Source: Actinophytocola xanthii (GTDB lineage Bacteria; Actinomycetota; Actinomycetes; Mycobacteriales; Pseudonocardiaceae). From it: 63,479 nucleotides of DNA. The notes below the pieces were generated by a model. That model searched no databases, was not told the DNA's origin, and saw nothing but the letters and a program-made list of their open reading frames with translations. Made by a program: the position numbers and the translations under genes. Location of the stretch: the NCBI RefSeq assembly GCF_001921205.1, contig NZ_MSIE01000061.1, forward strand, positions 1 to 63,479, read 5' to 3'. Numbering within the stretch: position 1 is the first letter of the stretch; every line of letters begins with the position of its first letter. This document shows positions 1 to 63,479 of the stretch, piece after piece.

Positions 1-254
1 ACGACGTGACCCTTGATGTCCAGCCCGAGGATGTTCTCGGCCTTGGCACGAGCGTCGGCGGGGTCGTCGGCGAGCTTCACGCCGCCGGCCTTGCCCCGGC
101 CGCCGGTCTTGACCTGGGCCTTGACCACCACGGTCTGACCGAGCTCCTCGGCGATGGCGTGGGCTTGGTCCGGCGTGTCGGCTACGGAGCCCGGCAGGAC
201 CGGAACGCCGTGGGCCCCAAAGAGGTCCTTCGCCTGGTACTCGTACAGATCCAC
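1..254 (-). CDS. sucC: Succinyl-CoA synthetase (ADP-forming) beta subunit, 5' part only
   Basis: This is the first 84 or so residues of the ATP-grasp beta subunit of succinyl-CoA synthetase, the TCA-cycle enzyme that makes ATP while converting succinyl-CoA to succinate. The start is GTG at 254-252, reading [12 protein letters not shown], the typical SucC opening, with an AGGAGA ribosome site just upstream. The nucleotide-binding stretch [19 protein letters not shown] is visible. The rest of the gene lies left of the window. A sucC next to an M23 peptidase and pcrA is a conserved actinobacterial arrangement. Confidence 0.95.
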
Positions 255-355
255 TCGACGCTCTCCTGATCTACGGCTCGACGACCCGGTTCGGCACGAC
301 TGAAGACCCTAGCGACCTGCGTCGACACCCGTCGCACGGCATCCGGTGAGGTCGG

Positions 356-2152
356 TCACCGCTTCTCGTCGTGCTCCGGAGCCGGCCCTGCGGAGGCGAT
401 ACCCGCCGCGACCAGCAGGGCGAGGCAGCAGGCGAGGGATAGCCAGGTGCCGGAACCGGCAGTGGCGTCCTGGGCACGATCACCGGTCAGGGGGAACTCC
501 AGCGCGTGCACGCCGACGACCGCCGCGGCCCCGAGGAGCAGCGCGGCGGCCCGCGCCGGCCGGGCCATGGCGGCGATGACGCTGGCGGCGATCACGACGC
601 ACATGGCGATCAGCAGGCCCCAGGAGGCCAACCGGAACTCGGTCCAGATGCCCGGGGCGACGAAGTCCCGCGCGGTGAACATGGGCAGGCCGAAGGCGCC
701 GACGCTGAACAGGATCGCGGCGGCGACCGGCGCGGCGACCGACGTGTGGACGGTCCGCTCGGTGAGGTCGACGTCGTCCCGCTCCGTGCTGCCGGCGACC
801 GCGCCGCTGACCGCCGCGGCGGCGGCGAGCACGACGGCGACCGCGGCGAACCAGGCGCCGGCGCCGATGTGGATGTCGTCCCCGATCCCCGCCCCGGTGA
901 AGGCGGCGTCGAGGGTGCTGGCGCCGACCAGGACGACGGCTCCGAGCGAGACGACGAACGCGGGGCGGACCGTGGCGGCCCAGCGGTGGTAGAGCAGGGC
1001 GGCGCCCAGCGAGCCGACGAGGATGCCGGCCGGGACGAGCGGGCGGTTCGCGTAGGTCTCGGGTGAGTCGAGCGCCTCGATCGTGACCTGCGGCCCGAAC
1101 GCGCCGATGAGCGAGGCCACGCCGGTGAGCACGCCGAGCACACCCGTGACCAGGTGGACCCGCCCGGCTTCCAGCGTGAGCTCCGCCGTGCCGCGCTCCC
1201 GTTCCCGCCCCGCCCGCCCGCTGACGATGAGCCCGGTCAGCAGGACAAGCGAGATCAGCGCCAGGTAGGGGCCGGGCGCCGGTCGCAGCAGGTCCACGGT
1301 CAGCCCGGCGACGATCTGTGGCAGCGCGACGGCGGCGGTGGCGACCAGGACGCCGAGCAGCACCCCGGCCGACACGGCCGACCGGGCGGCACCGGCCGCG
1401 TACACGCATCCCCCGAGCACGGCCACGGCGATCAGCACGGTGCCGAGCCCGACCAGCGTGGAGGCGCCGATCATGTCGTCGTCGAGGAGGAAGGCGTTGT
1501 CGGACTGGAAGGGCGCCATGACCAGCCCGACGACCGCGATGGTGGCGAAGGCGAGCGCCCAGCCCAGCGCGCGGCGCCGCGAGCCGACCGAGGTGGTGCT
1601 CTCGTCGAGCTCCAGGGCGTACGGCGAGCCCGGTGCCGCCCCCGCGCGCCCGGCCGCGAGCACCCCCGCGACCGCCGCGGCGAGGTGCCCGGCGAGCAAC
1701 AGCCAGAGCCCGGCCGCCGGCCGGAGGTCGGCGAGGGTGGTCGGCACGAGGAACTCGGGGCGGGCGGCGGACAGGCCGTCGCGCAGGAAGACGAGGTCGA
1801 CCAGCGCACGGCCCGGCGCGAGCAGACCGGCCCCGGTGAGCACGGCAGCGCCGGTGAGCGCGCGCCCTCGCTGAACGAGGACGAGCGCGAGGACCGGCGC
1901 GGCGGCCGCGAGGAGGACGAGGAGCGGGGTGCTGGCGTAGCCCGCCGCCGGTGGATCCTCGACCACCCCCACGACCGGACCGACGATGAGGAGTCCGGCG
2001 CTGAGGAAGGCCAACCCGAGCGCGAGACGGAGGTGCCCGGGGGCGTCGCCCCAGCCGAGCCGCTCGACCTGGTCGCCCCGGTGGACGCTGCTGGCCGTGG
2101 CTTGCCGCCCATCCCCGAACGGGTCATGCGGCGATTGAGTCCGCGAAGTCAT
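356..2152 (-). CDS. Large multipass integral membrane protein, function unknown
   Basis: A 598-residue protein with about 16 hydrophobic segments separated by short loops and only small soluble parts. The first roughly 40 residues (M-T-S-R-T-Q-S-P-H-D) are hydrophilic and the C-terminus is a short charged tail ending E-H-D-E-K-R. I chose ATG at 2152. The open frame continues upstream to 2440, but that extension has Arg/Pro-rich non-coding composition. I recognise no catalytic or transporter motif, so I assign no function. It lies just upstream of sucC on the same strand with a gap of about 100 bp, so it could be co-transcribed with it, but the link looks positional only. Confidence 0.8.
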   Translation of the reverse strand: MTSRTQSPHDPFGDGRQATASSVHRGDQVERLGWGDAPGHLRLALGLAFLSAGLLIVGPVVGVVEDPPAAGYASTPLLVLLAAAAPVLALVLVQRGRALTGAAVLTGAGLLAPGRALVDLVFLRDGLSAARPEFLVPTTLADLRPAAGLWLLLAGHLAAAVAGVLAAGRAGAAPGSPYALELDESTTSVGSRRRALGWALAFATIAVVGLVMAPFQSDNAFLLDDDMIGASTLVGLGTVLIAVAVLGGCVYAAGAARSAVSAGVLLGVLVATAAVALPQIVAGLTVDLLRPAPGPYLALISLVLLTGLIVSGRAGRERERGTAELTLEAGRVHLVTGVLGVLTGVASLIGAFGPQVTIEALDSPETYANRPLVPAGILVGSLGAALLYHRWAATVRPAFVVSLGAVVLVGASTLDAAFTGAGIGDDIHIGAGAWFAAVAVVLAAAAAVSGAVAGSTERDDVDLTERTVHTSVAAPVAAAILFSVGAFGLPMFTARDFVAPGIWTEFRLASWGLLIAMCVVIAASVIAAMARPARAAALLLGAAAVVGVHALEFPLTGDRAQDATAGSGTWLSLACCLALLVAAGIASAGPAPEHDEKR

Positions 2153-2790
2153 CGCGGAGCACGCTAGCAAGGTTGGGCGTCGCGCACCGTTCGTAGGCAG
2201 GTGACTGGGGGGTCGGGGCTGGTCACGGAGGGTTTGAGTGCTCCGGCGTCGCTTTGTGGGTGGGTGGCCGGCTGGCGGAGGCCCGACGGCGCCGGTCCGG
2301 CAGAGCCGCCTCGGGCGGAAGCCGACCGTGCGCGCGCTCCCGGGAGCCAGCGTTGGTGAGGCCTGGCGCGTGCTCCTGGTGCTGCCGCGGTCGCAGGAGG
2401 GGGCAGTCGAGCCGCGGCTGAGTGCCGGCGAGGCGACCACGCAGTGCGGGGCGCCAGGACGGCACCCGCAGCACGCGGAGGCAGCAGCGCGGTAGGCAGA
2501 CCGCGAGCGGGGCCTCGGCGCGCCTGTAAGGGCGCTGGGGCAGCGCAGGGACAGAGGGCTGCGAAGGGCCGCCCGGGGGCCCGGCAGAGCAGCAGGGGTG
2601 GAGCCCCAGGGCAGAGCGGGACGAAATCGGCAGCAGGAGGGGCAGCGTTACCGGCGCTGAAGGCCCCCGCTGGCAGGTGGGCGACGCCCTGTCGGCGCCC
2701 TCGTCTCGGTCCTCCAGAGGTGGAGGGGCCGCGAAAGGGGCGCCGGGGAGTGGGGCACGAGGGCGGCGTAGGGGCTGGACGTGCGGTTAT

Positions 2791-2814
2791 GGGTTTAGGG
2801 GTGGGTGGGGCGGG
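2791..2814 (+). other. G-quadruplex-forming motif
   Basis: Five G-runs in 24 bases on the plus strand: GGG, GGGG, GGG, GGGG, GGG, separated by TTTA, T, T and C. This meets the usual four-run, loop-1-to-7 definition with one spare run and mostly single-base loops, which is the most stable class. It lies about 420 bp upstream of the M23 peptidase start. Any function is inferred. Confidence 0.7.
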
Positions 2815-2953
2815 CACCCACACCGTGGAGCGACGCAGCGGTACCGGGTGAGGGCCGCTGCGGGGTTGGTTGCGTGCCCAACCCGTGTTGTGGATCACAG
2901 CAGCAAAGTAACCGGGTGTTGACTTTGCGTCATATCCCCTGGCTGGACCGCCG

Positions 2954-2979
2954 GTGTCGGAAACTTAGTTGACCGACAC
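2954..2979. promoter_or_regulatory. Inverted repeat GTGTCGG-N12-CCGACAC upstream of M23 peptidase
   Basis: A perfect 7-bp inverted repeat (2954-2960 and 2973-2979) around an AT-rich 12-base centre. It sits at the switch from the G-rich block to the presumed 5' leader of the peptidase gene. It could be an operator or the first hairpin of a leader RNA. No matching regulator is encoded next to it. Confidence 0.45.
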
Positions 2980-3059
2980 GAATGACGGATGTTGCCCGGA
3001 CCGCTCCCCCTTCGTTATCGTCCCCCGGTCCGTTGTCACGGTCCGATCACGAATTGGAC

Positions 3060-3229
3060 GGGGTCGGCAACTTGCCGGCCAACCGGGATCCCCCGCCCGG
3101 TGTCCACGGGCGGCTCGACCCCAACGAGTCGCGCGTTTCGGAGCGGACTCCCCGAAAGCGGAAGGGCAGGCCTTGTCTCGACATCGCTCCCCCGGCGATA
3201 CCTGGGAGTGCACCGCGCTCGAAGCAGCT
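3060..3229 (+). promoter_or_regulatory. Structured 5' leader of the M23 peptidase gene
   Basis: Three helices can be drawn in the RNA. CGGCA/TGCCG is near 3065-3077. A perfect 7-bp stem, CCGCCCG/CGGGCGG, is at 3093-3099 and 3107-3113. TTTCGG/CCGAAA brackets the segment near 3137-3162. Actinobacterial cell-wall hydrolase genes often carry a c-di-AMP (ydaO) riboswitch here, but I could not find that class's conserved core (the CCGACAGCTAACC-type segment). I therefore call only a structured leader of unknown class. Confidence 0.35.
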
Positions 3230-4006
3230 ATGGCTGAGCGCACCGGCACCTCCCACCGAGTTCGTGGAACGCACAGGGTGGCTCCACCCTCGTCCGCGGT
3301 TCGGGGTCGGGTAGTCGTCGCCGCGGTCGCGATCGGCGCTTTCGCCGCCGCCACTGCAGGACAGACGCTCCAGGGTGGAAACACCTCCACCGACGTCCAG
3401 CCACTCGCGGACAGCAAGGACGCCTCGGCCGCCATCGGGATCGGCGGTAACGGGAACACCACCCGCGTCAGCAACACCGTCTCCTCCGCCGCGCCGGAGA
3501 TCCTCACGATCGCCAAGACCTCGGCGGCCCCGCTCGAGGCGCAGAAGATCGCCGCTACCGACCAGATCGTGCGGCAGCGCGCCGCGCAGCTCGCGGCGAT
3601 CGAGGCGGAGCGGAACCGGCCGAAGTTCGTCCGGCCCGCCCAAGGCCGCCTGACCTCGGGTTACGGCGCCCGGTGGGGCACCACCCACTACGGCCTCGAC
3701 ATCGCCAACAGCCTGGGCACCCCCATCGTCGCGGCCGCGGACGGCGTCGTGATCGAGGCCGGCCCGGCGTCCGGGTTCGGACTCTGGGTGCGCATCCAGC
3801 ACTCGGACGGCACGATCACCGTCTACGGGCACATGGACAGCTTCTCCGTCTCCGAGGGCCAGGAGGTCAAGGCCGGCGAGCAGATCGCCCGGATCGGCAA
3901 CCGCGGCTACTCCACCGGCCCGCACCTCCACTTCGAGGTCTGGGATGCGGACGGTCTCAAGCTCAACCCCGCGAACTGGCTCTCCGAGCACGGCGTCTAC
4001 GTCTGA
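3230..4006 (+). CDS. Secreted or membrane-anchored M23 (LytM-type) metallopeptidase
   Basis: A 258-residue protein with a short basic N-terminus, one hydrophobic segment at about 28-44 acting as signal or anchor, a Ser/Thr/Ala-rich linker, a helical stretch (about 100-130) and a C-terminal M23 domain. The LytM zinc motifs are present: H-Y-G-L-D (about 153-157), G-H-M-D, and G-P-H-L-H-F-E-V-W near the end. The family cleaves peptidoglycan cross-bridges or activates other hydrolases outside the membrane. ATG at 3230 is chosen because the frame upstream (to 2969) has non-coding composition. It corresponds in position and family to M. tuberculosis Rv0950c beside uvrD1 and sucC. Its long folded leader suggests RNA-level control. 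Confidence 0.9.
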   Translation: MAERTGTSHRVRGTHRVAPPSSAVRGRVVVAAVAIGAFAAATAGQTLQGGNTSTDVQPLADSKDASAAIGIGGNGNTTRVSNTVSSAAPEILTIAKTSAAPLEAQKIAATDQIVRQRAAQLAAIEAERNRPKFVRPAQGRLTSGYGARWGTTHYGLDIANSLGTPIVAAADGVVIEAGPASGFGLWVRIQHSDGTITVYGHMDSFSVSEGQEVKAGEQIARIGNRGYSTGPHLHFEVWDADGLKLNPANWLSEHGVYV

Positions 4007-4019
4007 CCCGACCCCGGCC

Positions 4020-4283
4020 CTACCCGCCCGGCGGCCGACGGGTGAAGTACGCGCTGGCCACCCGCCAGACGCCGCACATCCGTCGGCGCCCGCGTACGCA
4101 CCCGGCGCATCGCCCGTCGGCGGGGTGGTGCAGCTCGAGCACAGCTCGCCAGGCCGCCACCAACCGTCGTGTCTCGCCGGCCAGCGATCGCTGGCCGGCG
4201 AGGTCGCGTGCTGCCAGTCGGTCGACCTTCTCCAGGTACCGGCCGACGCTCTCGGCGAGCACCCGGAACAACATCTCGTCCAC
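4020..4283 (-). CDS. Small conserved Cys-containing protein, function unknown
   Basis: An 87-residue basic protein starting at GTG 4283, with an AAGGGGGG ribosome site upstream. It begins V-D-E-M-L-F-R-V-L and has an amphipathic helical first half. The C-terminal part has G-R-C-A-G-C followed by a basic run and another Cys, which could form a small zinc site. It converges on the M23 peptidase with 13 bp between stops and lies downstream of pcrA on the same strand. I do not recognise a named family. Confidence 0.6.
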   Translation of the reverse strand: MDEMLFRVLAESVGRYLEKVDRLAARDLAGQRSLAGETRRLVAAWRAVLELHHPADGRCAGCVRGRRRMCGVWRVASAYFTRRPPGG

Positions 4284-4394
4284 ACCTAGCCCCCCTTGTC
4301 CGGACCGTGGCGGTCCCTGTCGTGCTGGGTGTATTACACCGGGTCGCACCGACAATTTTCGCACACGTGTTCGAGGAGGGCCAGAGGGGATGAT

Positions 4395-6761
4395 CTAGAG
4401 CTTGACCAGGGGGACGCTGCCGATCAGCATCAGGCGGATCGTGCCGGCGCTGCCGAAGTCGATCGTGGCCGTGGCGCGGGGGCCGGCCCCGTCGGTGGCC
4501 ACCACGGTGCCGAGGCCGTACTTGTCGTGGTTGACCCGGTCGCCGACGTCCAGCGACAGTGCCGGGGTGTCCTTCCAGGCCCTGGCGGGCCCGAAGCCCG
4601 TGGACGAGCCACCCCGGGTACGGATGGCCTCCGAGCGGCGCGCGCCCCAGGTCGGCGCGCTCGGCGCCGAGCGCTCGGGCTGCAGGCGCCGCCAGTCGAC
4701 CAGCTCGGCCGGGATCTCGTCCAGGAAACGCGATGGCGGGTTGGTCATCGGCTGTCCCCAGGCGGAGCGCACGATCGCCCGGGACAGGTACAGCCGCCGC
4801 TGTGCGCGGGTGATGCCCACGTAGGCGAGGCGGCGTTCCTCGGCCAGCTCGACCGGGTCGCCCAGCGCCCGCATGTGCGGGAACACGCCGTCCTCCCAAC
4901 CCGTGCAGAACACCACCGGGTACTCCAGCCCCTTGGCCGTGTGCAGGGTCATCAGGGTGACGACACCCGAGCCGCCGCCCTCCTCGTCGTCGGGGATCTG
5001 GTCGGCGTCGGCCACCAGCGACACCCGCTCGAGGAACGCGGCCAGCGAGCCGGGCTCGATCGGGGGCGGCTCGGTGTCCGGGCCCGAGACGACCTCCTCG
5101 ACGCCGTCCATGGCATGGGCGAACTCCCTGGCCACGGTCACCAGTTCGGTCAGGTTCTCCAGCCGGGTGCCGTCCTGGGGGTCGTCGCTGGCCTCGAGCT
5201 CGGCGCGGTAGCCGGTCCGCTCCAGCACCGCCTCGAGCACGTCGGCGACCTCCTGCCCCTCGTCGACCATGCCGCGCAGGCCGTCGACGAGCTCCACGAA
5301 GCCGGCTATCGCGTTGCGGGAACGGGCGTTGAGCATCGCGACCTTGTCCTCGACCGCGTCGCGCAGCGCGGCGCTGAACGAGATCCGCTCGCGGTCGGCG
5401 TGCGCGGACACGCAGGCCTCCGCCCGGGCGCCGATGCCCCGCTTGGGCACGTTGAGGATGCGCCGCAGGCTCACCGTGTCCTCGGGGTTGGCGAGTACGC
5501 GCAGGTAGGCGAGGGCGTCACGCACCTCGCGGCGCTCGTAGAACCGGACGCCGCCGACCACGCGGTAGGGCAGGCCGAGCCGGACGAAGATCTCCTCGAA
5601 GACCCGGGACTGGTTGTTCGTGCGGTAGAAGACCGCGACGTCGCCGTAGTGCAGGCCCTCGCCGGAGTCCATCAGCCGGTCGATCTCGCCGGCCACGAAC
5701 GCTGCCTCGTCGTGGTCGTTGTCCCCGACGTAGCCGACGATCTTCTCGCCGTCCCCGAGCGCGGTCCACAGGCGCTTGTCGCGCCGGTTCGGGTTGCGGG
5801 AGATGACCGCGTTGGCCGCCGACAGGATCGTCTGCGTCGAGCGGTAGTTCTGCTCGAGCATGATCGTCGTGGCCTGCGGGTAGTCGCGCTCGAACTCGAC
5901 GATGTTGCGGATCGTGGCGCCGCGGAAGGCGTAGATCGACTGGTCCGCGTCGCCGACCACGCAGAGCTCACCTGGCTCGATCCCGTTCTCGCCGGTCCCG
6001 ACCAGCTCGCGGACCAGGGTGTACTGGGCGTGGTTGGTGTCCTGGTACTCGTCGACCAGCACGTGGCGGAACCGGCGGCGGTAGTACTCGGCGACGTCCG
6101 GGTGGCGCTGCAGCAGCTCGACCGTGCGCATGATCAGGTCGTCGAAGTCGAAGGCGTTGGCCAGCTCCAGCCGGCGCTGGTACTCGACGTAGACCTCGGC
6201 CGCGCGGCGCTCGAAGTCGTTGGCCGCGGCCTCCCTGGCGTCCTCCGGGACGACCAGCTCGTTCTTGAGGTTGGAGATGTGCGCCGCGAGCCCGCGCGCG
6301 GTGTACCGCTTGGGGTCGAGGTCGAGGTCCCGCGCGACCAGCGTGATCAGCCGCCGGGTGTCGTCGGCGTCGTAGACCGAGAAGCTCGACCGCATGCCCA
6401 GCGTCGTCGCCTCCCGGCGCAGCACCCGAACGCACATCGAGTGGAAGGTGGAGACCCACATCGCGTTGGCCCGCCGACCGACCAGCTCGACCACCCGCTC
6501 GCGCATCTCGGCGGCGGCCTTGTTGGTGAACGTGATCGCCATGATCTGGCCGGGGTGCACGTCCCGCTCGGCCAGCAGGTAGGCGATCCGTCTGGTGAGC
6601 ACGCGGGTCTTGCCCGAGCCGGCGCCGGCGACCACGAGCAGCGGCGTGCCGGCATGCTGGACCGCCCGCCGTTGCTGGTCGTTGAGGTCGGCGAGCAGGT
6701 CGGCAGACCGCTTCCGGGGCTTGGCGGGAACCTGGGAGGGCAGTTCGAACAGAGCGCTCAT
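4395..6761 (-). CDS. pcrA: ATP-dependent DNA helicase PcrA/UvrD1 (superfamily 1A)
   Basis: A 788-residue 3'-5' helicase of the UvrD/PcrA group used in nucleotide excision repair, replication-fork processing and RecA removal. ATG 6761 opens M-S-A-L-F-E-L-P-S. The Walker A loop G-A-G-S-G-K-T is at 46-52, followed by the D-E-Y-Q-D-T motif II, Q-N-Y-R-S motif IV and T-L-H-T-A-K-G-L-E-Y motif V. The C-terminus has the small Tudor-like domain (V-G-D-R-V-N-H-D-K-Y-G-L-G-T-V) that contacts RNA polymerase in PcrA proteins. Length and architecture match mycobacterial UvrD1. A chorismate mutase gene diverges from it, as in M. tuberculosis. Confidence 0.96.
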   Translation of the reverse strand: MSALFELPSQVPAKPRKRSADLLADLNDQQRRAVQHAGTPLLVVAGAGSGKTRVLTRRIAYLLAERDVHPGQIMAITFTNKAAAEMRERVVELVGRRANAMWVSTFHSMCVRVLRREATTLGMRSSFSVYDADDTRRLITLVARDLDLDPKRYTARGLAAHISNLKNELVVPEDAREAAANDFERRAAEVYVEYQRRLELANAFDFDDLIMRTVELLQRHPDVAEYYRRRFRHVLVDEYQDTNHAQYTLVRELVGTGENGIEPGELCVVGDADQSIYAFRGATIRNIVEFERDYPQATTIMLEQNYRSTQTILSAANAVISRNPNRRDKRLWTALGDGEKIVGYVGDNDHDEAAFVAGEIDRLMDSGEGLHYGDVAVFYRTNNQSRVFEEIFVRLGLPYRVVGGVRFYERREVRDALAYLRVLANPEDTVSLRRILNVPKRGIGARAEACVSAHADRERISFSAALRDAVEDKVAMLNARSRNAIAGFVELVDGLRGMVDEGQEVADVLEAVLERTGYRAELEASDDPQDGTRLENLTELVTVAREFAHAMDGVEEVVSGPDTEPPPIEPGSLAAFLERVSLVADADQIPDDEEGGGSGVVTLMTLHTAKGLEYPVVFCTGWEDGVFPHMRALGDPVELAEERRLAYVGITRAQRRLYLSRAIVRSAWGQPMTNPPSRFLDEIPAELVDWRRLQPERSAPSAPTWGARRSEAIRTRGGSSTGFGPARAWKDTPALSLDVGDRVNHDKYGLGTVVATDGAGPRATATIDFGSAGTIRLMLIGSVPLVKL

Positions 6762-6935
6762 CGTCTGACAACGGTACCGGCCCGCACCGACAGGACCGCG
6801 CGCGCCGAGCCGGGCGGGTGGACACGTGCCCGCAGTGGTGTCAGAATCCATCGCGTGCGAACCAGCCACGTGGAGTTTTTTTACGGGACCCGGACTCCGG
6901 CTCCCGTCGTGGCCTGACGCTCACCAAGACCACAA

Positions 6936-6969
6936 CGAAGCCCCGGAGTCCTCGGACCCCGGGGCTTCG
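6936..6969 (+). promoter_or_regulatory. Strong hairpin in the leader of the chorismate mutase gene
   Basis: A perfect 11-bp inverted repeat (CGAAGCCCCGG at 6936-6946, CCGGGGCTTCG at 6959-6969) with a 12-base loop. It lies about 50 bases before the ATG of chorismate mutase and behind a T7 run near 6877. No plus-strand gene ends upstream, so it is not an ordinary gene-end terminator. It could terminate transcripts early (attenuation) or insulate the pcrA promoter. Confidence 0.5.
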
Positions 6970-7016
6970 TCGCACTGGGGCCGCGGAACTCCCCAAGCTG
7001 GAGGGATCGAACAGCC

Positions 7017-7313
7017 ATGCCCCAGAAGGCGGTGGAGGACACGGTGAACGACCAGGAGCAGCCGGTCGACGACTCGGACATCGACAAGCTCCGCGAGGAG
7101 ATCGACTGGCTGGACGCGGAGATCCTGCGGTTGGTGAAGCGGCGGGTCCAGATCTCCAGGACCATCGGCGCGGCCCGGATGGCCGCCGGCGGCCCGCGGA
7201 TCGTCTACAACCGCGAGATCGACGTTCTGGCGAGGTACCGCGACCTCGGTCCGGAGGGGCGCAAGCTCGCGATGGCCCTGCTCAACCTGGGCCGGGGCCC
7301 GCTGGGGCGCTGA
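7017..7313 (+). CDS. Chorismate mutase, AroQ-delta type (monofunctional)
   Basis: A 98-residue all-helical enzyme converting chorismate to prephenate at the branch to Phe and Tyr. The AroQ signature is clear: I-D-K-L-R-E-E-I-D-W-L-D-A-E-I-L-R-L-V-K-R-R, then a mid-chain Arg-rich helix and R-E-I-D-V-L. The length fits the intracellular M. tuberculosis-type enzyme, which is weak alone and is activated by the DAHP synthase. ATG 7017 has GGAGGG 11 bases upstream. A GTG at 7032 is an alternative. It is divergent from pcrA, a conserved actinobacterial pair. Confidence 0.88.
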   Translation: MPQKAVEDTVNDQEQPVDDSDIDKLREEIDWLDAEILRLVKRRVQISRTIGAARMAAGGPRIVYNREIDVLARYRDLGPEGRKLAMALLNLGRGPLGR

Positions 7314-7405
7314 ACCGTTCCGCCCGGCCGCGCCCCGCACGGCCGGGCGGAAAATCAGGGATGTCACCCATCCCCGGCGTCGCCCGACGGGGGCACACTG
7401 GTGTC

Positions 7406-7711
7406 ATGCTCAACCTGATCGCGGTCGTCATCGCCGTCGTGGCCGTCGTGGCCTCGCTGGCCCACGTCGGTTACCTGGCACTGCTGAACTCGGCCGCGAC
7501 CAAGCGGGCGGGCGGAGCGCCGGTGGCACAGTACGTCCGGTCCCGCTGGCCGGTCGCGGGCGTCACCACCGCCGGTGCGCTGCTGGCCTGGGCGCTCACG
7601 AGCGGCAACGCGTTCGTCGACGTGCTGGCGATCCTGCTCGCGGCGGGCTCGGGCGGTGTCGCGACCAAGGCGCTGCAGTCCACCAAGGACCGCTACCGCT
7701 CGGATCAGTAG
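7406..7711 (+). CDS. Small membrane protein, function unknown
   Basis: A 101-residue protein with a hydrophobic N-terminal segment (about 2-27), a basic middle (N-S-A-A-T-K-R) and two further hydrophobic stretches (about 50-62 and 66-84), ending in a charged tail. ATG 7406 is the first start not embedded in Pro/Arg-rich non-coding frame. The gap to the upstream chorismate mutase is 92 bp. No recognised motif. It could be a small regulator of a membrane complex, but nothing here shows that. Confidence 0.6.
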   Translation: MLNLIAVVIAVVAVVASLAHVGYLALLNSAATKRAGGAPVAQYVRSRWPVAGVTTAGALLAWALTSGNAFVDVLAILLAAGSGGVATKALQSTKDRYRSDQ

Positions 7712-7802
7712 AGCGTTCCGGCCGACTTCACCCGCTCGCGCACCCGGCTGGAGCAGTCCCACCCACACGCCCGAACCGTCCGCAACGGCATACGCTGGCG
7801 AC

Positions 7803-8534
7803 GTGACCACGGGCACCCCCAGGGCAGACGTACGCACGGCGCTGGTCGTGACCGCACATCCGGACGACGTCGACTTCGGTGCCGCCGGCACCGTCGCCTC
7901 GTGGACCGCAGCGGGGATCTCGGTGTCCTACTGCGTGTGCACCTCCGGCGAGGCCAGCGGCGACGCGGGCCGAGACGCGGCGGAGATGATCCGCGTGCGC
8001 CGGGCCGAGCAACGAGCGGCTGCCGAGCAGGTCGGGGTGCGCGACGTGATGTTCCTGGCTCACCCGGACGGGGCCGTGCTGCCCTCGCTGGACCTGCGCC
8101 GCGACATCACCCGGGTCATCCGCACGGTGCGTCCGGACCGGGTGCTCACCTGGTCTCCGGAGATCAACTGGAGCATGGTCGCCACGACCCACCCCGACCA
8201 CCGGGCCGTGGGCGAGGCGACCTTCGCGGCCGTGTACCCGGACGCGCGCAACCCGCACGCCTTCCCGGAGCTGCTGGCCGCCGAGGGGCTCCAGCCGTGG
8301 ACCGTGCGCGAGCTGTGGCTGGCCGACGGGCCGCGGGCGGCTCGTGACCACGCGGTGGACGTGACCGCGTACTTCGACAAGAAGATGGCGGCCCTGCACT
8401 CGCACGCCTCCCAGGTGGGGGCGAACACCACGTTGGACGACAACATCCGTGCCCATCTCGCCGAGACGGCCCGGCGGCACGGAATGGGCGAGGGCGCGCT
8501 CGCGGAGGACTTCCAGGTCGTCGACACCAGCTGA
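7803..8534 (+). CDS. PIG-L/LmbE family zinc-dependent N-deacetylase
   Basis: A 243-residue deacetylase-like protein. The family motif A-H-P-D-D is at 18-22 and T-H-P-D-H near 129-133. Together these supply the zinc ligands and catalytic Asp of enzymes such as MshB and Mca (mycothiol metabolism) and GlcNAc-PI deacetylases. The substrate cannot be told from sequence. The start is GTG 7803, with a TACGCT -10-like hexamer 6 bases upstream, so the transcript may be leaderless. It stands alone between a small membrane protein and the kinase-associated cluster. Confidence 0.85.
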   Translation: MTTGTPRADVRTALVVTAHPDDVDFGAAGTVASWTAAGISVSYCVCTSGEASGDAGRDAAEMIRVRRAEQRAAAEQVGVRDVMFLAHPDGAVLPSLDLRRDITRVIRTVRPDRVLTWSPEINWSMVATTHPDHRAVGEATFAAVYPDARNPHAFPELLAAEGLQPWTVRELWLADGPRAARDHAVDVTAYFDKKMAALHSHASQVGANTTLDDNIRAHLAETARRHGMGEGALAEDFQVVDTS

Positions 8535-8591
8535 GCCGCACGGCCGGGGGCGGCCGCGGCATCGAAGTCGGGAGGGGGAGGGCTCACAGCC

Positions 8592-9935
8592 ATGGGTGAC
8601 GGGGGGTTGCCCGGCGGTACGTCGCGCGATGGCGGGCGTCCGCACGGGGGTTCTCGTGGTGCTGTTCCCGCCGGGACGGCCGGGCATGGCGACGCCGCGT
8701 CGCCGGCCTCGGGCCGGTCCGAGCCGCGGGTAGGGCTGCCGAACATCGCCCGGCCGGCGGTCCGGCCACGGGAAGGGCGTGGGTCCAGCGCCAACTCGGC
8801 CGACAGGAGCGGCGCGGCGGTAGCCGCCCCGCCGGCGAGGAACCCGTGCGGCCCGGTCGCCCGGACCGGTGAACCGTCCCCACCCGTCGTGCCGGCGCAG
8901 GGCGGGGACCCGCTGCTCGAGCCGTGGAGAGCCGAGCTGGACGCGCTGGAGAGCCCCTGGCCGGCAGGCCCGGTCGCCCTCGAGGGTGACCCGTTCGACC
9001 TGCCGCCGCCGCTGCCTCCGTCGCTGGTCGCCGGCCGGCTCGCCGAGCCGGGTTCTCGGCTCCGGCCCGCCGACGACGACACGGTCCCGCTCGCGCTGGT
9101 GCCGTTCCCGCGTCCGCCCGAGGACGTTCGGTACTCCCTGGAGACGCCCCCGCGCGGGCTGCGGAAGTTCGACCTGGGAACCGTTCCCGCCTCGGTCACG
9201 CCGCCAGCGACCTGGCGCAAGGCCGCCCTGTTCGCGGTCCTCACGTCGGCCGCCGTCGTGTGTGCGCTCACGGTCGCGGCGATCCGGTTCGTCGGCGGCC
9301 CGTCCTCGCGCGGGGGCATCGAGTCCCTGCCGGGTTTTCCGACGCGGCCGCTGGAGCTCGAGGAGCTGCCGGCGCACAGCTCCTCCGGGATCGGCGGCGG
9401 GAGCGGCGGCAGCAGCCGGGCCAGCAGCACGTCCGGCACGTCGACGGGCGGTGGCGCGACGAGCCAGGAGAAGGAGGCCGCCCCGTCGGCGGCGACGCCG
9501 ACCGTCTCGGTGACGGTCACCGGGACCAGCACCACCAGCCGTCCCGCGACGGCGAGCTCGACCACGCCGCCGCACGCCACGCCGAGCAGGCCGGAGCGGA
9601 TCACGGTCGGGCCCTCGCCGGTCACCCCGACCGACCCGAAGGCGATGGGCGACCGGACCGAGCAGTACTTCTCGCTGGTCACGGCGAACCCCTATGCCGC
9701 CTACCAGCTCTGCACGGGCGAACTCGCCAACTCGGGCCCGGACGCGATCCTGGCCCGGTACTCCGACGTCACCGACATCCAGGTCCTGCACATCACGATC
9801 AACCGGGGACAGGCCGTCACGCTGAACGTGCTGCGGCTGGTCCACGCGGACGGGTCGGTGACGATGGAGGTCCGGCAGCTGACCTTCACGCGCGGTCTCG
9901 ACCCGAGGATCAGTGACGACACGATCACAGCGTGA
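8592..9935 (+). CDS. Membrane-anchored protein with Ser/Thr/Pro linker and small C-terminal sensor-like domain
   Basis: A 447-residue single-pass protein. Residues 1 to about 205 are a cytoplasmic, Pro/Gly-rich disordered part. One transmembrane segment follows (F-A-V-L-T-S-A-A-V-V-C-A-L-T-V-A-A-I). After it comes a long Gly/Ser/Thr linker and a C-terminal domain of about 95 residues starting near D-R-T-E-Q-Y-F-S-L-V. The size and pattern (Y-F-x-L, Y-A-A-Y) weakly resemble the C-terminal domains of the next protein and of the second kinase, which look like NTF2-type folds. It reads in the same direction as the two kinases, so a role in the same signalling or wall-sensing process is likely but inferred. 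Confidence 0.65.
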   Translation: MGDGGLPGGTSRDGGRPHGGSRGAVPAGTAGHGDAASPASGRSEPRVGLPNIARPAVRPREGRGSSANSADRSGAAVAAPPARNPCGPVARTGEPSPPVVPAQGGDPLLEPWRAELDALESPWPAGPVALEGDPFDLPPPLPPSLVAGRLAEPGSRLRPADDDTVPLALVPFPRPPEDVRYSLETPPRGLRKFDLGTVPASVTPPATWRKAALFAVLTSAAVVCALTVAAIRFVGGPSSRGGIESLPGFPTRPLELEELPAHSSSGIGGGSGGSSRASSTSGTSTGGGATSQEKEAAPSAATPTVSVTVTGTSTTSRPATASSTTPPHATPSRPERITVGPSPVTPTDPKAMGDRTEQYFSLVTANPYAAYQLCTGELANSGPDAILARYSDVTDIQVLHITINRGQAVTLNVLRLVHADGSVTMEVRQLTFTRGLDPRISDDTITA

Positions 9936-10071
9936 AGCGAGATTACGCCAACCGGGTGAACCTCCGACCGCTCGCCGAACCGACCGGGTGATCCACTCCG
10001 AATCGCTGGCATCCGATGGAGCACGAGGAGTACCAGTTGGCCCTACCGCGACTCACGGAGGCCCTCACACT

Positions 10072-10923
10072 GTGGACCGTCTGACGACCGGGCGACGACA
10101 CGTCCGCGCCGGGTCGATTCACGTCACCGAGCTGATCAACAAGCAGGTCCTGCGTGCCGACGACACCGTCGACGGCCCGCTCTCCCTCGACACGATCGGC
10201 GACCGGTTCGACCCGTCCACCGCCGTTCCCGCCTCCCGCCACCGCGCCGACTCCAAGGGCATGCAGCTGGCCAAGCTGACCAGCATCGGTGCGGCGACCC
10301 TCGTGCTGTGCGGGGCCGTCGTGATGGCGACGACGATCAGTCAGGAACGCGCCGAGGAGCGAGCCGCGCAACGTCCGACCCTCCACATCACCGGGGACCA
10401 GGCGCTGCTGCCTGACCAGCTCGACCGCTCCCTGTCCCCGGGCGAGCTCCCGGTGGCACCGCCTCCGGCAGCGGAGCCGGCGCAGGAGACCGAGCCGGGC
10501 CGGGGACCGCTACCCGAGCCGGGTACGCCGAACCCGGCACCGCCGAGCGAGTCGGTGCCCACACCCCTGGCCGCACCCGCGCCCGGACCGGCCCCCGGTT
10601 CCGCGCCGCCGGTGCCGCCACGGGTGTCGGACCTCGAGCTCGTCCGCGGGTTCTACGCGCTGCTGCCCAACGATCCCGGCAGCGCGTTCGACCTGCTCTC
10701 CCCGGACCTGTTGACCAGCACGTTCGAGGAGTTCCTCGACTCGTGGTCGACGGTGACCGAGGTCGAGGTGCAGGACCTGCACGAGCGCCAGGACGGCGTG
10801 CTCGCCGTGGTCCGGATGGCCCTCACCGACGGGGGCGCTCTCCGGGTGAAGCAGTTGCTCACCGTGGCCGACTCGCCCCGCCGTATCGTGGGTGCGCAGC
10901 TGCTGTCCGCGCAGCGCACCTGA
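10072..10923 (+). CDS. Membrane-anchored protein with Pro-rich linker and kinase-type extracytoplasmic domain
   Basis: A 283-residue protein from GTG 10072, preceded by GGAGG at 10058-10062. The cytoplasmic N-terminus of about 65 residues contains V-T-E-L-I-N-K-Q-V-L. A transmembrane segment follows (T-S-I-G-A-A-T-L-V-L-C-G-A-V-V-M-A-T), then a linker of about 80 residues rich in Pro/Glu/Ala. The C-terminal domain starts L-V-R-G-F-Y-A-L-L-P-N-D-P-G-S-A-F-D-L-L. It aligns well with the last 95 residues of the kinase at 12581-14272 (Y-Y-A-L-L-P-G-D-P-D-A-A-W). It thus looks like a free-standing copy of that kinase's sensor half. The gap to the kinase at 11152 is 228 bp. Confidence 0.7.
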   Translation: MDRLTTGRRHVRAGSIHVTELINKQVLRADDTVDGPLSLDTIGDRFDPSTAVPASRHRADSKGMQLAKLTSIGAATLVLCGAVVMATTISQERAEERAAQRPTLHITGDQALLPDQLDRSLSPGELPVAPPPAAEPAQETEPGRGPLPEPGTPNPAPPSESVPTPLAAPAPGPAPGSAPPVPPRVSDLELVRGFYALLPNDPGSAFDLLSPDLLTSTFEEFLDSWSTVTEVEVQDLHERQDGVLAVVRMALTDGGALRVKQLLTVADSPRRIVGAQLLSAQRT

Positions 10924-11151
10924 TCCAGTAACGTCTCGGTGCAACGCTCACGGTGTGGTCCGCATTCGTGTGCGCTGCGTGAACGCCTAGCCTGGTGCGG
11001 TCGGCGTAGGTGGGCACCGCCGTCTGGACGGGCGACGGAGGCAAGCCCGCGCCGGTCCCGGGAGGTTTCCGTGTCCTGCGGTCCAGGTAATCCCACACTC
11101 TCGGAGTCGGCATGACAACCGATCGCCTGCAGGCAGGGAGGACTCGTCGCG

Positions 11152-12546
11152 ATGACCGATGAGGGTCGCCTGGTAGCCGGGCGCTACCGGCTCGTCCACC
11201 GCATCGGTACCGGTGCGATGGGCGTGGTCTGGCAGGCGCACGACGAGCGGTTGAACCGCACGGTCGCGGTGAAGAGGCTCCTGCTCCAGCCCGGCCTGCC
11301 GCCCGACGAGGCCCAGGAGGCCGTCGCGCGCTGCATGCGCGAGGGACGGATCGCCGCCAAGCTCCAGCACCCGAACGCCATCGCGGTCTTCGACGTCGTG
11401 GACGAGGACGGCGCCCCCTGCCTGGTCATGGAGTACCTGCCGTCCAAGAGCCTGGCGATGGTCATGGCCGAGCGCGGCCCGCTGTCCCCCCGTGAGGTCG
11501 CCTGGATCGGCGCGCAGTCGGCCGCCGCGCTGGCCGCCGCGCACGCCGCCGGCATCGTGCACCGGGACGTCAAGCCGGGCAACATCCTGATCGCCGACGA
11601 CGGCACGGTGAAGATCACCGACTTCGGCATCTCCCGCGCGACCGACGACGTCACCGTGACCAAGACCGGGATGATCGCCGGCACGCCCGCGTACCTCGCT
11701 CCCGAGGCCGCGGTCGGCCAGGAGCCCAGCCCGGCCTCCGACGTGTTCTCCCTCGGCTCGACGCTCTACGCGGCGGTCGAGGGCGAGCCGCCGTTCGGCC
11801 TGACCGACAACACCCTCCAGCTGCTGCACGCGGTGGCCGCCGGGCGGATCAACCCCCCGCAGCAGTCCGGGCCGCTCACCGGGGTGCTGACCTGGCTGCT
11901 GGCCGCCGAGCCGGAGAACCGGCCGTCGACCGGGCGGGCCAGAGACCTGCTGTCGGCGGTCGCCGCGGGCGAGGTGCCCTCGCTGCCGAGGATGGCGCCT
12001 GCCTCGGACACCGGAACGCGGATGGTCGTGCCGAGCGCCGGCTACGACGACTACGACGACCGTTACGACAACCGGTACGACGACTACGACGACGCCGCGA
12101 CCCAGATGGTCGGCGCCTCGGACCGGACCCGGTCGGTGCCGCGTCCCCGGCCCACCGCGCCGCCGCCGACGAACCGCTCCCGCAAGCCGCTGGTGTTCGC
12201 CGGGGTCGTGCTGGTCGCGATCCTGGCCGTGGGCATCTGGCTGCTGTCCAGCCGGGAGGAACCGCCGGCGACCGAGAAGGACCCCGGCCAGGTCACCAAC
12301 GAGACGACCAGCCAGCCGACCACCACGACCGAGGTCACCTCGACCCAGTCCACCACGTCGAGGACACCGGCGGAGGAGGAGGTCGTCACCCGCGACGAGA
12401 CGACGACCACCACCACCACGACCACCACCACGACCACGACGACCACCACCACCACGACGACGACCACGGTGCCGAGCGAGGAACCGAGTTCGCCGACCCC
12501 AGACGAGTCCACCCCGCCGGCAGATCCCACGGGAGCGCAAGGGTGA
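11152..12546 (+). CDS. Transmembrane Ser/Thr protein kinase (PknB-like) with poly-Thr tail
   Basis: A 464-residue eukaryotic-type kinase. The glycine loop I-G-T-G-A-M-G is near 18-24, the ATP lysine in V-A-V-K-R near 39, the catalytic loop H-R-D-V-K-P-G-N near 137, and D-F-G-I-S-R near 156. The activation segment has T-K-T-G-M-I-A-G-T-P-A-Y-L-A-P-E. After an Asp/Tyr-rich juxtamembrane segment comes one transmembrane helix (about 345-366). The outside part is only a low-complexity Thr/Ser/Pro/Glu tail with 23 consecutive Thr (12400-12468) and no folded domain. PASTA repeats are absent. ATG 11152 has GGGAGGA upstream. It is a close paralogue of the kinase just downstream. Confidence 0.93.
   Translation: MTDEGRLVAGRYRLVHRIGTGAMGVVWQAHDERLNRTVAVKRLLLQPGLPPDEAQEAVARCMREGRIAAKLQHPNAIAVFDVVDEDGAPCLVMEYLPSKSLAMVMAERGPLSPREVAWIGAQSAAALAAAHAAGIVHRDVKPGNILIADDGTVKITDFGISRATDDVTVTKTGMIAGTPAYLAPEAAVGQEPSPASDVFSLGSTLYAAVEGEPPFGLTDNTLQLLHAVAAGRINPPQQSGPLTGVLTWLLAAEPENRPSTGRARDLLSAVAAGEVPSLPRMAPASDTGTRMVVPSAGYDDYDDRYDNRYDDYDDAATQMVGASDRTRSVPRPRPTAPPPTNRSRKPLVFAGVVLVAILAVGIWLLSSREEPPATEKDPGQVTNETTSQPTTTTEVTSTQSTTSRTPAEEEVVTRDETTTTTTTTTTTTTTTTTTTTTTTVPSEEPSSPTPDESTPPADPTGAQG
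12400..12468 (+). repeat. ACC/ACG microsatellite coding for 23 consecutive threonines
   Basis: Sixty-nine bases made only of ACC and ACG codons, giving an uninterrupted Thr-23 run in the extracellular tail of the kinase. Codons alternate irregularly, so slippage has probably been followed by third-base drift. Length changes would keep the frame. Such tails are candidates for O-mannosylation in actinobacteria. Confidence 0.95.
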
Positions 12547-12580
12547 TCTCGGCCGGGGTGCGAGTACTGGGGGGTTGCCG

Positions 12581-14272
12581 GTGACGGCGGAGGGGAGCAT
12601 GGTCGCCGGGCGGTACCGGCTGAGCAGGAAGATCGGCGCCGGGGCCATGGGCATCGTGTGGCAGGCGCATGACGAGCGCCTGCACCGGACGGTCGCCATC
12701 AAGCAGATGCTGCTGGGGCCGGGCCTGACCGACGCGCAGGCCGAGGAGTCCCGGCGGCGCTCGATGCGCGAGGGGCGCATCGCCGCCCGCCTGGCCCACC
12801 CCAACGCGATCACGGTGTACGACGTCGCGGAGCACGAGGGTGACCCGTGGCTGATCATGGAGTACCTGCCGTCCAAGAGCCTGGCGACGGTGCTCTCCGA
12901 ACGTGGGACCCTGCCGCCGGTGGAGGCGGCGCGGATCGGCGCGCAGGTCGCCTCGGCGCTGGTCGCGGCGCATGCCGCCGGGATCGTGCACCGGGACATC
13001 AAGCCGGCCAACGTGCTCCTCGGCGAGGACGGCACCGTCAAGATCACCGACTTCGGGATCTCCCGGGCGACCGGCGACGTGACGGTGACCGCGACCGGCA
13101 TGCTCGCCGGCACGCCCGCCTACCTCGCCCCCGAGGTGGCCAAGGGTGAGGACCCGACACCGGCGGCGGACGTGTTCAGCCTGGGTTCGACGCTCTACAC
13201 GGCTGTCGAGGGCCACTCGCCGTTCGGGCTGAGCGAGAACACGCTGGCGCTGCTGTACGCGGTGGCCGCCGGCAAGATCACCCCGCCCCGCCAGGCGGGC
13301 CCGCTGACCGCGCTGCTGATGCAGCTGCTGCGGGTCGAGCCGTCCGAACGCCCGTCGCTGATCGCCGCTCGGGACAGCCTGGCCGCCGTGGCCGAAGGGC
13401 GTCCGGCGCCCAACATCGCCGCGGCCACCGCGCCGACCGACCGGATCGCGGGCAACCGGCTGCCGCCCGGCCCGCCCCTCGGGCCGCCGACCCCGCAGGG
13501 CACGAGTCAGCCGCAGTGGGCGTCCAACGCGGACGCGACCCGGCTGGACGTGCATCCGTTCTCCGAGCCGGCACCGAGCGGGCCCGGTCCGGCCGTGCGC
13601 CGCGAGCCGCCGAGCGGCGGGCTCGGTCCCGGGTCGGGGCCGGTTCCCGTCACCCACCCGCCGGACCGCTCCCCGGGCAAGGACAACCGGTGGCGCTCGA
13701 TCCTGCTCACCGTCCTCGCGATCGTGGCCGCCGCCCTGGTCGGCATCCTGGTGGCGAACCTGATCACCGGCGGCAACGGCGACAACGACAACAGCGGGCA
13801 GAACGACGCGGCGCAGAGCAGCACCCAGTCCCAGCCCGAGCAGGCTCCGCCGGGTACGCAGACCGAGGAGACCGAGCAGACCGAGGACACGGGCACCGCG
13901 GAGGAGGAGCCACCCGAGGAGCCCTCCGAGGAGACGCAGACCTCCGAGTCCGAGGCGCCCACCGGCGAGGAGTTCGGCCAGGCCGTTCTGGACTACTACG
14001 CCCTGCTGCCGGGTGATCCCGACGCTGCCTGGGCGCGGCTGACCGCCAACGCGCAGGCGAAGTCCAGAAACGGTCTGGAGGGCTACCGGCAGTTCTGGGG
14101 CACGATCGCCTCGGTCGAGGCGACCCTGATCAACACCGAGGGCAACCGGGTGGCGGCCACCCTGAACTACACCCGCAAGGACGGCACCCAGCCGAGCCCG
14201 GAGGCCTACTCCTTCGCCGTCATCGAGCAGGGCGGCCAGCTCATGATCGACAACTTCGCACGGACCAACTGA
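12581..14272 (+). CDS. Transmembrane Ser/Thr protein kinase (PknB-like) with NTF2-like sensor domain
   Basis: A 563-residue kinase. I place the start at GTG 12581 (V-T-A-E-G-S-M-V-A-G-R-Y-R-L) because it lines up with M-T-D-E-G-R-L-V-A-G-R-Y-R-L of the upstream paralogue and has GGGGG at the right distance. Frame-consistent TTG 12575 and ATG 12599 are alternatives. Kinase motifs: G-A-G-A-M-G, A-I-K-Q-M, H-R-D-I-K-P-A-N (about 136), D-F-G-I-S-R (about 156), G-T-P-A-Y-L-A-P-E. The transmembrane helix is about 371-395. A Gln/Glu/Thr-rich linker follows, then a C-terminal domain of about 95 residues shared with the protein at 10072-10923. It starts 35 bp after the first kinase, so the two are co-transcribed. 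Confidence 0.93.
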   Translation: MTAEGSMVAGRYRLSRKIGAGAMGIVWQAHDERLHRTVAIKQMLLGPGLTDAQAEESRRRSMREGRIAARLAHPNAITVYDVAEHEGDPWLIMEYLPSKSLATVLSERGTLPPVEAARIGAQVASALVAAHAAGIVHRDIKPANVLLGEDGTVKITDFGISRATGDVTVTATGMLAGTPAYLAPEVAKGEDPTPAADVFSLGSTLYTAVEGHSPFGLSENTLALLYAVAAGKITPPRQAGPLTALLMQLLRVEPSERPSLIAARDSLAAVAEGRPAPNIAAATAPTDRIAGNRLPPGPPLGPPTPQGTSQPQWASNADATRLDVHPFSEPAPSGPGPAVRREPPSGGLGPGSGPVPVTHPPDRSPGKDNRWRSILLTVLAIVAAALVGILVANLITGGNGDNDNSGQNDAAQSSTQSQPEQAPPGTQTEETEQTEDTGTAEEEPPEEPSEETQTSESEAPTGEEFGQAVLDYYALLPGDPDAAWARLTANAQAKSRNGLEGYRQFWGTIASVEATLINTEGNRVAATLNYTRKDGTQPSPEAYSFAVIEQGGQLMIDNFARTN

Positions 14273-14275
14273 CGG

Positions 14276-15187
14276 TCACCGCCGCCCCGCCGCCACCGCC
14301 TTCGCGGCGGTGGTGAGGGCGTCCAGCAGGCACCGGACCGCAGGTTGGTCGGCGACCGACTCGCGCACCGCCGCGTAGATCAGCCGCACCGGCTCCGGCC
14401 GCCTGACCCGGCGCACGACGACCCCTGGCCGGCGGTGCTCCACACCGAGCAGCGGGACGAGGCTCACCCCGAGCCCGGCGGCCACGAACCCCTGGGCGCA
14501 GGCGTAGCTCTCCGACTCCACGGCGAAGCCCGGGGTGAACCCGGCCGCGGCACAGGCGTCCAGCACGACCTGGACGCAGGGGCCGGGTGGCCACTCGTTG
14601 CCGACCCACGGCTCCTCCGCCAGCTCGGCCAGGTCGATCACCCGGCGCTCGGCCAGGGGGTGGGATCGCGGCAGCACCAGGCGGTACGGGTCGTCGAGGA
14701 GATGCACGATCCGGACGCCCGGCACCGACGGCGGATCGGCCGGCAGCACGCAGAGCGCCACGTCCGCGTCGCTCTGGGCGAGCTCGGGCGCGGGGCCCGG
14801 GTCGACCAGCTTGAGGTCGACGCGCACCCCCGGATGCTCGTCGCGCAGGGTGGCGAGCGCGGGCGGGACCAGCGCCTGTCCCGCCGTGACGAAGTAGCGC
14901 ATGGACAGCCGCCCGGTGCGGCCCTCGCGCAGGTCGGCGAGGGCCAGCTCCGCCTCGGTGACCTTCTGGCCCACGATCTCGGCGTGCTCGGTCAGCAGGC
15001 GACCGGCCGCCGTGGGGCGGACGCCCCGACCCACCCGCTCCAGCAGCGGGGTGCGGGCCTGTCGTTCGAGCGCGGCCACCTGCTGGCTGACCGCGGAGGG
15101 GGTGTACCCGAGGTTGGTGGCGGCCGCCGTGATCGAACCGGTGGTGACGACCGCGCGGAGCACCTGCATGCGGCGTACGTCGAGCAT
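14276..15187 (-). CDS. LysR-family transcriptional regulator
   Basis: A 303-residue regulator. The N-terminal winged helix (about 1-62) reads T-G-S-I-T-A-A-A-T-N-L-G-Y-T-P-S-A-V-S-Q-Q. The periplasmic-binding-type effector domain follows from about residue 90. ATG 15187 is used; a GTG six bases upstream is also in frame. It diverges from an EamA-family exporter across 82 bp, the usual layout in which the regulator controls the transporter and itself. Its stop is 3 bp from the stop of the converging kinase gene. The effector is unknown; amino acids or analogues are typical for such pairs. Confidence 0.9.
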   Translation of the reverse strand: MLDVRRMQVLRAVVTTGSITAAATNLGYTPSAVSQQVAALERQARTPLLERVGRGVRPTAAGRLLTEHAEIVGQKVTEAELALADLREGRTGRLSMRYFVTAGQALVPPALATLRDEHPGVRVDLKLVDPGPAPELAQSDADVALCVLPADPPSVPGVRIVHLLDDPYRLVLPRSHPLAERRVIDLAELAEEPWVGNEWPPGPCVQVVLDACAAAGFTPGFAVESESYACAQGFVAAGLGVSLVPLLGVEHRRPGVVVRRVRRPEPVRLIYAAVRESVADQPAVRCLLDALTTAAKAVAAGRR

Positions 15188-15241
15188 GAGCACACCCTAC
15201 AGCGCTCCTTAACGATTACTGTTCAACTTTTCACTTGTCCT

Positions 15242-15266
15242 GCCAGGTTGGGGCAGGCAACCTGGC
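15242..15266. promoter_or_regulatory. Inverted repeat GCCAGGTT-N9-AACCTGGC before the EamA gene
   Basis: A perfect 8-bp inverted repeat ending 3 bases before the GTG start of the transporter, in the LysR/EamA divergent region. It could be the binding site of the LysR protein, although LysR sites usually have a T-N11-A core. In RNA it would form a hairpin covering the start site. Confidence 0.55.
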
Positions 15267-15269
15267 GCT

Positions 15270-16205
15270 GTGCGAACGACTAGTGCTGGAACGCTGGCCC
15301 GGATGGGCCTCCTGGCGTTGTTCTGGGGTTCGAGCTTCCTGTGGATCAAGCTGGCCCTGGTCAGCTTCTCCCCCATGCAGATCACGCTGGTCCGCGCCGC
15401 GCTCGGGGCGACGGTGCTGATCGCGCTCTGCTATGGAATGGGCCACCGACTGCCCCGCGGGCGGCGGGTCTGGGGGCACCTGGCGGTCGCCGCGCTGTTC
15501 GGCAACGCCGTGCCCTTCGCTCTGTTCGCCTTCGGGGAGCAGACCGTCGACTCGGGCGTGGCCGGGGTGCTGAACTCGACGACCCCGCTCTGGGCCCTGC
15601 TGCTGGGCATCCTGCTCGGGGCCGAACGCGACCTGCGCCCGGTTCGGGTCGCCGGGCTCGTCGTCGGCTTCGCCGGCACTCTGCTGATCTTCGCGCCCTG
15701 GGAGTCGGGCGAGCTGACCAGCTGGGGAGCACTGGCCATGCTGGTGGCGGCGCTCTGTTACGCGATCAGCTTCAACTACATCGCCCGCTACCTGTCCGGC
15801 CGGGGCACCGCGCCGATCGTGCTGTCCGCGGCGCAGATCACCGCCGCGACCGGGCTGACCGCGCTGGCCATGCCGGTCGGCGGCCTGACGCCGGTACAGC
15901 TGCAGTGGTCCGCGGTGATCGCGGTGGCCATCCTGGGCGTGTTCGGCACGGGGTTCTCCTTCGTCCTCAACTACCGCCTCATCGCCGACGAGGGGCCGAC
16001 CAACGCGGCGACGGTGGGGTACCTGCTGCCGGTGGTGTCGGTGCTGCTCGGCGCGCTCGCCCTGGACGAGGACCTCAACCCGAGAGTGGTCGCGGGCATG
16101 GTCGTCGTGCTCGTCGGGGTGGCGATGACCAGGATCCAGCGGCGGGTGCCGGCCCCCGTTCCCACCCCGGCCACCACGACCACGGCGGTCAGGAGCCGGG
16201 TCTGA
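15270..16205 (+). CDS. EamA/DMT-superfamily metabolite exporter
   Basis: A 311-residue inner-membrane transporter with ten predicted helices built from two EamA repeats of about 140 residues. The first carries L-F-W-G-S-S-F-L-W-I-K and the second P-T-N-A-A-T-V-G-Y-L-L-P-V-V-S-V-L-L-G, both typical. The C-terminal tail is short and Pro/Thr-rich. The start is GTG 15270; ATG 15303 is an alternative. No ribosome site is obvious, and a hairpin lies directly upstream. The divergent LysR gene is its likely regulator. Substrates in this family are amino acids, their derivatives or drugs and cannot be deduced here. Confidence 0.9.
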   Translation: MRTTSAGTLARMGLLALFWGSSFLWIKLALVSFSPMQITLVRAALGATVLIALCYGMGHRLPRGRRVWGHLAVAALFGNAVPFALFAFGEQTVDSGVAGVLNSTTPLWALLLGILLGAERDLRPVRVAGLVVGFAGTLLIFAPWESGELTSWGALAMLVAALCYAISFNYIARYLSGRGTAPIVLSAAQITAATGLTALAMPVGGLTPVQLQWSAVIAVAILGVFGTGFSFVLNYRLIADEGPTNAATVGYLLPVVSVLLGALALDEDLNPRVVAGMVVVLVGVAMTRIQRRVPAPVPTPATTTTAVRSRV

Positions 16206-16226
16206 GACCGGCGGCGAGGAGAACAG

Positions 16227-16261
16227 CGACCAGGACGCGCCCTCAGGGCCCGTCCTGGTCG
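16227..16261. terminator. Bidirectional terminator hairpin between EamA and HTH genes
   Basis: CGACCAGGACG (16227-16237) pairs with CGTCCTGGTCG (16251-16261). An inner GCCC/GGGC extension gives about 15 bp with one C-C mismatch and a 3-base loop. It sits between two convergent genes and overlaps the last codons of the HTH gene. No T-run follows, as is usual in high-GC actinobacteria. Confidence 0.7.
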
Positions 16262-16464
16262 TCGTCGACCCATTCGAGCAGGTCGCCGGGCTGGCAGTCG
16301 AGGACGCGGCACATGGCTTCCAGCGTGCTGAAGCGCACCGCCTTGGCGCGGCCGTTCTTCAGCACGGCCACGTTGGCCGGGGTGAGGCCGACCCGCTCGG
16401 CGAACTCGCCGACGCTCATCTTGCGCCTAGCCAACTGAACGTCGATGCGCACGATGATCGGCAT
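16243..16464 (-). CDS. Small Cro/C1-type helix-turn-helix regulator (YozG-like)
   Basis: A 73-residue DNA-binding protein. The helix-turn-helix reads M-S-V-G-E-F-A-E-R-V-G-L-T-P-A-N-V-A-V-L-K-N-G-R-A-K-A-V-R-F-ending, so it is described here only by its ends: it starts at about residue 16 and closes before L-E-A-M-C-R-V-L-D-C-Q-P-G-D-L-L. This is the compact XRE type commonly paired with DUF2975. Its ATG (16464-16462) shares one base with the TGA of the DUF2975 gene, so translation is coupled. It is the natural candidate for the factor binding the inverted repeat at 16956-16984. Confidence 0.88.
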   Translation of the reverse strand: MPIIVRIDVQLARRKMSVGEFAERVGLTPANVAVLKNGRAKAVRFSTLEAMCRVLDCQPGDLLEWVDDDQDGP

Positions 16465-16940
16465 CAGATCACCGCTTCCATGTCGGTGCGCAGCGCGGTG
16501 GCCTGCCGCAGCAGCGCCCGCAGCACCACGACCAGGAGCCCCACCACGGTGACCCCGGTCAGCACGAGGAACAGCAGCAGCGGCAGCCCGGGGTCCTCGG
16601 CGTTGAAGCCGACGAAGAGGAACACACCGACCAGCACGACCCAGCCGGCGGCGACCGCCCACACGATGGCGTCCACCCAGACGAGCGAAGCCTCGGTGAA
16701 GATGCGGTCCTTTTTGACCAACGTGAGCAGCTTCCAGATGGACACCACCACCACCTGGACGCACAGCACCCAGAACACCGCCACGGCGGTCGCCGGCCAG
16801 CGCAGGTAGGCCATGTCCGGCGACTCCCGGGCCATCGAGGCGAACTGGCCGGGCAGCGAGAAGGTCTGGAACATGACCAGAACGCCGAACAGCACGACGA
16901 GGAACACCCGGAGAGCGGCAACCGCGCGATCCGTACTCAT
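16464..16940 (-). CDS. DUF2975 four-helix membrane protein
   Basis: A 158-residue protein with four hydrophobic helices (about 9-28, 48-70, 86-108 and 117-140) and a charged loop K-K-D-R-I-F-T-E-A-S typical of DUF2975. The family is nearly always encoded with a small XRE regulator, as here, and is of unknown function. A role as membrane partner or sensor that modulates the regulator has been suggested by that pairing. ATG 16940 lies exactly where transcription should begin from the promoter at 16947-16975, so the mRNA is predicted to be leaderless. Confidence 0.87.
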   Translation of the reverse strand: MSTDRAVAALRVFLVVLFGVLVMFQTFSLPGQFASMARESPDMAYLRWPATAVAVFWVLCVQVVVVSIWKLLTLVKKDRIFTEASLVWVDAIVWAVAAGWVVLVGVFLFVGFNAEDPGLPLLLFLVLTGVTVVGLLVVVLRALLRQATALRTDMEAVI

Positions 16941-16946
16941 AGATCG

Positions 16947-16984
16947 AGTATCAGGAGCAATCTATCGAAAGTCAATAGATTGCT
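16947..16984 (-). promoter_or_regulatory. Leaderless sigma-70-type promoter with overlapping 10-bp palindromic operator
   Basis: On the minus strand, TTGACT (plus 16970-16975) is 17 bases from GATACT (plus 16947-16952). Six bases then lead to the ATG, so +1 should be the start codon itself. A perfect inverted repeat of 10 bp, AGCAATCTAT and ATAGATTGCT (plus 16956-16965 and 16975-16984), covers the spacer and the -35 hexamer. A further ATAGAT-like half site lies at 16939-16944, next to the start codon. The arrangement predicts strong repression, most simply by the HTH protein of the same operon. Confidence 0.88.
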
Positions 16985-17003
16985 GTTGAGCTTCGATGTG
17001 GGA

Positions 17004-17669
17004 TCAGACCAAGCGGCGGTCCGAGGCCCAGCGGGAGAGCTCGTAGCGGTTGGACAGCTGGGTCTTGCGCAGGACGCTCGACACGTGGGTCTCGACGGTC
17101 TTCACCGAGATGAACAGCTCCGAGGCGATCTCCTTGTAGGCGTAACCGCGGGCGAGTAAACGCAGTACGTCCCGCTCCCGGGGGGTGAGCAGGTCCAGCT
17201 CGGGGTCGGAGATCGGGGCGGCGCCGGGCCGGTCGGCGAACGCGTCGAGCACGAAGCCGGCCAGCCGCGGGGAGAACACCGCGTCGCCCTCGGAGACGCG
17301 CACGACGGCGCGGACCAGCTCGTGGCTGGAGATCGTCTTGGTGACGTACCCGCGCGCGCCGGCGCGGATCACCGCGATCACGTCCTCGGCGGCGTCGGAG
17401 ACCGACAGCGCGAGGAACACGGTCTCCGGGTTCTCCGGCCGGGCCCGGCGCAGCACCTCGGCCCCGCCGCCGTCGGGCATGTGCACGTCCAGCAGCACCA
17501 CGTCCGGCTTGCGGTGTCCGATGCCGGCCACCGCCTCGCCGACCGTGCCGGCCTCGCCGACGACCTCGACCTCATCGGTGATGGATTCGAGCTCGGCGCG
17601 AACCCCCGCCCGAAACAGACCGTGGTCGTCCACCAGGAACACCCGTACCGGACGCTTCTCGCTGCTCAC
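17004..17669 (-). CDS. NarL/LuxR-type response regulator of the PspC kinase
   Basis: A 221-residue two-component regulator. The receiver domain has D14-D15, phospho-acceptor D61 (V-V-L-L-D-V-H-M-P-D), the conserved Ser/Thr in L-A-L-S and Lys in Y-V-T-K-T. The C-terminal LuxR helix-turn-helix starts L-T-P-R-E-R-D-V-L-R-L-L and includes V-K-T-V-E-T-H-V. It follows the histidine kinase by 11 bp, so they form one operon. With the PspC/LiaF-like protein across the divergent region this resembles the LiaFSR-type cell-envelope stress systems. Confidence 0.93.
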   Translation of the reverse strand: MSSEKRPVRVFLVDDHGLFRAGVRAELESITDEVEVVGEAGTVGEAVAGIGHRKPDVVLLDVHMPDGGGAEVLRRARPENPETVFLALSVSDAAEDVIAVIRAGARGYVTKTISSHELVRAVVRVSEGDAVFSPRLAGFVLDAFADRPGAAPISDPELDLLTPRERDVLRLLARGYAYKEIASELFISVKTVETHVSSVLRKTQLSNRYELSRWASDRRLV

Positions 17670-17680
17670 GCCATCTCCTC

Positions 17681-18946
17681 CTATGCGCCGGCGGTCACCC
17701 GGGGCATGTGCAGCTGGACCTCGGTGCCCTCACCGGGTGCCGTGCGCAGCCGCAGCTCGCCGCCGTTGCGCTCCATCCTGCCTCGAATCGAGTCCGCCAG
17801 GCCATGCCGGTCCCTGGGCACCGCCTTCGGGTCGAAGCCCTTCCCCCGGTCCCGCACGAAGATCATCACCTGGTCCGGCTCCACCTCGGCGTACACGCTC
17901 ACCTCGGAGACCCCCGCGTGCTTGGCGGCGTTCACCACCGCCTCCCTGGCGGCGAACACCATCCCGGCCAGGCGCTCGTCGAGCTCGCAGTCGCCGACCA
18001 CCACCTGCTGCACCTGGATCGCGAAGGTGTCCTCGACCTCACCGCACGCCTGCGAGAGCGCCTCGGCGAGCTTCACCGCCTCCCCGCGCTCGCCGTCACG
18101 GCTGGGTCGGCCGTAGCCAGCCGGGCCGTACAGCCAGCCCCGCAGCTGCCGCTCCTGGCCCCGGGCCAGCCGCAGCACCTCGCGTGGCGCGTCGGCCTGC
18201 TTCTGGATGAGCGCAAGCGTTTGCAGCACGGAGTCGTGCAGGTGAGCGGCGATTTCGGCCCGCTCCTCGGTCCGGATGCGCGCCGTGCGCTCCTCGCCGA
18301 GGTCCCGCACCAGCCGCAGCCAGAACGGCACGGTCAGCACCGCCACCCCGATCAGCGCCGCCAGCACCGACAGCAGCGCGAACTGCAGCTGGTCCAGGTC
18401 GACCCCGCGCACCATGAACAACGTCATCCCGGTGACCACCAGGGCCGCGCCGGACAGCACGCGGACGATCGCGCCGCGGCCGCCCTCGCCCAGCAGGAGC
18501 GAGGTCATGCCGGTGCGGGCCCGGCGCCGGGTCGACTCGTCGGCCTCCCGCCAGACCAGCGCGACACCGACGAGCGTGACCCCGATCCCCCCGGCGACCC
18601 AGCCGTCGACCGAGCCGGTGAGCGAACCGAACCCGATCGCGAGGCCGAACCCCAACGCCAGCAGCCCCCTGGCCTGCTGGCGCTCCTTGCGGGTGGTCTC
18701 CTTGGCCACCACACTCGGCTTCGCCTGCGGAACGAACACCCAGAGCAGTCCGTAGGCGAGCACACCGGCCCCGCCCGCGGCGGCCAGCAGCGAGAACGCG
18801 AGCCGCACCCAGAGGACCTTGACCTCGAGGTGGTCGGCCACACCCCCGGCGACGCCGGCGACCGCGCGCCCGGACCGCCGCCGCCGCATCTTCTCGGTGT
18901 CGTCGGCGGGGACGGCCGCCTTCTCCGCCACTCGCTCGATGTCCAC
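17681..18946 (-). CDS. Sensor histidine kinase with N-terminal PspC domain (DesK/LiaS type)
   Basis: A 421-residue membrane kinase. An N-terminal PspC domain (about 15-75: R-A-V-A-G-V-A-G-G-V-A-D-H-L, then L-A-Y-G-L-L-W-V-F-V-P) is followed by further membrane helices to about residue 210. A HisKA_3 dimerisation helix with the phospho-His in A-A-H-L-H-D-S-V-L-Q and an HATPase domain with N-A-A-K-H-A-G and D-R-G-K-G-F-D follow. GTG 18946 has AGGCGG upstream; GTG 18952 is an alternative. The PspC domain fused directly to a kinase suggests that membrane stress is sensed by the kinase itself or with the divergent PspC protein. Confidence 0.9.
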   Translation of the reverse strand: MDIERVAEKAAVPADDTEKMRRRRSGRAVAGVAGGVADHLEVKVLWVRLAFSLLAAAGGAGVLAYGLLWVFVPQAKPSVVAKETTRKERQQARGLLALGFGLAIGFGSLTGSVDGWVAGGIGVTLVGVALVWREADESTRRRARTGMTSLLLGEGGRGAIVRVLSGAALVVTGMTLFMVRGVDLDQLQFALLSVLAALIGVAVLTVPFWLRLVRDLGEERTARIRTEERAEIAAHLHDSVLQTLALIQKQADAPREVLRLARGQERQLRGWLYGPAGYGRPSRDGERGEAVKLAEALSQACGEVEDTFAIQVQQVVVGDCELDERLAGMVFAAREAVVNAAKHAGVSEVSVYAEVEPDQVMIFVRDRGKGFDPKAVPRDRHGLADSIRGRMERNGGELRLRTAPGEGTEVQLHMPRVTAGA

Positions 18947-19153
18947 GTTCACCGCCTGTAGAACCACCCGACCATGGTCACACGTAACCCGAGGCCGGTT
19001 CATCGGGGAAATACCCCGAACGCGCGACCGACTGGGCATCCGGGTCGAACTCAGGGGTCCTCCCCGATGTGCGGGACGCGCCGGCCGCGCATGCTCGTTA
19101 TCGTGAGTGGGACAACCGGATCGACCCACGCCGGCCTGACCGGCGTCGAGGAC

Positions 19154-20509
19154 ATGGCTAAGGACTTCTGGGCGACGCGGCCGAGACGGCCGCGGCGTGG
19201 CCGAAAGATCGCCGGCGTGGCCGCCGGGATCGCCAGGCGCTACCGGCTCGACCCGACGCTGGTTCGCGTCGGGCTGGCCGTGGCGGCCGTCTACGGTGGT
19301 GCCGGCATCGTGCTCTACCTGCTGGGCTGGCTGTTCCTCCCTGAGGAGGACGACGAGGTGGCGCCGTTCGAGGCGTTGATCGGGCGCGGTCGCAGCTCCA
19401 CCTCGTCGATGTTCACCATCGTTCTGTGCCTGGCGTTCATCCCGACGTTCAGCTGGTTCTTCGGGGGGTTCGTGCCCGGCTACCTGAGCGTGCTGGCCGC
19501 CGCCGGGGCGCTCTACCTGTTGCACCGGACCCGGGGCGGGCTCGGCGGGGCACCGGCCGAGCCGGCACCGATGGCGTCGATGCCGACCATGCCGACCGCG
19601 TCGATGCCCACGATGCCGACCATGCCCACGATGCCGACGGCACCGACGACGACCGCGCCGGTGACGCCGCCGGCACCCGAGACCCCGGTGACCGAGCCGA
19701 CGGTGGCGACCTCGACCGGCTCCGCCGCCGGCGTCACCACCCCGCTGCCGCAGGACGAACCACGCGCCGACGAGGGCGTCGACCCCGAGCCGGAGCCGCG
19801 CACGAGCCCGCCCGCCTGGGACCCGCTCGGTGCCGCTCCGTTCGCCTGGGACCTGCCCGACCCCAACCCGACGCTGGACGACCAGGAGCCCGAGCCGCCG
19901 GCCCGCAAGCCCAGGTCCAGGATCGGACTGCTGACCGTCGGCGTCGCACTGCTCGCCGTCGCCGGCATGTCGGTCGCGGGCATGGGCGGCTGGATCACCC
20001 CGCAACACATCGTCGGCGTGGTGCTGGCCGTGCTGGGTCTTGGCATGGTGGGCGGCGCGTTCGTCCGCGGCGGCCGCGGCCTGATCGGCCTGGCCGTGCC
20101 GCTGGCGGTGGTCGGAATCGGGATGACCGTGGTCACGCCCAACGGCGCGAAGGGAATCGGCGAACTCACCAGCACCCCGACCACGATCAAGAGCGTGGCG
20201 GGTGAGTACAGCCGCTCGATCGGCTCGATCACCCTGGACCTGACCCAGCTGCCCGCCACCGGCGAGGTGGACACCCAGGTCGACCTCGGTATGGGCGACG
20301 TGACGGTGATCGTCCCGGAGAACGCGGACCTCAAGCTCACCATCGACAACGGCCTGGGCTCGGCGAGCTACGGCGTCGAATCGTGGGACAACGTGGGTAG
20401 GAACGGTCCGCGCGAGTTCGTCGACAACGGGCCGGACGGCCCGGGTGGCCTCGACGTGGACCTGAGGATCGATGCTCGGATCGGCAGCGTGGAGGTGCAC
20501 CGTGGCTGA
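19154..20509 (+). CDS. PspC-domain membrane protein with LiaF-like C-terminal domain
   Basis: A 451-residue protein. The N-terminal PspC domain (R-G-R-K-I-A-G-V-A-A-G-I-A-R-R-Y-R-L, then I-V-L-Y-L-L-G-W-L-F-L-P-E-E) is followed by two helices and a long Pro/Thr/Glu linker containing an M-P-T repeat. Then come about four short helices and a C-terminal beta-rich domain (I-G-S-I-T-L-D-L-T, D-L-G-M-G-D-V-T-V-I-V-P) like LiaF/DUF4097 proteins. LiaF-like proteins inhibit their cognate kinase until the envelope is damaged. Position beside the PspC-kinase operon supports that role. ATG 19154 is chosen; the ribosome site is weak, so an upstream GTG (19103) is possible. Confidence 0.85.
   Translation: MAKDFWATRPRRPRRGRKIAGVAAGIARRYRLDPTLVRVGLAVAAVYGGAGIVLYLLGWLFLPEEDDEVAPFEALIGRGRSSTSSMFTIVLCLAFIPTFSWFFGGFVPGYLSVLAAAGALYLLHRTRGGLGGAPAEPAPMASMPTMPTASMPTMPTMPTMPTAPTTTAPVTPPAPETPVTEPTVATSTGSAAGVTTPLPQDEPRADEGVDPEPEPRTSPPAWDPLGAAPFAWDLPDPNPTLDDQEPEPPARKPRSRIGLLTVGVALLAVAGMSVAGMGGWITPQHIVGVVLAVLGLGMVGGAFVRGGRGLIGLAVPLAVVGIGMTVVTPNGAKGIGELTSTPTTIKSVAGEYSRSIGSITLDLTQLPATGEVDTQVDLGMGDVTVIVPENADLKLTIDNGLGSASYGVESWDNVGRNGPREFVDNGPDGPGGLDVDLRIDARIGSVEVHRG
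19571..19639 (+). repeat. Imperfect 9-base tandem repeat coding Met-Pro-Thr units
   Basis: Seven ATG-initiated units such as ATGCCGACC and ATGCCCACG, with two containing GCGTCG. They encode M-A-S, M-P-T, M-P-T-A-S, M-P-T, M-P-T, M-P-T and M-P-T in the linker of the PspC/LiaF-like protein. A Met-rich linker is unusual in a high-GC genome. It could bind copper or act as an oxidant sink, or simply be a slippage product. Confidence 0.85.
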
Positions 20510-20729
20510 GCGAAACGACTCCGCCCAGACGGAGACCCGCCGGCGGCGGCCGGACCTGTTCACGCTGATCGCCGGGTTGGCGACGCTGTTCGTGTCGAGC
20601 TTCGTGCTCACCGACGGCACGGTCTGGTGGCCGAGGATCGACGGCCGCTGGCTGGTCACCGGCGGGGCGGTGCTGGTCGGCGTGCTCCTGCTGGCCTCGT
20701 CCCTGCGCGGAGGCCGCCGCAAACGCTGA
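20502..20729 (+). CDS. Small two-helix membrane protein coupled to the PspC gene
   Basis: A 75-residue protein with a charged N-terminus (A-E-R-N-D-S-A-Q-T-E-T-R-R-R-R) and two hydrophobic helices (about 20-36 and 46-65), ending R-G-G-R-R-K-R. Its GTG start overlaps the 3' end of the PspC/LiaF-like gene, and a GGAGG lies within that gene, so translation is coupled. It is probably an accessory membrane component of the same stress module. No family is recognised. Confidence 0.7.
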   Translation: MAERNDSAQTETRRRRPDLFTLIAGLATLFVSSFVLTDGTVWWPRIDGRWLVTGGAVLVGVLLLASSLRGGRRKR

Positions 20730-20748
20730 CCACGCGACCCACTCACCC

Positions 20749-20780
20749 CCGGGGTGGTCTCCGACAGGAGGCCACCCCGG
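20749..20780. terminator. Bidirectional terminator, 14-bp stem with GACA loop
   Basis: CCGGGGTGGTCTCC (20749-20762) pairs with GGAGGCCACCCCGG (20767-20780) with a single T-G wobble and a 4-base loop. It fills the short gap between the convergent stops at 20729 and 20783 and should end transcription in both directions. Confidence 0.85.
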
Positions 20781-20782
20781 TG

Positions 20783-22947
<2,165 letters not shown>

Positions 22948-22981
22948 TGGAGAAGCATGTCACGGTTGGTGGGGAACTACG

Positions 22982-24445
22982 GTGGAGGGCATGGACGCGA
23001 CAGACCCGCACCTACCCACCCCACGGCCCGCCTGGATCGCAGGTCGGGCGGAGCAGAGCGACCAGACGCTCGCGGTGCACCACCCCTACGACGGCGACGA
23101 GATCGCCGCGGTGTGCGTGCCCTCTCCCGAGCAGGTCGAGCGTGCGGTCGCGGCGGCGGTGTCGGTGGTCCCGCGGTTCCGCACGACCCCGGCGCATGTG
23201 CGTGCCGCGGCCCTGGACCACGTGTCCCAGCAGCTGCGCGAGCGGTGCGACGAGGTCGCCGAGATGATCACGGCGGAGAACGGCAAGCCGCTCAAGTGGG
23301 CGGTTGTCGAGGTGAACCGGGCCGTCGCGACGTTCCGGATCGCCGCGGAGGAGGCCCGCCGGTTCTCCGGTGACCTCCAGCGGCTGGACACCGACCCCAC
23401 CGCGGAGGGCCGGCTGGCGCTCGTCCGGCGGGTGCCGCGCGGACCGGTGCTGGGCATCGCTCCGTTCAACTTCCCGCTGAACCTGGTCGCCCACAAGATC
23501 GCGCCCGCGCTGGCGGTCGGCGCGCCGATCATCGTCAAGCCGGCGCCGCGGACGCCGCTGTCCGCGCTGCTGCTGGGTGAGCTGCTCGCCGAGACCGACC
23601 TGCCCGAGGGAGCCTTCTCCGTGCTCCCCCTCGGCAACGAGGAGACGATGCGGCTGGTCGAGGACGCCCGGCTGCCCGTGGTCTCGTTCACCGGCTCGGG
23701 CCCGGTCGGCTGGCAGCTGATGGACCGCGCGCCGCGCAAGCAGGTGGTGCTCGAGCTGGGTGGCAACGGCGCGGCGGTGGTCTGCGCCGACTGGCCGGAC
23801 CTGGACTTCGCCGCGAAGCGGATCGCCGTGTTCGGCAACTACCTGGCCGGGCAGTCCTGCATCGCCGTGCAGCGGGTGCTGGTGGACCGGGCGGTGGCCG
23901 ACGAGTTCGTGCCGAAGCTGCTGGACGCGGTGTCCGCGCTGCGCACCGGCAACCCGCACGACCCCGACGTGGAGGTCGGTCCGCTGGTCGACGAGGCCGC
24001 GGCCGAGCGGGTCGAGTCGTGGGTCAACGAGGCAGTCGGGGCAGGGGGCCGGCTGCTGGCCGGCGGCAAGCGGGACGGGGCGACCGTGCAGCCGACGGTG
24101 CTCTCCGACGTCCCGCACGACCAGAAGGTCTGGGCCGAGGAGGTGTTCGGCCCGGTGCTCGTCGTGTCGGTCACCGACGGCCTCGACGACGCGTTCGCGC
24201 AGGTCAACGCCTCGCAGTACGGCCTGCAGGCCGGGGTTTTCACCCGGGACGTGCAGGTGGCGTTCCGGGCGCGGGCCGAGCTGGAGGTCGGTGGCGTGGT
24301 GATCGGCGACGTGCCGTCGTTCCGCGCCGACCAGATGCCCTACGGCGGGGTGAAGGGCTCGGGCTTCGGCCGGGAGGGTGTCCGCAGCGCCATGAACGAC
24401 CTCACCGAGGAGCGGGTCATGGTGCTCACCGGCCTCGAGCTGTGA
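22982..24445 (+). CDS. NAD(P)-dependent aldehyde dehydrogenase
   Basis: A 487-residue ALDH-superfamily enzyme oxidising an aldehyde to an acid. Rossmann elements include F-T-G-S-G-P-V-G-W. The general base Glu is in L-E-L-G-G-N-G, and the catalytic Cys is in G-Q-S-C-I-A-V-Q-R-V. The substrate is unknown; the pattern fits the broad-range ALDH group that includes lactaldehyde and phosphonoacetaldehyde dehydrogenases. The start is GTG 22982 with GGGGA upstream; ATG 22991 is possible. Its 3' end overlaps the flavoenzyme gene on the other strand by 20 bp, tail to tail. Confidence 0.93.
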   Translation: MEGMDATDPHLPTPRPAWIAGRAEQSDQTLAVHHPYDGDEIAAVCVPSPEQVERAVAAAVSVVPRFRTTPAHVRAAALDHVSQQLRERCDEVAEMITAENGKPLKWAVVEVNRAVATFRIAAEEARRFSGDLQRLDTDPTAEGRLALVRRVPRGPVLGIAPFNFPLNLVAHKIAPALAVGAPIIVKPAPRTPLSALLLGELLAETDLPEGAFSVLPLGNEETMRLVEDARLPVVSFTGSGPVGWQLMDRAPRKQVVLELGGNGAAVVCADWPDLDFAAKRIAVFGNYLAGQSCIAVQRVLVDRAVADEFVPKLLDAVSALRTGNPHDPDVEVGPLVDEAAAERVESWVNEAVGAGGRLLAGGKRDGATVQPTVLSDVPHDQKVWAEEVFGPVLVVSVTDGLDDAFAQVNASQYGLQAGVFTRDVQVAFRARAELEVGGVVIGDVPSFRADQMPYGGVKGSGFGREGVRSAMNDLTEERVMVLTGLEL

Positions 24446-25940
24446 GCCCCTGGGCGAAGGCGAACACCCCGTCCGGGTCGTAGTCGGCGGCGACCGCCCG
24501 CAGCCGCGGCAGGTTGGCGCCGTAGTAGGCGTTCGCCCAGTCCGGCAGCTCCGGGTCGATGTAGTTGACATAGCCCCGGGCGCCGGCGATCCGACCGAGG
24601 CCCGTCCGCACCTCGGCGACCTGCCGGGCGGCGAGGTCGCGCCCGCCGTCGGTGTTGGCGAAGATCTGCGCGCTGGCCAGGGCGCCTCGGTGGGGAAAGG
24701 CCGTCGCGGCCGGCTCGACGGCGGCCACGGCACCGCCCAGGGAGTCCAGCAGCAGGTCCAGGCCGGTGAGCCCGTCGAGCAACGACACCACGGCAGCCGG
24801 GTCGGCCGGACCCTCGAGCATGCGTGAGGACGCGACGAACGAGTCGCGGCCGGCGTCCTCGGGCCGGCAGGGCGCGCTGGGCCGCTCGCAGCCGGCGAAG
24901 AACCGCATGGCGTCCAGGTAGCCGAGTGCGGTGACCGACGAGGTGCCCGCATCGACCGCGAGCCGGTCGAGCTGGCGCCGGCAGGCGGCCTCGTCGCCGA
25001 CGAAACAGCCGCCGATCCGCGCCCTCGGCGGTGAGCCGGCCTCGATGACGCAGTTGGACCAGAGCTCCTCGGGCGCGCCGGGGATCCAGTCCTGCCAGGC
25101 GGCGAGGACGTCGGCCGCCTGGCCGTCGAAGCGCAGCGAGAACACGACGAGGTCGGGCGCGGGCTCGGTGGCGAAGGTGAACGAGGTGACGATGCCGAAG
25201 TTCCCGCCGCCTCCGCCGCGCAGTGCCCAGAACAGCTCGGGCTCCTCCTCGGTGGAGACCGTCCGCAGCTCACCCCCGGCCGTGACGACCTGCGCGGACA
25301 CCAGCCGGTCGCAGGTCAGGCCGTACTTGCGGCTGAGCACGCCGATGCCGCCGCCCAGGGTCAGCCCGCCGATCCCGACCGACGGGCACGAGCCGGTCGG
25401 CAGGCACCGGCCCTTCGCGGCGAGGGCGGTGACGAGATCGATGAGCCTGGTGCCGGCCGCGACGACCGCCGTACCGTCGGCCTCCACCCGGACGCCGGAC
25501 ATGGGCCCCAGGTCGACCACGAGCCCGCCGTCGGGGCTGCTGTAGCCGGCGTAGCTGTGTCCGCCGGAGCGGGCGGCGACGGGCATCCGCGCCGCGGCGG
25601 CGAGGTCCACACAGGCCTGGACGTCCTCCGGGCCGGCGCAGTGCGCCACGGCGGCCGGGCGACGCCCGTCGAACAGGGTGTTGTAGACCCGGCGGGCCTG
25701 GCCGTAGCCCCGGTCGGCCGGCAGCACGAGCCTGCCGGAGAGGCGACTCCGCAGGGCGATCCAGTCCGGCGGCCGGGGGTCCGCCGCCGTCGACGGAGGT
25801 GGCGACGGTGGCGGTGGCGGCGGTGGCGCGGTGGTGGCGCCCGGCGCCGGCCCCGGTGCTCCGGAGACGTCCGTGCAGCCGGCGGCGCCACCGGCCAGCG
25901 CCAGCGCGGCGGCGCCGAGAAACGCTCTGCGACCCAACAC
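24426..25940 (-). CDS. Secreted FAD-linked oxidoreductase (berberine-bridge-enzyme type, bicovalent FAD)
   Basis: A 504-residue flavoprotein. GTG 25940 gives a twin-arginine lipoprotein signal, G-R-R-A-F-L-G-A-A-A-L-A-L-A-G-G-A-A-G-C. A Pro-rich spacer precedes the mature enzyme. The PCMH-type FAD domain carries His in A-R-S-G-G-H-S-Y and Cys in P-T-G-S-C-P-S-V-G-I-G-G, the two covalent FAD attachments of the glucooligosaccharide-oxidase/BBE group. The C-terminal BBE segment has Y-V-N-Y-I-D and N-A-Y-Y-G-A-N. It follows the monooxygenase by 38 bp in the TetR operon. The substrate is unknown: a sugar, phenolic or polyketide alcohol. Confidence 0.9.
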   Translation of the reverse strand: MLGRRAFLGAAALALAGGAAGCTDVSGAPGPAPGATTAPPPPPPPSPPPSTAADPRPPDWIALRSRLSGRLVLPADRGYGQARRVYNTLFDGRRPAAVAHCAGPEDVQACVDLAAAARMPVAARSGGHSYAGYSSPDGGLVVDLGPMSGVRVEADGTAVVAAGTRLIDLVTALAAKGRCLPTGSCPSVGIGGLTLGGGIGVLSRKYGLTCDRLVSAQVVTAGGELRTVSTEEEPELFWALRGGGGGNFGIVTSFTFATEPAPDLVVFSLRFDGQAADVLAAWQDWIPGAPEELWSNCVIEAGSPPRARIGGCFVGDEAACRRQLDRLAVDAGTSSVTALGYLDAMRFFAGCERPSAPCRPEDAGRDSFVASSRMLEGPADPAAVVSLLDGLTGLDLLLDSLGGAVAAVEPAATAFPHRGALASAQIFANTDGGRDLAARQVAEVRTGLGRIAGARGYVNYIDPELPDWANAYYGANLPRLRAVAADYDPDGVFAFAQGLTARGR

Positions 25941-25978
25941 ATCAGGACAGACGGGTGGCGGCGCCGGTCGGTTGTGGC

Positions 25979-27550
25979 TCACTCGGGCGGCAGCCATCCG
26001 GTCGCCCGCCGGAGCGCGGCGGTGACCAGCGGCGTGAACGTCTCCGGCGGGCGCGGTTCACGCAGCACGGCGGCGATGTGCCCGTCCGGGCGAACGACCA
26101 CGAGCGAGCGCGGCGGGATGCCCAGGGCCGTGACGAGCAGTTCGTCGTCGTCCTCCTGCTCCAGGGGGATCGGCTGGCCGACCAGCTCGTGCTCCCAGCG
26201 GTCGACCGGGCGCCACGGACACCAGTGCGTGAGCACGACGAACCGGGGACCGACCAGCTCGCGCAGCCGCATGCCGGCCATGAGGCGGGCGTCGGGGCAG
26301 AGTGTCCCGGGGCCGGCGGCCTCCGGCGGGCGGTAGGGCGAGGCGGGCGAGGCGGGCGAGGTGAGCGGGGAGCCGAGGTAGGAGAACGGTTCGGCGAGCT
26401 TCCCGGAGTCGATCTCGACGCGCGCGGTCTCGTCGCGCAGGGACCGGGTCAGCACGTCGAGGCGGCGCGCCCGGTCGGCCTCGGTGGCCGGGACGAGGAA
26501 GCGCATCGTCTCGGCGGTGACGCGCAGGTTCTCGTCGGCGGCGGCGCCGCGTTCCAGGTCGTAGGAGTCCAGCAGGGCGGGGCCGGCTCGGCCCTCCCGG
26601 TCGAGCGCGATCTTCCAGACCGCGTTGTCCGCGTCGCAGATGCCGGAGTTGAGCCCCCGCGCCCCGAACGGGCTCATCACGTGCGCGGCATCGCCGGCCA
26701 GGAGGACCCGGCCGACCCGCAGGCGGGGCACCCGGCGCTGGTGGAAGCGGTAGACCGACACCCAGACGATGTCGTAGGGGACGTCGCCGACCACCGCCCG
26801 GATCCGCCGGTCGAGGCCGCCGTTGGCCTGCTCGGTGGCGAGGTCGAAGTCCTCGGGGACCTGCCAGTCGACGCGCCAGACGCCGTGGGGCTGGGGGTGG
26901 AGCAGGACCTGTCGGCCGGGGTTCCAGGGCGGGTCGAAGTAGAAGCGGCGCTCCGGGGTGGCGAAGGGGAGGTCCGCGCGGATGTCGGCGATGAGGAACT
27001 TGTCGGGGTAGGACGTCCCGTCGAACGGCAGGCCAAGCAGCTCGCGGACCGCCGACCGCGGTCCGTCCGCGGCGATCAGGTGGCTTCCGGTGACGGTGCC
27101 CTCCGACGTGGTCACCGCCACCCCGTCACCGTCCTGCTCCAGGCCGACGACCTCCTGCCCCCGGCGCAGGTCCACCAGCGGCTCGCCGGCGATCCGGTCC
27201 TCCAGGAGCAGCTCCAGGATGGACTGGGGCGTGTTGACGAAGGGCGGGAAGGCGCTGTCGACGGGTTCGGGGAAGGTGATCTCCAGTACCTGGTGCTCGC
27301 GGAAGTAGGTACGGCCGCGGGTCCAGGTGACGCCAGCCTCGGCGACCCTGGCGCCGAGGCCGACCCGCTCGAGGATGTCGAGCACGTCGCGCTGCACACA
27401 GATCGAGCGGCTGCCGGCCAGGACCCGCTCGGGCTGCGCCTCGAGCACGACGCTGGGCACCCCGTAGCGGGCGAGCAGCAGCGCGGAGACCATGCCCACC
27501 GGCCCCGCTCCGACCACGAGCACTGGCTCGGTTCCCCCACCATCGGTCAT
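25979..27550 (-). CDS. FAD-dependent aromatic monooxygenase (PHBH/MhpA-like)
   Basis: A 523-residue class A flavin monooxygenase that would hydroxylate an aromatic or polyketide ring using NAD(P)H and oxygen. The dinucleotide fold V-L-V-V-G-A-G-P-V-G-M-V is at about 10-21, the D-G motif is A-A-D-G-P-R-S-A-V-R, and the FAD ribityl motif is V-L-L-A-G-D-A-A-H-V-M-S-P-F-G-A-R-G-L-N. A thioredoxin-like C-terminal part follows. It is second in the unit tetR - monooxygenase - BBE enzyme (gaps 45 and 38 bp), opposite a secreted esterase. This suggests processing of an ester-linked aromatic compound. Confidence 0.92.
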   Translation of the reverse strand: MTDGGGTEPVLVVGAGPVGMVSALLLARYGVPSVVLEAQPERVLAGSRSICVQRDVLDILERVGLGARVAEAGVTWTRGRTYFREHQVLEITFPEPVDSAFPPFVNTPQSILELLLEDRIAGEPLVDLRRGQEVVGLEQDGDGVAVTTSEGTVTGSHLIAADGPRSAVRELLGLPFDGTSYPDKFLIADIRADLPFATPERRFYFDPPWNPGRQVLLHPQPHGVWRVDWQVPEDFDLATEQANGGLDRRIRAVVGDVPYDIVWVSVYRFHQRRVPRLRVGRVLLAGDAAHVMSPFGARGLNSGICDADNAVWKIALDREGRAGPALLDSYDLERGAAADENLRVTAETMRFLVPATEADRARRLDVLTRSLRDETARVEIDSGKLAEPFSYLGSPLTSPASPASPYRPPEAAGPGTLCPDARLMAGMRLRELVGPRFVVLTHWCPWRPVDRWEHELVGQPIPLEQEDDDELLVTALGIPPRSLVVVRPDGHIAAVLREPRPPETFTPLVTAALRRATGWLPPE

Positions 27551-27595
27551 CCCCCAACCCTGCCAGGTGACACCGACAGGTCCAGCGCGGCACCG

Positions 27596-28198
27596 TCAGG
27601 CGGGGTTGGGCGGCGGGCCGTCGGACGGCACGCCGAGCAGCGTGCGCAGGCCCTTCATGACCTCGCTCGCCGTGGGCGCCGTCGCTGCGTCGCCCAGCCA
27701 CTGGATCATCAGGCCGGAGATCAACGCCAGCTGGACCGCGCCGACCGAGCGCACCTCGCTCTCGGCCACCTCGTCCTCCGGCTGTCCGGTCACCATCGCC
27801 GCCAGCCCCCGCCGGCCGTCGAGCTGACCAGCCGCCAGCTGCTCGCGTAGCTCGGGCGAGCGCTGCGCCTGCATGAACGCCTCCACGCTGGCCAGCCAGA
27901 TCTGCCGGTCGGCCGCGAACGAGTCGATCAGCCGCGACAGCTTGGACTCGAACTGCGCCGCCGGAGTGTCGGGCACCTCGGGGTCCGGTGCCAGCGCGCC
28001 GCCGACGCGGTCGCCCCAGTCGGCCAGGGTCTGGAACAGGGCCTCGTTCAGCAGCGCCTCGCGGGAGCCGTAGTGGTAGCCGATGGCGGCCATGCTCACG
28101 TCCGCCGCCGTCGCGATGTCGCGCACGGTCGTGCGGTCGTACCCCTTCTCCAGCAGGCACCGCTTGGCCGCCAGCAGCAGGTCCTCCCGGTTTCCCAT
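27596..28198 (-). CDS. TetR-family repressor
   Basis: A 200-residue regulator. The N-terminal helix-turn-helix reads T-T-V-R-D-I-A-T-A-A-D-V-S-M-A-A-I-G-Y-H-Y-G-S. The C-terminal domain resembles TetR_C groups with a W-L-A-S-V-E-A-F helix. ATG 28198. It is the first gene of the flavoenzyme operon and diverges from the carboxylesterase over a 74-bp region containing a perfect inverted repeat, its probable operator. Both directions are then expected to be derepressed by the same ligand. Confidence 0.92.
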   Translation of the reverse strand: MGNREDLLLAAKRCLLEKGYDRTTVRDIATAADVSMAAIGYHYGSREALLNEALFQTLADWGDRVGGALAPDPEVPDTPAAQFESKLSRLIDSFAADRQIWLASVEAFMQAQRSPELREQLAAGQLDGRRGLAAMVTGQPEDEVAESEVRSVGAVQLALISGLMIQWLGDAATAPTASEVMKGLRTLLGVPSDGPPPNPA

Positions 28199-28221
28199 GG
28201 CCGGGAGGCTAGCACGGCAGT

Positions 28222-28252
28222 CTTAGGCAAACGTCTTGCGCAATTGCCTAAG
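28222..28252. promoter_or_regulatory. Probable TetR operator: CTTAGGCAA-N13-TTGCCTAAG
   Basis: A perfect 9-bp inverted repeat (28222-28230 and 28244-28252) midway between the divergent tetR and esterase start codons, in an AT-richer patch than its surroundings. The spacer contains a second imperfect match (CTTGCGCAA). Total length of 31 bp suits a pair of TetR dimers. Confidence 0.8.
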
Positions 28253-28272
28253 GCGCTCGTACAGTCCTCGTC

Positions 28273-29733
28273 ATGACCCTTCGAACCCTGCTGCTGGCCG
28301 CGCTGCTCGCGCTGGGCACCGCCCACGCCGCCGCCGCGCCCGCCGCACCCGCCGCACCCGCCGCACCCGCCGCCCCTGGTGACCTACGCACCGCCACCGG
28401 CATCCGCTACGCCGCCGCCGACCGCTGGGAACCCCCGGCTCTCGCGCCGCCGTCGGCACCCACCGGGGCGATGCCGGGCTGCTGGCAGCCCACCGACCTC
28501 CCGATCGCCCCCGCCGAGCAGGCCGAGGACTGCCTGCGCCTCAGCGTCACGACAGCCGCCGCTCCCGGCCGGAAGCGGCCGGTGGTCGTCTACTTCCACG
28601 GCGGCAGCTTCAACTACGGCAGCGGAGCCAACTACCGCCCGGACGACCTGGTGACCAGGGGAGACGTCGTAGCCGTCACGGTCAACTACCGGCTCGGGGC
28701 GTTCGGCTTCCTCGCCCACCCCGAACTGGGTACCGACTCCGGCAACCTCGGCCTCGCCGACCAGCAGGCCGCCCTGCGCTGGGTGCGCGACAACATCGCC
28801 GGCTACGGCGGGGACCGGCGCAACGTCACGATCATGGGCCACTCCGCCGGCGGGTACAGCGTCTGCGCGCACCTCGCCTCCCCCGCCTCGGCCGGGTTGT
28901 TCCACCGGGCGGTCGTGCAGAGCGCCGGGTGCACCGGCGGCTTCCGCGACCGGCAGGAGGCGCAGCGGCAGGGGCAGGCCTTCGCCGCGGCGCTGGGCTG
29001 CGCCGACGCCGCCTGCCTGCGTACCCACTCGCCGGCGGAGCTGGTCGCCGCCTCCGGCGGCGGTCACGACGACTACCGCCCGGTCGTGGGCGGACCTCTG
29101 CTGCCGGTGCATCCGGCGGAGGCGTTCGCAAGGGGACGGTTCACCCGGGTGCCGGTGCTCTACGGCGGCAACCACGACGAGGACACCGGCAGGCTCGCGG
29201 GGCTCGAGCTGGGCGGTGCGCCGCCGCTCACCCCGCAGGGCTACCCGGGTGCGGTCGCGGAGGCGTTCGGCGACGACGCCGAGGCGGTGCTCGCGCGCTA
29301 CCCGCTGCACAAGTTCGGCTCGCCGACCGAGGCGCTGGCCGCCGCGCTGACCGATCGCGACTGGGCGCTGCCGATCGACGACACCCGGCGGCTTCTCGCC
29401 CGGCACGTCCCCGTCCACGCCTACGAGTTCGCCGAACGGGACACCCCGTGGTTCCCGGGCTTCCCCCGGCCGAGCTTCCCCGTCGGCGCGAGCCACATGC
29501 TCGAGCTGCCGTACCTGTTCACCGTCGGCTACCTGACTCCGGCCGCCCAACAGGACCTGCGGAACACCATGATCGACAGCTGGGCCCGCTTCGCCCGCTC
29601 CGGCGACCCTGGTTGGCCGGCGTTCCGCGGCGGCCGGTACGTGCTCTCGCTCGCCTCCGGTCCCGACGGCGTCCACCGCACCGACTTCACCGCCGACCAC
29701 CAGCTCGCCTTCTGGCGAGACCTGGCGCGCTGA
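28273..29733 (+). CDS. Secreted type-B carboxylesterase
   Basis: A 486-residue alpha/beta hydrolase exported by a Sec signal (M-T-L-R-T-L-L-L-A-A-L-L-A-L-G-T-A-H-A). The mature N-terminus is a repeated A-A-P motif. Family motifs: oxyanion loop Y-F-H-G-G-S-F, E-D-C-L-R-L, nucleophile G-H-S-A-G-G-Y, and the active-site His region G-A-S-H-M-L-E-L-P-Y-L-F. ATG 28273, 74 bp from tetR. Likely hydrolyses an ester outside the cell, supplying substrate for the flavoenzymes across the operator region; that link is inferred from shared control. Confidence 0.92.
   Translation: MTLRTLLLAALLALGTAHAAAAPAAPAAPAAPAAPGDLRTATGIRYAAADRWEPPALAPPSAPTGAMPGCWQPTDLPIAPAEQAEDCLRLSVTTAAAPGRKRPVVVYFHGGSFNYGSGANYRPDDLVTRGDVVAVTVNYRLGAFGFLAHPELGTDSGNLGLADQQAALRWVRDNIAGYGGDRRNVTIMGHSAGGYSVCAHLASPASAGLFHRAVVQSAGCTGGFRDRQEAQRQGQAFAAALGCADAACLRTHSPAELVAASGGGHDDYRPVVGGPLLPVHPAEAFARGRFTRVPVLYGGNHDEDTGRLAGLELGGAPPLTPQGYPGAVAEAFGDDAEAVLARYPLHKFGSPTEALAAALTDRDWALPIDDTRRLLARHVPVHAYEFAERDTPWFPGFPRPSFPVGASHMLELPYLFTVGYLTPAAQQDLRNTMIDSWARFARSGDPGWPAFRGGRYVLSLASGPDGVHRTDFTADHQLAFWRDLAR
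28333..28368 (+). repeat. Four tandem GCCGCACCC-type units in the esterase signal region
   Basis: Three perfect GCCGCACCC copies preceded by GCCGCGCCC, encoding Ala-Ala-Pro repeats just after the signal peptide. Changes in copy number keep the frame. Confidence 0.9.
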
Positions 29734-29742
29734 CCGACGAGC

Positions 29743-29769
29743 ATCGATGTCACTCGATACAATCACCGT
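29743..29769 (+). promoter_or_regulatory. Leaderless promoter with ArsR-type operator ATCGA-N6-TCGAT
   Basis: An inverted repeat ATCGA (29743-29747) and TCGAT (29754-29758) abuts a TACAAT -10 hexamer (29758-29763). Six bases then lead to the ATG at 29770, so transcription should start at the start codon. The fusion gene's own ArsR domain probably binds here and represses itself. No good -35 hexamer is visible. Confidence 0.7.
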
Positions 29770-30609
29770 ATGGCGATCGCACTTCCCCAGGCCCAGGTCC
29801 TGCCGCCGACCGAGGCGGACACCTATGCGGAATGGTTCGCCTGCCTCGCCGAGCCCGTCCGGGTGCGGTTGCTGCACGCGGTGGCGACCAGTCAGAAGGG
29901 CATCACGGTCGGCGCGCTCACCCAGATCCTGGGCACCAGCCAGTCCACCACCTCACACCACGTGCGCAAGCTCGCCGACGTGGGTTTCGTGCGGCTGCGC
30001 AAGGAGGGCACCGCAACCATCGTCACGGTCAACGAGGCCTGCTGCGCCGGCCTGCCGCATGCCGCGGACGCGGTCATGGGGCTGCTCGGCCCGCGCCCCT
30101 GCTGCCCCGAGGACCTCCCGCACGACGTCACCGTGCGGGCCCTGGAACCCGGCGACTGGGCCGCCGTCCGCCGGATCTACGCCGAGGGCATCGCGACCGG
30201 CCTTGCCACCTTCGAGACCGGCGTCCCGAGCCGGACCGCGCTCGACGCGAAGTGGCTGCCCGACCACCGCTGGGTAGCGGTCATCGAGGACGAGGTGGTG
30301 GGCTGGACGGCCGCCGCCCCCACCTCGTCCCGCGACTGCTACGCCGGGGTCGCCGAGACCTCCATCTACGTGGCCGACGGGAACCGGGGCCGGGGCATCG
30401 GCAAGGCGCTGCTGCACAAGCAGGTCACCGCGGCCGACGAGGGCGGGCTCTGGACGCTCCAGACCGCGATCTTCACCGAGAACCGGCCCAGCATCGCCCT
30501 GCACCACACGGCCGGCTACCGCACCGTGGGCATCCGCGAACGCATCGCCCAGCGTGACGGCGTCTGGCACGACACCGTGCTGCTGGAACGGCGCTCGCCC
30601 GTGCGCTGA
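29770..30609 (+). CDS. ArsR-type repressor fused to an arsinothricin/phosphinothricin N-acetyltransferase-like domain
   Basis: A 279-residue two-domain protein. Residues 1 to about 100 form an ArsR winged helix (L-A-E-P-V-R-V-R-L-L-H, T-S-Q-S-T-T-S-H-H-V-R-K-L). A Cys-rich joint follows (E-A-C-C-A-G-L and R-P-C-C-P-E-D-L) that could bind arsenite. Residues about 118-279 are a GNAT domain very like ArsN/PAT enzymes (G-W-T-A-A-A-P-T-S-S-R, E-T-S-I-Y-V, R-G-R-G-I-G-K-A-L-L). Such enzymes detoxify organoarsenical or phosphinate glutamate analogues. Sensor and resistance enzyme are thus on one chain, probably self-regulated. No arsB, acr3 or arsC lies nearby. Confidence 0.88.
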   Translation: MAIALPQAQVLPPTEADTYAEWFACLAEPVRVRLLHAVATSQKGITVGALTQILGTSQSTTSHHVRKLADVGFVRLRKEGTATIVTVNEACCAGLPHAADAVMGLLGPRPCCPEDLPHDVTVRALEPGDWAAVRRIYAEGIATGLATFETGVPSRTALDAKWLPDHRWVAVIEDEVVGWTAAAPTSSRDCYAGVAETSIYVADGNRGRGIGKALLHKQVTAADEGGLWTLQTAIFTENRPSIALHHTAGYRTVGIRERIAQRDGVWHDTVLLERRSPVR

Positions 30610-30617
30610 GGGATCAG

Positions 30618-31574
30618 TCAGCCCTGCAGCGCCGCCCAGACCTCGCGGTCCCGTTCGGCCGTCCACACCCGCGGCCAGTCGACACCCCCCAGCTCGTCCC
30701 AGTACCGCTGGATGTTGAACGGCAGGCAGTGCTCGAAGATCGGCCATCCGCCGAACTCGGGAGCCAGCGCCGCATGGGCCGCGGCGAACGCCTCGGCAAC
30801 CGTGCCGGACCGGCCGTGCACCTCGCCGACGGTGCGCCGCAGCTCGTCGAGGAAGTGGCGGCTCTGGGCGATCGCCGCGGCCACGGCCGCCTCGCCGACC
30901 ACCACCGGCCCGCGGCCGCCGACCAGCGCCCGGGCCGGGAAGGCGGCCACCTCGTCCAGCGTGGAGGTCGCCCACTCGTCGTGGAAGGCATCGCCGGTGT
31001 AGAGCGCGGCCCTGGCCTCCACCAGGTCACCGGCGAACAGGATCCGCTCGTGCGGTAACCAGGCCACGATGTCGCCGGCGGTGTGGCCGCGGCCGCAGTG
31101 GGCGAGCACCAGCTCCCGCTCCCCACCGAGCGGGATCGTCATCCGGTCGGAGAACGTCAGGGTCGGCCAGCTCAGGCCGGGAATCGAGGCCGGCTCCTCG
31201 AACAGCCGCGGCATCCGCCCGAGCTCGGACTCCCAGTCCGCCTGCCCGCGCTCGGCGATCAGGTGCCTGGTCCGCTCGTGGGCGATGATCTCGGCTGCGG
31301 CGAAAGCACTTGCGCCGAGCACCCGCACCGCGTGGTAGTGGCTCAGCACCAGGTGGCGCACCGGCTTGTCGGTGCGCTCGCGCAGCCGCCCCAGCCACCG
31401 CCGCGCGGCGACCGGTGTCGCCCTGGCCTCGAAGCAGACGAGGAAGTCCTCCCCCTCGACCGCACCGACGTTCGGGTCCCCCTCCGCGGTGAGCGCGTAC
31501 ACCCCGTCCGCGATCTCGGTGAACGTCTCCGCCTTCGCCTCGGTGTCCCCGCTGGACGCAAACGTCTTCGCCAC
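30618..31574 (-). CDS. Metallo-beta-lactamase-fold hydrolase with non-standard HxHxxR metal motif
   Basis: A 318-residue MBL-fold protein from GTG 31574. The first metal motif reads S-H-Y-H-A-V-R-V (H79, H81), so the Asp and third His of the usual H-x-H-x-D-H are replaced. The later ligands G-H-T-A-G-D and F-A-G-D-L-V-E are kept. Loss of the Asp should weaken or remove the second metal site. The C-terminal part of about 100 residues ends Y-W-D-E-L-G-G-V-D-W-P-R-V-W. I recall a group of such proteins linked to quinoprotein or thiol oxidation, but cannot confirm it. It follows the choD-like gene by 23 bp and may be in its operon. Confidence 0.85.
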   Translation of the reverse strand: MAKTFASSGDTEAKAETFTEIADGVYALTAEGDPNVGAVEGEDFLVCFEARATPVAARRWLGRLRERTDKPVRHLVLSHYHAVRVLGASAFAAAEIIAHERTRHLIAERGQADWESELGRMPRLFEEPASIPGLSWPTLTFSDRMTIPLGGERELVLAHCGRGHTAGDIVAWLPHERILFAGDLVEARAALYTGDAFHDEWATSTLDEVAAFPARALVGGRGPVVVGEAAVAAAIAQSRHFLDELRRTVGEVHGRSGTVAEAFAAAHAALAPEFGGWPIFEHCLPFNIQRYWDELGGVDWPRVWTAERDREVWAALQG

Positions 31575-31597
31575 CCCACCACCCTGCCACGCGGCGG

Positions 31598-33319
31598 TCA
31601 CTCGGTGGGCGAGTAGCGCTGCGCGTTCCTGGTCGGGGCCGGGGAGATGAACAGGGCGGCCGGTGCCGTCGGCGGGACCGCGGGGTCGGCCGGCGGGACC
31701 GGCTCAAGGCGCTGGTAGGGCGCGCCGGGAGCCGGGCGTGGGTCCGGGTCGCCCTTGTTGGGCCAGAGGGAGAACGCGCGCTCGGCCTGGGCGGTGATCG
31801 TCAGCGACGGGTTGACCCCCAGGTTCGCCGAGATCGTCGAACCGTCCACCACCGACAGGTCCGGGTAGTTGTGGACGCGGTGGTACGGGTCGATCACCCC
31901 CTCCTCCGCCGAGGCGCCGATCGGGCAGCCGCCGATGAAGTGTGCGGTCAGCGGGATGTTGAAGACCTCGCTCCAGGCACCGCCCGCCATGCCGTCGATG
32001 TGCTTGGCGGCCAACTGGTTCGCCTCGTACCCGGCGCGGATGAACGTGGGGTTGGGCTCGCCGTGACCCTGGCGCGAGGTGACCCGACGGCGACCGAACA
32101 GACCGCGCCGGGTGTAGGTCGTGATCGAGTTGTCCCGGCTCTGCATCACCAGCAGGATCACCGTCCGCTCGCTCCAGCGGTGCACGCGCAGCAGCTGGGC
32201 GCTGCGCACCGGGTGCCGGACCAGGAAGCGCAGCGCCTGAAGCCAGCGCGGCGTCGCGGCCGCGCCGTCGGTCGCGATCGTCTGGAGCAGACCCATCGCG
32301 TTGCTGCCCGGCCCGTACCGGACCGGCTCGATATGGGTGATCTCGTCGGGGTGGATCGACGAGGTGATGGCCACGCCGCGGCTGAAGTCGCGCTCCGGAT
32401 CGACGCTGGTCCGGGCAGCGCCGACGATCGACTCGGAGTTCGTGCGGGTGAGCTCGCCGAGGCGGGGTGACAGGTGCGGCAGCACACCGGTGTCGCGCAT
32501 CCGGTGCAGCAGCTGCTGGGTGCCCCAGGTTCCCGCGGCGAGCACGACCCGGCGGGCGGTGACCGTGGCGCGGGCGCGCCCGCCGGTGCGACGCAGGTCG
32601 ACGTCGAACCCGCCGCCGGCCCTGGGTCGCAGCGCGGTCACCGTGGTCAGCGGCAGCACCTTCGCCCCGCCCCGCTCTGCGAGGTACAGGTAGTTCTTGA
32701 CCAGCGTGTTCTTCGCGCCGACCCGGCACCCGGTCATGCACGAGCCGCACTCGGTGCACCCGGTCCGCGCCGGCCCGGCGCCGCCGAAGAACGGGTCGGG
32801 CATGGTCTCCCCCGGGCGGCCGAAGTACACGCCGACCGGCGTCGGGTGGAAGGTCTCGGGGACGCCCATGTCGGCGGCGACCTTGCGCATCACCTCGTCC
32901 GCCGGCGTCGTGCTCGGGTTGGTGACCACCCCGAACATCTTCGAGGCCTGGTCGTAGTGCGGGGCGAGCTCGGCCTCCCAGTCGGTGATGTGCGCCCACT
33001 GCCGGTCGGCGTAGAACGGGGCGAGCGGCCGGTAGAGGGTGTTGGCGTACACCAGCGAGCCGCCGCCGACACCGGCCCCGGCCAGCACCATCACGTCCCT
33101 GAGCAGGTGGATCCGCTGGATGCCGAAGCAGCCCAGCGCCGGCGCCCACAGGTACCGGCGCAGGTCTCAGGACGTCTTGGCGAACTCGTCGTCGGCGAAG
33201 CGGCGACCGGCCTCGACCACCGCCACCCGGTAGCCCTTCTCGGTCAGCCGCAGGGCGGCGACGCTCCCGCCGAACCCCGAGCCGACAACCACCACGTCGT
33301 AGTCCAGCAGCTCGTCCAT
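31598..33319 (-). pseudogene. choD: GMC oxidoreductase (cholesterol-oxidase-like, ChoD/Rv3409c type) interrupted by one in-frame TGA
   Basis: The full frame has 574 codons from ATG 33319 ([21 protein letters not shown], the FAD dinucleotide fold) to 31598. Codon 51 (33169-33167) is TGA where the reading S-[stop]-D-L-R-R-Y-L-W points to an original TGG Trp. No shift of frame is needed. Everything downstream is intact: G-A-G-V-G-G-G-S-L-V-Y-A-N, Cys-rich T-E-C-G-S-C-M-T-G-C, and H-F-I-G-G-C-P-I-G-A near the end. A restart at 33094 or nearby would lack the FAD-binding fold. Position next to guaB3 matches M. tuberculosis choD. A recent nonsense mutation, a sequencing error or readthrough are all possible. 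Confidence 0.85.
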
Positions 33320-33329
33320 GGAACCGAGG

Positions 33330-34358
33330 CTACTCGTCAGTACGTAACTTCCCGAAGTGCACGAGATCACGCCGCACCCCGCCGCGCAGCTGGGCACCGC
33401 GCAGCACGCCCTCACGCGTGAACCCCGCCTTGGCCAGCGCCTTCTGCTCGGCGATGTTGTCCACGTCGGTGCTCGCCTCGACCCGGTCGACCTCGGTCGT
33501 GGCGAACAGGTGCTCGGCGAGCAGCCGCTGGGCCGTCGAGCCGACACCGCGGCCGCGCTCGGGCGGCAGCAGGCCGATGCCGATGTTCCAGGCCGAGCAG
33601 CCCAGCGTGCCGCCGTAGTCCACCGCGTGCCAGCTCACCCCGCCGAGCAGCGTTCGGGTCGCGGCGTCCAGCACGCTCAGCAGGGAGCTGCGGGCGGGGA
33701 GGGTGACCTGGGGCCGGTCGTCCCGGTCGACCTCGAAGTCGCCCGCCGCCTCGACGTAGAACTTCTCCCGCTCGCCGGCCACCGGCACCGCGAGCGCCAC
33801 CCCGTCCCGCTCGATCACCACCTCGCGCTCACCGCCGGACGGGGGCGGCGGGGTCAGGTCCGCGCGGAGCAGTCCGAACAACAGCATGTCCCGGTGCTCC
33901 CCGGCCCGCGCTCGGGCGCCCCGCAGGACACCTTCGGCCCGGAACCCGCCCCGCCCGAGCACGCGCTGGGCCGCCACGTTCTCGACCTCCACGCTGGCCT
34001 CGAGCCGGTGCAGGTCGGTCGTCTCGAACAGGTGCGCGACGAACAACCGCAGCGTGCGCAGGCCGACACCCCGGCCGCGGGCGGCCGGCAACAGGCTCAT
34101 CCCGACGTTCCAGGCCGCGGTCGCCTCGGTGCGGCCGCGGGACACCGCGTTCCAGCTCACCTGCCCGACGAGCTCGCCGTCGGAGAGGTCGACGACGGCC
34201 AGCCGGTGCACCACGACGTCGGTCGGCGGGCGGCGGTCGTCCTCCTCGGCGTCGAAGGCGCCGTCGCCGCGCCGGTCGAGCAGCTCCGCGTCGCCCTCGA
34301 GCACCTCGGCCAGCGCGACGTGGCCGCTGGAGTTGAGAACCTTCCGCCGAACCGTCAC
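33330..34358 (-). CDS. Tandem GNAT acetyltransferase (two RimJ/RimL-like domains in one chain)
   Basis: A 342-residue protein made of two related acetyltransferase domains. The first (about 1-165) has [17 protein letters not shown] and the second (about 180-342) [17 protein letters not shown]. Both have the R-x-x-G-x-G acetyl-CoA loop and a closing [10 protein letters not shown] or [10 protein letters not shown] segment. GTG 34358 overlaps the guaB3 stop as GTGA, so it is translationally coupled. It sits between guaB3 and the choD-like gene, a place with no counterpart in M. tuberculosis. The substrate is unknown; protein N-termini or aminoacyl compounds are typical. Confidence 0.88.
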
Positions 34359-35488
34359 GCCCGCACCGTCAGGCCGACCTTCTGGAACTCCTTCACGTCG
34401 GAGTAGCCGGTCTTGGCCATCGCCCTGCGCAGCGCGCCGAACAGGTTGATCACCCCGTCGGCGTCGGAGGACGGGCCGAACAGCAGCGTGCGCAGGTCGA
34501 CGACCTCCTCGCCGAACCCCACCGGGACGACCTTGCTGCGCGGCAGCGACGGGTGCGCGGCCGAGGGGCTCCAGTACAGCCCCTTGCCCGGCGCCTCGGC
34601 GGCCAGCGCCAGCGGTGCGCCGAGCATGACCGCGTCCGCACCGCAGGCGATCGACTTGGCGATGTCGCCGGAGACGTGCACGCCGCCGTCCGCGATCACG
34701 TGCACGTACCGCCCGCCGGTCTCGTCGAGGTAGTCCCGCCGCGCGGCCGCCGCGTCGACGATCGCGGTGGCCATGGGGACGCCGATGCCGAGCACGCTGT
34801 CGGTGGTGGAGGCAACGCTGGTGCCGTACCCGACGATCACCCCGGCGGCGCCGGTGCGCATCAGGTGCATGGCAGTGCGGTAGTCGTGCACCCCGCCGGC
34901 CACCACGGGCACGTCGAGGTCGGCGATGAAGTTCTTGAGGTTCAGCGGTTCGCCGCCGCTGGCGACGTGCTCGGCGGAGACGATCGTGCCCAGCACGACC
35001 AGGATCTCCACCCCCGCGGCCAGCAGGACCGGGGTCAGCTGGGCCGCCCGCTGCGGGCTCACCCGCGCGGCGGCGGTGACCCCGGCAGCGGTGATCTTCT
35101 TGATGGTCTCCGCGATCAGCTCCTCGCGGATCGGCGCGGCGTGCAGCTCCTGCAGCAGCCGGGTGAGCGCGGTGGGGTCCGGGTCCTCGGTGGCCTGCTG
35201 GAGCCGCTCCAGAGCCCCCTCCGCGTCGGCGTGCCGCGCCCACAGGCCCTCGGCGTCGAGCACGCCGAGGCCGCCGAGCTCGCCCACCGCCACCGCTGTC
35301 GCCGGCGAGACGATCGCGTCGGTCGGGTGCGTCATCAGCGGGATGTCGAACCGGTAGGCGTCGATCTGCCAGGCCGTCGACACGTCGCCCGACGAGCGGG
35401 TGCGACGGGAGGGCACGATCTGCACCTCGTCCAGCCCGAAGGCGCGACGGGCCGTCCGGCCCATGCCGATCTCGACAAGATCCCGCAC
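34355..35488 (-). CDS. guaB3: GuaB3-family IMP-dehydrogenase-related protein
   Basis: A 377-residue TIM-barrel protein of the GuaB3 group found in actinobacteria, shorter than true IMPDH because it lacks CBS domains. It opens V-R-D-L-V-E-I-G-M-G-R-T-A-R-R and has phosphate-binding G-G-V-H-V-S-G-D-I-A-K-S-I-A-C-G-A-D-A-V-M-L-G. The usual IMPDH catalytic Cys loop is not visible (V-I-V-G-Y-G-T-S-V-A-S-T-T at that place). The role is debated; GMP-reductase-like activity has been proposed for some relatives. GTG 35488 has a GGAG ribosome site. It is 38 bp after guaB in one operon. Confidence 0.92.
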   Translation of the reverse strand: MRDLVEIGMGRTARRAFGLDEVQIVPSRRTRSSGDVSTAWQIDAYRFDIPLMTHPTDAIVSPATAVAVGELGGLGVLDAEGLWARHADAEGALERLQQATEDPDPTALTRLLQELHAAPIREELIAETIKKITAAGVTAAARVSPQRAAQLTPVLLAAGVEILVVLGTIVSAEHVASGGEPLNLKNFIADLDVPVVAGGVHDYRTAMHLMRTGAAGVIVGYGTSVASTTDSVLGIGVPMATAIVDAAAARRDYLDETGGRYVHVIADGGVHVSGDIAKSIACGADAVMLGAPLALAAEAPGKGLYWSPSAAHPSLPRSKVVPVGFGEEVVDLRTLLFGPSSDADGVINLFGALRRAMAKTGYSDVKEFQKVGLTVRA

Positions 35489-35526
35489 TGTGCTCCAGTC
35501 CTTCCGGGCGTACCGACCGCGCCGCG

Positions 35527-37503
<1,977 letters not shown>

Positions 37504-37517
<14 letters not shown>

Positions 37518-37565
37518 GACCGACAGAGCTGAGACCCGGCAGGGCTGAGACCCGGCAGGGCTGAC
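37504..37565 (+). repeat. Four tandem 15-16-base repeats at the DUF5319 stop codon
   Basis: Units of the form CCGGCAGRGCTGAGAC repeated four times (third and fourth almost perfect, second one base shorter). The first unit contains the stop codon of the DUF5319 gene and every unit contains the same TGA. It is therefore a duplication of the gene's own 3' end. The terminator hairpin starts eight bases later. Confidence 0.9.
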
Positions 37566-37572
37566 GACACCG

Positions 37573-37613
37573 GGCGACCGGCGCCCCGAACGGCTCAGGG
37601 GCGTTCGGTCGCC
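37573..37613. terminator. Two-part hairpin terminator between DUF5319 and the small Cys protein
   Basis: Outer stem GGCGACCG (37573-37580) with CGGTCGCC (37606-37613). Inner stem CGCCCC (37582-37587) with GGGGCG (37598-37603). A small asymmetric bulge separates them. It lies between convergent genes and overlaps the last codons of the minus-strand gene. Confidence 0.75.
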
Positions 37614-37774
37614 GGGTCGTGCACGTGCCAGCCGTCGTCGCGCGGGCAGCGCCGCGCCGTCAACCGGCCGAGGGACTCCCGCACCAGCGCTTTCGCCGCC
37701 TCCTCGACCAGCAGGGCACGGCCGTCGCACTCGGCGCAGCGCGGGGCTTGGCTGTACACGTGACCTGCGATCAT
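37595..37774 (-). CDS. Small zinc-ribbon-like protein, unknown function
   Basis: A 59-residue protein from ATG 37774: M-I-A-G-H-V-Y-S-Q-A-P-R-C-A-E-C-D-G-R, a helix, then R-R-C-P-R-D-D-G-W-H-V-H-D-P. The C-x-x-C pair plus the later Cys and His residues could bind one zinc. It is 19 bp downstream of rsdA on the same strand and may be the last gene of the sigD operon. No family name recognised. Confidence 0.65.
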   Translation of the reverse strand: MIAGHVYSQAPRCAECDGRALLVEEAAKALVRESLGRLTARRCPRDDGWHVHDPATERP

Positions 37775-37793
37775 GTCCGGAACATACTGCGAG

Positions 37794-38759
37794 CTACTGC
37801 CCCTGCTCCGACGGCACCTCGTCACCCTCGGAGCCGGCGGCCTCGCCGTCGTCGGCCGGGTCCGAGGACCCACCGCGCTGGGTGCCGTTCGACGCGGGCT
37901 CCTGCGCGGGCCCCGGGGTCTCGCTCCTGGTCGACTCTGGCGGCTGCGAGGTCGTCTCCTGCGACGGCGACTGCGTGCTGGTGTCCGGCGGGGTCGAGGG
38001 CTCCGGGGGCAGGGAGGTGTCGGTCGGGGTGTCGGGGTTGTTCGTGCCCGGGTTGGGGTTGCCGTTGCCGCCGCCCTCGCCCGGCTCGGGGTCCGGCGCG
38101 GGGGTGGGGCTCGGCACCGGCGGCTGAGGGGCCTCGCCGGACGGGTTGCCCGGCAGCTGCGCCATCAGCGAGGCGTGCTTCTTCTCGAGGGCCTTCTGCC
38201 CGTCCTCGCTGGCGACCGTGGGCAGCGCCGCGTGCGCGTCCTCCAGCTTCGACTTCGCCTCGGCCAGCCGTCCCTCGGTGAGGGCGGCCTCGGCCTCGCG
38301 CAGGTCGGCGCGGACGGACTCGGCGGCCTCCACCGAGCGTGCGTGGTCGGAGTAGAGCACTTTGGTCAGCGCCCAGAGCGTGTCCCCTGGCTGGGCGTCC
38401 CTGGCCATCAGGCCCATCCCGGCGAAGGCGATCGCGAGCACGGCAGCCGCGGCGGCCACCGGGACGAGCAGGCGGGGACGCCGCCTGCGCCGCGCCTGGG
38501 CGGCGTGCACCGTGACCGTGGCCAGCTTCTGGTCGACCAGGTCGCCGACCGGCTCGGCCTCGACGTCACGGCGCCAGGACAGCAGCAGCGCGCTCAGCTG
38601 GTCGTCGGGCAGTTCGGCCGACTCCTCCAGGCTCGCGCCGGCCAGCAGGTCCAGGTACTCGTCGTCGGCGTGCACCAGCGACAGGTCGAAGTCGAGATCC
38701 GCGGCGGTGCCGAAGGCTCGGCCCTCGTCCGGCGTACCGGGATCGTGTCGATCGCTCAT
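37794..38759 (-). CDS. rsdA: Anti-sigma-D factor RsdA
   Basis: A 321-residue single-pass membrane protein. The cytoplasmic N-terminus (about 1-90) has D-L-D-F-D-L-S-L-V-H-A-D-D-E-Y-L-D-L-L-A and is the SigD-binding part. A transmembrane helix (about 97-116) follows, then a helical segment outside and a long Pro/Ser/Thr/Glu tail. In M. tuberculosis RsdA (Rv3413c) holds SigD inactive until it is cut and degraded by the Clp protease. The ATG directly abuts the sigD stop (TGAATG), giving strict co-translation and a fixed ratio of factor to inhibitor. Confidence 0.9.
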   Translation of the reverse strand: MSDRHDPGTPDEGRAFGTAADLDFDLSLVHADDEYLDLLAGASLEESAELPDDQLSALLLSWRRDVEAEPVGDLVDQKLATVTVHAAQARRRRRPRLLVPVAAAAAVLAIAFAGMGLMARDAQPGDTLWALTKVLYSDHARSVEAAESVRADLREAEAALTEGRLAEAKSKLEDAHAALPTVASEDGQKALEKKHASLMAQLPGNPSGEAPQPPVPSPTPAPDPEPGEGGGNGNPNPGTNNPDTPTDTSLPPEPSTPPDTSTQSPSQETTSQPPESTRSETPGPAQEPASNGTQRGGSSDPADDGEAAGSEGDEVPSEQGQ

Positions 38760-39332
38760 TCAGACCACCTCCTCCGCGGACAACGTCTTGCGCAAGCGGG
38801 CCAGCGCGCGGTGCTGCGCGACCCTCACCGCTCCCGGCGTGGAGCCGACCGCCTCGGCCGTCTCCTCCGCCGACAGCCCGACCACCACCCGCAGCAGGAC
38901 GATGTCCCGCTGCTTGTCGGGCAGCACGTCGAGCAGGTCCTTCATCCGACGGCTCAGGTCCTGCTGCATGGCGCGCTGTTCGGGCCCGGCGTCGGTTTCC
39001 GGTTCATCTGGAACGTCGGCGACGGGCTCGGATCGGTTACGCCCTGCCGCCCGATGCGCGTCGGCAACCTTGTGCGCGGCGATGCCGTACACGAAGGCCA
39101 GGAAGGGGCGCCCCTGGTCGCGGTAACCGGGCAATGCCGTGAGCACCGCGAGACACACCTCCTGGGCCACGTCGTCCGCCGAGGCGAACGACCGCTCCTG
39201 CCTTCCCACACGCGCACGGCAGTACCGCACGACCAGAGGGCGGATGGACGCGAGCACCCGGTCGACGGCGCGGGGATCGCCCTCGACGGCAGCGCCAACC
39301 GATGCGTCCAGTCCGTCCCCCAATGTGGTCAT
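38760..39332 (-). CDS. sigD: ECF-type RNA polymerase sigma factor SigD
   Basis: A 190-residue sigma-70-family factor. Region 2 has A-D-D-V-A-Q-E-V-C-L-A-V-L-T-A-L and F-L-A-F-V-Y-G-I-A-A-H-K-V-A-D-A-H-R. Region 4 has L-P-D-K-Q-R-D-I-V-L-L-R-V-V-V-G-L-S-A-E-E-T-A-E-A. ATG 39332. In mycobacteria SigD supports stationary-phase and ribosomal-protein gene expression; in Streptomyces the same locus lies beside bldM. Its own promoter must lie in the following 297-bp gap, but I could not identify hexamers with confidence. Confidence 0.93.
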   Translation of the reverse strand: MTTLGDGLDASVGAAVEGDPRAVDRVLASIRPLVVRYCRARVGRQERSFASADDVAQEVCLAVLTALPGYRDQGRPFLAFVYGIAAHKVADAHRAAGRNRSEPVADVPDEPETDAGPEQRAMQQDLSRRMKDLLDVLPDKQRDIVLLRVVVGLSAEETAEAVGSTPGAVRVAQHRALARLRKTLSAEEVV

Positions 39333-39390
39333 CGCAGCGAGCAGCCTCAGTGTTACGTGCAGGTACGGTCGTCCAACATCATCGCGGGTA

Positions 39391-39413
39391 CGCGGGGTGT
39401 GTCGACCCCCGCG
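39391..39413. other. Hairpin CGCGGGG/CCCCGCG upstream of sigD
   Basis: A perfect 7-bp stem with a 9-base loop, about 60 bp before the sigD start codon in the 297-bp gap (39333-39629) after the BldM-like gene. It could terminate read-through from the BldM-like gene, or be part of the sigD leader. Apart from this and an AT-rich patch near 39610-39632 I see nothing defined in the gap. Confidence 0.45.
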
Positions 39414-39629
39414 CGGGTGTCACCCACCGTACCGCGCTGAGCCAAGCAGGCCGATTTCCGCCGGTCGCGGAGGCGGCCGGGTCGCGCTGCGTGATCAAGA
39501 TCGGTACAGGGGCTCGACGAGCCGCGGAGAGGGCGGTGACCAGGGCTCCTGGTCGGAACGCGGTGAACGACGCCCGGCCCGCATGGCGTGCGGGAGACGT
39601 CGTTCGGATCGCCTTAAACGTGAAACTGT

Positions 39630-40226
39630 TTACGAGACGAGGCCGCGCCGGAAGCCGTGGGCCACCGCCTGAGCGCGGTCGCGAACGCCGAGCTTGCGGA
39701 ACAGGCGACGGGCGTGGGTCTTCACCGTGTCCTCGGACAGGTAGAGCTCGCGGCCGATCTGGCCGTTGCTCTTGCCCATCGCCATCCCGCGCAGAACCTG
39801 GAGCTCGCGGTCGGTGAGCTGAACACCGGGGTCGGACGGCTGCCGGGGCGCCGGGACCGAGGTGCTGGCCAGGGTGTGGGCGAGCGCGGCGACGAGCTCG
39901 GGACGCGAGGCGTCCCAGCGGAGGTAGCCACGGGCGCCACCGGCGATGGCCGCGGCGATGCTGCTGGCGTCGTCCGGAGCGCCGAAGACGATGACGTTCG
40001 CCTGCGGGTTGGCCGAGACCAGGCGCCTGGTCGCCTCGACGCCGGTGGGCACCGCGCGCTGCGTGCCGACCAGGACGACGTCGACGGGAGCACGGGAGAA
40101 CCTGGCGAGCAGCTCGTCACCGTGTGCTACGCAGTCGATGCGACTAACCCCTGGAACCGCGGACATGACACGGGTCAGACCTTCCCGCACGCCGCGCCGG
40201 TCGTCGCATATCAAGACCGTCGTCAC
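39630..40226 (-). CDS. bldM: BldM-like atypical response regulator lacking the phospho-acceptor Asp
   Basis: A 198-residue receiver plus LuxR-type regulator. The DNA-binding part (L-T-D-R-E-L-Q-V-L-R-G-M, E-D-T-V-K-T-H-A-R-R-L-F-R-K-L-G) closely matches Streptomyces BldM, which with WhiI controls late development genes. In the receiver D8-D9 remain. The position of Asp54 is Gly (V-V-L-V-G54-T-Q-R), and the conserved Lys is Trp (G-Y-L-R-W-D). Phosphorylation is therefore impossible. It is likely a constitutive or ligand- or partner-controlled regulator. ATG 40226. Synteny with sigD and guaB also matches Streptomyces. Confidence 0.88.
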   Translation of the reverse strand: MTTVLICDDRRGVREGLTRVMSAVPGVSRIDCVAHGDELLARFSRAPVDVVLVGTQRAVPTGVEATRRLVSANPQANVIVFGAPDDASSIAAAIAGGARGYLRWDASRPELVAALAHTLASTSVPAPRQPSDPGVQLTDRELQVLRGMAMGKSNGQIGRELYLSEDTVKTHARRLFRKLGVRDRAQAVAHGFRRGLVS

Positions 40227-40347
40227 GGGGACTCCTTCCTGCAGCCGAGTGACGTACTCCTCCCTATCGGACGCTTAGGGGCGAACCTTGACACGATCTG
40301 GTGGTAATTCTTCCGACCAGTTCGCCCAGATGTCCGTACCCACCCCG

Positions 40348-41544
40348 TCACCCGGTTGGGCCAGCGAGCCGGGGCACCCATGGAGAGCGCTCGGCGAGCC
40401 GGCGGCCGACCGGATCGGCCCGACGTAACACGCTGTGTAAGGCTACGGCGGCACACCGACAGAATTGGTCCCCTCGGGTGGGCACGAGGTCGGCGAGGAC
40501 GAGCGCCGCCGGCCAGACGAGCGGGAGCAGCCCCAGGTCCGTCGCGTCGTGCAGGGCTGTCGAGAGGGTGGAGACGGCGCGGCTCCGATGCCCGTCCGTG
40601 GCCAGCGCGACCCCCAGGACCAGCGCGGACTTCACCCGGTGGCGCACCGACCCGGCCTCCGCCGCGATCTCCGCCGCGATCTCGGCGGGGCCGAGCGCGG
40701 CGTCCGCCCGGCCGCTGGCCAGCTCGGTCTCGGCGCGGAGCCAGCCGGCGCGAAGCTCCGGCCGCCAGCCGCGGCCCACCGGCGCGACGGCGAGAAGCCG
40801 CCGGGCCTCCGCGAGCCGGCCGAGCCCGACCGCATCGGCCGCCAGCCCGAGCAGGACGTCTGACCAGGCCCCGTACCGGGGGATGTCAACCGGACGAGCG
40901 GGCTCACCCAATCGGCCGGCACTCACCTCAACGGTTGGACCAATGGCGGTACTCAGGGGTGCGCGCTCACCGAGCGCCCGCGTCCCCGTCGCCCACGCGA
41001 GACCGCCACCGAAAGAGAGCCGTTCCCGGTTCGGGGGATGACCGAGGGCCCCGGTTGGGCGATGAGGGGGTGGGGTTACGCCACGGTGTTCGGGAGAGCG
41101 CGGAGGTGGACCTCCCCCATTCGGGGGACCCGGCACCTCGGGCCGGCCCGCCGGACCGCGAATGGCGGAACCCGGGTTCCCCCCGTCCTGCCCGCCGGCC
41201 CCGGCGGCACTCCCGGCCGGCTCGAGCGCGCCGTGCCCGGCCCGGCCCGGATCCGCCAACTGGGCACCCGCGGCGAGGCGGGCCAGACCTGCCGCGTCGA
41301 GACGTCGGGCGTTCTCGTGCCCGCCCAACTGGCGGCGGTGGGCCGCCAACGTCGCCGCCGACGACGCCGCCAGGACGGGGTCCGCCGCGCCCATCAGCTC
41401 CTCGAGCAACGCCGCCGCCCGGGCGTACCAGCCCTGCCCGCCCAGCACGACGGCCGCCAGCCACCTCTCCCGTGGGTCCGCCGGCACCGCCGTCACGGCC
41501 TGGTCCGGGCGGTCGCCGAAGGCCGCGCGGGATAAGGAGGTCAC
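40348..41544 (-). CDS. TPR-like helical-repeat protein coupled to the MerR gene
   Basis: A 398-residue protein from GTG 41544, which overlaps the MerR stop (GTGA). Two Ala/Leu-rich helical blocks (about 25-100 and 225-370) have the rhythm of tetratricopeptide repeats (W-Y-A-R-A-A-A-L-L-E-E-L, L-G-R-L-A-E-A-R-R-L-L-A-V). Between them is about 110 residues of Gly/Pro/Arg-rich low complexity. That central DNA (about 40980-41250) has a different base pattern, with G5 runs and short hairpins, and may be an expansion. No enzyme motif. Coupling suggests it acts with the MerR-type protein. Confidence 0.7.
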   Translation of the reverse strand: MTSLSRAAFGDRPDQAVTAVPADPRERWLAAVVLGGQGWYARAAALLEELMGAADPVLAASSAATLAAHRRQLGGHENARRLDAAGLARLAAGAQLADPGRAGHGALEPAGSAAGAGGQDGGNPGSAIRGPAGRPEVPGPPNGGGPPPRSPEHRGVTPPPHRPTGALGHPPNRERLSFGGGLAWATGTRALGERAPLSTAIGPTVEVSAGRLGEPARPVDIPRYGAWSDVLLGLAADAVGLGRLAEARRLLAVAPVGRGWRPELRAGWLRAETELASGRADAALGPAEIAAEIAAEAGSVRHRVKSALVLGVALATDGHRSRAVSTLSTALHDATDLGLLPLVWPAALVLADLVPTRGDQFCRCAAVALHSVLRRADPVGRRLAERSPWVPRLAGPTG

Positions 41545-42572
41545 CGGGGGCAGCCGATCAGGGACTCGATCCGGTGAACGGCGTCGGCCAGGTCTTCCAG
41601 CCGATCCACCCGGTCGGGGAGGTCGACGGTGAACCAGCCCGGCCCGGACGCGAACAGCCGAACGCGTTGGCGGGTCCGGGGAACGCCGGTGAAGACCTCG
41701 GCGGTCCCGCACCGGGGCAGCTGCGCCCAGACCGCCACCGCGGCCGGGCCCGTTCGGCGGACGGCGGCGGCCAGCGCGTCGACCGGCAGCGCGGCACCGA
41801 GCATCTGGGTGCCGATCCCCGCCTGGGCGAGCGCGGCACGCAGCACGTAGAGCGGCAGCGCGTAGCGCTCCTCCGGCGCGGCGCACAACAGCACCGGGCG
41901 CGGGTTGCGCGGGGTGGTCACCAACGGCGTCGCGCCGATCATGGCGGCCAGGGTGCACTCGTGGAGCATGCGTTCGACCTCGACGCACTCGCCCGACTGG
42001 GCCCACCGGCTCGCGAGCGCGGACAGCACCGGGCGGAGGACGTCGTCCCACACCGCGAGGACCCCGAGCTCGTCGATGCAGGACGAGAGCAGCTGCTGGG
42101 TCGCCACCGCGTCCATGGCCATCGCCGCGCGGTTGAGGCTGAGCACCGCCGAGGAACGGGCTCCCGAGGCGTGCAGCAGCGGCGACTCCGGCTCCCGCGG
42201 CGCCAGCACGTGCACCTCGGCGAACGCCGGCTCGGGCTGGTCGGCCCGCAGCGCGTAGCTCGCCGCCTCCGCCGGCGACGCCCCGCGCAGCAGCGCCTGC
42301 TGCATCAGCTCGAGCCGCGCGACGTCGGCGGGGGCGTAGCGGCGGTGCCGGCCGGTGGTGTGACCACGGGGGCCGATGCCGTAACGGCGGTCCCAGGTAC
42401 GCAGGGTGGCCGGCGCGACGCCGAGGCGGCGGGCCACGGCGGCGACCGGCAGGGTCGGCTCGTCCTGCCGGACGACGTCGACGTCCGGGATGGGCTCCGG
42501 GCCGACGGCCGGCCGTAGCAGCGGGATCGCGCCGGGCTCGGCGCTGGACAGGGCTACGCGGTGATCCCCCAC
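41541..42572 (-). CDS. MerR-type regulator with degenerate cobalamin-binding-like domain
   Basis: A 343-residue regulator from GTG 42572 (AGGAGG five bases upstream). An N-terminal Pro-rich region of about 40 residues precedes the MerR helix-turn-helix (L-P-V-A-A-V-A-R-R-L-G-V-A-P-A-T-L-R-T-W-D-R-R-Y-G-I). The following helical and Rossmann-like domains follow the CarH/LitR plan for adenosylcobalamin. The residues expected to contact B12 are changed: V-E-V-E-R-M-L-H-E in place of the E-H pair, and P-E-E-R-Y-A-L-P-L in place of D-x-H-x-x-G. It probably senses something else. It diverges from whiB3 over 222 bp. Confidence 0.85.
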   Translation of the reverse strand: MGDHRVALSSAEPGAIPLLRPAVGPEPIPDVDVVRQDEPTLPVAAVARRLGVAPATLRTWDRRYGIGPRGHTTGRHRRYAPADVARLELMQQALLRGASPAEAASYALRADQPEPAFAEVHVLAPREPESPLLHASGARSSAVLSLNRAAMAMDAVATQQLLSSCIDELGVLAVWDDVLRPVLSALASRWAQSGECVEVERMLHECTLAAMIGATPLVTTPRNPRPVLLCAAPEERYALPLYVLRAALAQAGIGTQMLGAALPVDALAAAVRRTGPAAVAVWAQLPRCGTAEVFTGVPRTRQRVRLFASGPGWFTVDLPDRVDRLEDLADAVHRIESLIGCPR

Positions 42573-42704
42573 GGACGCCTCCTTACGTCGCAGCCCTCCC
42601 ATCGTCGGGTGATCCAGACCGCGCGGCAACTGGATCGTCGAACACGCTGCGTGGACCCAGGTCACCGATCGGCTGAATATGGCCGGCCAATGAGTTGATC
42701 ACCC

Positions 42705-42777
42705 TTGAACAAGCATTGGCGCGCTTCTAGCGTGAGTGCCGCTGCACCGAATGGAGTAGCCGGTACGTACGTTCCGG
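42705..42777 (+). promoter_or_regulatory. whiB3 promoter and near-perfect 18-bp palindrome
   Basis: TTGAAC (42705-42710) and TAGCGT (42728-42733) are 17 bases apart, a good sigma-70/HrdB-type promoter for whiB3. Downstream, at 42760-42777, CCGGTACGTACGTTCCGG is a palindrome with one mismatched pair. It lies in the transcribed leader about 18 bp before the ATG. It is a candidate operator for the neighbouring MerR or BldM-like protein or for WhiB3 itself. Confidence 0.65.
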
Positions 42778-42794
42778 CGAGGGAGGCGGTCACG

Positions 42795-43094
42795 ATGGCA
42801 GACACTCGGAGGCTCCCCGGGCCCAACGCTGATGTGTGGGACTGGCAGCTCGAGGGTTCCTGCCGCGGCATGGACAGCGCGTTCTTCTTCCACCCCGACG
42901 GCGAGCGCGGGCCGGCCAGGGCCAGGCGAGAGGCCAGGGCCAAGGCCATCTGCCAGGCCTGTCCCGTGCTGGAGCTGTGCCGCAGGCACGCCCTCGCCGT
43001 GCACGAGCCCTACGGCATCTGGGGCGGCCTCTCCGAGGGCGAGCGGGAGGCGATCATCAAGCTGGAGAAGCGCACGCTCGCCGTGGCGACCTGA
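42795..43094 (+). CDS. whiB3: WhiB-family Fe-S regulator, WhiB3 type
   Basis: A 99-residue WhiB protein with the four cluster ligands C23, C53, C56 and C62 (G-S-C-R-G-M-D, I-C-Q-A-C-P-V-L-E-L-C) and the G-I-W-G-G turn. The 4Fe-4S form senses NO, oxygen and redox state and binds region 4 of the main sigma factor. The N-terminal L-P-G-P-N-A-D-V-W-D-W-Q-L-E and synteny with groEL1 match M. tuberculosis WhiB3 (Rv3416). ATG 42795 has GGGAGG upstream. The basic C-terminal tail is shorter than in WhiB3. Confidence 0.92.
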   Translation: MADTRRLPGPNADVWDWQLEGSCRGMDSAFFFHPDGERGPARARREARAKAICQACPVLELCRRHALAVHEPYGIWGGLSEGEREAIIKLEKRTLAVAT

Positions 43095-43131
43095 CACCGC
43101 ACCGTCGCCGGGCACCGCTCGTTGAACAGCT

Positions 43132-43166
43132 GAACGCCGCGCCCAGCGGAGCCGGGCGCGGCGTTC
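43132..43166. terminator. Bidirectional terminator, perfect 13-bp stem
   Basis: GAACGCCGCGCCC (43132-43144) pairs with GGGCGCGGCGTTC (43154-43166) around a 9-base loop. It lies between the converging whiB3 and groEL1 genes. Confidence 0.88.
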
Positions 43167-43187
43167 GTGCGAGCGAAACGGGTCGGC

Positions 43188-44828
<1,641 letters not shown>

Positions 44829-44848
44829 CTACCTTTCTCGAACGCACA

Positions 44849-44882
44849 ACGCCCCGGTAGCCCCACTGGGCCACCGGGGCGT
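44849..44882 (-). terminator. Intercistronic hairpin between groES and groEL1
   Basis: A 10-bp stem (ACGCCCCGGT 44849-44858 with ACCGGGGCGT 44873-44882) and a further inner GC stem lie inside the groES-groEL1 gap on their common transcript. It is strong enough to act as a partial terminator or an RNase processing and stability element, which would set the ratio of GroES to GroEL1. Confidence 0.7.
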
Positions 44883-44902
44883 GCGGTTGGACTTCGCCGG
44901 CG

Positions 44903-45196
44903 TCAGTTGATGACGGCCAGCACGTCGCGGGCGGAGAGGATCAGGTACTCCTCGCCGTTGTACTTCACCTCGGTACCGCCGTACTTGGAGTAGATGACGA
45001 CGTCCCCGACGGCGACGTCCAGCGGGACGCGGTTGCCGTTGTCGTCGATCCGGCCCGGCCCGACGGCCAGAACCTTGCCCTCCTGGGGCTTCTCCTTGGC
45101 GGTGTCCGGGATGACGAGGCCCGAGGCCGTGGTGGCCTCCGCCTCGCTCGCCTGGACAACGATCTTGTCCTCGAGCGGCTTGATGTTCACGCTCAC
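44903..45196 (-). CDS. groES: 10-kDa co-chaperonin GroES
   Basis: A 97-residue protein that caps GroEL rings. It reads [15 protein letters not shown], mobile loop [13 protein letters not shown], and ends D-V-L-A-V-I-N. GTG 45196 has GGAGG seven bases upstream. An in-frame start 15 bases earlier exists but would include the ribosome site. First gene of the heat-shock operon, behind a CIRCE operator. Confidence 0.96.
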
Positions 45197-45302
45197 CGCG
45201 ATGACCTCCACGGGTCGTTTCGAAAGCGTTGGCAGTTACCTTGTTGCTTGCGGCTCCTGCCACCCCGCCGTCGCGGGTGCCGGGGCGGTGTCGGCCGTTC
45301 CA

Positions 45303-45329
45303 TTGGCACTCTACCCATGCGACTGCTAA
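45303..45329 (-). promoter_or_regulatory. CIRCE operator (HrcA site) for groES-groEL1
   Basis: On the minus strand TTAGCAGTC-N9-GAGTGCCAA, compared with the CIRCE consensus TTAGCACTC-N9-GAGTGCTAA: 16 of 18 conserved positions match and the spacer is exactly nine. It lies 107 bp upstream of the groES start. HrcA should repress the operon until heat shock. I saw no second CIRCE. Confidence 0.9.
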
Positions 45330-45470
45330 CGCCGCAACGAGGGGTGCCACCCGCCGGGACACGCGGGGGCGGGATGTTCACGAAGGCGTGGGCGGGGGTT
45401 CACGCCGCGCCAGCGGTGGCGACACCGCGGCGGGCTGGGGTTGGGGAGTCACCCGATGAGGGAGGTTCCC

Positions 45471-47024
45471 GTGCCTGACTCTCCGTCCTCTGTCTCGCGC
45501 CGTTCCCTGCTGCTCGGCGGCACCGCGGCCGTCGGCCTCGGGCTGGCCGCCGGTCCGGCGTCCGCCGCCGCGTTCCCGGGGGCCGGTCGGCCGCCCCTGG
45601 CCACCGACCCGTTCACGCTGGGCGTCGCCTCGGGTGACCCCTGGTGCGACAGTGTCGTGCTCTGGACGCGGCTCGCCGTGGACCCGCTCGCCGAGACCGG
45701 GCTCGGGGGCATGCCGGAGCGGCGGGTCGAGGTCCGCTGGCAGGTCGCGCGCGACGAGCGGTTCCGGCACGTCGTGCGCTCCGGGACCACCACCGCGTCA
45801 CCCTCTTCCGCGCACAGCGTGCACGTCGAGCCCCGGGGGCTGCGCGAGGGGACCGAGTACTTCTACCGGTTCCGCGTCGACGGCCACGTCTCTCCGGTGG
45901 GCCGCACGACGACCACCCCGGCCAGGAGCACCGGCCGAGACCTGACGATGTGCTTCGCGTCCTGCTCCCACTTCGGCGAGGGGTACTTCACCGCCTACCG
46001 GCGGCTGGCCGAGGACCAGCCCGACCTGGTGCTGCACCTCGGGGACTACCAGTACGAGTACGCCGCCAAGGCCGCCGACGTGCGGCAGGTGGTCGGCGAG
46101 GAGACCAGGACGCTGGCCGGGTACCGCCAGCGGCACGCCCAGTACAAGACCGACCCGGACCTGCGGCTCGCCCACGCCACCGCGCCCTGGCTGGTCGTGT
46201 GGGACGACCACGAGACCGAGAACAACTGGGCCGACGAGGTGCCCGAGGCACCCGACCCCGGCTTCCTGGACCGGCGGGCGGCCGCCTTCCAGGCCTACTA
46301 CGAGAACATGCCGCTGCGCCGGTCCGCGCGTCCGAGGGGCATCGACATGCGGCTCTACCGCCGGTTCGCCTGGGGTGACCTCGCCACGTTCCACATGCTC
46401 GACACCCGCCAGTACCGCGACGACCAGGCCTGCGGCGACGGCACGAAGGTGGACTGCGCCGAGCGCCTGGACCCGGCGAGGACGATCACCGGCGCGGAGC
46501 AGGAGCGCTGGCTGACCGACGGCCTGCGCCGGTCGCGGGCCCGCTGGGACGTGCTGGGCCAGCAGGTGTTCTTCGCCCAGCGGGACCTGACCGCCGGCGA
46601 GAAGCAGGGCTTCTCGATGGACGCCTGGGACGGCTACCGCGCCAACCGCGACCGGATCGCCACCGCTCTCGGCCACGCCCGCAACGCGGTCGTCCTCACC
46701 GGCGACGTGCACCGCGCGTGGGCCGGTGAGATCAAGGAGAACGCCGACCTGCCCGACTCCCGCGGCGTCGGCGTCGAGCTGGTCGCGACCTCGGTGACCA
46801 GCGGCGGCGACGGGGGCGAGGACACCAACGCGACGGTGCTGGCGGAGAACCCGCACCTGAAGTTCTACAAGAACCGGCGGGGGTACGTGCGCACCCGGTT
46901 CACCGCCGGAGAGCTGCGGGCGGACTTCCGCAGCCTGCCCTACGTCCGCACCCCGGACGCCCCTGCGGAGACCACCGCGAGCTTCGTCACCGAGGACCGC
47001 GACCCGACCCTGCACCGGGTCTGA
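45471..47024 (+). CDS. phoD: Secreted PhoD-type alkaline phosphatase/phosphodiesterase
   Basis: A 517-residue enzyme exported by the Tat route (S-R-R-S-L-L-L-G-G-T-A-A-V-G-L-G-L-A, then A-S-A). An N-terminal Fn3-like PhoD_N domain (G-V-A-S-G-D-P-W) is followed by the metallophosphatase domain. This has C-F-A-S-C-S-H, H-L-G-D-Y-Q-Y-E-Y, W-D-D-H-E-T-E-N-N-W and V-L-T-G-D-V-H, the Fe/Ca ligands of the family. GTG 45471 has GGAGG five bases upstream and gives a compact Tat signal. It releases phosphate from organic esters or teichoic acids. No PHO box was identified. Confidence 0.93.
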   Translation: MPDSPSSVSRRSLLLGGTAAVGLGLAAGPASAAAFPGAGRPPLATDPFTLGVASGDPWCDSVVLWTRLAVDPLAETGLGGMPERRVEVRWQVARDERFRHVVRSGTTTASPSSAHSVHVEPRGLREGTEYFYRFRVDGHVSPVGRTTTTPARSTGRDLTMCFASCSHFGEGYFTAYRRLAEDQPDLVLHLGDYQYEYAAKAADVRQVVGEETRTLAGYRQRHAQYKTDPDLRLAHATAPWLVVWDDHETENNWADEVPEAPDPGFLDRRAAAFQAYYENMPLRRSARPRGIDMRLYRRFAWGDLATFHMLDTRQYRDDQACGDGTKVDCAERLDPARTITGAEQERWLTDGLRRSRARWDVLGQQVFFAQRDLTAGEKQGFSMDAWDGYRANRDRIATALGHARNAVVLTGDVHRAWAGEIKENADLPDSRGVGVELVATSVTSGGDGGEDTNATVLAENPHLKFYKNRRGYVRTRFTAGELRADFRSLPYVRTPDAPAETTASFVTEDRDPTLHRV

Positions 47025-47135
47025 CCCACCTGCGCATTCCTGACGAACTACCCGCCTGAGTAGAAAAGATTGACCAGGCGAACCGCGCCGACGAGAGTGG
47101 GCCTGTCCGGAACCCGTTCGACCCGGGAGGCCCGC

Positions 47136-49043
47136 ATGCGCCGGTCCGCCGCGCTCGCCGCAGTCCTCGCCACCGCATCGTTCGCCGTCGGGGGCGTGGA
47201 CGCGGCTGCCGAACCGCAGGGGCGCCAGGCCGTGTACGCGGCGGCGGCCGCCGAGTTCGGCGTGCCCGAGAGCGTCCTCCTGGCGGTGTCCTACCTGGAG
47301 TCCAGGTGGAACACGAACTCCGGGACGCCGAGCACCGCGGCGGGGTACGGGCCCATGCACCTCACCGACGTGGTCGAGGCCAACGCCGGGGGCAGCCACC
47401 ACGACGAGGGCACGGAGGACCCGCGCGGGGACACCGCCCGCCCGGCGCTGCGGCCGCGGCCGGGGGCGCCGGACCTGTCCTCGCCGGCACTGCGGACCGT
47501 CGAGCTCGCGAGCGAGCTGACCGGTGTCGACAGCGCGCGGCTGCGTTCGGACGTGGCGCAGAACATCCGCGGCGGCGCCGCCCTGCTCGCCCACCACCAG
47601 CGGGCCCTCGGCGTGCACGGCACCGACGCCGGCGACTGGTACGGCGCGGTCGCCCGGTACTCCGGCGCCGGCGACACGGCGACCGCGGCGGCCTTCGCCG
47701 ACGAGGTGTTCGCGACGGTCGCCGCCGGCGCGGACCGGGTGACCGACGACGGGCAGCGGGTGCGGCTGGTGCCGCAGGCCGTCACCCCGGACACCGCCCA
47801 GTTGCGGCGGTTGGGACTGCGGGAGACCGAGCGGGGCGAGGCCGAGTGCCCCCGCGGGCTGGGCTGCGAGTGGCTGCCGGCGCCGTACGAGGAGTTCGGC
47901 GAGGGTGACTACGGCAACCACGACAAGGCGAACCGGCCACACACCCAGAAGATCGACTACATCGTCATCCACGACACCGAGACCACCTGGCAGACCACGC
48001 TCGACCTGGTCTCCGACCCGACCTACGTGAGCTGGCAGTACACCCTGCGCTCGGCGGACGGACACGTCGCCCAGCACGTCAAGGCCAAGGACGTGGCCTG
48101 GCAGGCCGGGAACTGGTACATCAACTCGAAGTCGATCGGCCTCGAGCACGAGGGGTTCGCCGCGCAGGGCACCTGGTACACGGAGGCGATGTACCGCAGC
48201 TCGGCGAAGCTGGTGCGCTACCTGGCCGCGAAGCACCACATCCCGCTGGACCGCGCGCACATCATCGGCCACGACAACGTGCCGGGCACCATCCCCTCGA
48301 CGGTCCGCGGCATGCACTGGGACCCGGGCCCCTACTGGGACTGGGCGCACTACTTCGAGCTGCTCGGCGCCCCGTTCCGCGGCGTGGGCACCCCGCGCGC
48401 CGGCCTGGTGACGATCCGCCCGGACTTCGACACGAACCGCCCCGCGTTCACCGGCTGCGACGCCGCCGGGCAGCCCTGCCCGTCCCGCGGTTCGACGTCG
48501 GTGATCCTGCACACCGAGCCCCGCCCCGACGCCCCGCTGCTGACCGACATCGGCCTACGCCCGGACGGCTCGCCCGGCACCATGCACATCTCCGACCACT
48601 CCAGCCGGGTGGAGACGGGGCAGCGGTACGCGCTCGCCGAGCGCCGGGGCGACTGGACCGCGATCTGGTACCTCGGCCAGAAGGGCTGGTTCCACAACCC
48701 CTCCCGGGCCCCGACCGCCGTCTGGTCCTTCGGCCTGGTCGCGACGCCGAAGCGCGGCCTGGCCTCGATCCCGGTGTACGGCCGGGCCTACCCGGAGGCG
48801 GCCGCGTACCCCGAGCACGTCCCGGTGCAGGCGGTGACCCCGCTGCAGTACACGCTGGCCGCCGGACAGCGGTACGCGGTGGGCCTGGTCACCGGCTCGG
48901 AGTACTACTGGGCCGTCACCTACGACACGACCAACCACACCGTCGTGCGCGGGAAGACCAAGTACGTCCAGATCCAGTTCGGCCACCGCATCGCCTTCGT
49001 CAACGCGGCCGACGTGGACCTGCGGCCGTCGGCGCTGCCGTAG
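47136..49043 (+). CDS. Secreted N-acetylmuramoyl-L-alanine amidase with transglycosylase-like N-domain
   Basis: A 635-residue exported protein (signal M-R-R-S-A-A-L-A-A-V-L-A-T-A-S-F-A-V). Residues about 35-220 resemble a lytic transglycosylase or lysozyme-like domain (L-L-A-V-S-Y-L-E-S-R-W-N, Y-G-P-M-H-L-T-D). Residues about 275-420 are an Amidase_2/PGRP domain (V-I-H-D-T-E-T, S-I-G-L-E-H-E-G, I-I-G-H-D-N-V-P-G). The C-terminal 200 residues hold SH3-like repeats (Y-A-L-A-E-R-R-G-D-W-T-A-I-W-Y). ATG 47136 after a GGGAGG. Two cutting activities in one chain would degrade both glycan and stem peptide. Confidence 0.9.
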   Translation: MRRSAALAAVLATASFAVGGVDAAAEPQGRQAVYAAAAAEFGVPESVLLAVSYLESRWNTNSGTPSTAAGYGPMHLTDVVEANAGGSHHDEGTEDPRGDTARPALRPRPGAPDLSSPALRTVELASELTGVDSARLRSDVAQNIRGGAALLAHHQRALGVHGTDAGDWYGAVARYSGAGDTATAAAFADEVFATVAAGADRVTDDGQRVRLVPQAVTPDTAQLRRLGLRETERGEAECPRGLGCEWLPAPYEEFGEGDYGNHDKANRPHTQKIDYIVIHDTETTWQTTLDLVSDPTYVSWQYTLRSADGHVAQHVKAKDVAWQAGNWYINSKSIGLEHEGFAAQGTWYTEAMYRSSAKLVRYLAAKHHIPLDRAHIIGHDNVPGTIPSTVRGMHWDPGPYWDWAHYFELLGAPFRGVGTPRAGLVTIRPDFDTNRPAFTGCDAAGQPCPSRGSTSVILHTEPRPDAPLLTDIGLRPDGSPGTMHISDHSSRVETGQRYALAERRGDWTAIWYLGQKGWFHNPSRAPTAVWSFGLVATPKRGLASIPVYGRAYPEAAAYPEHVPVQAVTPLQYTLAAGQRYAVGLVTGSEYYWAVTYDTTNHTVVRGKTKYVQIQFGHRIAFVNAADVDLRPSALP

Positions 49044-49081
49044 GGCACGTCCGCACAGCCCTCGGTCGCAGTCTTCGCGCC

Positions 49082-50110
49082 CTAGATTTCCAGCCGGTCG
49101 TCGACGAACATCGCGACCTCGACAGCGACGTCCGGGTCCTGGTTGGCAAGCACCACGGTCACGTACCCGAGATCGGGGTGGACGACGAGGGCCGCGCTCA
49201 TGCCGGGGAAGCCGCCGGTGGCGCTGATCGAGCGGACGCCGTGCACCGTCCGCACGAAGAAGCCGTAGGCCACGCACCGGCCGGCCCAACCGGCCTCGGC
49301 CTGGCCGGTGGTCAGCAGCTCGGTGTGCCGGGCGTCGAGCAGTCGTCGCCCGGTCAACGCGGTCGCGAACCGCCAGAGATCCTCAGCACTGGCGTAGCCG
49401 CCGCCGGCGGGAGACCCGCGGTAGGGCAGCACGCCGGTGTTCACCTCGCTGCCCGGCACCTCGTCGGTGTAGCCGACGGCCAGGTCGGGCACCGCCGCGG
49501 CCTCGGGCAGGGACCCGGCCCGCCGCATCTCAGCCGCCGGGTAGACGTGCCGGTCCAGGTAGTCGTAGTAGCTCTGGCCGGTGACGTTCTCGATCACCGC
49601 GCCGAGCACGACGTAGCCGAAGTTGCTGTACCGGAACCGGCTCCCGGGCTCGAACTCCGCGGGTCGGTGGCCGAGCAGGCGCACGTAGTCGGCGACCGTG
49701 CGGATCTCGCCGCGGCGGGCCTCGTACTCGGGTACGAAGATGTCGCCCGTCCCCGCGGTGTGGGTGAGCAGGTGGTGGACGGTGGCCGCGGTCGCGAGCT
49801 GTTGGTTGGGGAAGTCGGGCAGGTACCGCGCCAGTGGCGCGTCCAGGTCCACCGTCCCGTCCTCGGCCAGTCGGCAGACGGCCACGGCCGTGAACACCTT
49901 GTTGATGGACCCGAGGCGGAACCGGGTCGACAGCGTGTTGGACACCATCCGCTGTCGATCGGCCATGCCGTGGGCCTCGGCGAACAGCAGTTCCTCGTCC
50001 CTGGCAACCAGCACCACCCCGGAGAACCGCCCGGCGGCGGACTCCTCGGCGAGCTTGGACCGCAACGTCGCCAGCAGACGGTCGACGTGCTCCGGCCCGG
50101 CGGTCGCCAT
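49082..50110 (-). CDS. Serine hydrolase of the class C beta-lactamase/DD-peptidase family
   Basis: A 342-residue penicillin-binding-fold hydrolase with S-x-x-K as G-S-I-N-K-V-F, the Y-S-N motif in F-R-Y-S-N-F-G-Y, and A-T-G-G-F-P-G in place of the KTG box. There is no signal peptide, so it is probably cytoplasmic and more likely an esterase or D-amidase than a resistance enzyme. ATG 50110. It ends 38 bp from the amidase gene, tail to tail, and lies 41 bp downstream of the DUF4873 gene. Confidence 0.88.
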   Translation of the reverse strand: MATAGPEHVDRLLATLRSKLAEESAAGRFSGVVLVARDEELLFAEAHGMADRQRMVSNTLSTRFRLGSINKVFTAVAVCRLAEDGTVDLDAPLARYLPDFPNQQLATAATVHHLLTHTAGTGDIFVPEYEARRGEIRTVADYVRLLGHRPAEFEPGSRFRYSNFGYVVLGAVIENVTGQSYYDYLDRHVYPAAEMRRAGSLPEAAAVPDLAVGYTDEVPGSEVNTGVLPYRGSPAGGGYASAEDLWRFATALTGRRLLDARHTELLTTGQAEAGWAGRCVAYGFFVRTVHGVRSISATGGFPGMSAALVVHPDLGYVTVVLANQDPDVAVEVAMFVDDRLEI

Positions 50111-50151
50111 ACCGAAATGCCTACCAACCGCGACGCACGGCCGCGACCGAA

Positions 50152-50469
50152 TTACCCCCGGTCGATCTCCTGGAGGGTCGTCGGCACCGGGAAGGGCGGG
50201 CGGCTGGTGCCGGTGACGCGGTAGCGGCCCCACGGGTCGGGGTCGGTGAGCTGGGCCTCCGCGGTACCGAACGGGGTGCGGAGCTGACCCTCGCCGCGGC
50301 GGGAGCCGAGCAGGTCGGCCAGCTCCTCGCTCGGCCGGAGCCGGCCGTACCAGTGGTACCGGCCGTCGATCGGTTCGAAGTGGCCGGCGAGCGACACCTC
50401 GACCGCCAGCTCGGTCGACCCGACGACGAGCGTCGCGGGGCCCTCGTAGCCGTCCTCGTCATGCTCCAT
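50152..50469 (-). CDS. DUF4873-type small protein
   Basis: A 105-residue acidic beta-rich protein reading G-P-A-T-L-V-V, then S-L-A-G-H-F-E-P-I-D-G-R-Y-H-W-Y-G-R-L, the core of DUF4873. In other actinobacteria this domain is often fused to or near flavin monooxygenases; its role is unknown. ATG 50469; it lies 9 bp downstream of the epimerase gene, so the two are likely co-transcribed. Confidence 0.75.
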   Translation of the reverse strand: MEHDEDGYEGPATLVVGSTELAVEVSLAGHFEPIDGRYHWYGRLRPSEELADLLGSRRGEGQLRTPFGTAEAQLTDPDPWGRYRVTGTSRPPFPVPTTLQEIDRG

Positions 50470-50478
50470 GGCTGGATG

Positions 50479-51378
50479 TTACCGCAAGTAATAGTTACTG
50501 AGGAGCTCCTGGAAGGCCAGCTCAAGCCTCGGGTGCCGGAAGGTGAAGCCACTGCGCACCAGGCGCTCCGGCACCGCCCTGGTGCTCGCCAGCACGATCT
50601 GGTCGGCCACCTCCGGGCCGAACATCCGCCTGGTCAGCCCCTTGGTCAGGGCGATGAACCGCGGGCGGCCCAGCGTCGCGGCGAGGATGTCGGCGTACTC
50701 GCGGTTGGTCACCGGGTTCGGCGCGACGACGTTCAGCGGGCCGGACAGGGCCGGCGTGGTCAGGACGTGGGTCGTCGCGCGCACCAGGTCGGGCAGCGAC
50801 ACCCAGCTCACGTACTGGTTGCCGCACCCGGCGCGGATGCCGAGCCCGCGCCGGAACCTCGGCAGGAGCCAGGCCAGCGCCCCGCCCTCGGCGGACTGCA
50901 CGATGCCGAACCTCAGGTGCGCCACCCGCATACCCGCCTGCTCGGCGGCGTCCGCCGCGTCCTCGGCGTCCCGGTACACCCCGGCCAGGAAGCCCTCGCC
51001 GGGACCGCTGTCCTCGGTCAGCGCCTCCTCGCCCCGGTCGCCGTAGTAGCCGACCGCCGACGCGCACAGCAGCGCCCGCGGGCCGTCCCTCATCCCGGCC
51101 AGGGCCGTGGCCAGGGTCCGGGTGCCCTCCACCCGGGACGCGCGGATCGACTCCTTGTGGTGCTCGGTCCACCGCCCGTGCACCCGCTCGCCGACCAGGT
51201 GCACCACCGCGCCGACCCCGGCGAGGCGCGCCGTGTCCAGCTCCGGGTACCAGAGCACCTCGTCCTCGGCCTTCGGCCGGCGCCGCACGAGGCGGATCAC
51301 CCGGTGGCCGTGCTCGCGCAGGTGCGCGACCAGGGCGCGCCCGAGGAGCCCGGTTGACCCGGTGACGGCGATATTCAC
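50479..51378 (-). CDS. TIGR01777-family NAD(P)-binding epimerase (SulA-like)
   Basis: A 299-residue short-chain-dehydrogenase-fold protein. The dinucleotide motif V-T-G-S-T-G-L-L-G is near the N-terminus, followed by S-A-V-G-Y-Y-G and a C-terminal DUF1731 segment (P-E-R-L-V-R-S-G-F-T-F-R-H-P). GTG 51378 lacks a ribosome site; a TACCCT hexamer lies seven bases upstream, so the mRNA may be leaderless. The family is widespread, linked to cell division or membrane defects in some bacteria, with unknown substrate. Confidence 0.88.
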   Translation of the reverse strand: MNIAVTGSTGLLGRALVAHLREHGHRVIRLVRRRPKAEDEVLWYPELDTARLAGVGAVVHLVGERVHGRWTEHHKESIRASRVEGTRTLATALAGMRDGPRALLCASAVGYYGDRGEEALTEDSGPGEGFLAGVYRDAEDAADAAEQAGMRVAHLRFGIVQSAEGGALAWLLPRFRRGLGIRAGCGNQYVSWVSLPDLVRATTHVLTTPALSGPLNVVAPNPVTNREYADILAATLGRPRFIALTKGLTRRMFGPEVADQIVLASTRAVPERLVRSGFTFRHPRLELAFQELLSNYYLR

Positions 51379-51411
51379 CCGGAAGAGGGTACGGGGTACG
51401 TGACCCACCTC

Positions 51412-52455
51412 TCAGACCGACACCGTACTGACTGGTAGGGCCGGATCGGCTGACAGTTCCACCGCGGACGGGTGAACACCGGCCGCGACCAGGTGCGCGC
51501 CGAGGGCCGCGATCATCGCTCCGTTGTCCGTGCACAGCCGGGGGCGCGGCACCCGCAGCTCGATCCCGGCCGCCGCGCAGCGCTCCGCGGCCAGTCCGGA
51601 GAGCCGGGAGTTCGCGGCCACCCCGCCGGAGAGGACCATCGTGCCGACGCCCAGCTCCTCCGCGGCCCGTACCGCCTTCATCGTCAGCACGTCGGCGACC
51701 GCCTCCTGGAACGAGGCCGCCACGTCCTCGACCGGCACCTCGAGGCCGTCGCGCTCCCGGTTCTCCACCCAGCGGGCGACCGCCGTCTTCAACCCGGAGA
51801 ACGAGAAGTCGTACCGGGCGTCGCGCGGCCCGGTCAGCCCGCGGGGGAACCGGATCGCCTCGGGGTCACCCGTGCTCGCCGCCCGGTCGATGGGTGGTCC
51901 GCCGGGATAGGGCAGCCCGAGGATGCGCGCAACCTTGTCGTAGGCCTCGCCGGCGGCGTCGTCGATCGTCGAGCCGATCTCGGTGATCTTGGTTGCCAGG
52001 TCGTCGACGCGCAGCAGCTGGGTGTGCCCGCCCGAGACCAACAGTGCCAGGCAGGGCGCGGGCAGGGCGCCGTGCTGCAACGTGTCCGCCGCGACGTGGC
52101 CGGGCAGGTGGTTGACACCGTAGAGCGGCACGTTCAGCGCGGCCGCGTACGCCTTGGCCGCGGAGACCCCGACCAGCAGCGCCCCGGCCAGGCCGGGACC
52201 GCAGGTGACCGCGATCGCGTCGATGTCACCCAGGTCCACCTCGGCCTTCTCGACCGCGCGCCGCATGGTCGGCACCATCGCCTCGAGGTGGGCCCGGGAG
52301 GCGACCTCGGGCACCACCCCGCCGAAGCGGGCGTGCTGGTCCACGCTCGACGCCACCTCGTCGGCGAGCAGCTCGATCCGCCCGTCCGGGTGCAGCCGGG
52401 CGATGCCGACACCGGTCTCGTCGCACGAGCTCTCGATGCCCAACACGAGACTCAC
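51412..52455 (-). CDS. tsaD: tRNA N6-adenosine threonylcarbamoyltransferase TsaD
   Basis: A 347-residue ASKHA-fold enzyme that transfers the threonylcarbamoyl group to A37 of ANN-decoding tRNAs (t6A). It opens [16 protein letters not shown]. The metal site is N-H-L-P-G-H, with S-G-G-H-T-Q-L and D-N-G-A-M-I. GTG 52455 overlaps the rimI stop as GTGA. It is the last gene of tsaB - rimI - tsaD, matching M. tuberculosis Rv3421c-Rv3419c. Confidence 0.96.
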
Positions 52456-52937
52456 GTGGCCTCCTCGGTGACCCGGGCGGGGCGGGCCATGGTGAACGCG
52501 TCGGCGCCGGAGGGCTGGTAGTACCTGCGCCGCAGGCCGATCGTGGTGAAGCCGTGCGCCCGGTAGAGGGCGATGGCGGGGGCGTTGTCCGTGCGCACCT
52601 CGAGGAACACCGGCGCGCGGAACTCGTCGGCCACCGCGAGCAGCCCCTCCAGCAGGGCACGCCCGACACCGCGGCCCTGCCAGGCGGGGTCGACGCCGAT
52701 GGTGTGCACGCTGGCCTCGGCGTCGCGTGGCGTGCCGACCACGGAGATGCCGGCATAGCCGACCAGGGTCCGCTCGGCGCTGTGGTCCACGTAGGCGCCG
52801 AGGTAGTGGTGGCCGTGGTCCAGCTCGGAGCGCAGGACCGACTCGCTCCACGGGTCGTCCCCGGCGAACAGCTGCCGCTCGAGCTCGGCGACGCGGGGGA
52901 GGTCCGCGTACCCGAGCGGGGCAAGGCGCACGCTCAC
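52452..52937 (-). CDS. rimI: Ribosomal-protein alanine N-acetyltransferase RimI
   Basis: A 161-residue GNAT enzyme. The acetyl-CoA loop is [11 protein letters not shown], and the RimI signature [18 protein letters not shown] is complete. GTG 52937 overlaps the tsaB stop as GTGA, and its own stop overlaps tsaD. The known role is acetylation of the S18 N-terminus, with wider N-terminal acetylation in actinobacteria. Its place inside the t6A genes is conserved. Confidence 0.93.
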
Positions 52938-53593
52938 GGAGCGGTCACCCGCTTGCGGCTGCCCGGCACCGTCGCGTCCGGACGGCGCAGGTACAGCGGG
53001 ACCAGCGGCTCCCCCGGCCCGGCGAGGGCGTCCCCGGCCGCGGCGACCAGGCCCGCCGGCGTCGGATACTCCGCGCCGGTGTGCTCGACGGCGAGGAGGT
53101 CGGCGTAGAGCGAGGTGCCGGCCCGGCGCCGGCCCCCGGCGAGCTGGGCGGCGACGTCGGCGGGACGGTCCACCCCCGGCCCCGCGGTGCGGACACCGCC
53201 CTCGTAGGTCGCCCAGTACAGCTCCCTGCGCCGGGCGTCGGTGGTGACCAGCAGCGGTTCGTCCGTACCGGCGGCGATCGCGTCGAGCGAGCACACCGGA
53301 TGGGTCGGGACGTCGAGGGCGTGGCCCAGCGCGGCGGCGGTGGCGATCCCCGCCCGCAGACCGGTGAACGGCCCCGGCCCGACACCGCACACGATCGCGG
53401 CCACGTCGGCGAGGCTCCGGCCGGCGTCCGCCAGCGCCGCGAGGACGTGCGGGGTGAGCAGCTCGCCGTGCGCGCGGGCGTCGACGGTGACCCGCTGGGC
53501 GAGCACCTCCGGACCTGCCCCGCCCACGAGGACCACACCGGCGGTGACCGCGGGGGTCGCCGTGTCGACTGCGAGAACCAGCACGGCCGTCAA
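52934..53593 (-). CDS. tsaB: t6A complex subunit TsaB
   Basis: A 219-residue ASKHA-fold scaffold protein that forms the TsaBDE complex. It reads [13 protein letters not shown], then [14 protein letters not shown], the hallmark of TsaB. The start may be TTG 53593 (weak ribosome site) or GTG 53584. TsaB is usually translated from a regular start, so this is uncertain. tsaE lies separately at 55025, with two HAD genes in between. Confidence 0.92.
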
Positions 53594-53617
53594 GCCTAGT
53601 CGGGTGGTGGCCGCCGG

Positions 53618-54319
53618 TCAGCGGCGCCAGCGGTCGAGCACCGCTGGCAGCTCGTCGAGCCGGTGCAGCACCGCGTCCGGTTCCACGTCCACGGGCACCT
53701 GCTGGTCGGCCGGGATGACCGTGTGCGGGACGAACACCGCGCGCATGCCGACGCCCTTGGCGCCGCTGATGTCGTCGTAGAGCCGGTCGCCGACGTAGAC
53801 GCAGTCGGCCGGGTCGTCGACGCCGACCGCGGCCATGGCCGCGAGGAAGGCCGACGGGTGCGGCTTGGTGTACTCCAGGTCGCTGCTCCACACGGTCGCG
53901 TGGAACAGGTCCAGGACGCCGTCGCGGCGCAGCAGCTCCTCGTGCCAGGCCGCCGGCCACGGCGTCGAGGACAGCACGCCGACCCGCAGCCCCTGCTCCC
54001 GCAACGTGGTGATCAGCGGTGCGACCTCGGGATGGGTGCGGGTCGCGCGCTCCCAGAAGCGGCGGTAGGCGGTGTAGCCGTCGTCGTGCTCGGCGGCCGA
54101 CGCCGCGGCGAGCACCTGGGCGATGGTGAAGGCGCGGTGCTCGTGGCGGACCAGCGCCCACGCGGCCGTCTCCGCGGCGTGGATGGCCGCGGCGACCCTG
54201 GCCGCCTGCTCGGCGTCGCCGGGGTGCAGCTCGTCGGCGTAGGTCCGCCACGCGGCGACGTGGTCCATCGGGATCCAGGGGGTCAGCGTGCCGCCCCAGT
54301 CGAAGATCACAGCGCGCAT
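53618..54319 (-). CDS. HAD-superfamily hydrolase (subfamily IA)
   Basis: A 233-residue phosphatase-like protein. Motif I is V-I-F-D-W-G-G-T-L (nucleophile Asp, but Gly where many phosphatases have a second Asp). Motif II is V-L-S-S-T-P, motif III K-P-H-P-S-A-F, motif IV Y-V-G-D-R-L-Y-D-D. The helical cap is inserted after motif I. The missing second Asp leaves open whether it is an active phosphatase. ATG 54319. It diverges from a second HAD gene over 71 bp. Substrate unknown. Confidence 0.87.
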   Translation of the reverse strand: MRAVIFDWGGTLTPWIPMDHVAAWRTYADELHPGDAEQAARVAAAIHAAETAAWALVRHEHRAFTIAQVLAAASAAEHDDGYTAYRRFWERATRTHPEVAPLITTLREQGLRVGVLSSTPWPAAWHEELLRRDGVLDLFHATVWSSDLEYTKPHPSAFLAAMAAVGVDDPADCVYVGDRLYDDISGAKGVGMRAVFVPHTVIPADQQVPVDVEPDAVLHRLDELPAVLDRWRR

Positions 54320-54390
54320 GCCTCCCAACCTAGTTCGAGCCGCACCCGCCGTCACCCCGTCTCACCCGCGCCGGAACGTAGGGTGGCGGC

Positions 54391-55044
54391 ATGATCGAAG
54401 GCGTCCTGTTCGACTACTCGGGCACCCTGTTCCACCTCGAGCCAGGGCCGGACTGCCTGGCCGAGGACCCCAGGCGGGACGAGCTGCTCGCGCTGCTGAC
54501 CGCGTCCACCCGCTCGGCCGACCACCTGCCCGCCGAGCTGGCGGAGGACTGGGCGCGCCGCGACCTCGACCCCGAGACGCACCGCTCGGTCTACCTGGCC
54601 GCGCTGACCACCAGCGACATCCCGGTCGCGCCGGACGTGGCCGAGGCGCTCTACGAGCGCATGACCGACCCGGCCTCCTGGGTGCCCTACCCGGACACCG
54701 TGCCGGCGCTGCGCAGGCTGCGCGCGGCGGGGGTGCGGGTGGCGGTCGTGAGCAACATCCCCTGGGACATCCGCGAGGTGTTCGCCCGCCACGACGCCGA
54801 GGACCTGGTCGACGAGTTCGTGCTCTCCTACGTCGAGGGCGTGATGAAGCCGGACGGGAAGATCTTCACCGTGGCCTGTCAGCGGATCGGCGTCGAGCCG
54901 GAACGCGCCCTGATGGTCGGCGACAGCCTGGAGGCCGACGGCGGTGCGACGGCGATCGGCTGCGCCTTCGCCCCGGTGGAGCCGCTCGACGTGGCCGACC
55001 GGCCGGACGCGCTGCTCTCGGTTCTCAGCGCGCGGGGGCTGTGA
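54391..55044 (+). CDS. HAD-superfamily hydrolase, divergent paralogue
   Basis: A 217-residue HAD protein with motif I L-F-D-Y-S-G-T-L (Ser instead of the second Asp), motif II V-V-S-N-I-P-W-D, motif III K-P-D-G-K-I-F and motif IV M-V-G-D-S-L-E-A-D. It shares the cap type with the upstream HAD protein, so the two probably arose by duplication and inversion. ATG 54391 has no ribosome site. Its 3' end overlaps tsaE on the other strand by 20 bp. Confidence 0.87.
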   Translation: MIEGVLFDYSGTLFHLEPGPDCLAEDPRRDELLALLTASTRSADHLPAELAEDWARRDLDPETHRSVYLAALTTSDIPVAPDVAEALYERMTDPASWVPYPDTVPALRRLRAAGVRVAVVSNIPWDIREVFARHDAEDLVDEFVLSYVEGVMKPDGKIFTVACQRIGVEPERALMVGDSLEADGGATAIGCAFAPVEPLDVADRPDALLSVLSARGL

Positions 55045-55498
55045 GCCGCCGCACCCAGCTCCCGTGCGGGACGACGGTCGCCAGCCGGGCGTCGTCCTCG
55101 CGCCGCTCCAGCCGCACCAGCAGGTGGTCCTCGGACAGGCGCTCACCCGCGCCCTCGCCCCACTCGATCACCACCGCCGCGTCCACCAGGGCGGTGTCCA
55201 GGTCGAGGTCGTCCAGCTCGGCGAGGCCGCCCAGCCGGTAGGCGTCGACGTGCACGAGCGGGATCCCGCGTCCACCGGGGGCCGGCGCGTGCTCGCGGGC
55301 GATGATGAACGTGGGCGAGCTGACCCGTCCCAGCACGCCGAGCCCCTCGGCGACGCCCTTGGCCAGCACGGTCTTCCCGGCCCCGAGCGGGCCGGCGAGC
55401 AGCACCAGGTCCCCGGGCTCCAGCAGCCCGCCGATGCGCCGCCCGAACTCGAGGGTGTCCTGCTCGGTCGGTAGCTCGACCCGTTGTCCCAGGCTCAC
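55025..55498 (-). CDS. tsaE: t6A-complex ATPase TsaE
   Basis: A 157-residue P-loop ATPase needed for t6A synthesis. Walker A is G-P-L-G-A-G-K-T, the switch region S-S-P-T-F-I-I is typical, and the family motif H-V-D-A-Y-R-L and V-V-I-E-W-G-E-G complete it. GTG 55498 has GAGGCGG upstream. It lies between alr and tsaB as in mycobacteria. Confidence 0.94.
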   Translation of the reverse strand: MSLGQRVELPTEQDTLEFGRRIGGLLEPGDLVLLAGPLGAGKTVLAKGVAEGLGVLGRVSSPTFIIAREHAPAPGGRGIPLVHVDAYRLGGLAELDDLDLDTALVDAAVVIEWGEGAGERLSEDHLLVRLERREDDARLATVVPHGSWVRRLTAPAR

Positions 55499-55592
55499 TG
55501 GTCCGCCTCTCTGGTCCGCCTCCCCGGAACTTTGACTGTGGGTCACCTGGGGCCGCGAAGGTGCGTCCTGATCACGTACTTGTGGCTGGCTT

Positions 55593-55617
55593 CCGTCACG
55601 TTCCCCTGAGGTGACGG
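55593..55617. terminator. Hairpin between alpha/beta hydrolase and tsaE
   Basis: CCGTCAC (55593-55599) pairs perfectly with GTGACGG (55611-55617) over an 11-base loop in the 140-bp gap after the hydrolase stop. A direct repeat TGGTCCGCCTC follows near the tsaE ribosome site. It may end the alr-hydrolase transcript or be the tsaE leader. Confidence 0.45.
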
Positions 55618-55638
55618 TTCTCGAGGCGGACCTGTGGC

Positions 55639-56727
55639 TCACCGCGGGCCGCCGTTTCCGCGATCCTGCCCGTACCCCGGTGCGCAGTCGCGCAGCAGGC
55701 GTAGCAGGTGGTCGTTGACTAGGTCGGCCTGCTCGAGGATGACCATATGGCCGGCCCCGGACGCCCGCACCAGCTCGGCGTCGGGCAGTTCGACGGCGAT
55801 CCGCTCGGCGTGGGAGAACGGGGTCAGCCGGTCGGCGTCGCCGCTGAGCACCAGCACGCGGGCGTGCTTGAGGCCGGCGAGCGCGGCGTAGCGGTTGTGC
55901 GTGCCAAGTGTGTTGACGAAGTCGGCGAGCACCCGGACCGGGGTGGCGTCGAGCATCTCCACCAGGAAGTCGACCAGCGCCGGGCTGACGTCGCGGTCGC
56001 CGAAGGCGAGCGTGCGCGCCCCGCGGCGGGTGAGGTGCCCGCCAGCCGCACGCACCAGCTCGACCAGGCCGGGCTGCCAGTCGGCGAGGCGACCGAGGTT
56101 GCGGGTGACCGGGTTGTAGCGGGACAGCAGCGGCCGCGGCAGGCCCCTGCGGCCGATCTCGCCGGCCGAGGTGCCGAGCAGCGCGACGCCGCAGACGCGG
56201 TCGGCGAACAGGTCCGGCCGCTGCTCGGCCAGCGCCATGACCGTCATCGCCCCCATCGAGTGTCCGACCAGGACGATCGGGCCCGCCGGGACCGTCCGGT
56301 CGATGACCTCGCCGAGGTCGGTGCCGAGCTGGTCGATGGTGCTGGACGGCTCCGAGGCGCGACCGGACTCCCCGTGGCTGCGGTGGTCGTAGAGAACCTG
56401 GCGCACGCGCGGCTCGGTCAGCCGGGCGAGCGCGCGGCGCTGGAGGTGCCAGGAACGCCGGGAGAGCGCGAAGCCGTGCACCAGTACGACGGTCAGCTCC
56501 GGCCGGCCACCGTCGGCCGGGTCCACCTCCTCGACCGACAACGCGATCCCGTCGTCGGTGAGCACCCTGCTGGTCCGGTCGGCGGGTAACCGGCCGAGCG
56601 GCTCGTCGGCGTACTGGTCCTCGGGGGTGTGCCGGCGGCGGGCGACACCCACGGCGATGGCCGTACCCGCGGCCGCGACACCGATCGCGGCACCGACGAG
56701 CGCGCCGACCTTCTTCGACACGGTCAC
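55639..56727 (-). CDS. Membrane-anchored alpha/beta hydrolase
   Basis: A 362-residue hydrolase with an N-terminal hydrophobic anchor (K-V-G-A-L-V-G-A-A-I-G-V-A-A-A-G-T-A). The fold has oxyanion V-L-V-H-G-F, nucleophile V-G-H-S-M-G-A-M, the acid in S-G-D-A-D-R, and catalytic His in G-A-G-H-M. GTG 56727 overlaps the alr stop (GTGA). A lipase or esterase next to alr is conserved in actinobacteria; the substrate is unknown. Confidence 0.9.
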   Translation of the reverse strand: MTVSKKVGALVGAAIGVAAAGTAIAVGVARRRHTPEDQYADEPLGRLPADRTSRVLTDDGIALSVEEVDPADGGRPELTVVLVHGFALSRRSWHLQRRALARLTEPRVRQVLYDHRSHGESGRASEPSSTIDQLGTDLGEVIDRTVPAGPIVLVGHSMGAMTVMALAEQRPDLFADRVCGVALLGTSAGEIGRRGLPRPLLSRYNPVTRNLGRLADWQPGLVELVRAAGGHLTRRGARTLAFGDRDVSPALVDFLVEMLDATPVRVLADFVNTLGTHNRYAALAGLKHARVLVLSGDADRLTPFSHAERIAVELPDAELVRASGAGHMVILEQADLVNDHLLRLLRDCAPGYGQDRGNGGPR

Positions 56728-57839
56728 CGCACACCCAGGTAGGTGCGCGCGACCCGCGGCCGGTACATGCCGGTGACGATCTCGTAGTCGATCGTGCCGA
56801 TCGTGTCCGCCCACTCGGTGGCGGTCGGCTCGCCCCGGGATCCGTCGCCGAACAGCACGACCTCCTCACCGACCGGCACCCGGTCGTCCCCGCAGTCGAC
56901 CACGATCTGGTCCATGCACACCCGGCCGACCACTGGCCGGCGCCGCCCGCCCAGCCACACCTGCATGCGGTTGGACAGCAGCCGCGGCACGCCGTCGGCG
57001 TAGCCGACCGGGACGAGCGCGAGGTTGGTGGGACGCGATGCGGTCCAGGTGTGCCCGTAGGAGACCGACTCGCCGGCCGCGATCCGCTTGGTCAGCGCGA
57101 CCGAGGAGCGGAAGGTCATCACCGGGCGGAGGTCCTCCGGGCGCGGCAGCGGGTTCAGCCCGTACATGGCGATGCCGACCCGGACCAGGTCGAGGTGCAG
57201 GTCGGGGCGGTCGAGCGTGGCCGCCGAGTTCGCCAGGTGCCGCAGCGGCCGCCCGTCGACGACCCGGCACGCCTCCTGGAAGCGCGCGGCCTGCAGGTCG
57301 ACCGAGGGGTGGCCCGGCTCGTCCGCGCAGGCCAGGTGGGACCACACCCCGACCAGCTCGACCTCGGGCGCGGCCGACGCGGCGGCCACCAGCGCCGGCC
57401 ACTCGGCGGCCGGGGCGCCGTTCCTGGACAGCCCGGTGTCGATCTTGAGGTGGACCCTGGCGCGGCGGCCGGCCGCCCGGGCGCCCTCGACGATCGCTCC
57501 CAGCTCGCGCGTGCTCGACGCGGAGAGGTCGACGCCGGCGGCGATGCCGGGCGCGAGGTCGGTGTCGATGGTGTCCAGCCAGCTGAGCACCGGCGCGTCG
57601 ATCCCGCCGGCACGCAGGGCGAGGGCCTCGGCGAGCGAGCAGCCGCCCAGCCAGGTGGCGCCGGCCTCCAGGGCGGCCCTGGCCACCGGCAGCGCGCCGT
57701 GGCCGTAGCCGTCGGCCTTGACCACGGCCATGGTGGCGGCCCCGGACGCGGCGGCCCGCGCGACGAGCAACGCGACGTTGTGCCGCAGCGCGTCGAGGTC
57801 GATGAGGGCCTCGGCCCGCGGCAGTGTCCGGTCAGCCAT
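56724..57839 (-). CDS. alr: Alanine racemase
   Basis: A 371-residue PLP enzyme making D-Ala for peptidoglycan. The PLP lysine is K41 in V-V-K-A-D-G-Y-G-H-G, the catalytic Tyr is in S-Y-G-H-T-W, and P-V-G-Y-A-D-G and R-V-C-M-D-Q-I are typical. ATG 57839 lies inside the end of nnr; ATG 57851 is also possible. Part of the coupled unit glmS - nnr - alr - hydrolase. Confidence 0.95.
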   Translation of the reverse strand: MADRTLPRAEALIDLDALRHNVALLVARAAASGAATMAVVKADGYGHGALPVARAALEAGATWLGGCSLAEALALRAGGIDAPVLSWLDTIDTDLAPGIAAGVDLSASSTRELGAIVEGARAAGRRARVHLKIDTGLSRNGAPAAEWPALVAAASAAPEVELVGVWSHLACADEPGHPSVDLQAARFQEACRVVDGRPLRHLANSAATLDRPDLHLDLVRVGIAMYGLNPLPRPEDLRPVMTFRSSVALTKRIAAGESVSYGHTWTASRPTNLALVPVGYADGVPRLLSNRMQVWLGGRRRPVVGRVCMDQIVVDCGDDRVPVGEEVVLFGDGSRGEPTATEWADTIGTIDYEIVTGMYRPRVARTYLGVR

Positions 57840-59364
57840 GGCGGGGCTCATCGTCGCACAGGGCGGTGGCCCCCTCGGGGCGGTGGAGCGGGGGCCGGCG
57901 GCCGGCGGCCAGCACCGCCTCGCGGACCGCGGCCGGGATGGTCCCGAGGACGTCCGCGGCCGAGATCGGCGCCCCGTCGGCGGCCAGCTCGCCCGCACGC
58001 ACGTGCACCCAGCTCGCGCAGGCCGCCGCGAACAGGGGGTCCTCGCCGGCCGCGAGCAGCGACCCCACCAGGCCGGTGAGCACGTCACCGGACCCGGCGG
58101 TGGCGAGCCACGACGAGCGGGCCGGGTTCACCAGGACCCGGCCGTCCTGGTCGGCCACGACCGTGGCGTTCCCCTTCAGCAGCACGACGCTGTTCGTCCT
58201 GGCCGCCAGGGCCCGGGCGGCCGCGACCCGGTCGGGTCCCAGCTCGACCCCCAGCGGCTCGCCGAGCCTGGCGAACTCGCGGTCGTGCGGGGTCAGGACG
58301 ACCGCGGCGTCCGGGTCGCGGCGGTCCCACAGCTCGGGGTACTTCGCGAGCAGGCTGATGCCGTCGGCGTCGACGCAGGTGGGCACCCCGTCGTCGAACA
58401 CGGCGGCGAGCACGTCCCGGCCGGCCTGGCCGGTGCCCAGGCCGGGTCCCACGACCCAGGCCTGCACCCGGCCGGCGTCCTCGACCGATCCGGTGGCGAC
58501 CACCTCGGGCCACCGGGAGCGCACCTCGTCGGCCGCCCAGCCGGCGTAGCGCACCATGCCCGACGTCGCCCGGACCGCCGAGCCGCAGGCCAACACCGCC
58601 GCTCCGGGATAGGTGGAGGACCCGGCGGCGATCCCGGTGACCCCCTGGGTGTACTTGTCGTCGTCCGGGCCGGGCATCCGCCACCGCCGGCCGACGTCGG
58701 CGGCCTCCAGCACCCGCAGCTCCGGCTCGGGCAGGTCGAGACCGAGGTCGACCAGCCGCACCTCGCCGCACCGCGCCGGGCCCCGGCCGAGCACGTGCAC
58801 CGGCTTGCGGCCGCCGAAGGTGACCGTGACGCTCGCCCGGACGGCGTCGCCCTCGACGGCGCCGGTGTCCGGGTCGACACCGCTGGGCAGGTCCACGGCG
58901 AGCACCGGCGCGCGGACGGCCGCCACCAGGGCCGGCGCCGCCCCGCGCAGCGACCCGTGCGCGGACAGCCCGACGATGCCGTCGACGACCAGGTCCGCGC
59001 CGGACACCAGGGCCTCGGCGTCGGCTCCCTCGGCCGGGACCTCGACGGTCCGGCCACCGGCCCGGCGCAGGGCGGCGAGCCCTTCGGGGTGGGCCCGGTC
59101 CGCTCGCAGCAGCAACGCGGTGACCGCGACCGACCGCTTGCGCAGGTAGTAGCCGGCCCAGAGCGCGTCGCCGCCGTTGTTGCCCGAGCCGACCAGCAGT
59201 ACGACCCGCCGACCCGCGACCCCTCCGGTCCGCTCGCGCAGCAGCGCCAGCGCGTGCGTCGCCACCCCGAACGCGGCCCGGCGAATCAGGGCGCCGTCCG
59301 GGGTCACCGCGAGCAGCCGGTCCTCGGCGGTCCTGATCTGCTCGACCGTCCAGACCCCGTACAC
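57832..59364 (-). CDS. nnr: Bifunctional NAD(P)H-hydrate repair enzyme (epimerase plus ADP-dependent dehydratase)
   Basis: A 510-residue two-domain protein. The YjeF_N epimerase (about 1-210) has G-S-G-N-N-G-G-D-A and D-L-P-S-G-V-D. The ribokinase-like dehydratase (about 225-500) has G-P-G-L-G-T-G, V-L-T-P-H-D-R-E-F, L-L-K-G-N-A-T-V-V and A-G-S-G-D-V-L-T-G. It restores damaged NAD(P)H. GTG 59364 is 4 bp after the glmS stop, and its end overlaps the alr start. Confidence 0.93.
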   Translation of the reverse strand: MYGVWTVEQIRTAEDRLLAVTPDGALIRRAAFGVATHALALLRERTGGVAGRRVVLLVGSGNNGGDALWAGYYLRKRSVAVTALLLRADRAHPEGLAALRRAGGRTVEVPAEGADAEALVSGADLVVDGIVGLSAHGSLRGAAPALVAAVRAPVLAVDLPSGVDPDTGAVEGDAVRASVTVTFGGRKPVHVLGRGPARCGEVRLVDLGLDLPEPELRVLEAADVGRRWRMPGPDDDKYTQGVTGIAAGSSTYPGAAVLACGSAVRATSGMVRYAGWAADEVRSRWPEVVATGSVEDAGRVQAWVVGPGLGTGQAGRDVLAAVFDDGVPTCVDADGISLLAKYPELWDRRDPDAAVVLTPHDREFARLGEPLGVELGPDRVAAARALAARTNSVVLLKGNATVVADQDGRVLVNPARSSWLATAGSGDVLTGLVGSLLAAGEDPLFAAACASWVHVRAGELAADGAPISAADVLGTIPAAVREAVLAAGRRPPLHRPEGATALCDDEPRHG

Positions 59365-59368
59365 GGCG

Positions 59369-61237
59369 CTACTCGACCGTGACGGACTTGGCGAGGTTGC
59401 GCGGCTTGTCCACGTCATAGCCGCGCGCCCGGGCGATCTCGGCCGCCAGGACCTGCAGCGGGACGGTCGACACCAGCGGCTGGAGCAGCGTGGGGACCGC
59501 GGGCACCTCGACCAGCTCGTCGGCGAAGGGCCGCACGGTCTCGTCGCCCTCCTCGGCGATGACGATCGTGCGGGCGCCGCGAGCCTGGATCTCGGAGATG
59601 TTCGACAGCAGCTTGGCGTGCAGCACGGCCCGCCCCTTCGGCGACGGCATCACGACCACGACCGGCAGGCTCTCCTCGATGAGGGCGATCGGCCCATGCT
59701 TGAGCTCCCCGGCGGCGAAGCCCTCGGCGTGCATGTAGGCGAGCTCCTTGAGCTTGAGCGCGCCCTCCAGCGCCACCGGGTAGCCGACGTGCCGGCCGAG
59801 GAACAGCACAGCCTTCGCGTCGGCCAGCGACCGGCCGAGCTCCCGGACCCGGTCGACGGTGCTGAGCACCCGGGCGACCGCGTCCGGCATCGCGCACAGC
59901 TCCTCGAACTCGCGGCCGACCTCGTCGGGGTACTTGGTGCCCCGTGCCTGTGCGAGGGCCAGCCCCACCAGGTAGATCGCGGCGATCTGGGCCAGGAAGG
60001 TCTTGGTCGAGGCGACACCGACCTCGGGACCGGCGTGGGTGTAGAGCACGGCGTCGGACTCGCGCGGGATCTGCGCGCCGTTGGTGTTGCAGACCGCCAG
60101 GACCCGCGCCTTCTGTTCCCGGGCGTGGCGCACGGCCTCCAGCGTGTCGGCGGTCTCGCCGGACTGCGACACGGCGACCACCAGCGTGTCCCGGTCGAGC
60201 ACCGGGTCGCGGTAGCGGAACTCCGAGGCCAGCTCGACCTCGACGGGCAGCCTGGTCCAGTGCTCGATGGCGTACTTGGCGACCAGCCCGGAGTGGTAGG
60301 CCGTTCCGCAGGCCACCACGAACACCTTGTCCACGTCGCGCAGGTCCTGGTCGGACAGGCGCTGCTCGTCGAGGATGATCCGGCCGTCGACGAAGTGGCC
60401 GCGCAGGGTGTCGGCGAGAGCGGTGGGCTGCTCCTCGATCTCCTTGAGCATGAAGTACTCGTGGCCGCCCTTCTCGGCGGCGGAGAGGTCCCAGTCGACG
60501 TGGAACGGCCGGGTCGACACGTCCTCGCCGTGGAAGTCGGTGACGTGGTAGCCGTCCCGGGTGATCGTGACCACCTGGTCCTGCCCCAGCTCGACGGCGT
60601 CCCGGGTGTGCTCGATGAACGCGGCGACGTCCGAGGCGAGGAAGGTCTCCCCCTCGCCGAGGCCGACGACCAGCGGCGAGGAGCGGCGGGCGGCGACGAC
60701 CATGTCCGGCTGCTCGACGTGCGTGAACACCAGCGTGAACGCCCCGTCCAGGCGCCGGCAGACGGCCCGGACGCTGGCCGGGAGGTCCCCCGCGGTGCTC
60801 CCGCCGTCCAGCCCGTCGTAGGCGCGGGCGACCAGGTGGGCGGCGGTCTCGGTGTCGGTGTCGCTGGCGAACTCGACGCCGGCCGCCTCCAGCTCGGCGC
60901 GCAGCGCGGCGAAGTTCTCGATGATCCCGTTGTGGACGACCGCGACCCGGTCGGTCACGTCCCGGTGGGGATGGGAGTTGCGGTCGACCGGCGCCCCGTG
61001 GGTCGCCCAGCGGGTGTGCCCCATTCCGGCGGTGCCGGCGAATCCGTCCCGGCCGACCTCGTCCAGCCTGGCCTCCAGGTTCGCCAGGCGCCCGGCCTTG
61101 CGTTCGACGGCCAGGCCGTCACCTGTGGTGACCGCCACGCCGGCCGAGTCGTACCCCCGGTACTCGAGCCGTCGCAGACCGTCCAGGACCACGTCGAGAG
61201 CCGGCCGATGACCTACGTATCCCACGATTCCGCACAC
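59369..61237 (-). CDS. glmS: Glutamine-fructose-6-phosphate aminotransferase (isomerising)
   Basis: A 622-residue enzyme making glucosamine-6-P, the first step to UDP-GlcNAc. GTG 61237 is followed directly by C-G-I-V-G-Y, so Cys2 becomes the N-terminal nucleophile. The glutaminase domain has G-M-G-H-T-R-W-A-T-H-G; two SIS domains have V-S-Q-S-G-E-T-A-D-T and G-R-H-V-G-Y-P-V-A-L-E-G. The end is intact (K-S-V-T-V-E). I saw no glmS-type ribozyme in the short 63-bp leader. Confidence 0.96.
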   Translation of the reverse strand: MCGIVGYVGHRPALDVVLDGLRRLEYRGYDSAGVAVTTGDGLAVERKAGRLANLEARLDEVGRDGFAGTAGMGHTRWATHGAPVDRNSHPHRDVTDRVAVVHNGIIENFAALRAELEAAGVEFASDTDTETAAHLVARAYDGLDGGSTAGDLPASVRAVCRRLDGAFTLVFTHVEQPDMVVAARRSSPLVVGLGEGETFLASDVAAFIEHTRDAVELGQDQVVTITRDGYHVTDFHGEDVSTRPFHVDWDLSAAEKGGHEYFMLKEIEEQPTALADTLRGHFVDGRIILDEQRLSDQDLRDVDKVFVVACGTAYHSGLVAKYAIEHWTRLPVEVELASEFRYRDPVLDRDTLVVAVSQSGETADTLEAVRHAREQKARVLAVCNTNGAQIPRESDAVLYTHAGPEVGVASTKTFLAQIAAIYLVGLALAQARGTKYPDEVGREFEELCAMPDAVARVLSTVDRVRELGRSLADAKAVLFLGRHVGYPVALEGALKLKELAYMHAEGFAAGELKHGPIALIEESLPVVVVMPSPKGRAVLHAKLLSNISEIQARGARTIVIAEEGDETVRPFADELVEVPAVPTLLQPLVSTVPLQVLAAEIARARGYDVDKPRNLAKSVTVE

Positions 61238-61300
61238 TCTTCAGAGCGTAACCAGAGTGCGTGCGCCGGCCGTCCACCGCACCTCGATAGGGTCGCCACC

Positions 61301-62104
61301 ATGGCGAACAAGGCGAAGCACCTGGCGGAGGAGCTGTCCCGGCAGGGGCCGCACCGGGTGCTGCGCGGCGACCTGGCCCTCGTCGGGTTGCCCGGGGTGG
61401 TCCTCACCCCGACCAGCGGCCTCGGGCTGCCGGCCGTCGCGTTCGCGCACGGCTGGCTCCAGCCGCCCGTCCGCTACCGCGGCCTGTTGCGCCACCTGGC
61501 CTCCTGGGGGTTCGTGGTGGCCGCCCCGGGGACGCAGGTGGGCCCGCTGGCCTCGCACCGGTTGTTCGCCGCCGACCTGAGTACCGCCCTCGACGTGTGT
61601 ACGGGTGTCCGGCTGGGCGACGGGGCGATCAGCGTCGACCCCGCGAAGCTCGGCCTGGCCGGGCACTCGGTCGGCGGCGGGGTGGCCGTGCTGGCGGCCG
61701 CGGAGGACTCCCGGGTGCGCGCGGTGGCGACGCTGGCGGCCACCCAGACCAAGCCGTTCTCCACCGACGCCGCGAGCCGGTGCGGGATGCCCGCGCTGCA
61801 CCTGGCCGCCGGGCGGGACCAGATCGCCCCGGCCGTGGGCCACGCCGGCCTGATCGCCTCGAACTGGGCTGGCGAGGCCCGGCTGCGGACCGTGACCAAG
61901 GCCACCCACCTCGGCTTCACCGAGGGCCGGCACTGGTCGAACCTGCTGCTGCCCGGCAGCTCGGAGTCCGCCTCCCAGCGGGTGGCCAGGATCCTGCTGA
62001 CCGCGTTCTTCCTGGTGCACCTCGCCGGGGACACCCGCTACGAGGCGGTGCTGGACGCCGAGATCAAGGGGACGGTCATCGAGCTGGAGCCCGCCCTGCC
62101 CTGA
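61301..62104 (+). CDS. Alpha/beta hydrolase (dienelactone hydrolase/cutinase-like)
   Basis: A 267-residue cytoplasmic-looking hydrolase. The strand-loop A-F-A-H-G-W precedes the nucleophile L-A-G-H-S-V-G-G-G-V. The acid is probably in A-G-R-D-Q, and the His in K-A-T-H-L-G-F. ATG 61301 has no ribosome site but a GATAGG hexamer 10 bases upstream, so it may be leaderless. It diverges from glmS over 63 bp. The substrate is unknown; the family includes plastic- and ester-degrading enzymes. Confidence 0.85.
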   Translation: MANKAKHLAEELSRQGPHRVLRGDLALVGLPGVVLTPTSGLGLPAVAFAHGWLQPPVRYRGLLRHLASWGFVVAAPGTQVGPLASHRLFAADLSTALDVCTGVRLGDGAISVDPAKLGLAGHSVGGGVAVLAAAEDSRVRAVATLAATQTKPFSTDAASRCGMPALHLAAGRDQIAPAVGHAGLIASNWAGEARLRTVTKATHLGFTEGRHWSNLLLPGSSESASQRVARILLTAFFLVHLAGDTRYEAVLDAEIKGTVIELEPALP

Positions 62105-62116
62105 TCTCGGCGCCGC

Positions 62117-63479
62117 TCAGCGCTTCGGCGCCTTCTCGGCCGGCTTCTCCGCCGGGTCCCGCCCGACCACGCCGCTGAAGTTGGCGGCCGGGTCGGGGTC
62201 GTCGAACAGCTGCCCGGTCGTGCGCCACTTGCTCTGCCGGGTCTGGTCGCCGCCGCCCTGGCCGGGCGACATTCCGCCCAGCGGCATGCCGCCGACCGCG
62301 CCGGGCTGGCCCGCTCCGGCCGCCGGTCCCGCCGCGGCGGCCGCGGCCGGCCGCTGGCCGGCTTCGCCCTCCGGGGCACGGGCACCGGTCATCGCGCCGG
62401 CACCCCCGGCGCCCGGACCACCAGCCCCTGGACCACCAGCGCCTGGACCACCGCCGCCGCCCGGGAGCGAGGAGCCCGGCGTGTCCGCGCCGCCGAACGA
62501 GCCGCCACCGAACGAGCCGCCACCGCCACCACCGCCACCGAACGACCCGCCGCCACCGCCACCGAGGTCGGAACCGAAGCTCGAGGTGGGGGTGAGGTCG
62601 GGGAGCCTCGGCGTCGAGCCGCCGGGCAGTGCCGAGTCGGGGCCGAAGTCGACGTCGTAGGTCTCGGGGGTGCCGTCGTCGACGGTCATCGAGAAGCGGT
62701 CGGTCGGGCCGGGGAGCTGCTCGAGGGTGATCGCGGCGTCCCCGTCCCGGATCACGGCCTTGCCGTCCTCCGCACGGATCACACCGTCCTCGAGTACCTC
62801 GCCGGGCTCCTCGGTCCAGTCGACGACGTACTCCGCGGGCTCGCCCTCGCCGTCGTCGACGGTCACCCGGCTGCGGCCGCGGGCGTCGGGCTGGCCGACG
62901 GTGATGGTGCGGTTGCCGTCCCGGATGGTGACCTCCTTGCCACCGGGCGCGCCGGCGCCGCCGGGCAGCGACGAGCCCGGCATCGCGCCCGGGATCATGG
63001 CGCCGGGAGAGCCCGCTCCGCCCGGGATCGCACCCGGGTCACCGGCGCCGCCGGCCCCCGTACTGCCGGGGGGCAGGGCGCCGGGGCCGGCGAACTGCGG
63101 GCTGGTCGAGCCGGCCGGGGTGCTCGAGGGGAAGTCCGCGCCGCCTGCGCCACCGCCGGCGGACAGGTCGGTCGTGCCGGGCGGGGTGCTGACCGGGGGC
63201 ATGCTCACCGGCGGGGGTGCCGACCCGCCGCCACCGCCACCGCCGGCCGCGCTCGGCGAGCCGCCGCCGCCGGGGCCGCCGTAGGACCCCGCAGGGCCCC
63301 CGGGGGAGCCCGATCCCCCGCCCGAGGTCGACGGCGGCGGGCTGTACGAGCCGCCGTTCCCGTCGGCGCCCGGCTGCTGGGTGACCGGTTGGGGGGTCGG
63401 CGCCTGGCCGAACGCGTTCTCGTACTCGGCGAGGTACCCGTTCAACTCCTCGTAAAAAGAGTCCACAGCCTCCAACGCA
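62117..63479 (-). CDS. Gly/Pro-rich low-complexity protein, 5' part outside the window
   Basis: At least 453 codons, open through the right edge, so the true start is missing. The visible N-terminal part (E-A-V-D-S-F-Y-E-E-L-N-G-Y-L-A-E-Y-E-N-A-F-G) is a helix that could end a WXG100/PPE-like domain. Then come Gly/Pro/Ser-rich stretches around two short acidic beta modules (V-T-I-R-D-G-N-R-T-I-T-V and V-I-R-D-G-D-A-A-I-T-L, both followed by V-D-D-G). The end reads D-D-P-D-P-A-A-N-F-S-G-V-V-G-R-D-P. It may be part of a type VII secretion locus to the right; that is inference. Confidence 0.65.
   Translation of the reverse strand, partial: ALEAVDSFYEELNGYLAEYENAFGQAPTPQPVTQQPGADGNGGSYSPPPSTSGGGSGSPGGPAGSYGGPGGGGSPSAAGGGGGGGSAPPPVSMPPVSTPPGTTDLSAGGGAGGADFPSSTPAGSTSPQFAGPGALPPGSTGAGGAGDPGAIPGGAGSPGAMIPGAMPGSSLPGGAGAPGGKEVTIRDGNRTITVGQPDARGRSRVTVDDGEGEPAEYVVDWTEEPGEVLEDGVIRAEDGKAVIRDGDAAITLEQLPGPTDRFSMTVDDGTPETYDVDFGPDSALPGGSTPRLPDLTPTSSFGSDLGGGGGGSFGGGGGGGGSFGGGSFGGADTPGSSLPGGGGGPGAGGPGAGGPGAGGAGAMTGARAPEGEAGQRPAAAAAAGPAAGAGQPGAVGGMPLGGMSPGQGGGDQTRQSKWRTTGQLFDDPDPAANFSGVVGRDPAEKPAEKAPKR

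Follow-up and report, generated by a model that had tools for sequence, protein, structure and literature searches.

Our analysis of a 63,479-nucleotide stretch of Actinophytocola xanthii DNA (contig NZ_MSIE01000061.1, here referred to as the window) revealed a choD-like gene of the GMC oxidoreductase type that is interrupted by an in-frame TGA codon. We consider it probable that this gene, the single one of its kind in the strain, was inactivated by a nonsense (opal) mutation of very recent date. This reading is favored because the interrupted codon is TGG in 111/111 relatives, the two pieces of the gene are in register and the sequence downstream is undecayed, and also because the genome carries one copy at an E value of ≤1e-30, the gene appears dispensable in the family and no dedicated recoding was found.

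The interrupted gene, its neighbors and its relatives

The choD-like open reading frame (ORF) occupies positions 33319-31598 on the minus strand, from an ATG start codon at 33319-33317 to a natural TGA stop codon at 31598-31600. As the original prediction had described, it contains a single in-frame TGA (33167-33169, codon 51, minus strand), with the same frame on either side. The N-terminal piece (33170..33319, minus strand) comprises 50 codons from the ATG and encodes the beta-alpha-beta start of an FAD-binding fold, and the rest of the gene (31598..33166, minus strand) encodes the GMC oxidoreductase portion. The latter had been predicted to hold 523 intact codons; it is indeed open, the correct count being 522 sense codons plus the stop TGA. 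When the two pieces were searched separately against Pfam and NCBIfam, the FAD-binding start and both the N- and C-terminal GMC domains were recovered. Specifically, the C-terminal piece matched Pfam GMC_oxred_N and GMC_oxred_C, and the N-terminal piece matched FAD_binding_2/DAO and positions 4-48 of the cholesterol oxidase profile NF058674 (E value of 7.9e-18, 64.2 bits), in agreement with the FAD-binding fold expected in the first 50 codons. Since the C-terminal piece covered positions 52-535 of the same profile (E value of 2.3e-140, 468.6 bits), the TGA lies at the expected join; the family cut-off of 850 bits was reached by neither piece on its own. In a PDB search, the C-terminal piece matched cholesterol oxidases, e.g., 1coy and 1b4v, and the best named relative of the gene was found in Actinophytocola gossypii (88% identity).

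The gene is embedded in a cluster on the minus strand that consists of guaB, encoding IMP dehydrogenase (35527..37140; TIGR01302, E value of 1.9e-181), the IMP dehydrogenase-related guaB3 (34355..35488; TIGR01304, E value of 1.9e-167), a gene for a double GNAT acetyltransferase directly ahead of choD (33330..34331, putative start), choD itself, and a gene for a metallo-beta-lactamase-fold (MBL) hydrolase (30618..31601; Pfam Lactamase_B). The order is the same in all five congeners, with extra sequence separating guaB3 from the GNAT gene in congeners G003 (approximately 1.1 kb) and G001 (approximately 0.6 kb) and choD from the MBL gene in G004 (approximately 0.8 kb). Hence, the claim that choD adjoins guaB3 was off by one gene, as the GNAT gene intervenes here and in the five congeners. 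M. tuberculosis Rv3409c is the namesake of ChoD. The gene resembles actinobacterial ChoD-type cholesterol oxidases of NF058674 in the register of both pieces and in its guaB-guaB3 neighborhood but differs from them in the TGA at codon 51 and in the GNAT gene that separates guaB3 from choD. The predicted GTG start codon of the MBL gene overlaps the choD stop codon by 4 nt (GTGA, 31598-31601), and the MBL gene may be translationally coupled to choD; because of this overlap, the early choD stop may also reduce expression of the MBL gene. The window also encodes, at 29770-30606, an ArsR/MarR-like helix-turn-helix fused to a GNAT domain that resembles the arsinothricin acetyltransferase ArsN1, below the cut-off of that family (131.4 of 170 bits).

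Alignment of relatives, which the original prediction had proposed as a check, upheld the change from TGG to TGA at a conserved Trp. With the C-terminal piece as the query, every one of the 111 homologous loci, including all five congeners and two distant paralogues, carried TGG at the TGA position, and neither Cys nor Sec occurred there. These loci represent 101 distinct stretches, as some apparently derive from one genome held in two collections. Within the alignments, in-frame stops were found in 6 loci only, all at window codon 558 or beyond, at the natural C terminus. At an E value of ≤1e-30, the A. xanthii genome contains one choD-like copy; across the rest of the genus group of six genomes, three congeners contain one and two contain two. 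In the family sample, with up to five candidates scored per genome, a match at an E value of ≤1e-100 was obtained in 262 of 297 genomes and was absent in 35. Judged by this distribution, the choD-like gene is common, not universal, and dispensable in the family.

The remainder of the gene is undecayed, as had been proposed. Over the first 490 codons downstream of the TGA, pairwise dN/dS values between the window and the five congeners ranged from 0.139 to 0.210, compared with 0.154 to 0.225 for the other congener pairs. In a set of 109 loci (L090 and L091 left out) plus the window, amounting to 100 distinct sequences, the window deviated at 1 of 203 columns conserved at ≥98%; in the whole set (n = 100), 60 sequences showed zero deviations and 24 showed one. 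Because there is no decay downstream, the change at codon 51 would be very recent, not real or without effect.

Fresh single-nonsense pseudogenes are a known kind in bacterial genomes. The choD-like gene resembles them in its lone stop of the substitution type, in flanks that are open, in codon evolution that is not relaxed and in the intact copies of all five congeners; nothing about the case is distinctive, and its putative stop is that of a draft assembly. If the base is real, the gene lacks one continuous frame for an FAD enzyme. The first in-frame ATG, GTG or TTG beyond the TGA is at 33094, 25 codons downstream and past the FAD-binding motif. The stop is thus absent from relatives, the gene is present in one copy and no restart precedes the lost motif, a combination expected of a nonsense pseudogene. 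In the mechanism that we propose, translation would begin at 33319 and end after 50 residues at the opal codon, and a product restarted at 33094, beyond the FAD-binding motif, should not bind FAD. We infer a genuine base, efficient termination and a nonfunctional product, in which case choD would constitute a fresh null allele within the otherwise conserved guaB-guaB3-GNAT-choD-MBL cluster.

Possible sequence or assembly error

The most serious alternative, which we regard as possible but clearly less probable, is that the TGA represents a consensus base-call or assembly error and that the gene is intact in the living strain, with TGG at this codon. The A. xanthii genome is an 8.34-Mb draft in 204 contigs, and a wrong base is as consistent with zero decay of the choD-like gene as a real mutation is. 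Furthermore, a read of the plus strand crosses an inverted repeat (33136-33161), GGC (33157-33159) and GGT (33163-33165) before it reaches base 33167. These are contexts after which Illumina miscalls have been reported (PMC3622629), although this genome may have been sequenced on another platform. The repeat corresponds to a GC-rich hairpin on the minus strand (33136..33161) that starts 5 nt after the TGA and, of 75 homologues, shows the most stable fold. On the other hand, according to the same source, such miscalls are strand biased, so that a consensus from both strands usually escapes them, and GGC and GGT alone are not reliable predictors. In addition, 102 of 4,000 random TGAs are followed by a fold as stable as that of ChoD or better.

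Nor does the assembly look error-ridden, because few candidates for same-frame stops in coding sequence were found: a scan for such stops with a strong codon-bias signal on both sides yielded 8 in 863,731 bases of the genome, the window included, and 4 in 361,836 bases of congener G002. The scan is not fully sensitive, being blind to frameshifts and having missed the known TGA of the formate dehydrogenase (FDH) gene. The window TGA is the candidate shown to split one family match; the other seven, mostly judged by eye, mostly resemble adjacent genes, as does the one that recurs in G002. Another of the seven lies on contig C101 (L269:10422-11012), where one TGA separates two short open stretches that share a frame and each show strong codon bias. 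Neither stretch has a Pfam match at an E value of ≤1e-5, and they may represent another interrupted gene or adjacent genes.

Within the window, 46,469 bases were aligned to congener ORFs at ≥55% identity, with 137 of 164 kept ORFs matched. These alignments, of which each registers its first stop only, flagged stops at nine positions, together with a possible frameshift close to 45262. The stop at 33169 was registered from four of the five congeners; the G003 ORF is overextended upstream of choD, and its first registered stop lies at 33637. Judged by eye, the other eight stops look like gene ends, alignment gaps, or overextended or antisense frames. General decay or poor assembly was rejected as an account on the basis of these alignments and the codon-bias scan.

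Possible translation of the UGA codon

A null allele would also be called into question if the UGA were leaky, i.e., if near-cognate tRNA-Trp read it at low frequency, restored the native residue and allowed some enzyme to be made. We consider this unlikely. PMC5289835 documents low-level misreading of UGA by tRNA-Trp in E. coli and B. subtilis, and here such misreading would insert the ancestral residue, encoded by TGG in all relatives examined. The constraint on choD is unrelaxed, which recency explains equally well. Against leakiness, the tRNA-Trp matches those of congeners G003 and G004, which have TGG, at 100% identity, and the RF2 gene is open and scores over its cut-off. Moreover, the +4 base here is G, whereas for bacteria PMC5289835 singles out C and A at this position; for yeast, it describes UGA-G as favoring tRNA-Cys. 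That the UGA is translated, most likely as Trp via near-cognate tRNA-Trp, with the allele being silent or tuning ChoD and the possibly coupled hydrolase, seems to us very improbable.

A suppressor tRNA or altered termination was rejected, since tRNA-Trp and RF2 look normal and the tRNA list contained no extra UCA tRNA. ARAGORN found none besides tRNA-Sec among 48 RF00005 matches (30 as loci and 18 within 17 short stretches) and the tRNA-Sec stretch, a list that is probably incomplete, as it contains no serine tRNA with a UGA anticodon. The genome also carries a tRNA-like gene with the anticodon UUA (62.4 bits) on the minus strand of contig C134 (55097-55170; L175:98-171 and L295:1501-1574), just upstream of an ORF of approximately 111 codons without a Pfam match. 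It would read UAA, not UGA. Its relatives form a tandem pair in congener G001 (89% and 87%), in which ARAGORN reads two-base anticodons only; a weak match in G004 is tRNA-Val, and no match was found in G002, G003 or G005. It may be a tRNA mimic in a degenerate state or act as an ochre suppressor.

Finally, recoding of the UGA as selenocysteine by means of the following hairpin and the SelB and tRNA-Sec that serve the FDH of this genome is barely credible to us. The machinery is present: a selenocysteine island on contig C101 (48199-56543) encodes tRNA-Sec (TCA anticodon), SelB (over its family cut-off) and an FDH whose gene contains a single in-frame TGA. ChoD thus resembles bacterial selenoprotein genes, such as the FDH alpha gene of the same genome, in that a hairpin follows its in-frame UGA and the genome supplies both SelB and tRNA-Sec. 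In addition, when 40 nt counted from the ChoD UGA are folded, the energy is -22.8 kcal/mol, which ranks first of 75 homologues (mean of -12.8 and standard deviation of 3.4 kcal/mol, window included) and corresponds to a z score of -2.41 against shuffles. Longer folds are less unusual, however, with z scores of -1.67 (52 nt) and -0.85 (70 nt). The hairpin also satisfies a loose SECIS-like rule that we based in part on the description in PMC1088965, which calls for a G within a small apical loop. Across the 30 FDH loci, all 31 pattern matches conform to this rule, but it is undiscriminating, as 37 of 77 Trp homologues and 1,675 of 4,000 random TGAs conform as well. The homologue sets for folding (75) and for the loose rule (78) consist of distinct pattern-matching sequences, window included, and so do not take in every locus.

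Comparison with the FDH sites argued against a selenocysteine element in ChoD. The FDH family search matched 163 of 297 genomes, with no match at an E value of ≤1e-100 in congeners G004 and G005. Among the best 30 loci (11 distinct sites, the genome's own included), U17 and the loop GGUCU at 22-26 were invariant; these are known determinants of the E. coli fdhF element. ChoD lacks both, having A17 and the loop UGUG at 20-23. The 11 distinct sites were used to build a covariance model, which scored the genome's own FDH site, itself a training row, at 66.6 bits, while the ChoD hairpin was not among the 49 matches of this model in the window. Searched alone, the ChoD stretch scored below zero over the stem (-3.7 bits), its top score of 0.2 bits being a five-base match on the opposite strand. 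A search of 32900-33500 against Rfam returned six matches, every one of them far under the gathering score. ChoD differs from selenoprotein genes also in that its relatives carry Trp at the site and not Cys, whereas Sec reportedly arises from redox Cys (PMC1794560). Selenocysteine recoding was rejected on the FDH-site comparison, the covariance model and the random-TGA control; the ChoD hairpin, which is not a SECIS by the standard of this genome's FDH, is a product of GC-rich codons and does not speak for recoding. Collectively, two of the three options originally offered, a recent mutation and a base-call error, stand, and programmed readthrough is unsupported because there is no extra UCA tRNA among the tRNA matches scanned, tRNA-Trp and RF2 are normal and an FDH-type SECIS is absent.

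Function and meaning of the choD-like gene

The cholesterol oxidase activity of M. tuberculosis ChoD is disputed, and the gene is dispensable there for cholesterol use; in M. smegmatis, a ChoD homologue has been linked to glycopeptidolipid acetylation (both as stated in PMC11060060). The presence of the GNAT gene ahead of choD, both here and in the five congeners, would fit a function outside cholesterol catabolism. The finding is ordinary, and the general picture is unchanged whether the base is real or an error, the latter being a matter for curators. Should the base prove real, the strain would be a natural null for a widely kept and poorly understood oxidase, one that could help to probe the role of this enzyme outside cholesterol breakdown.
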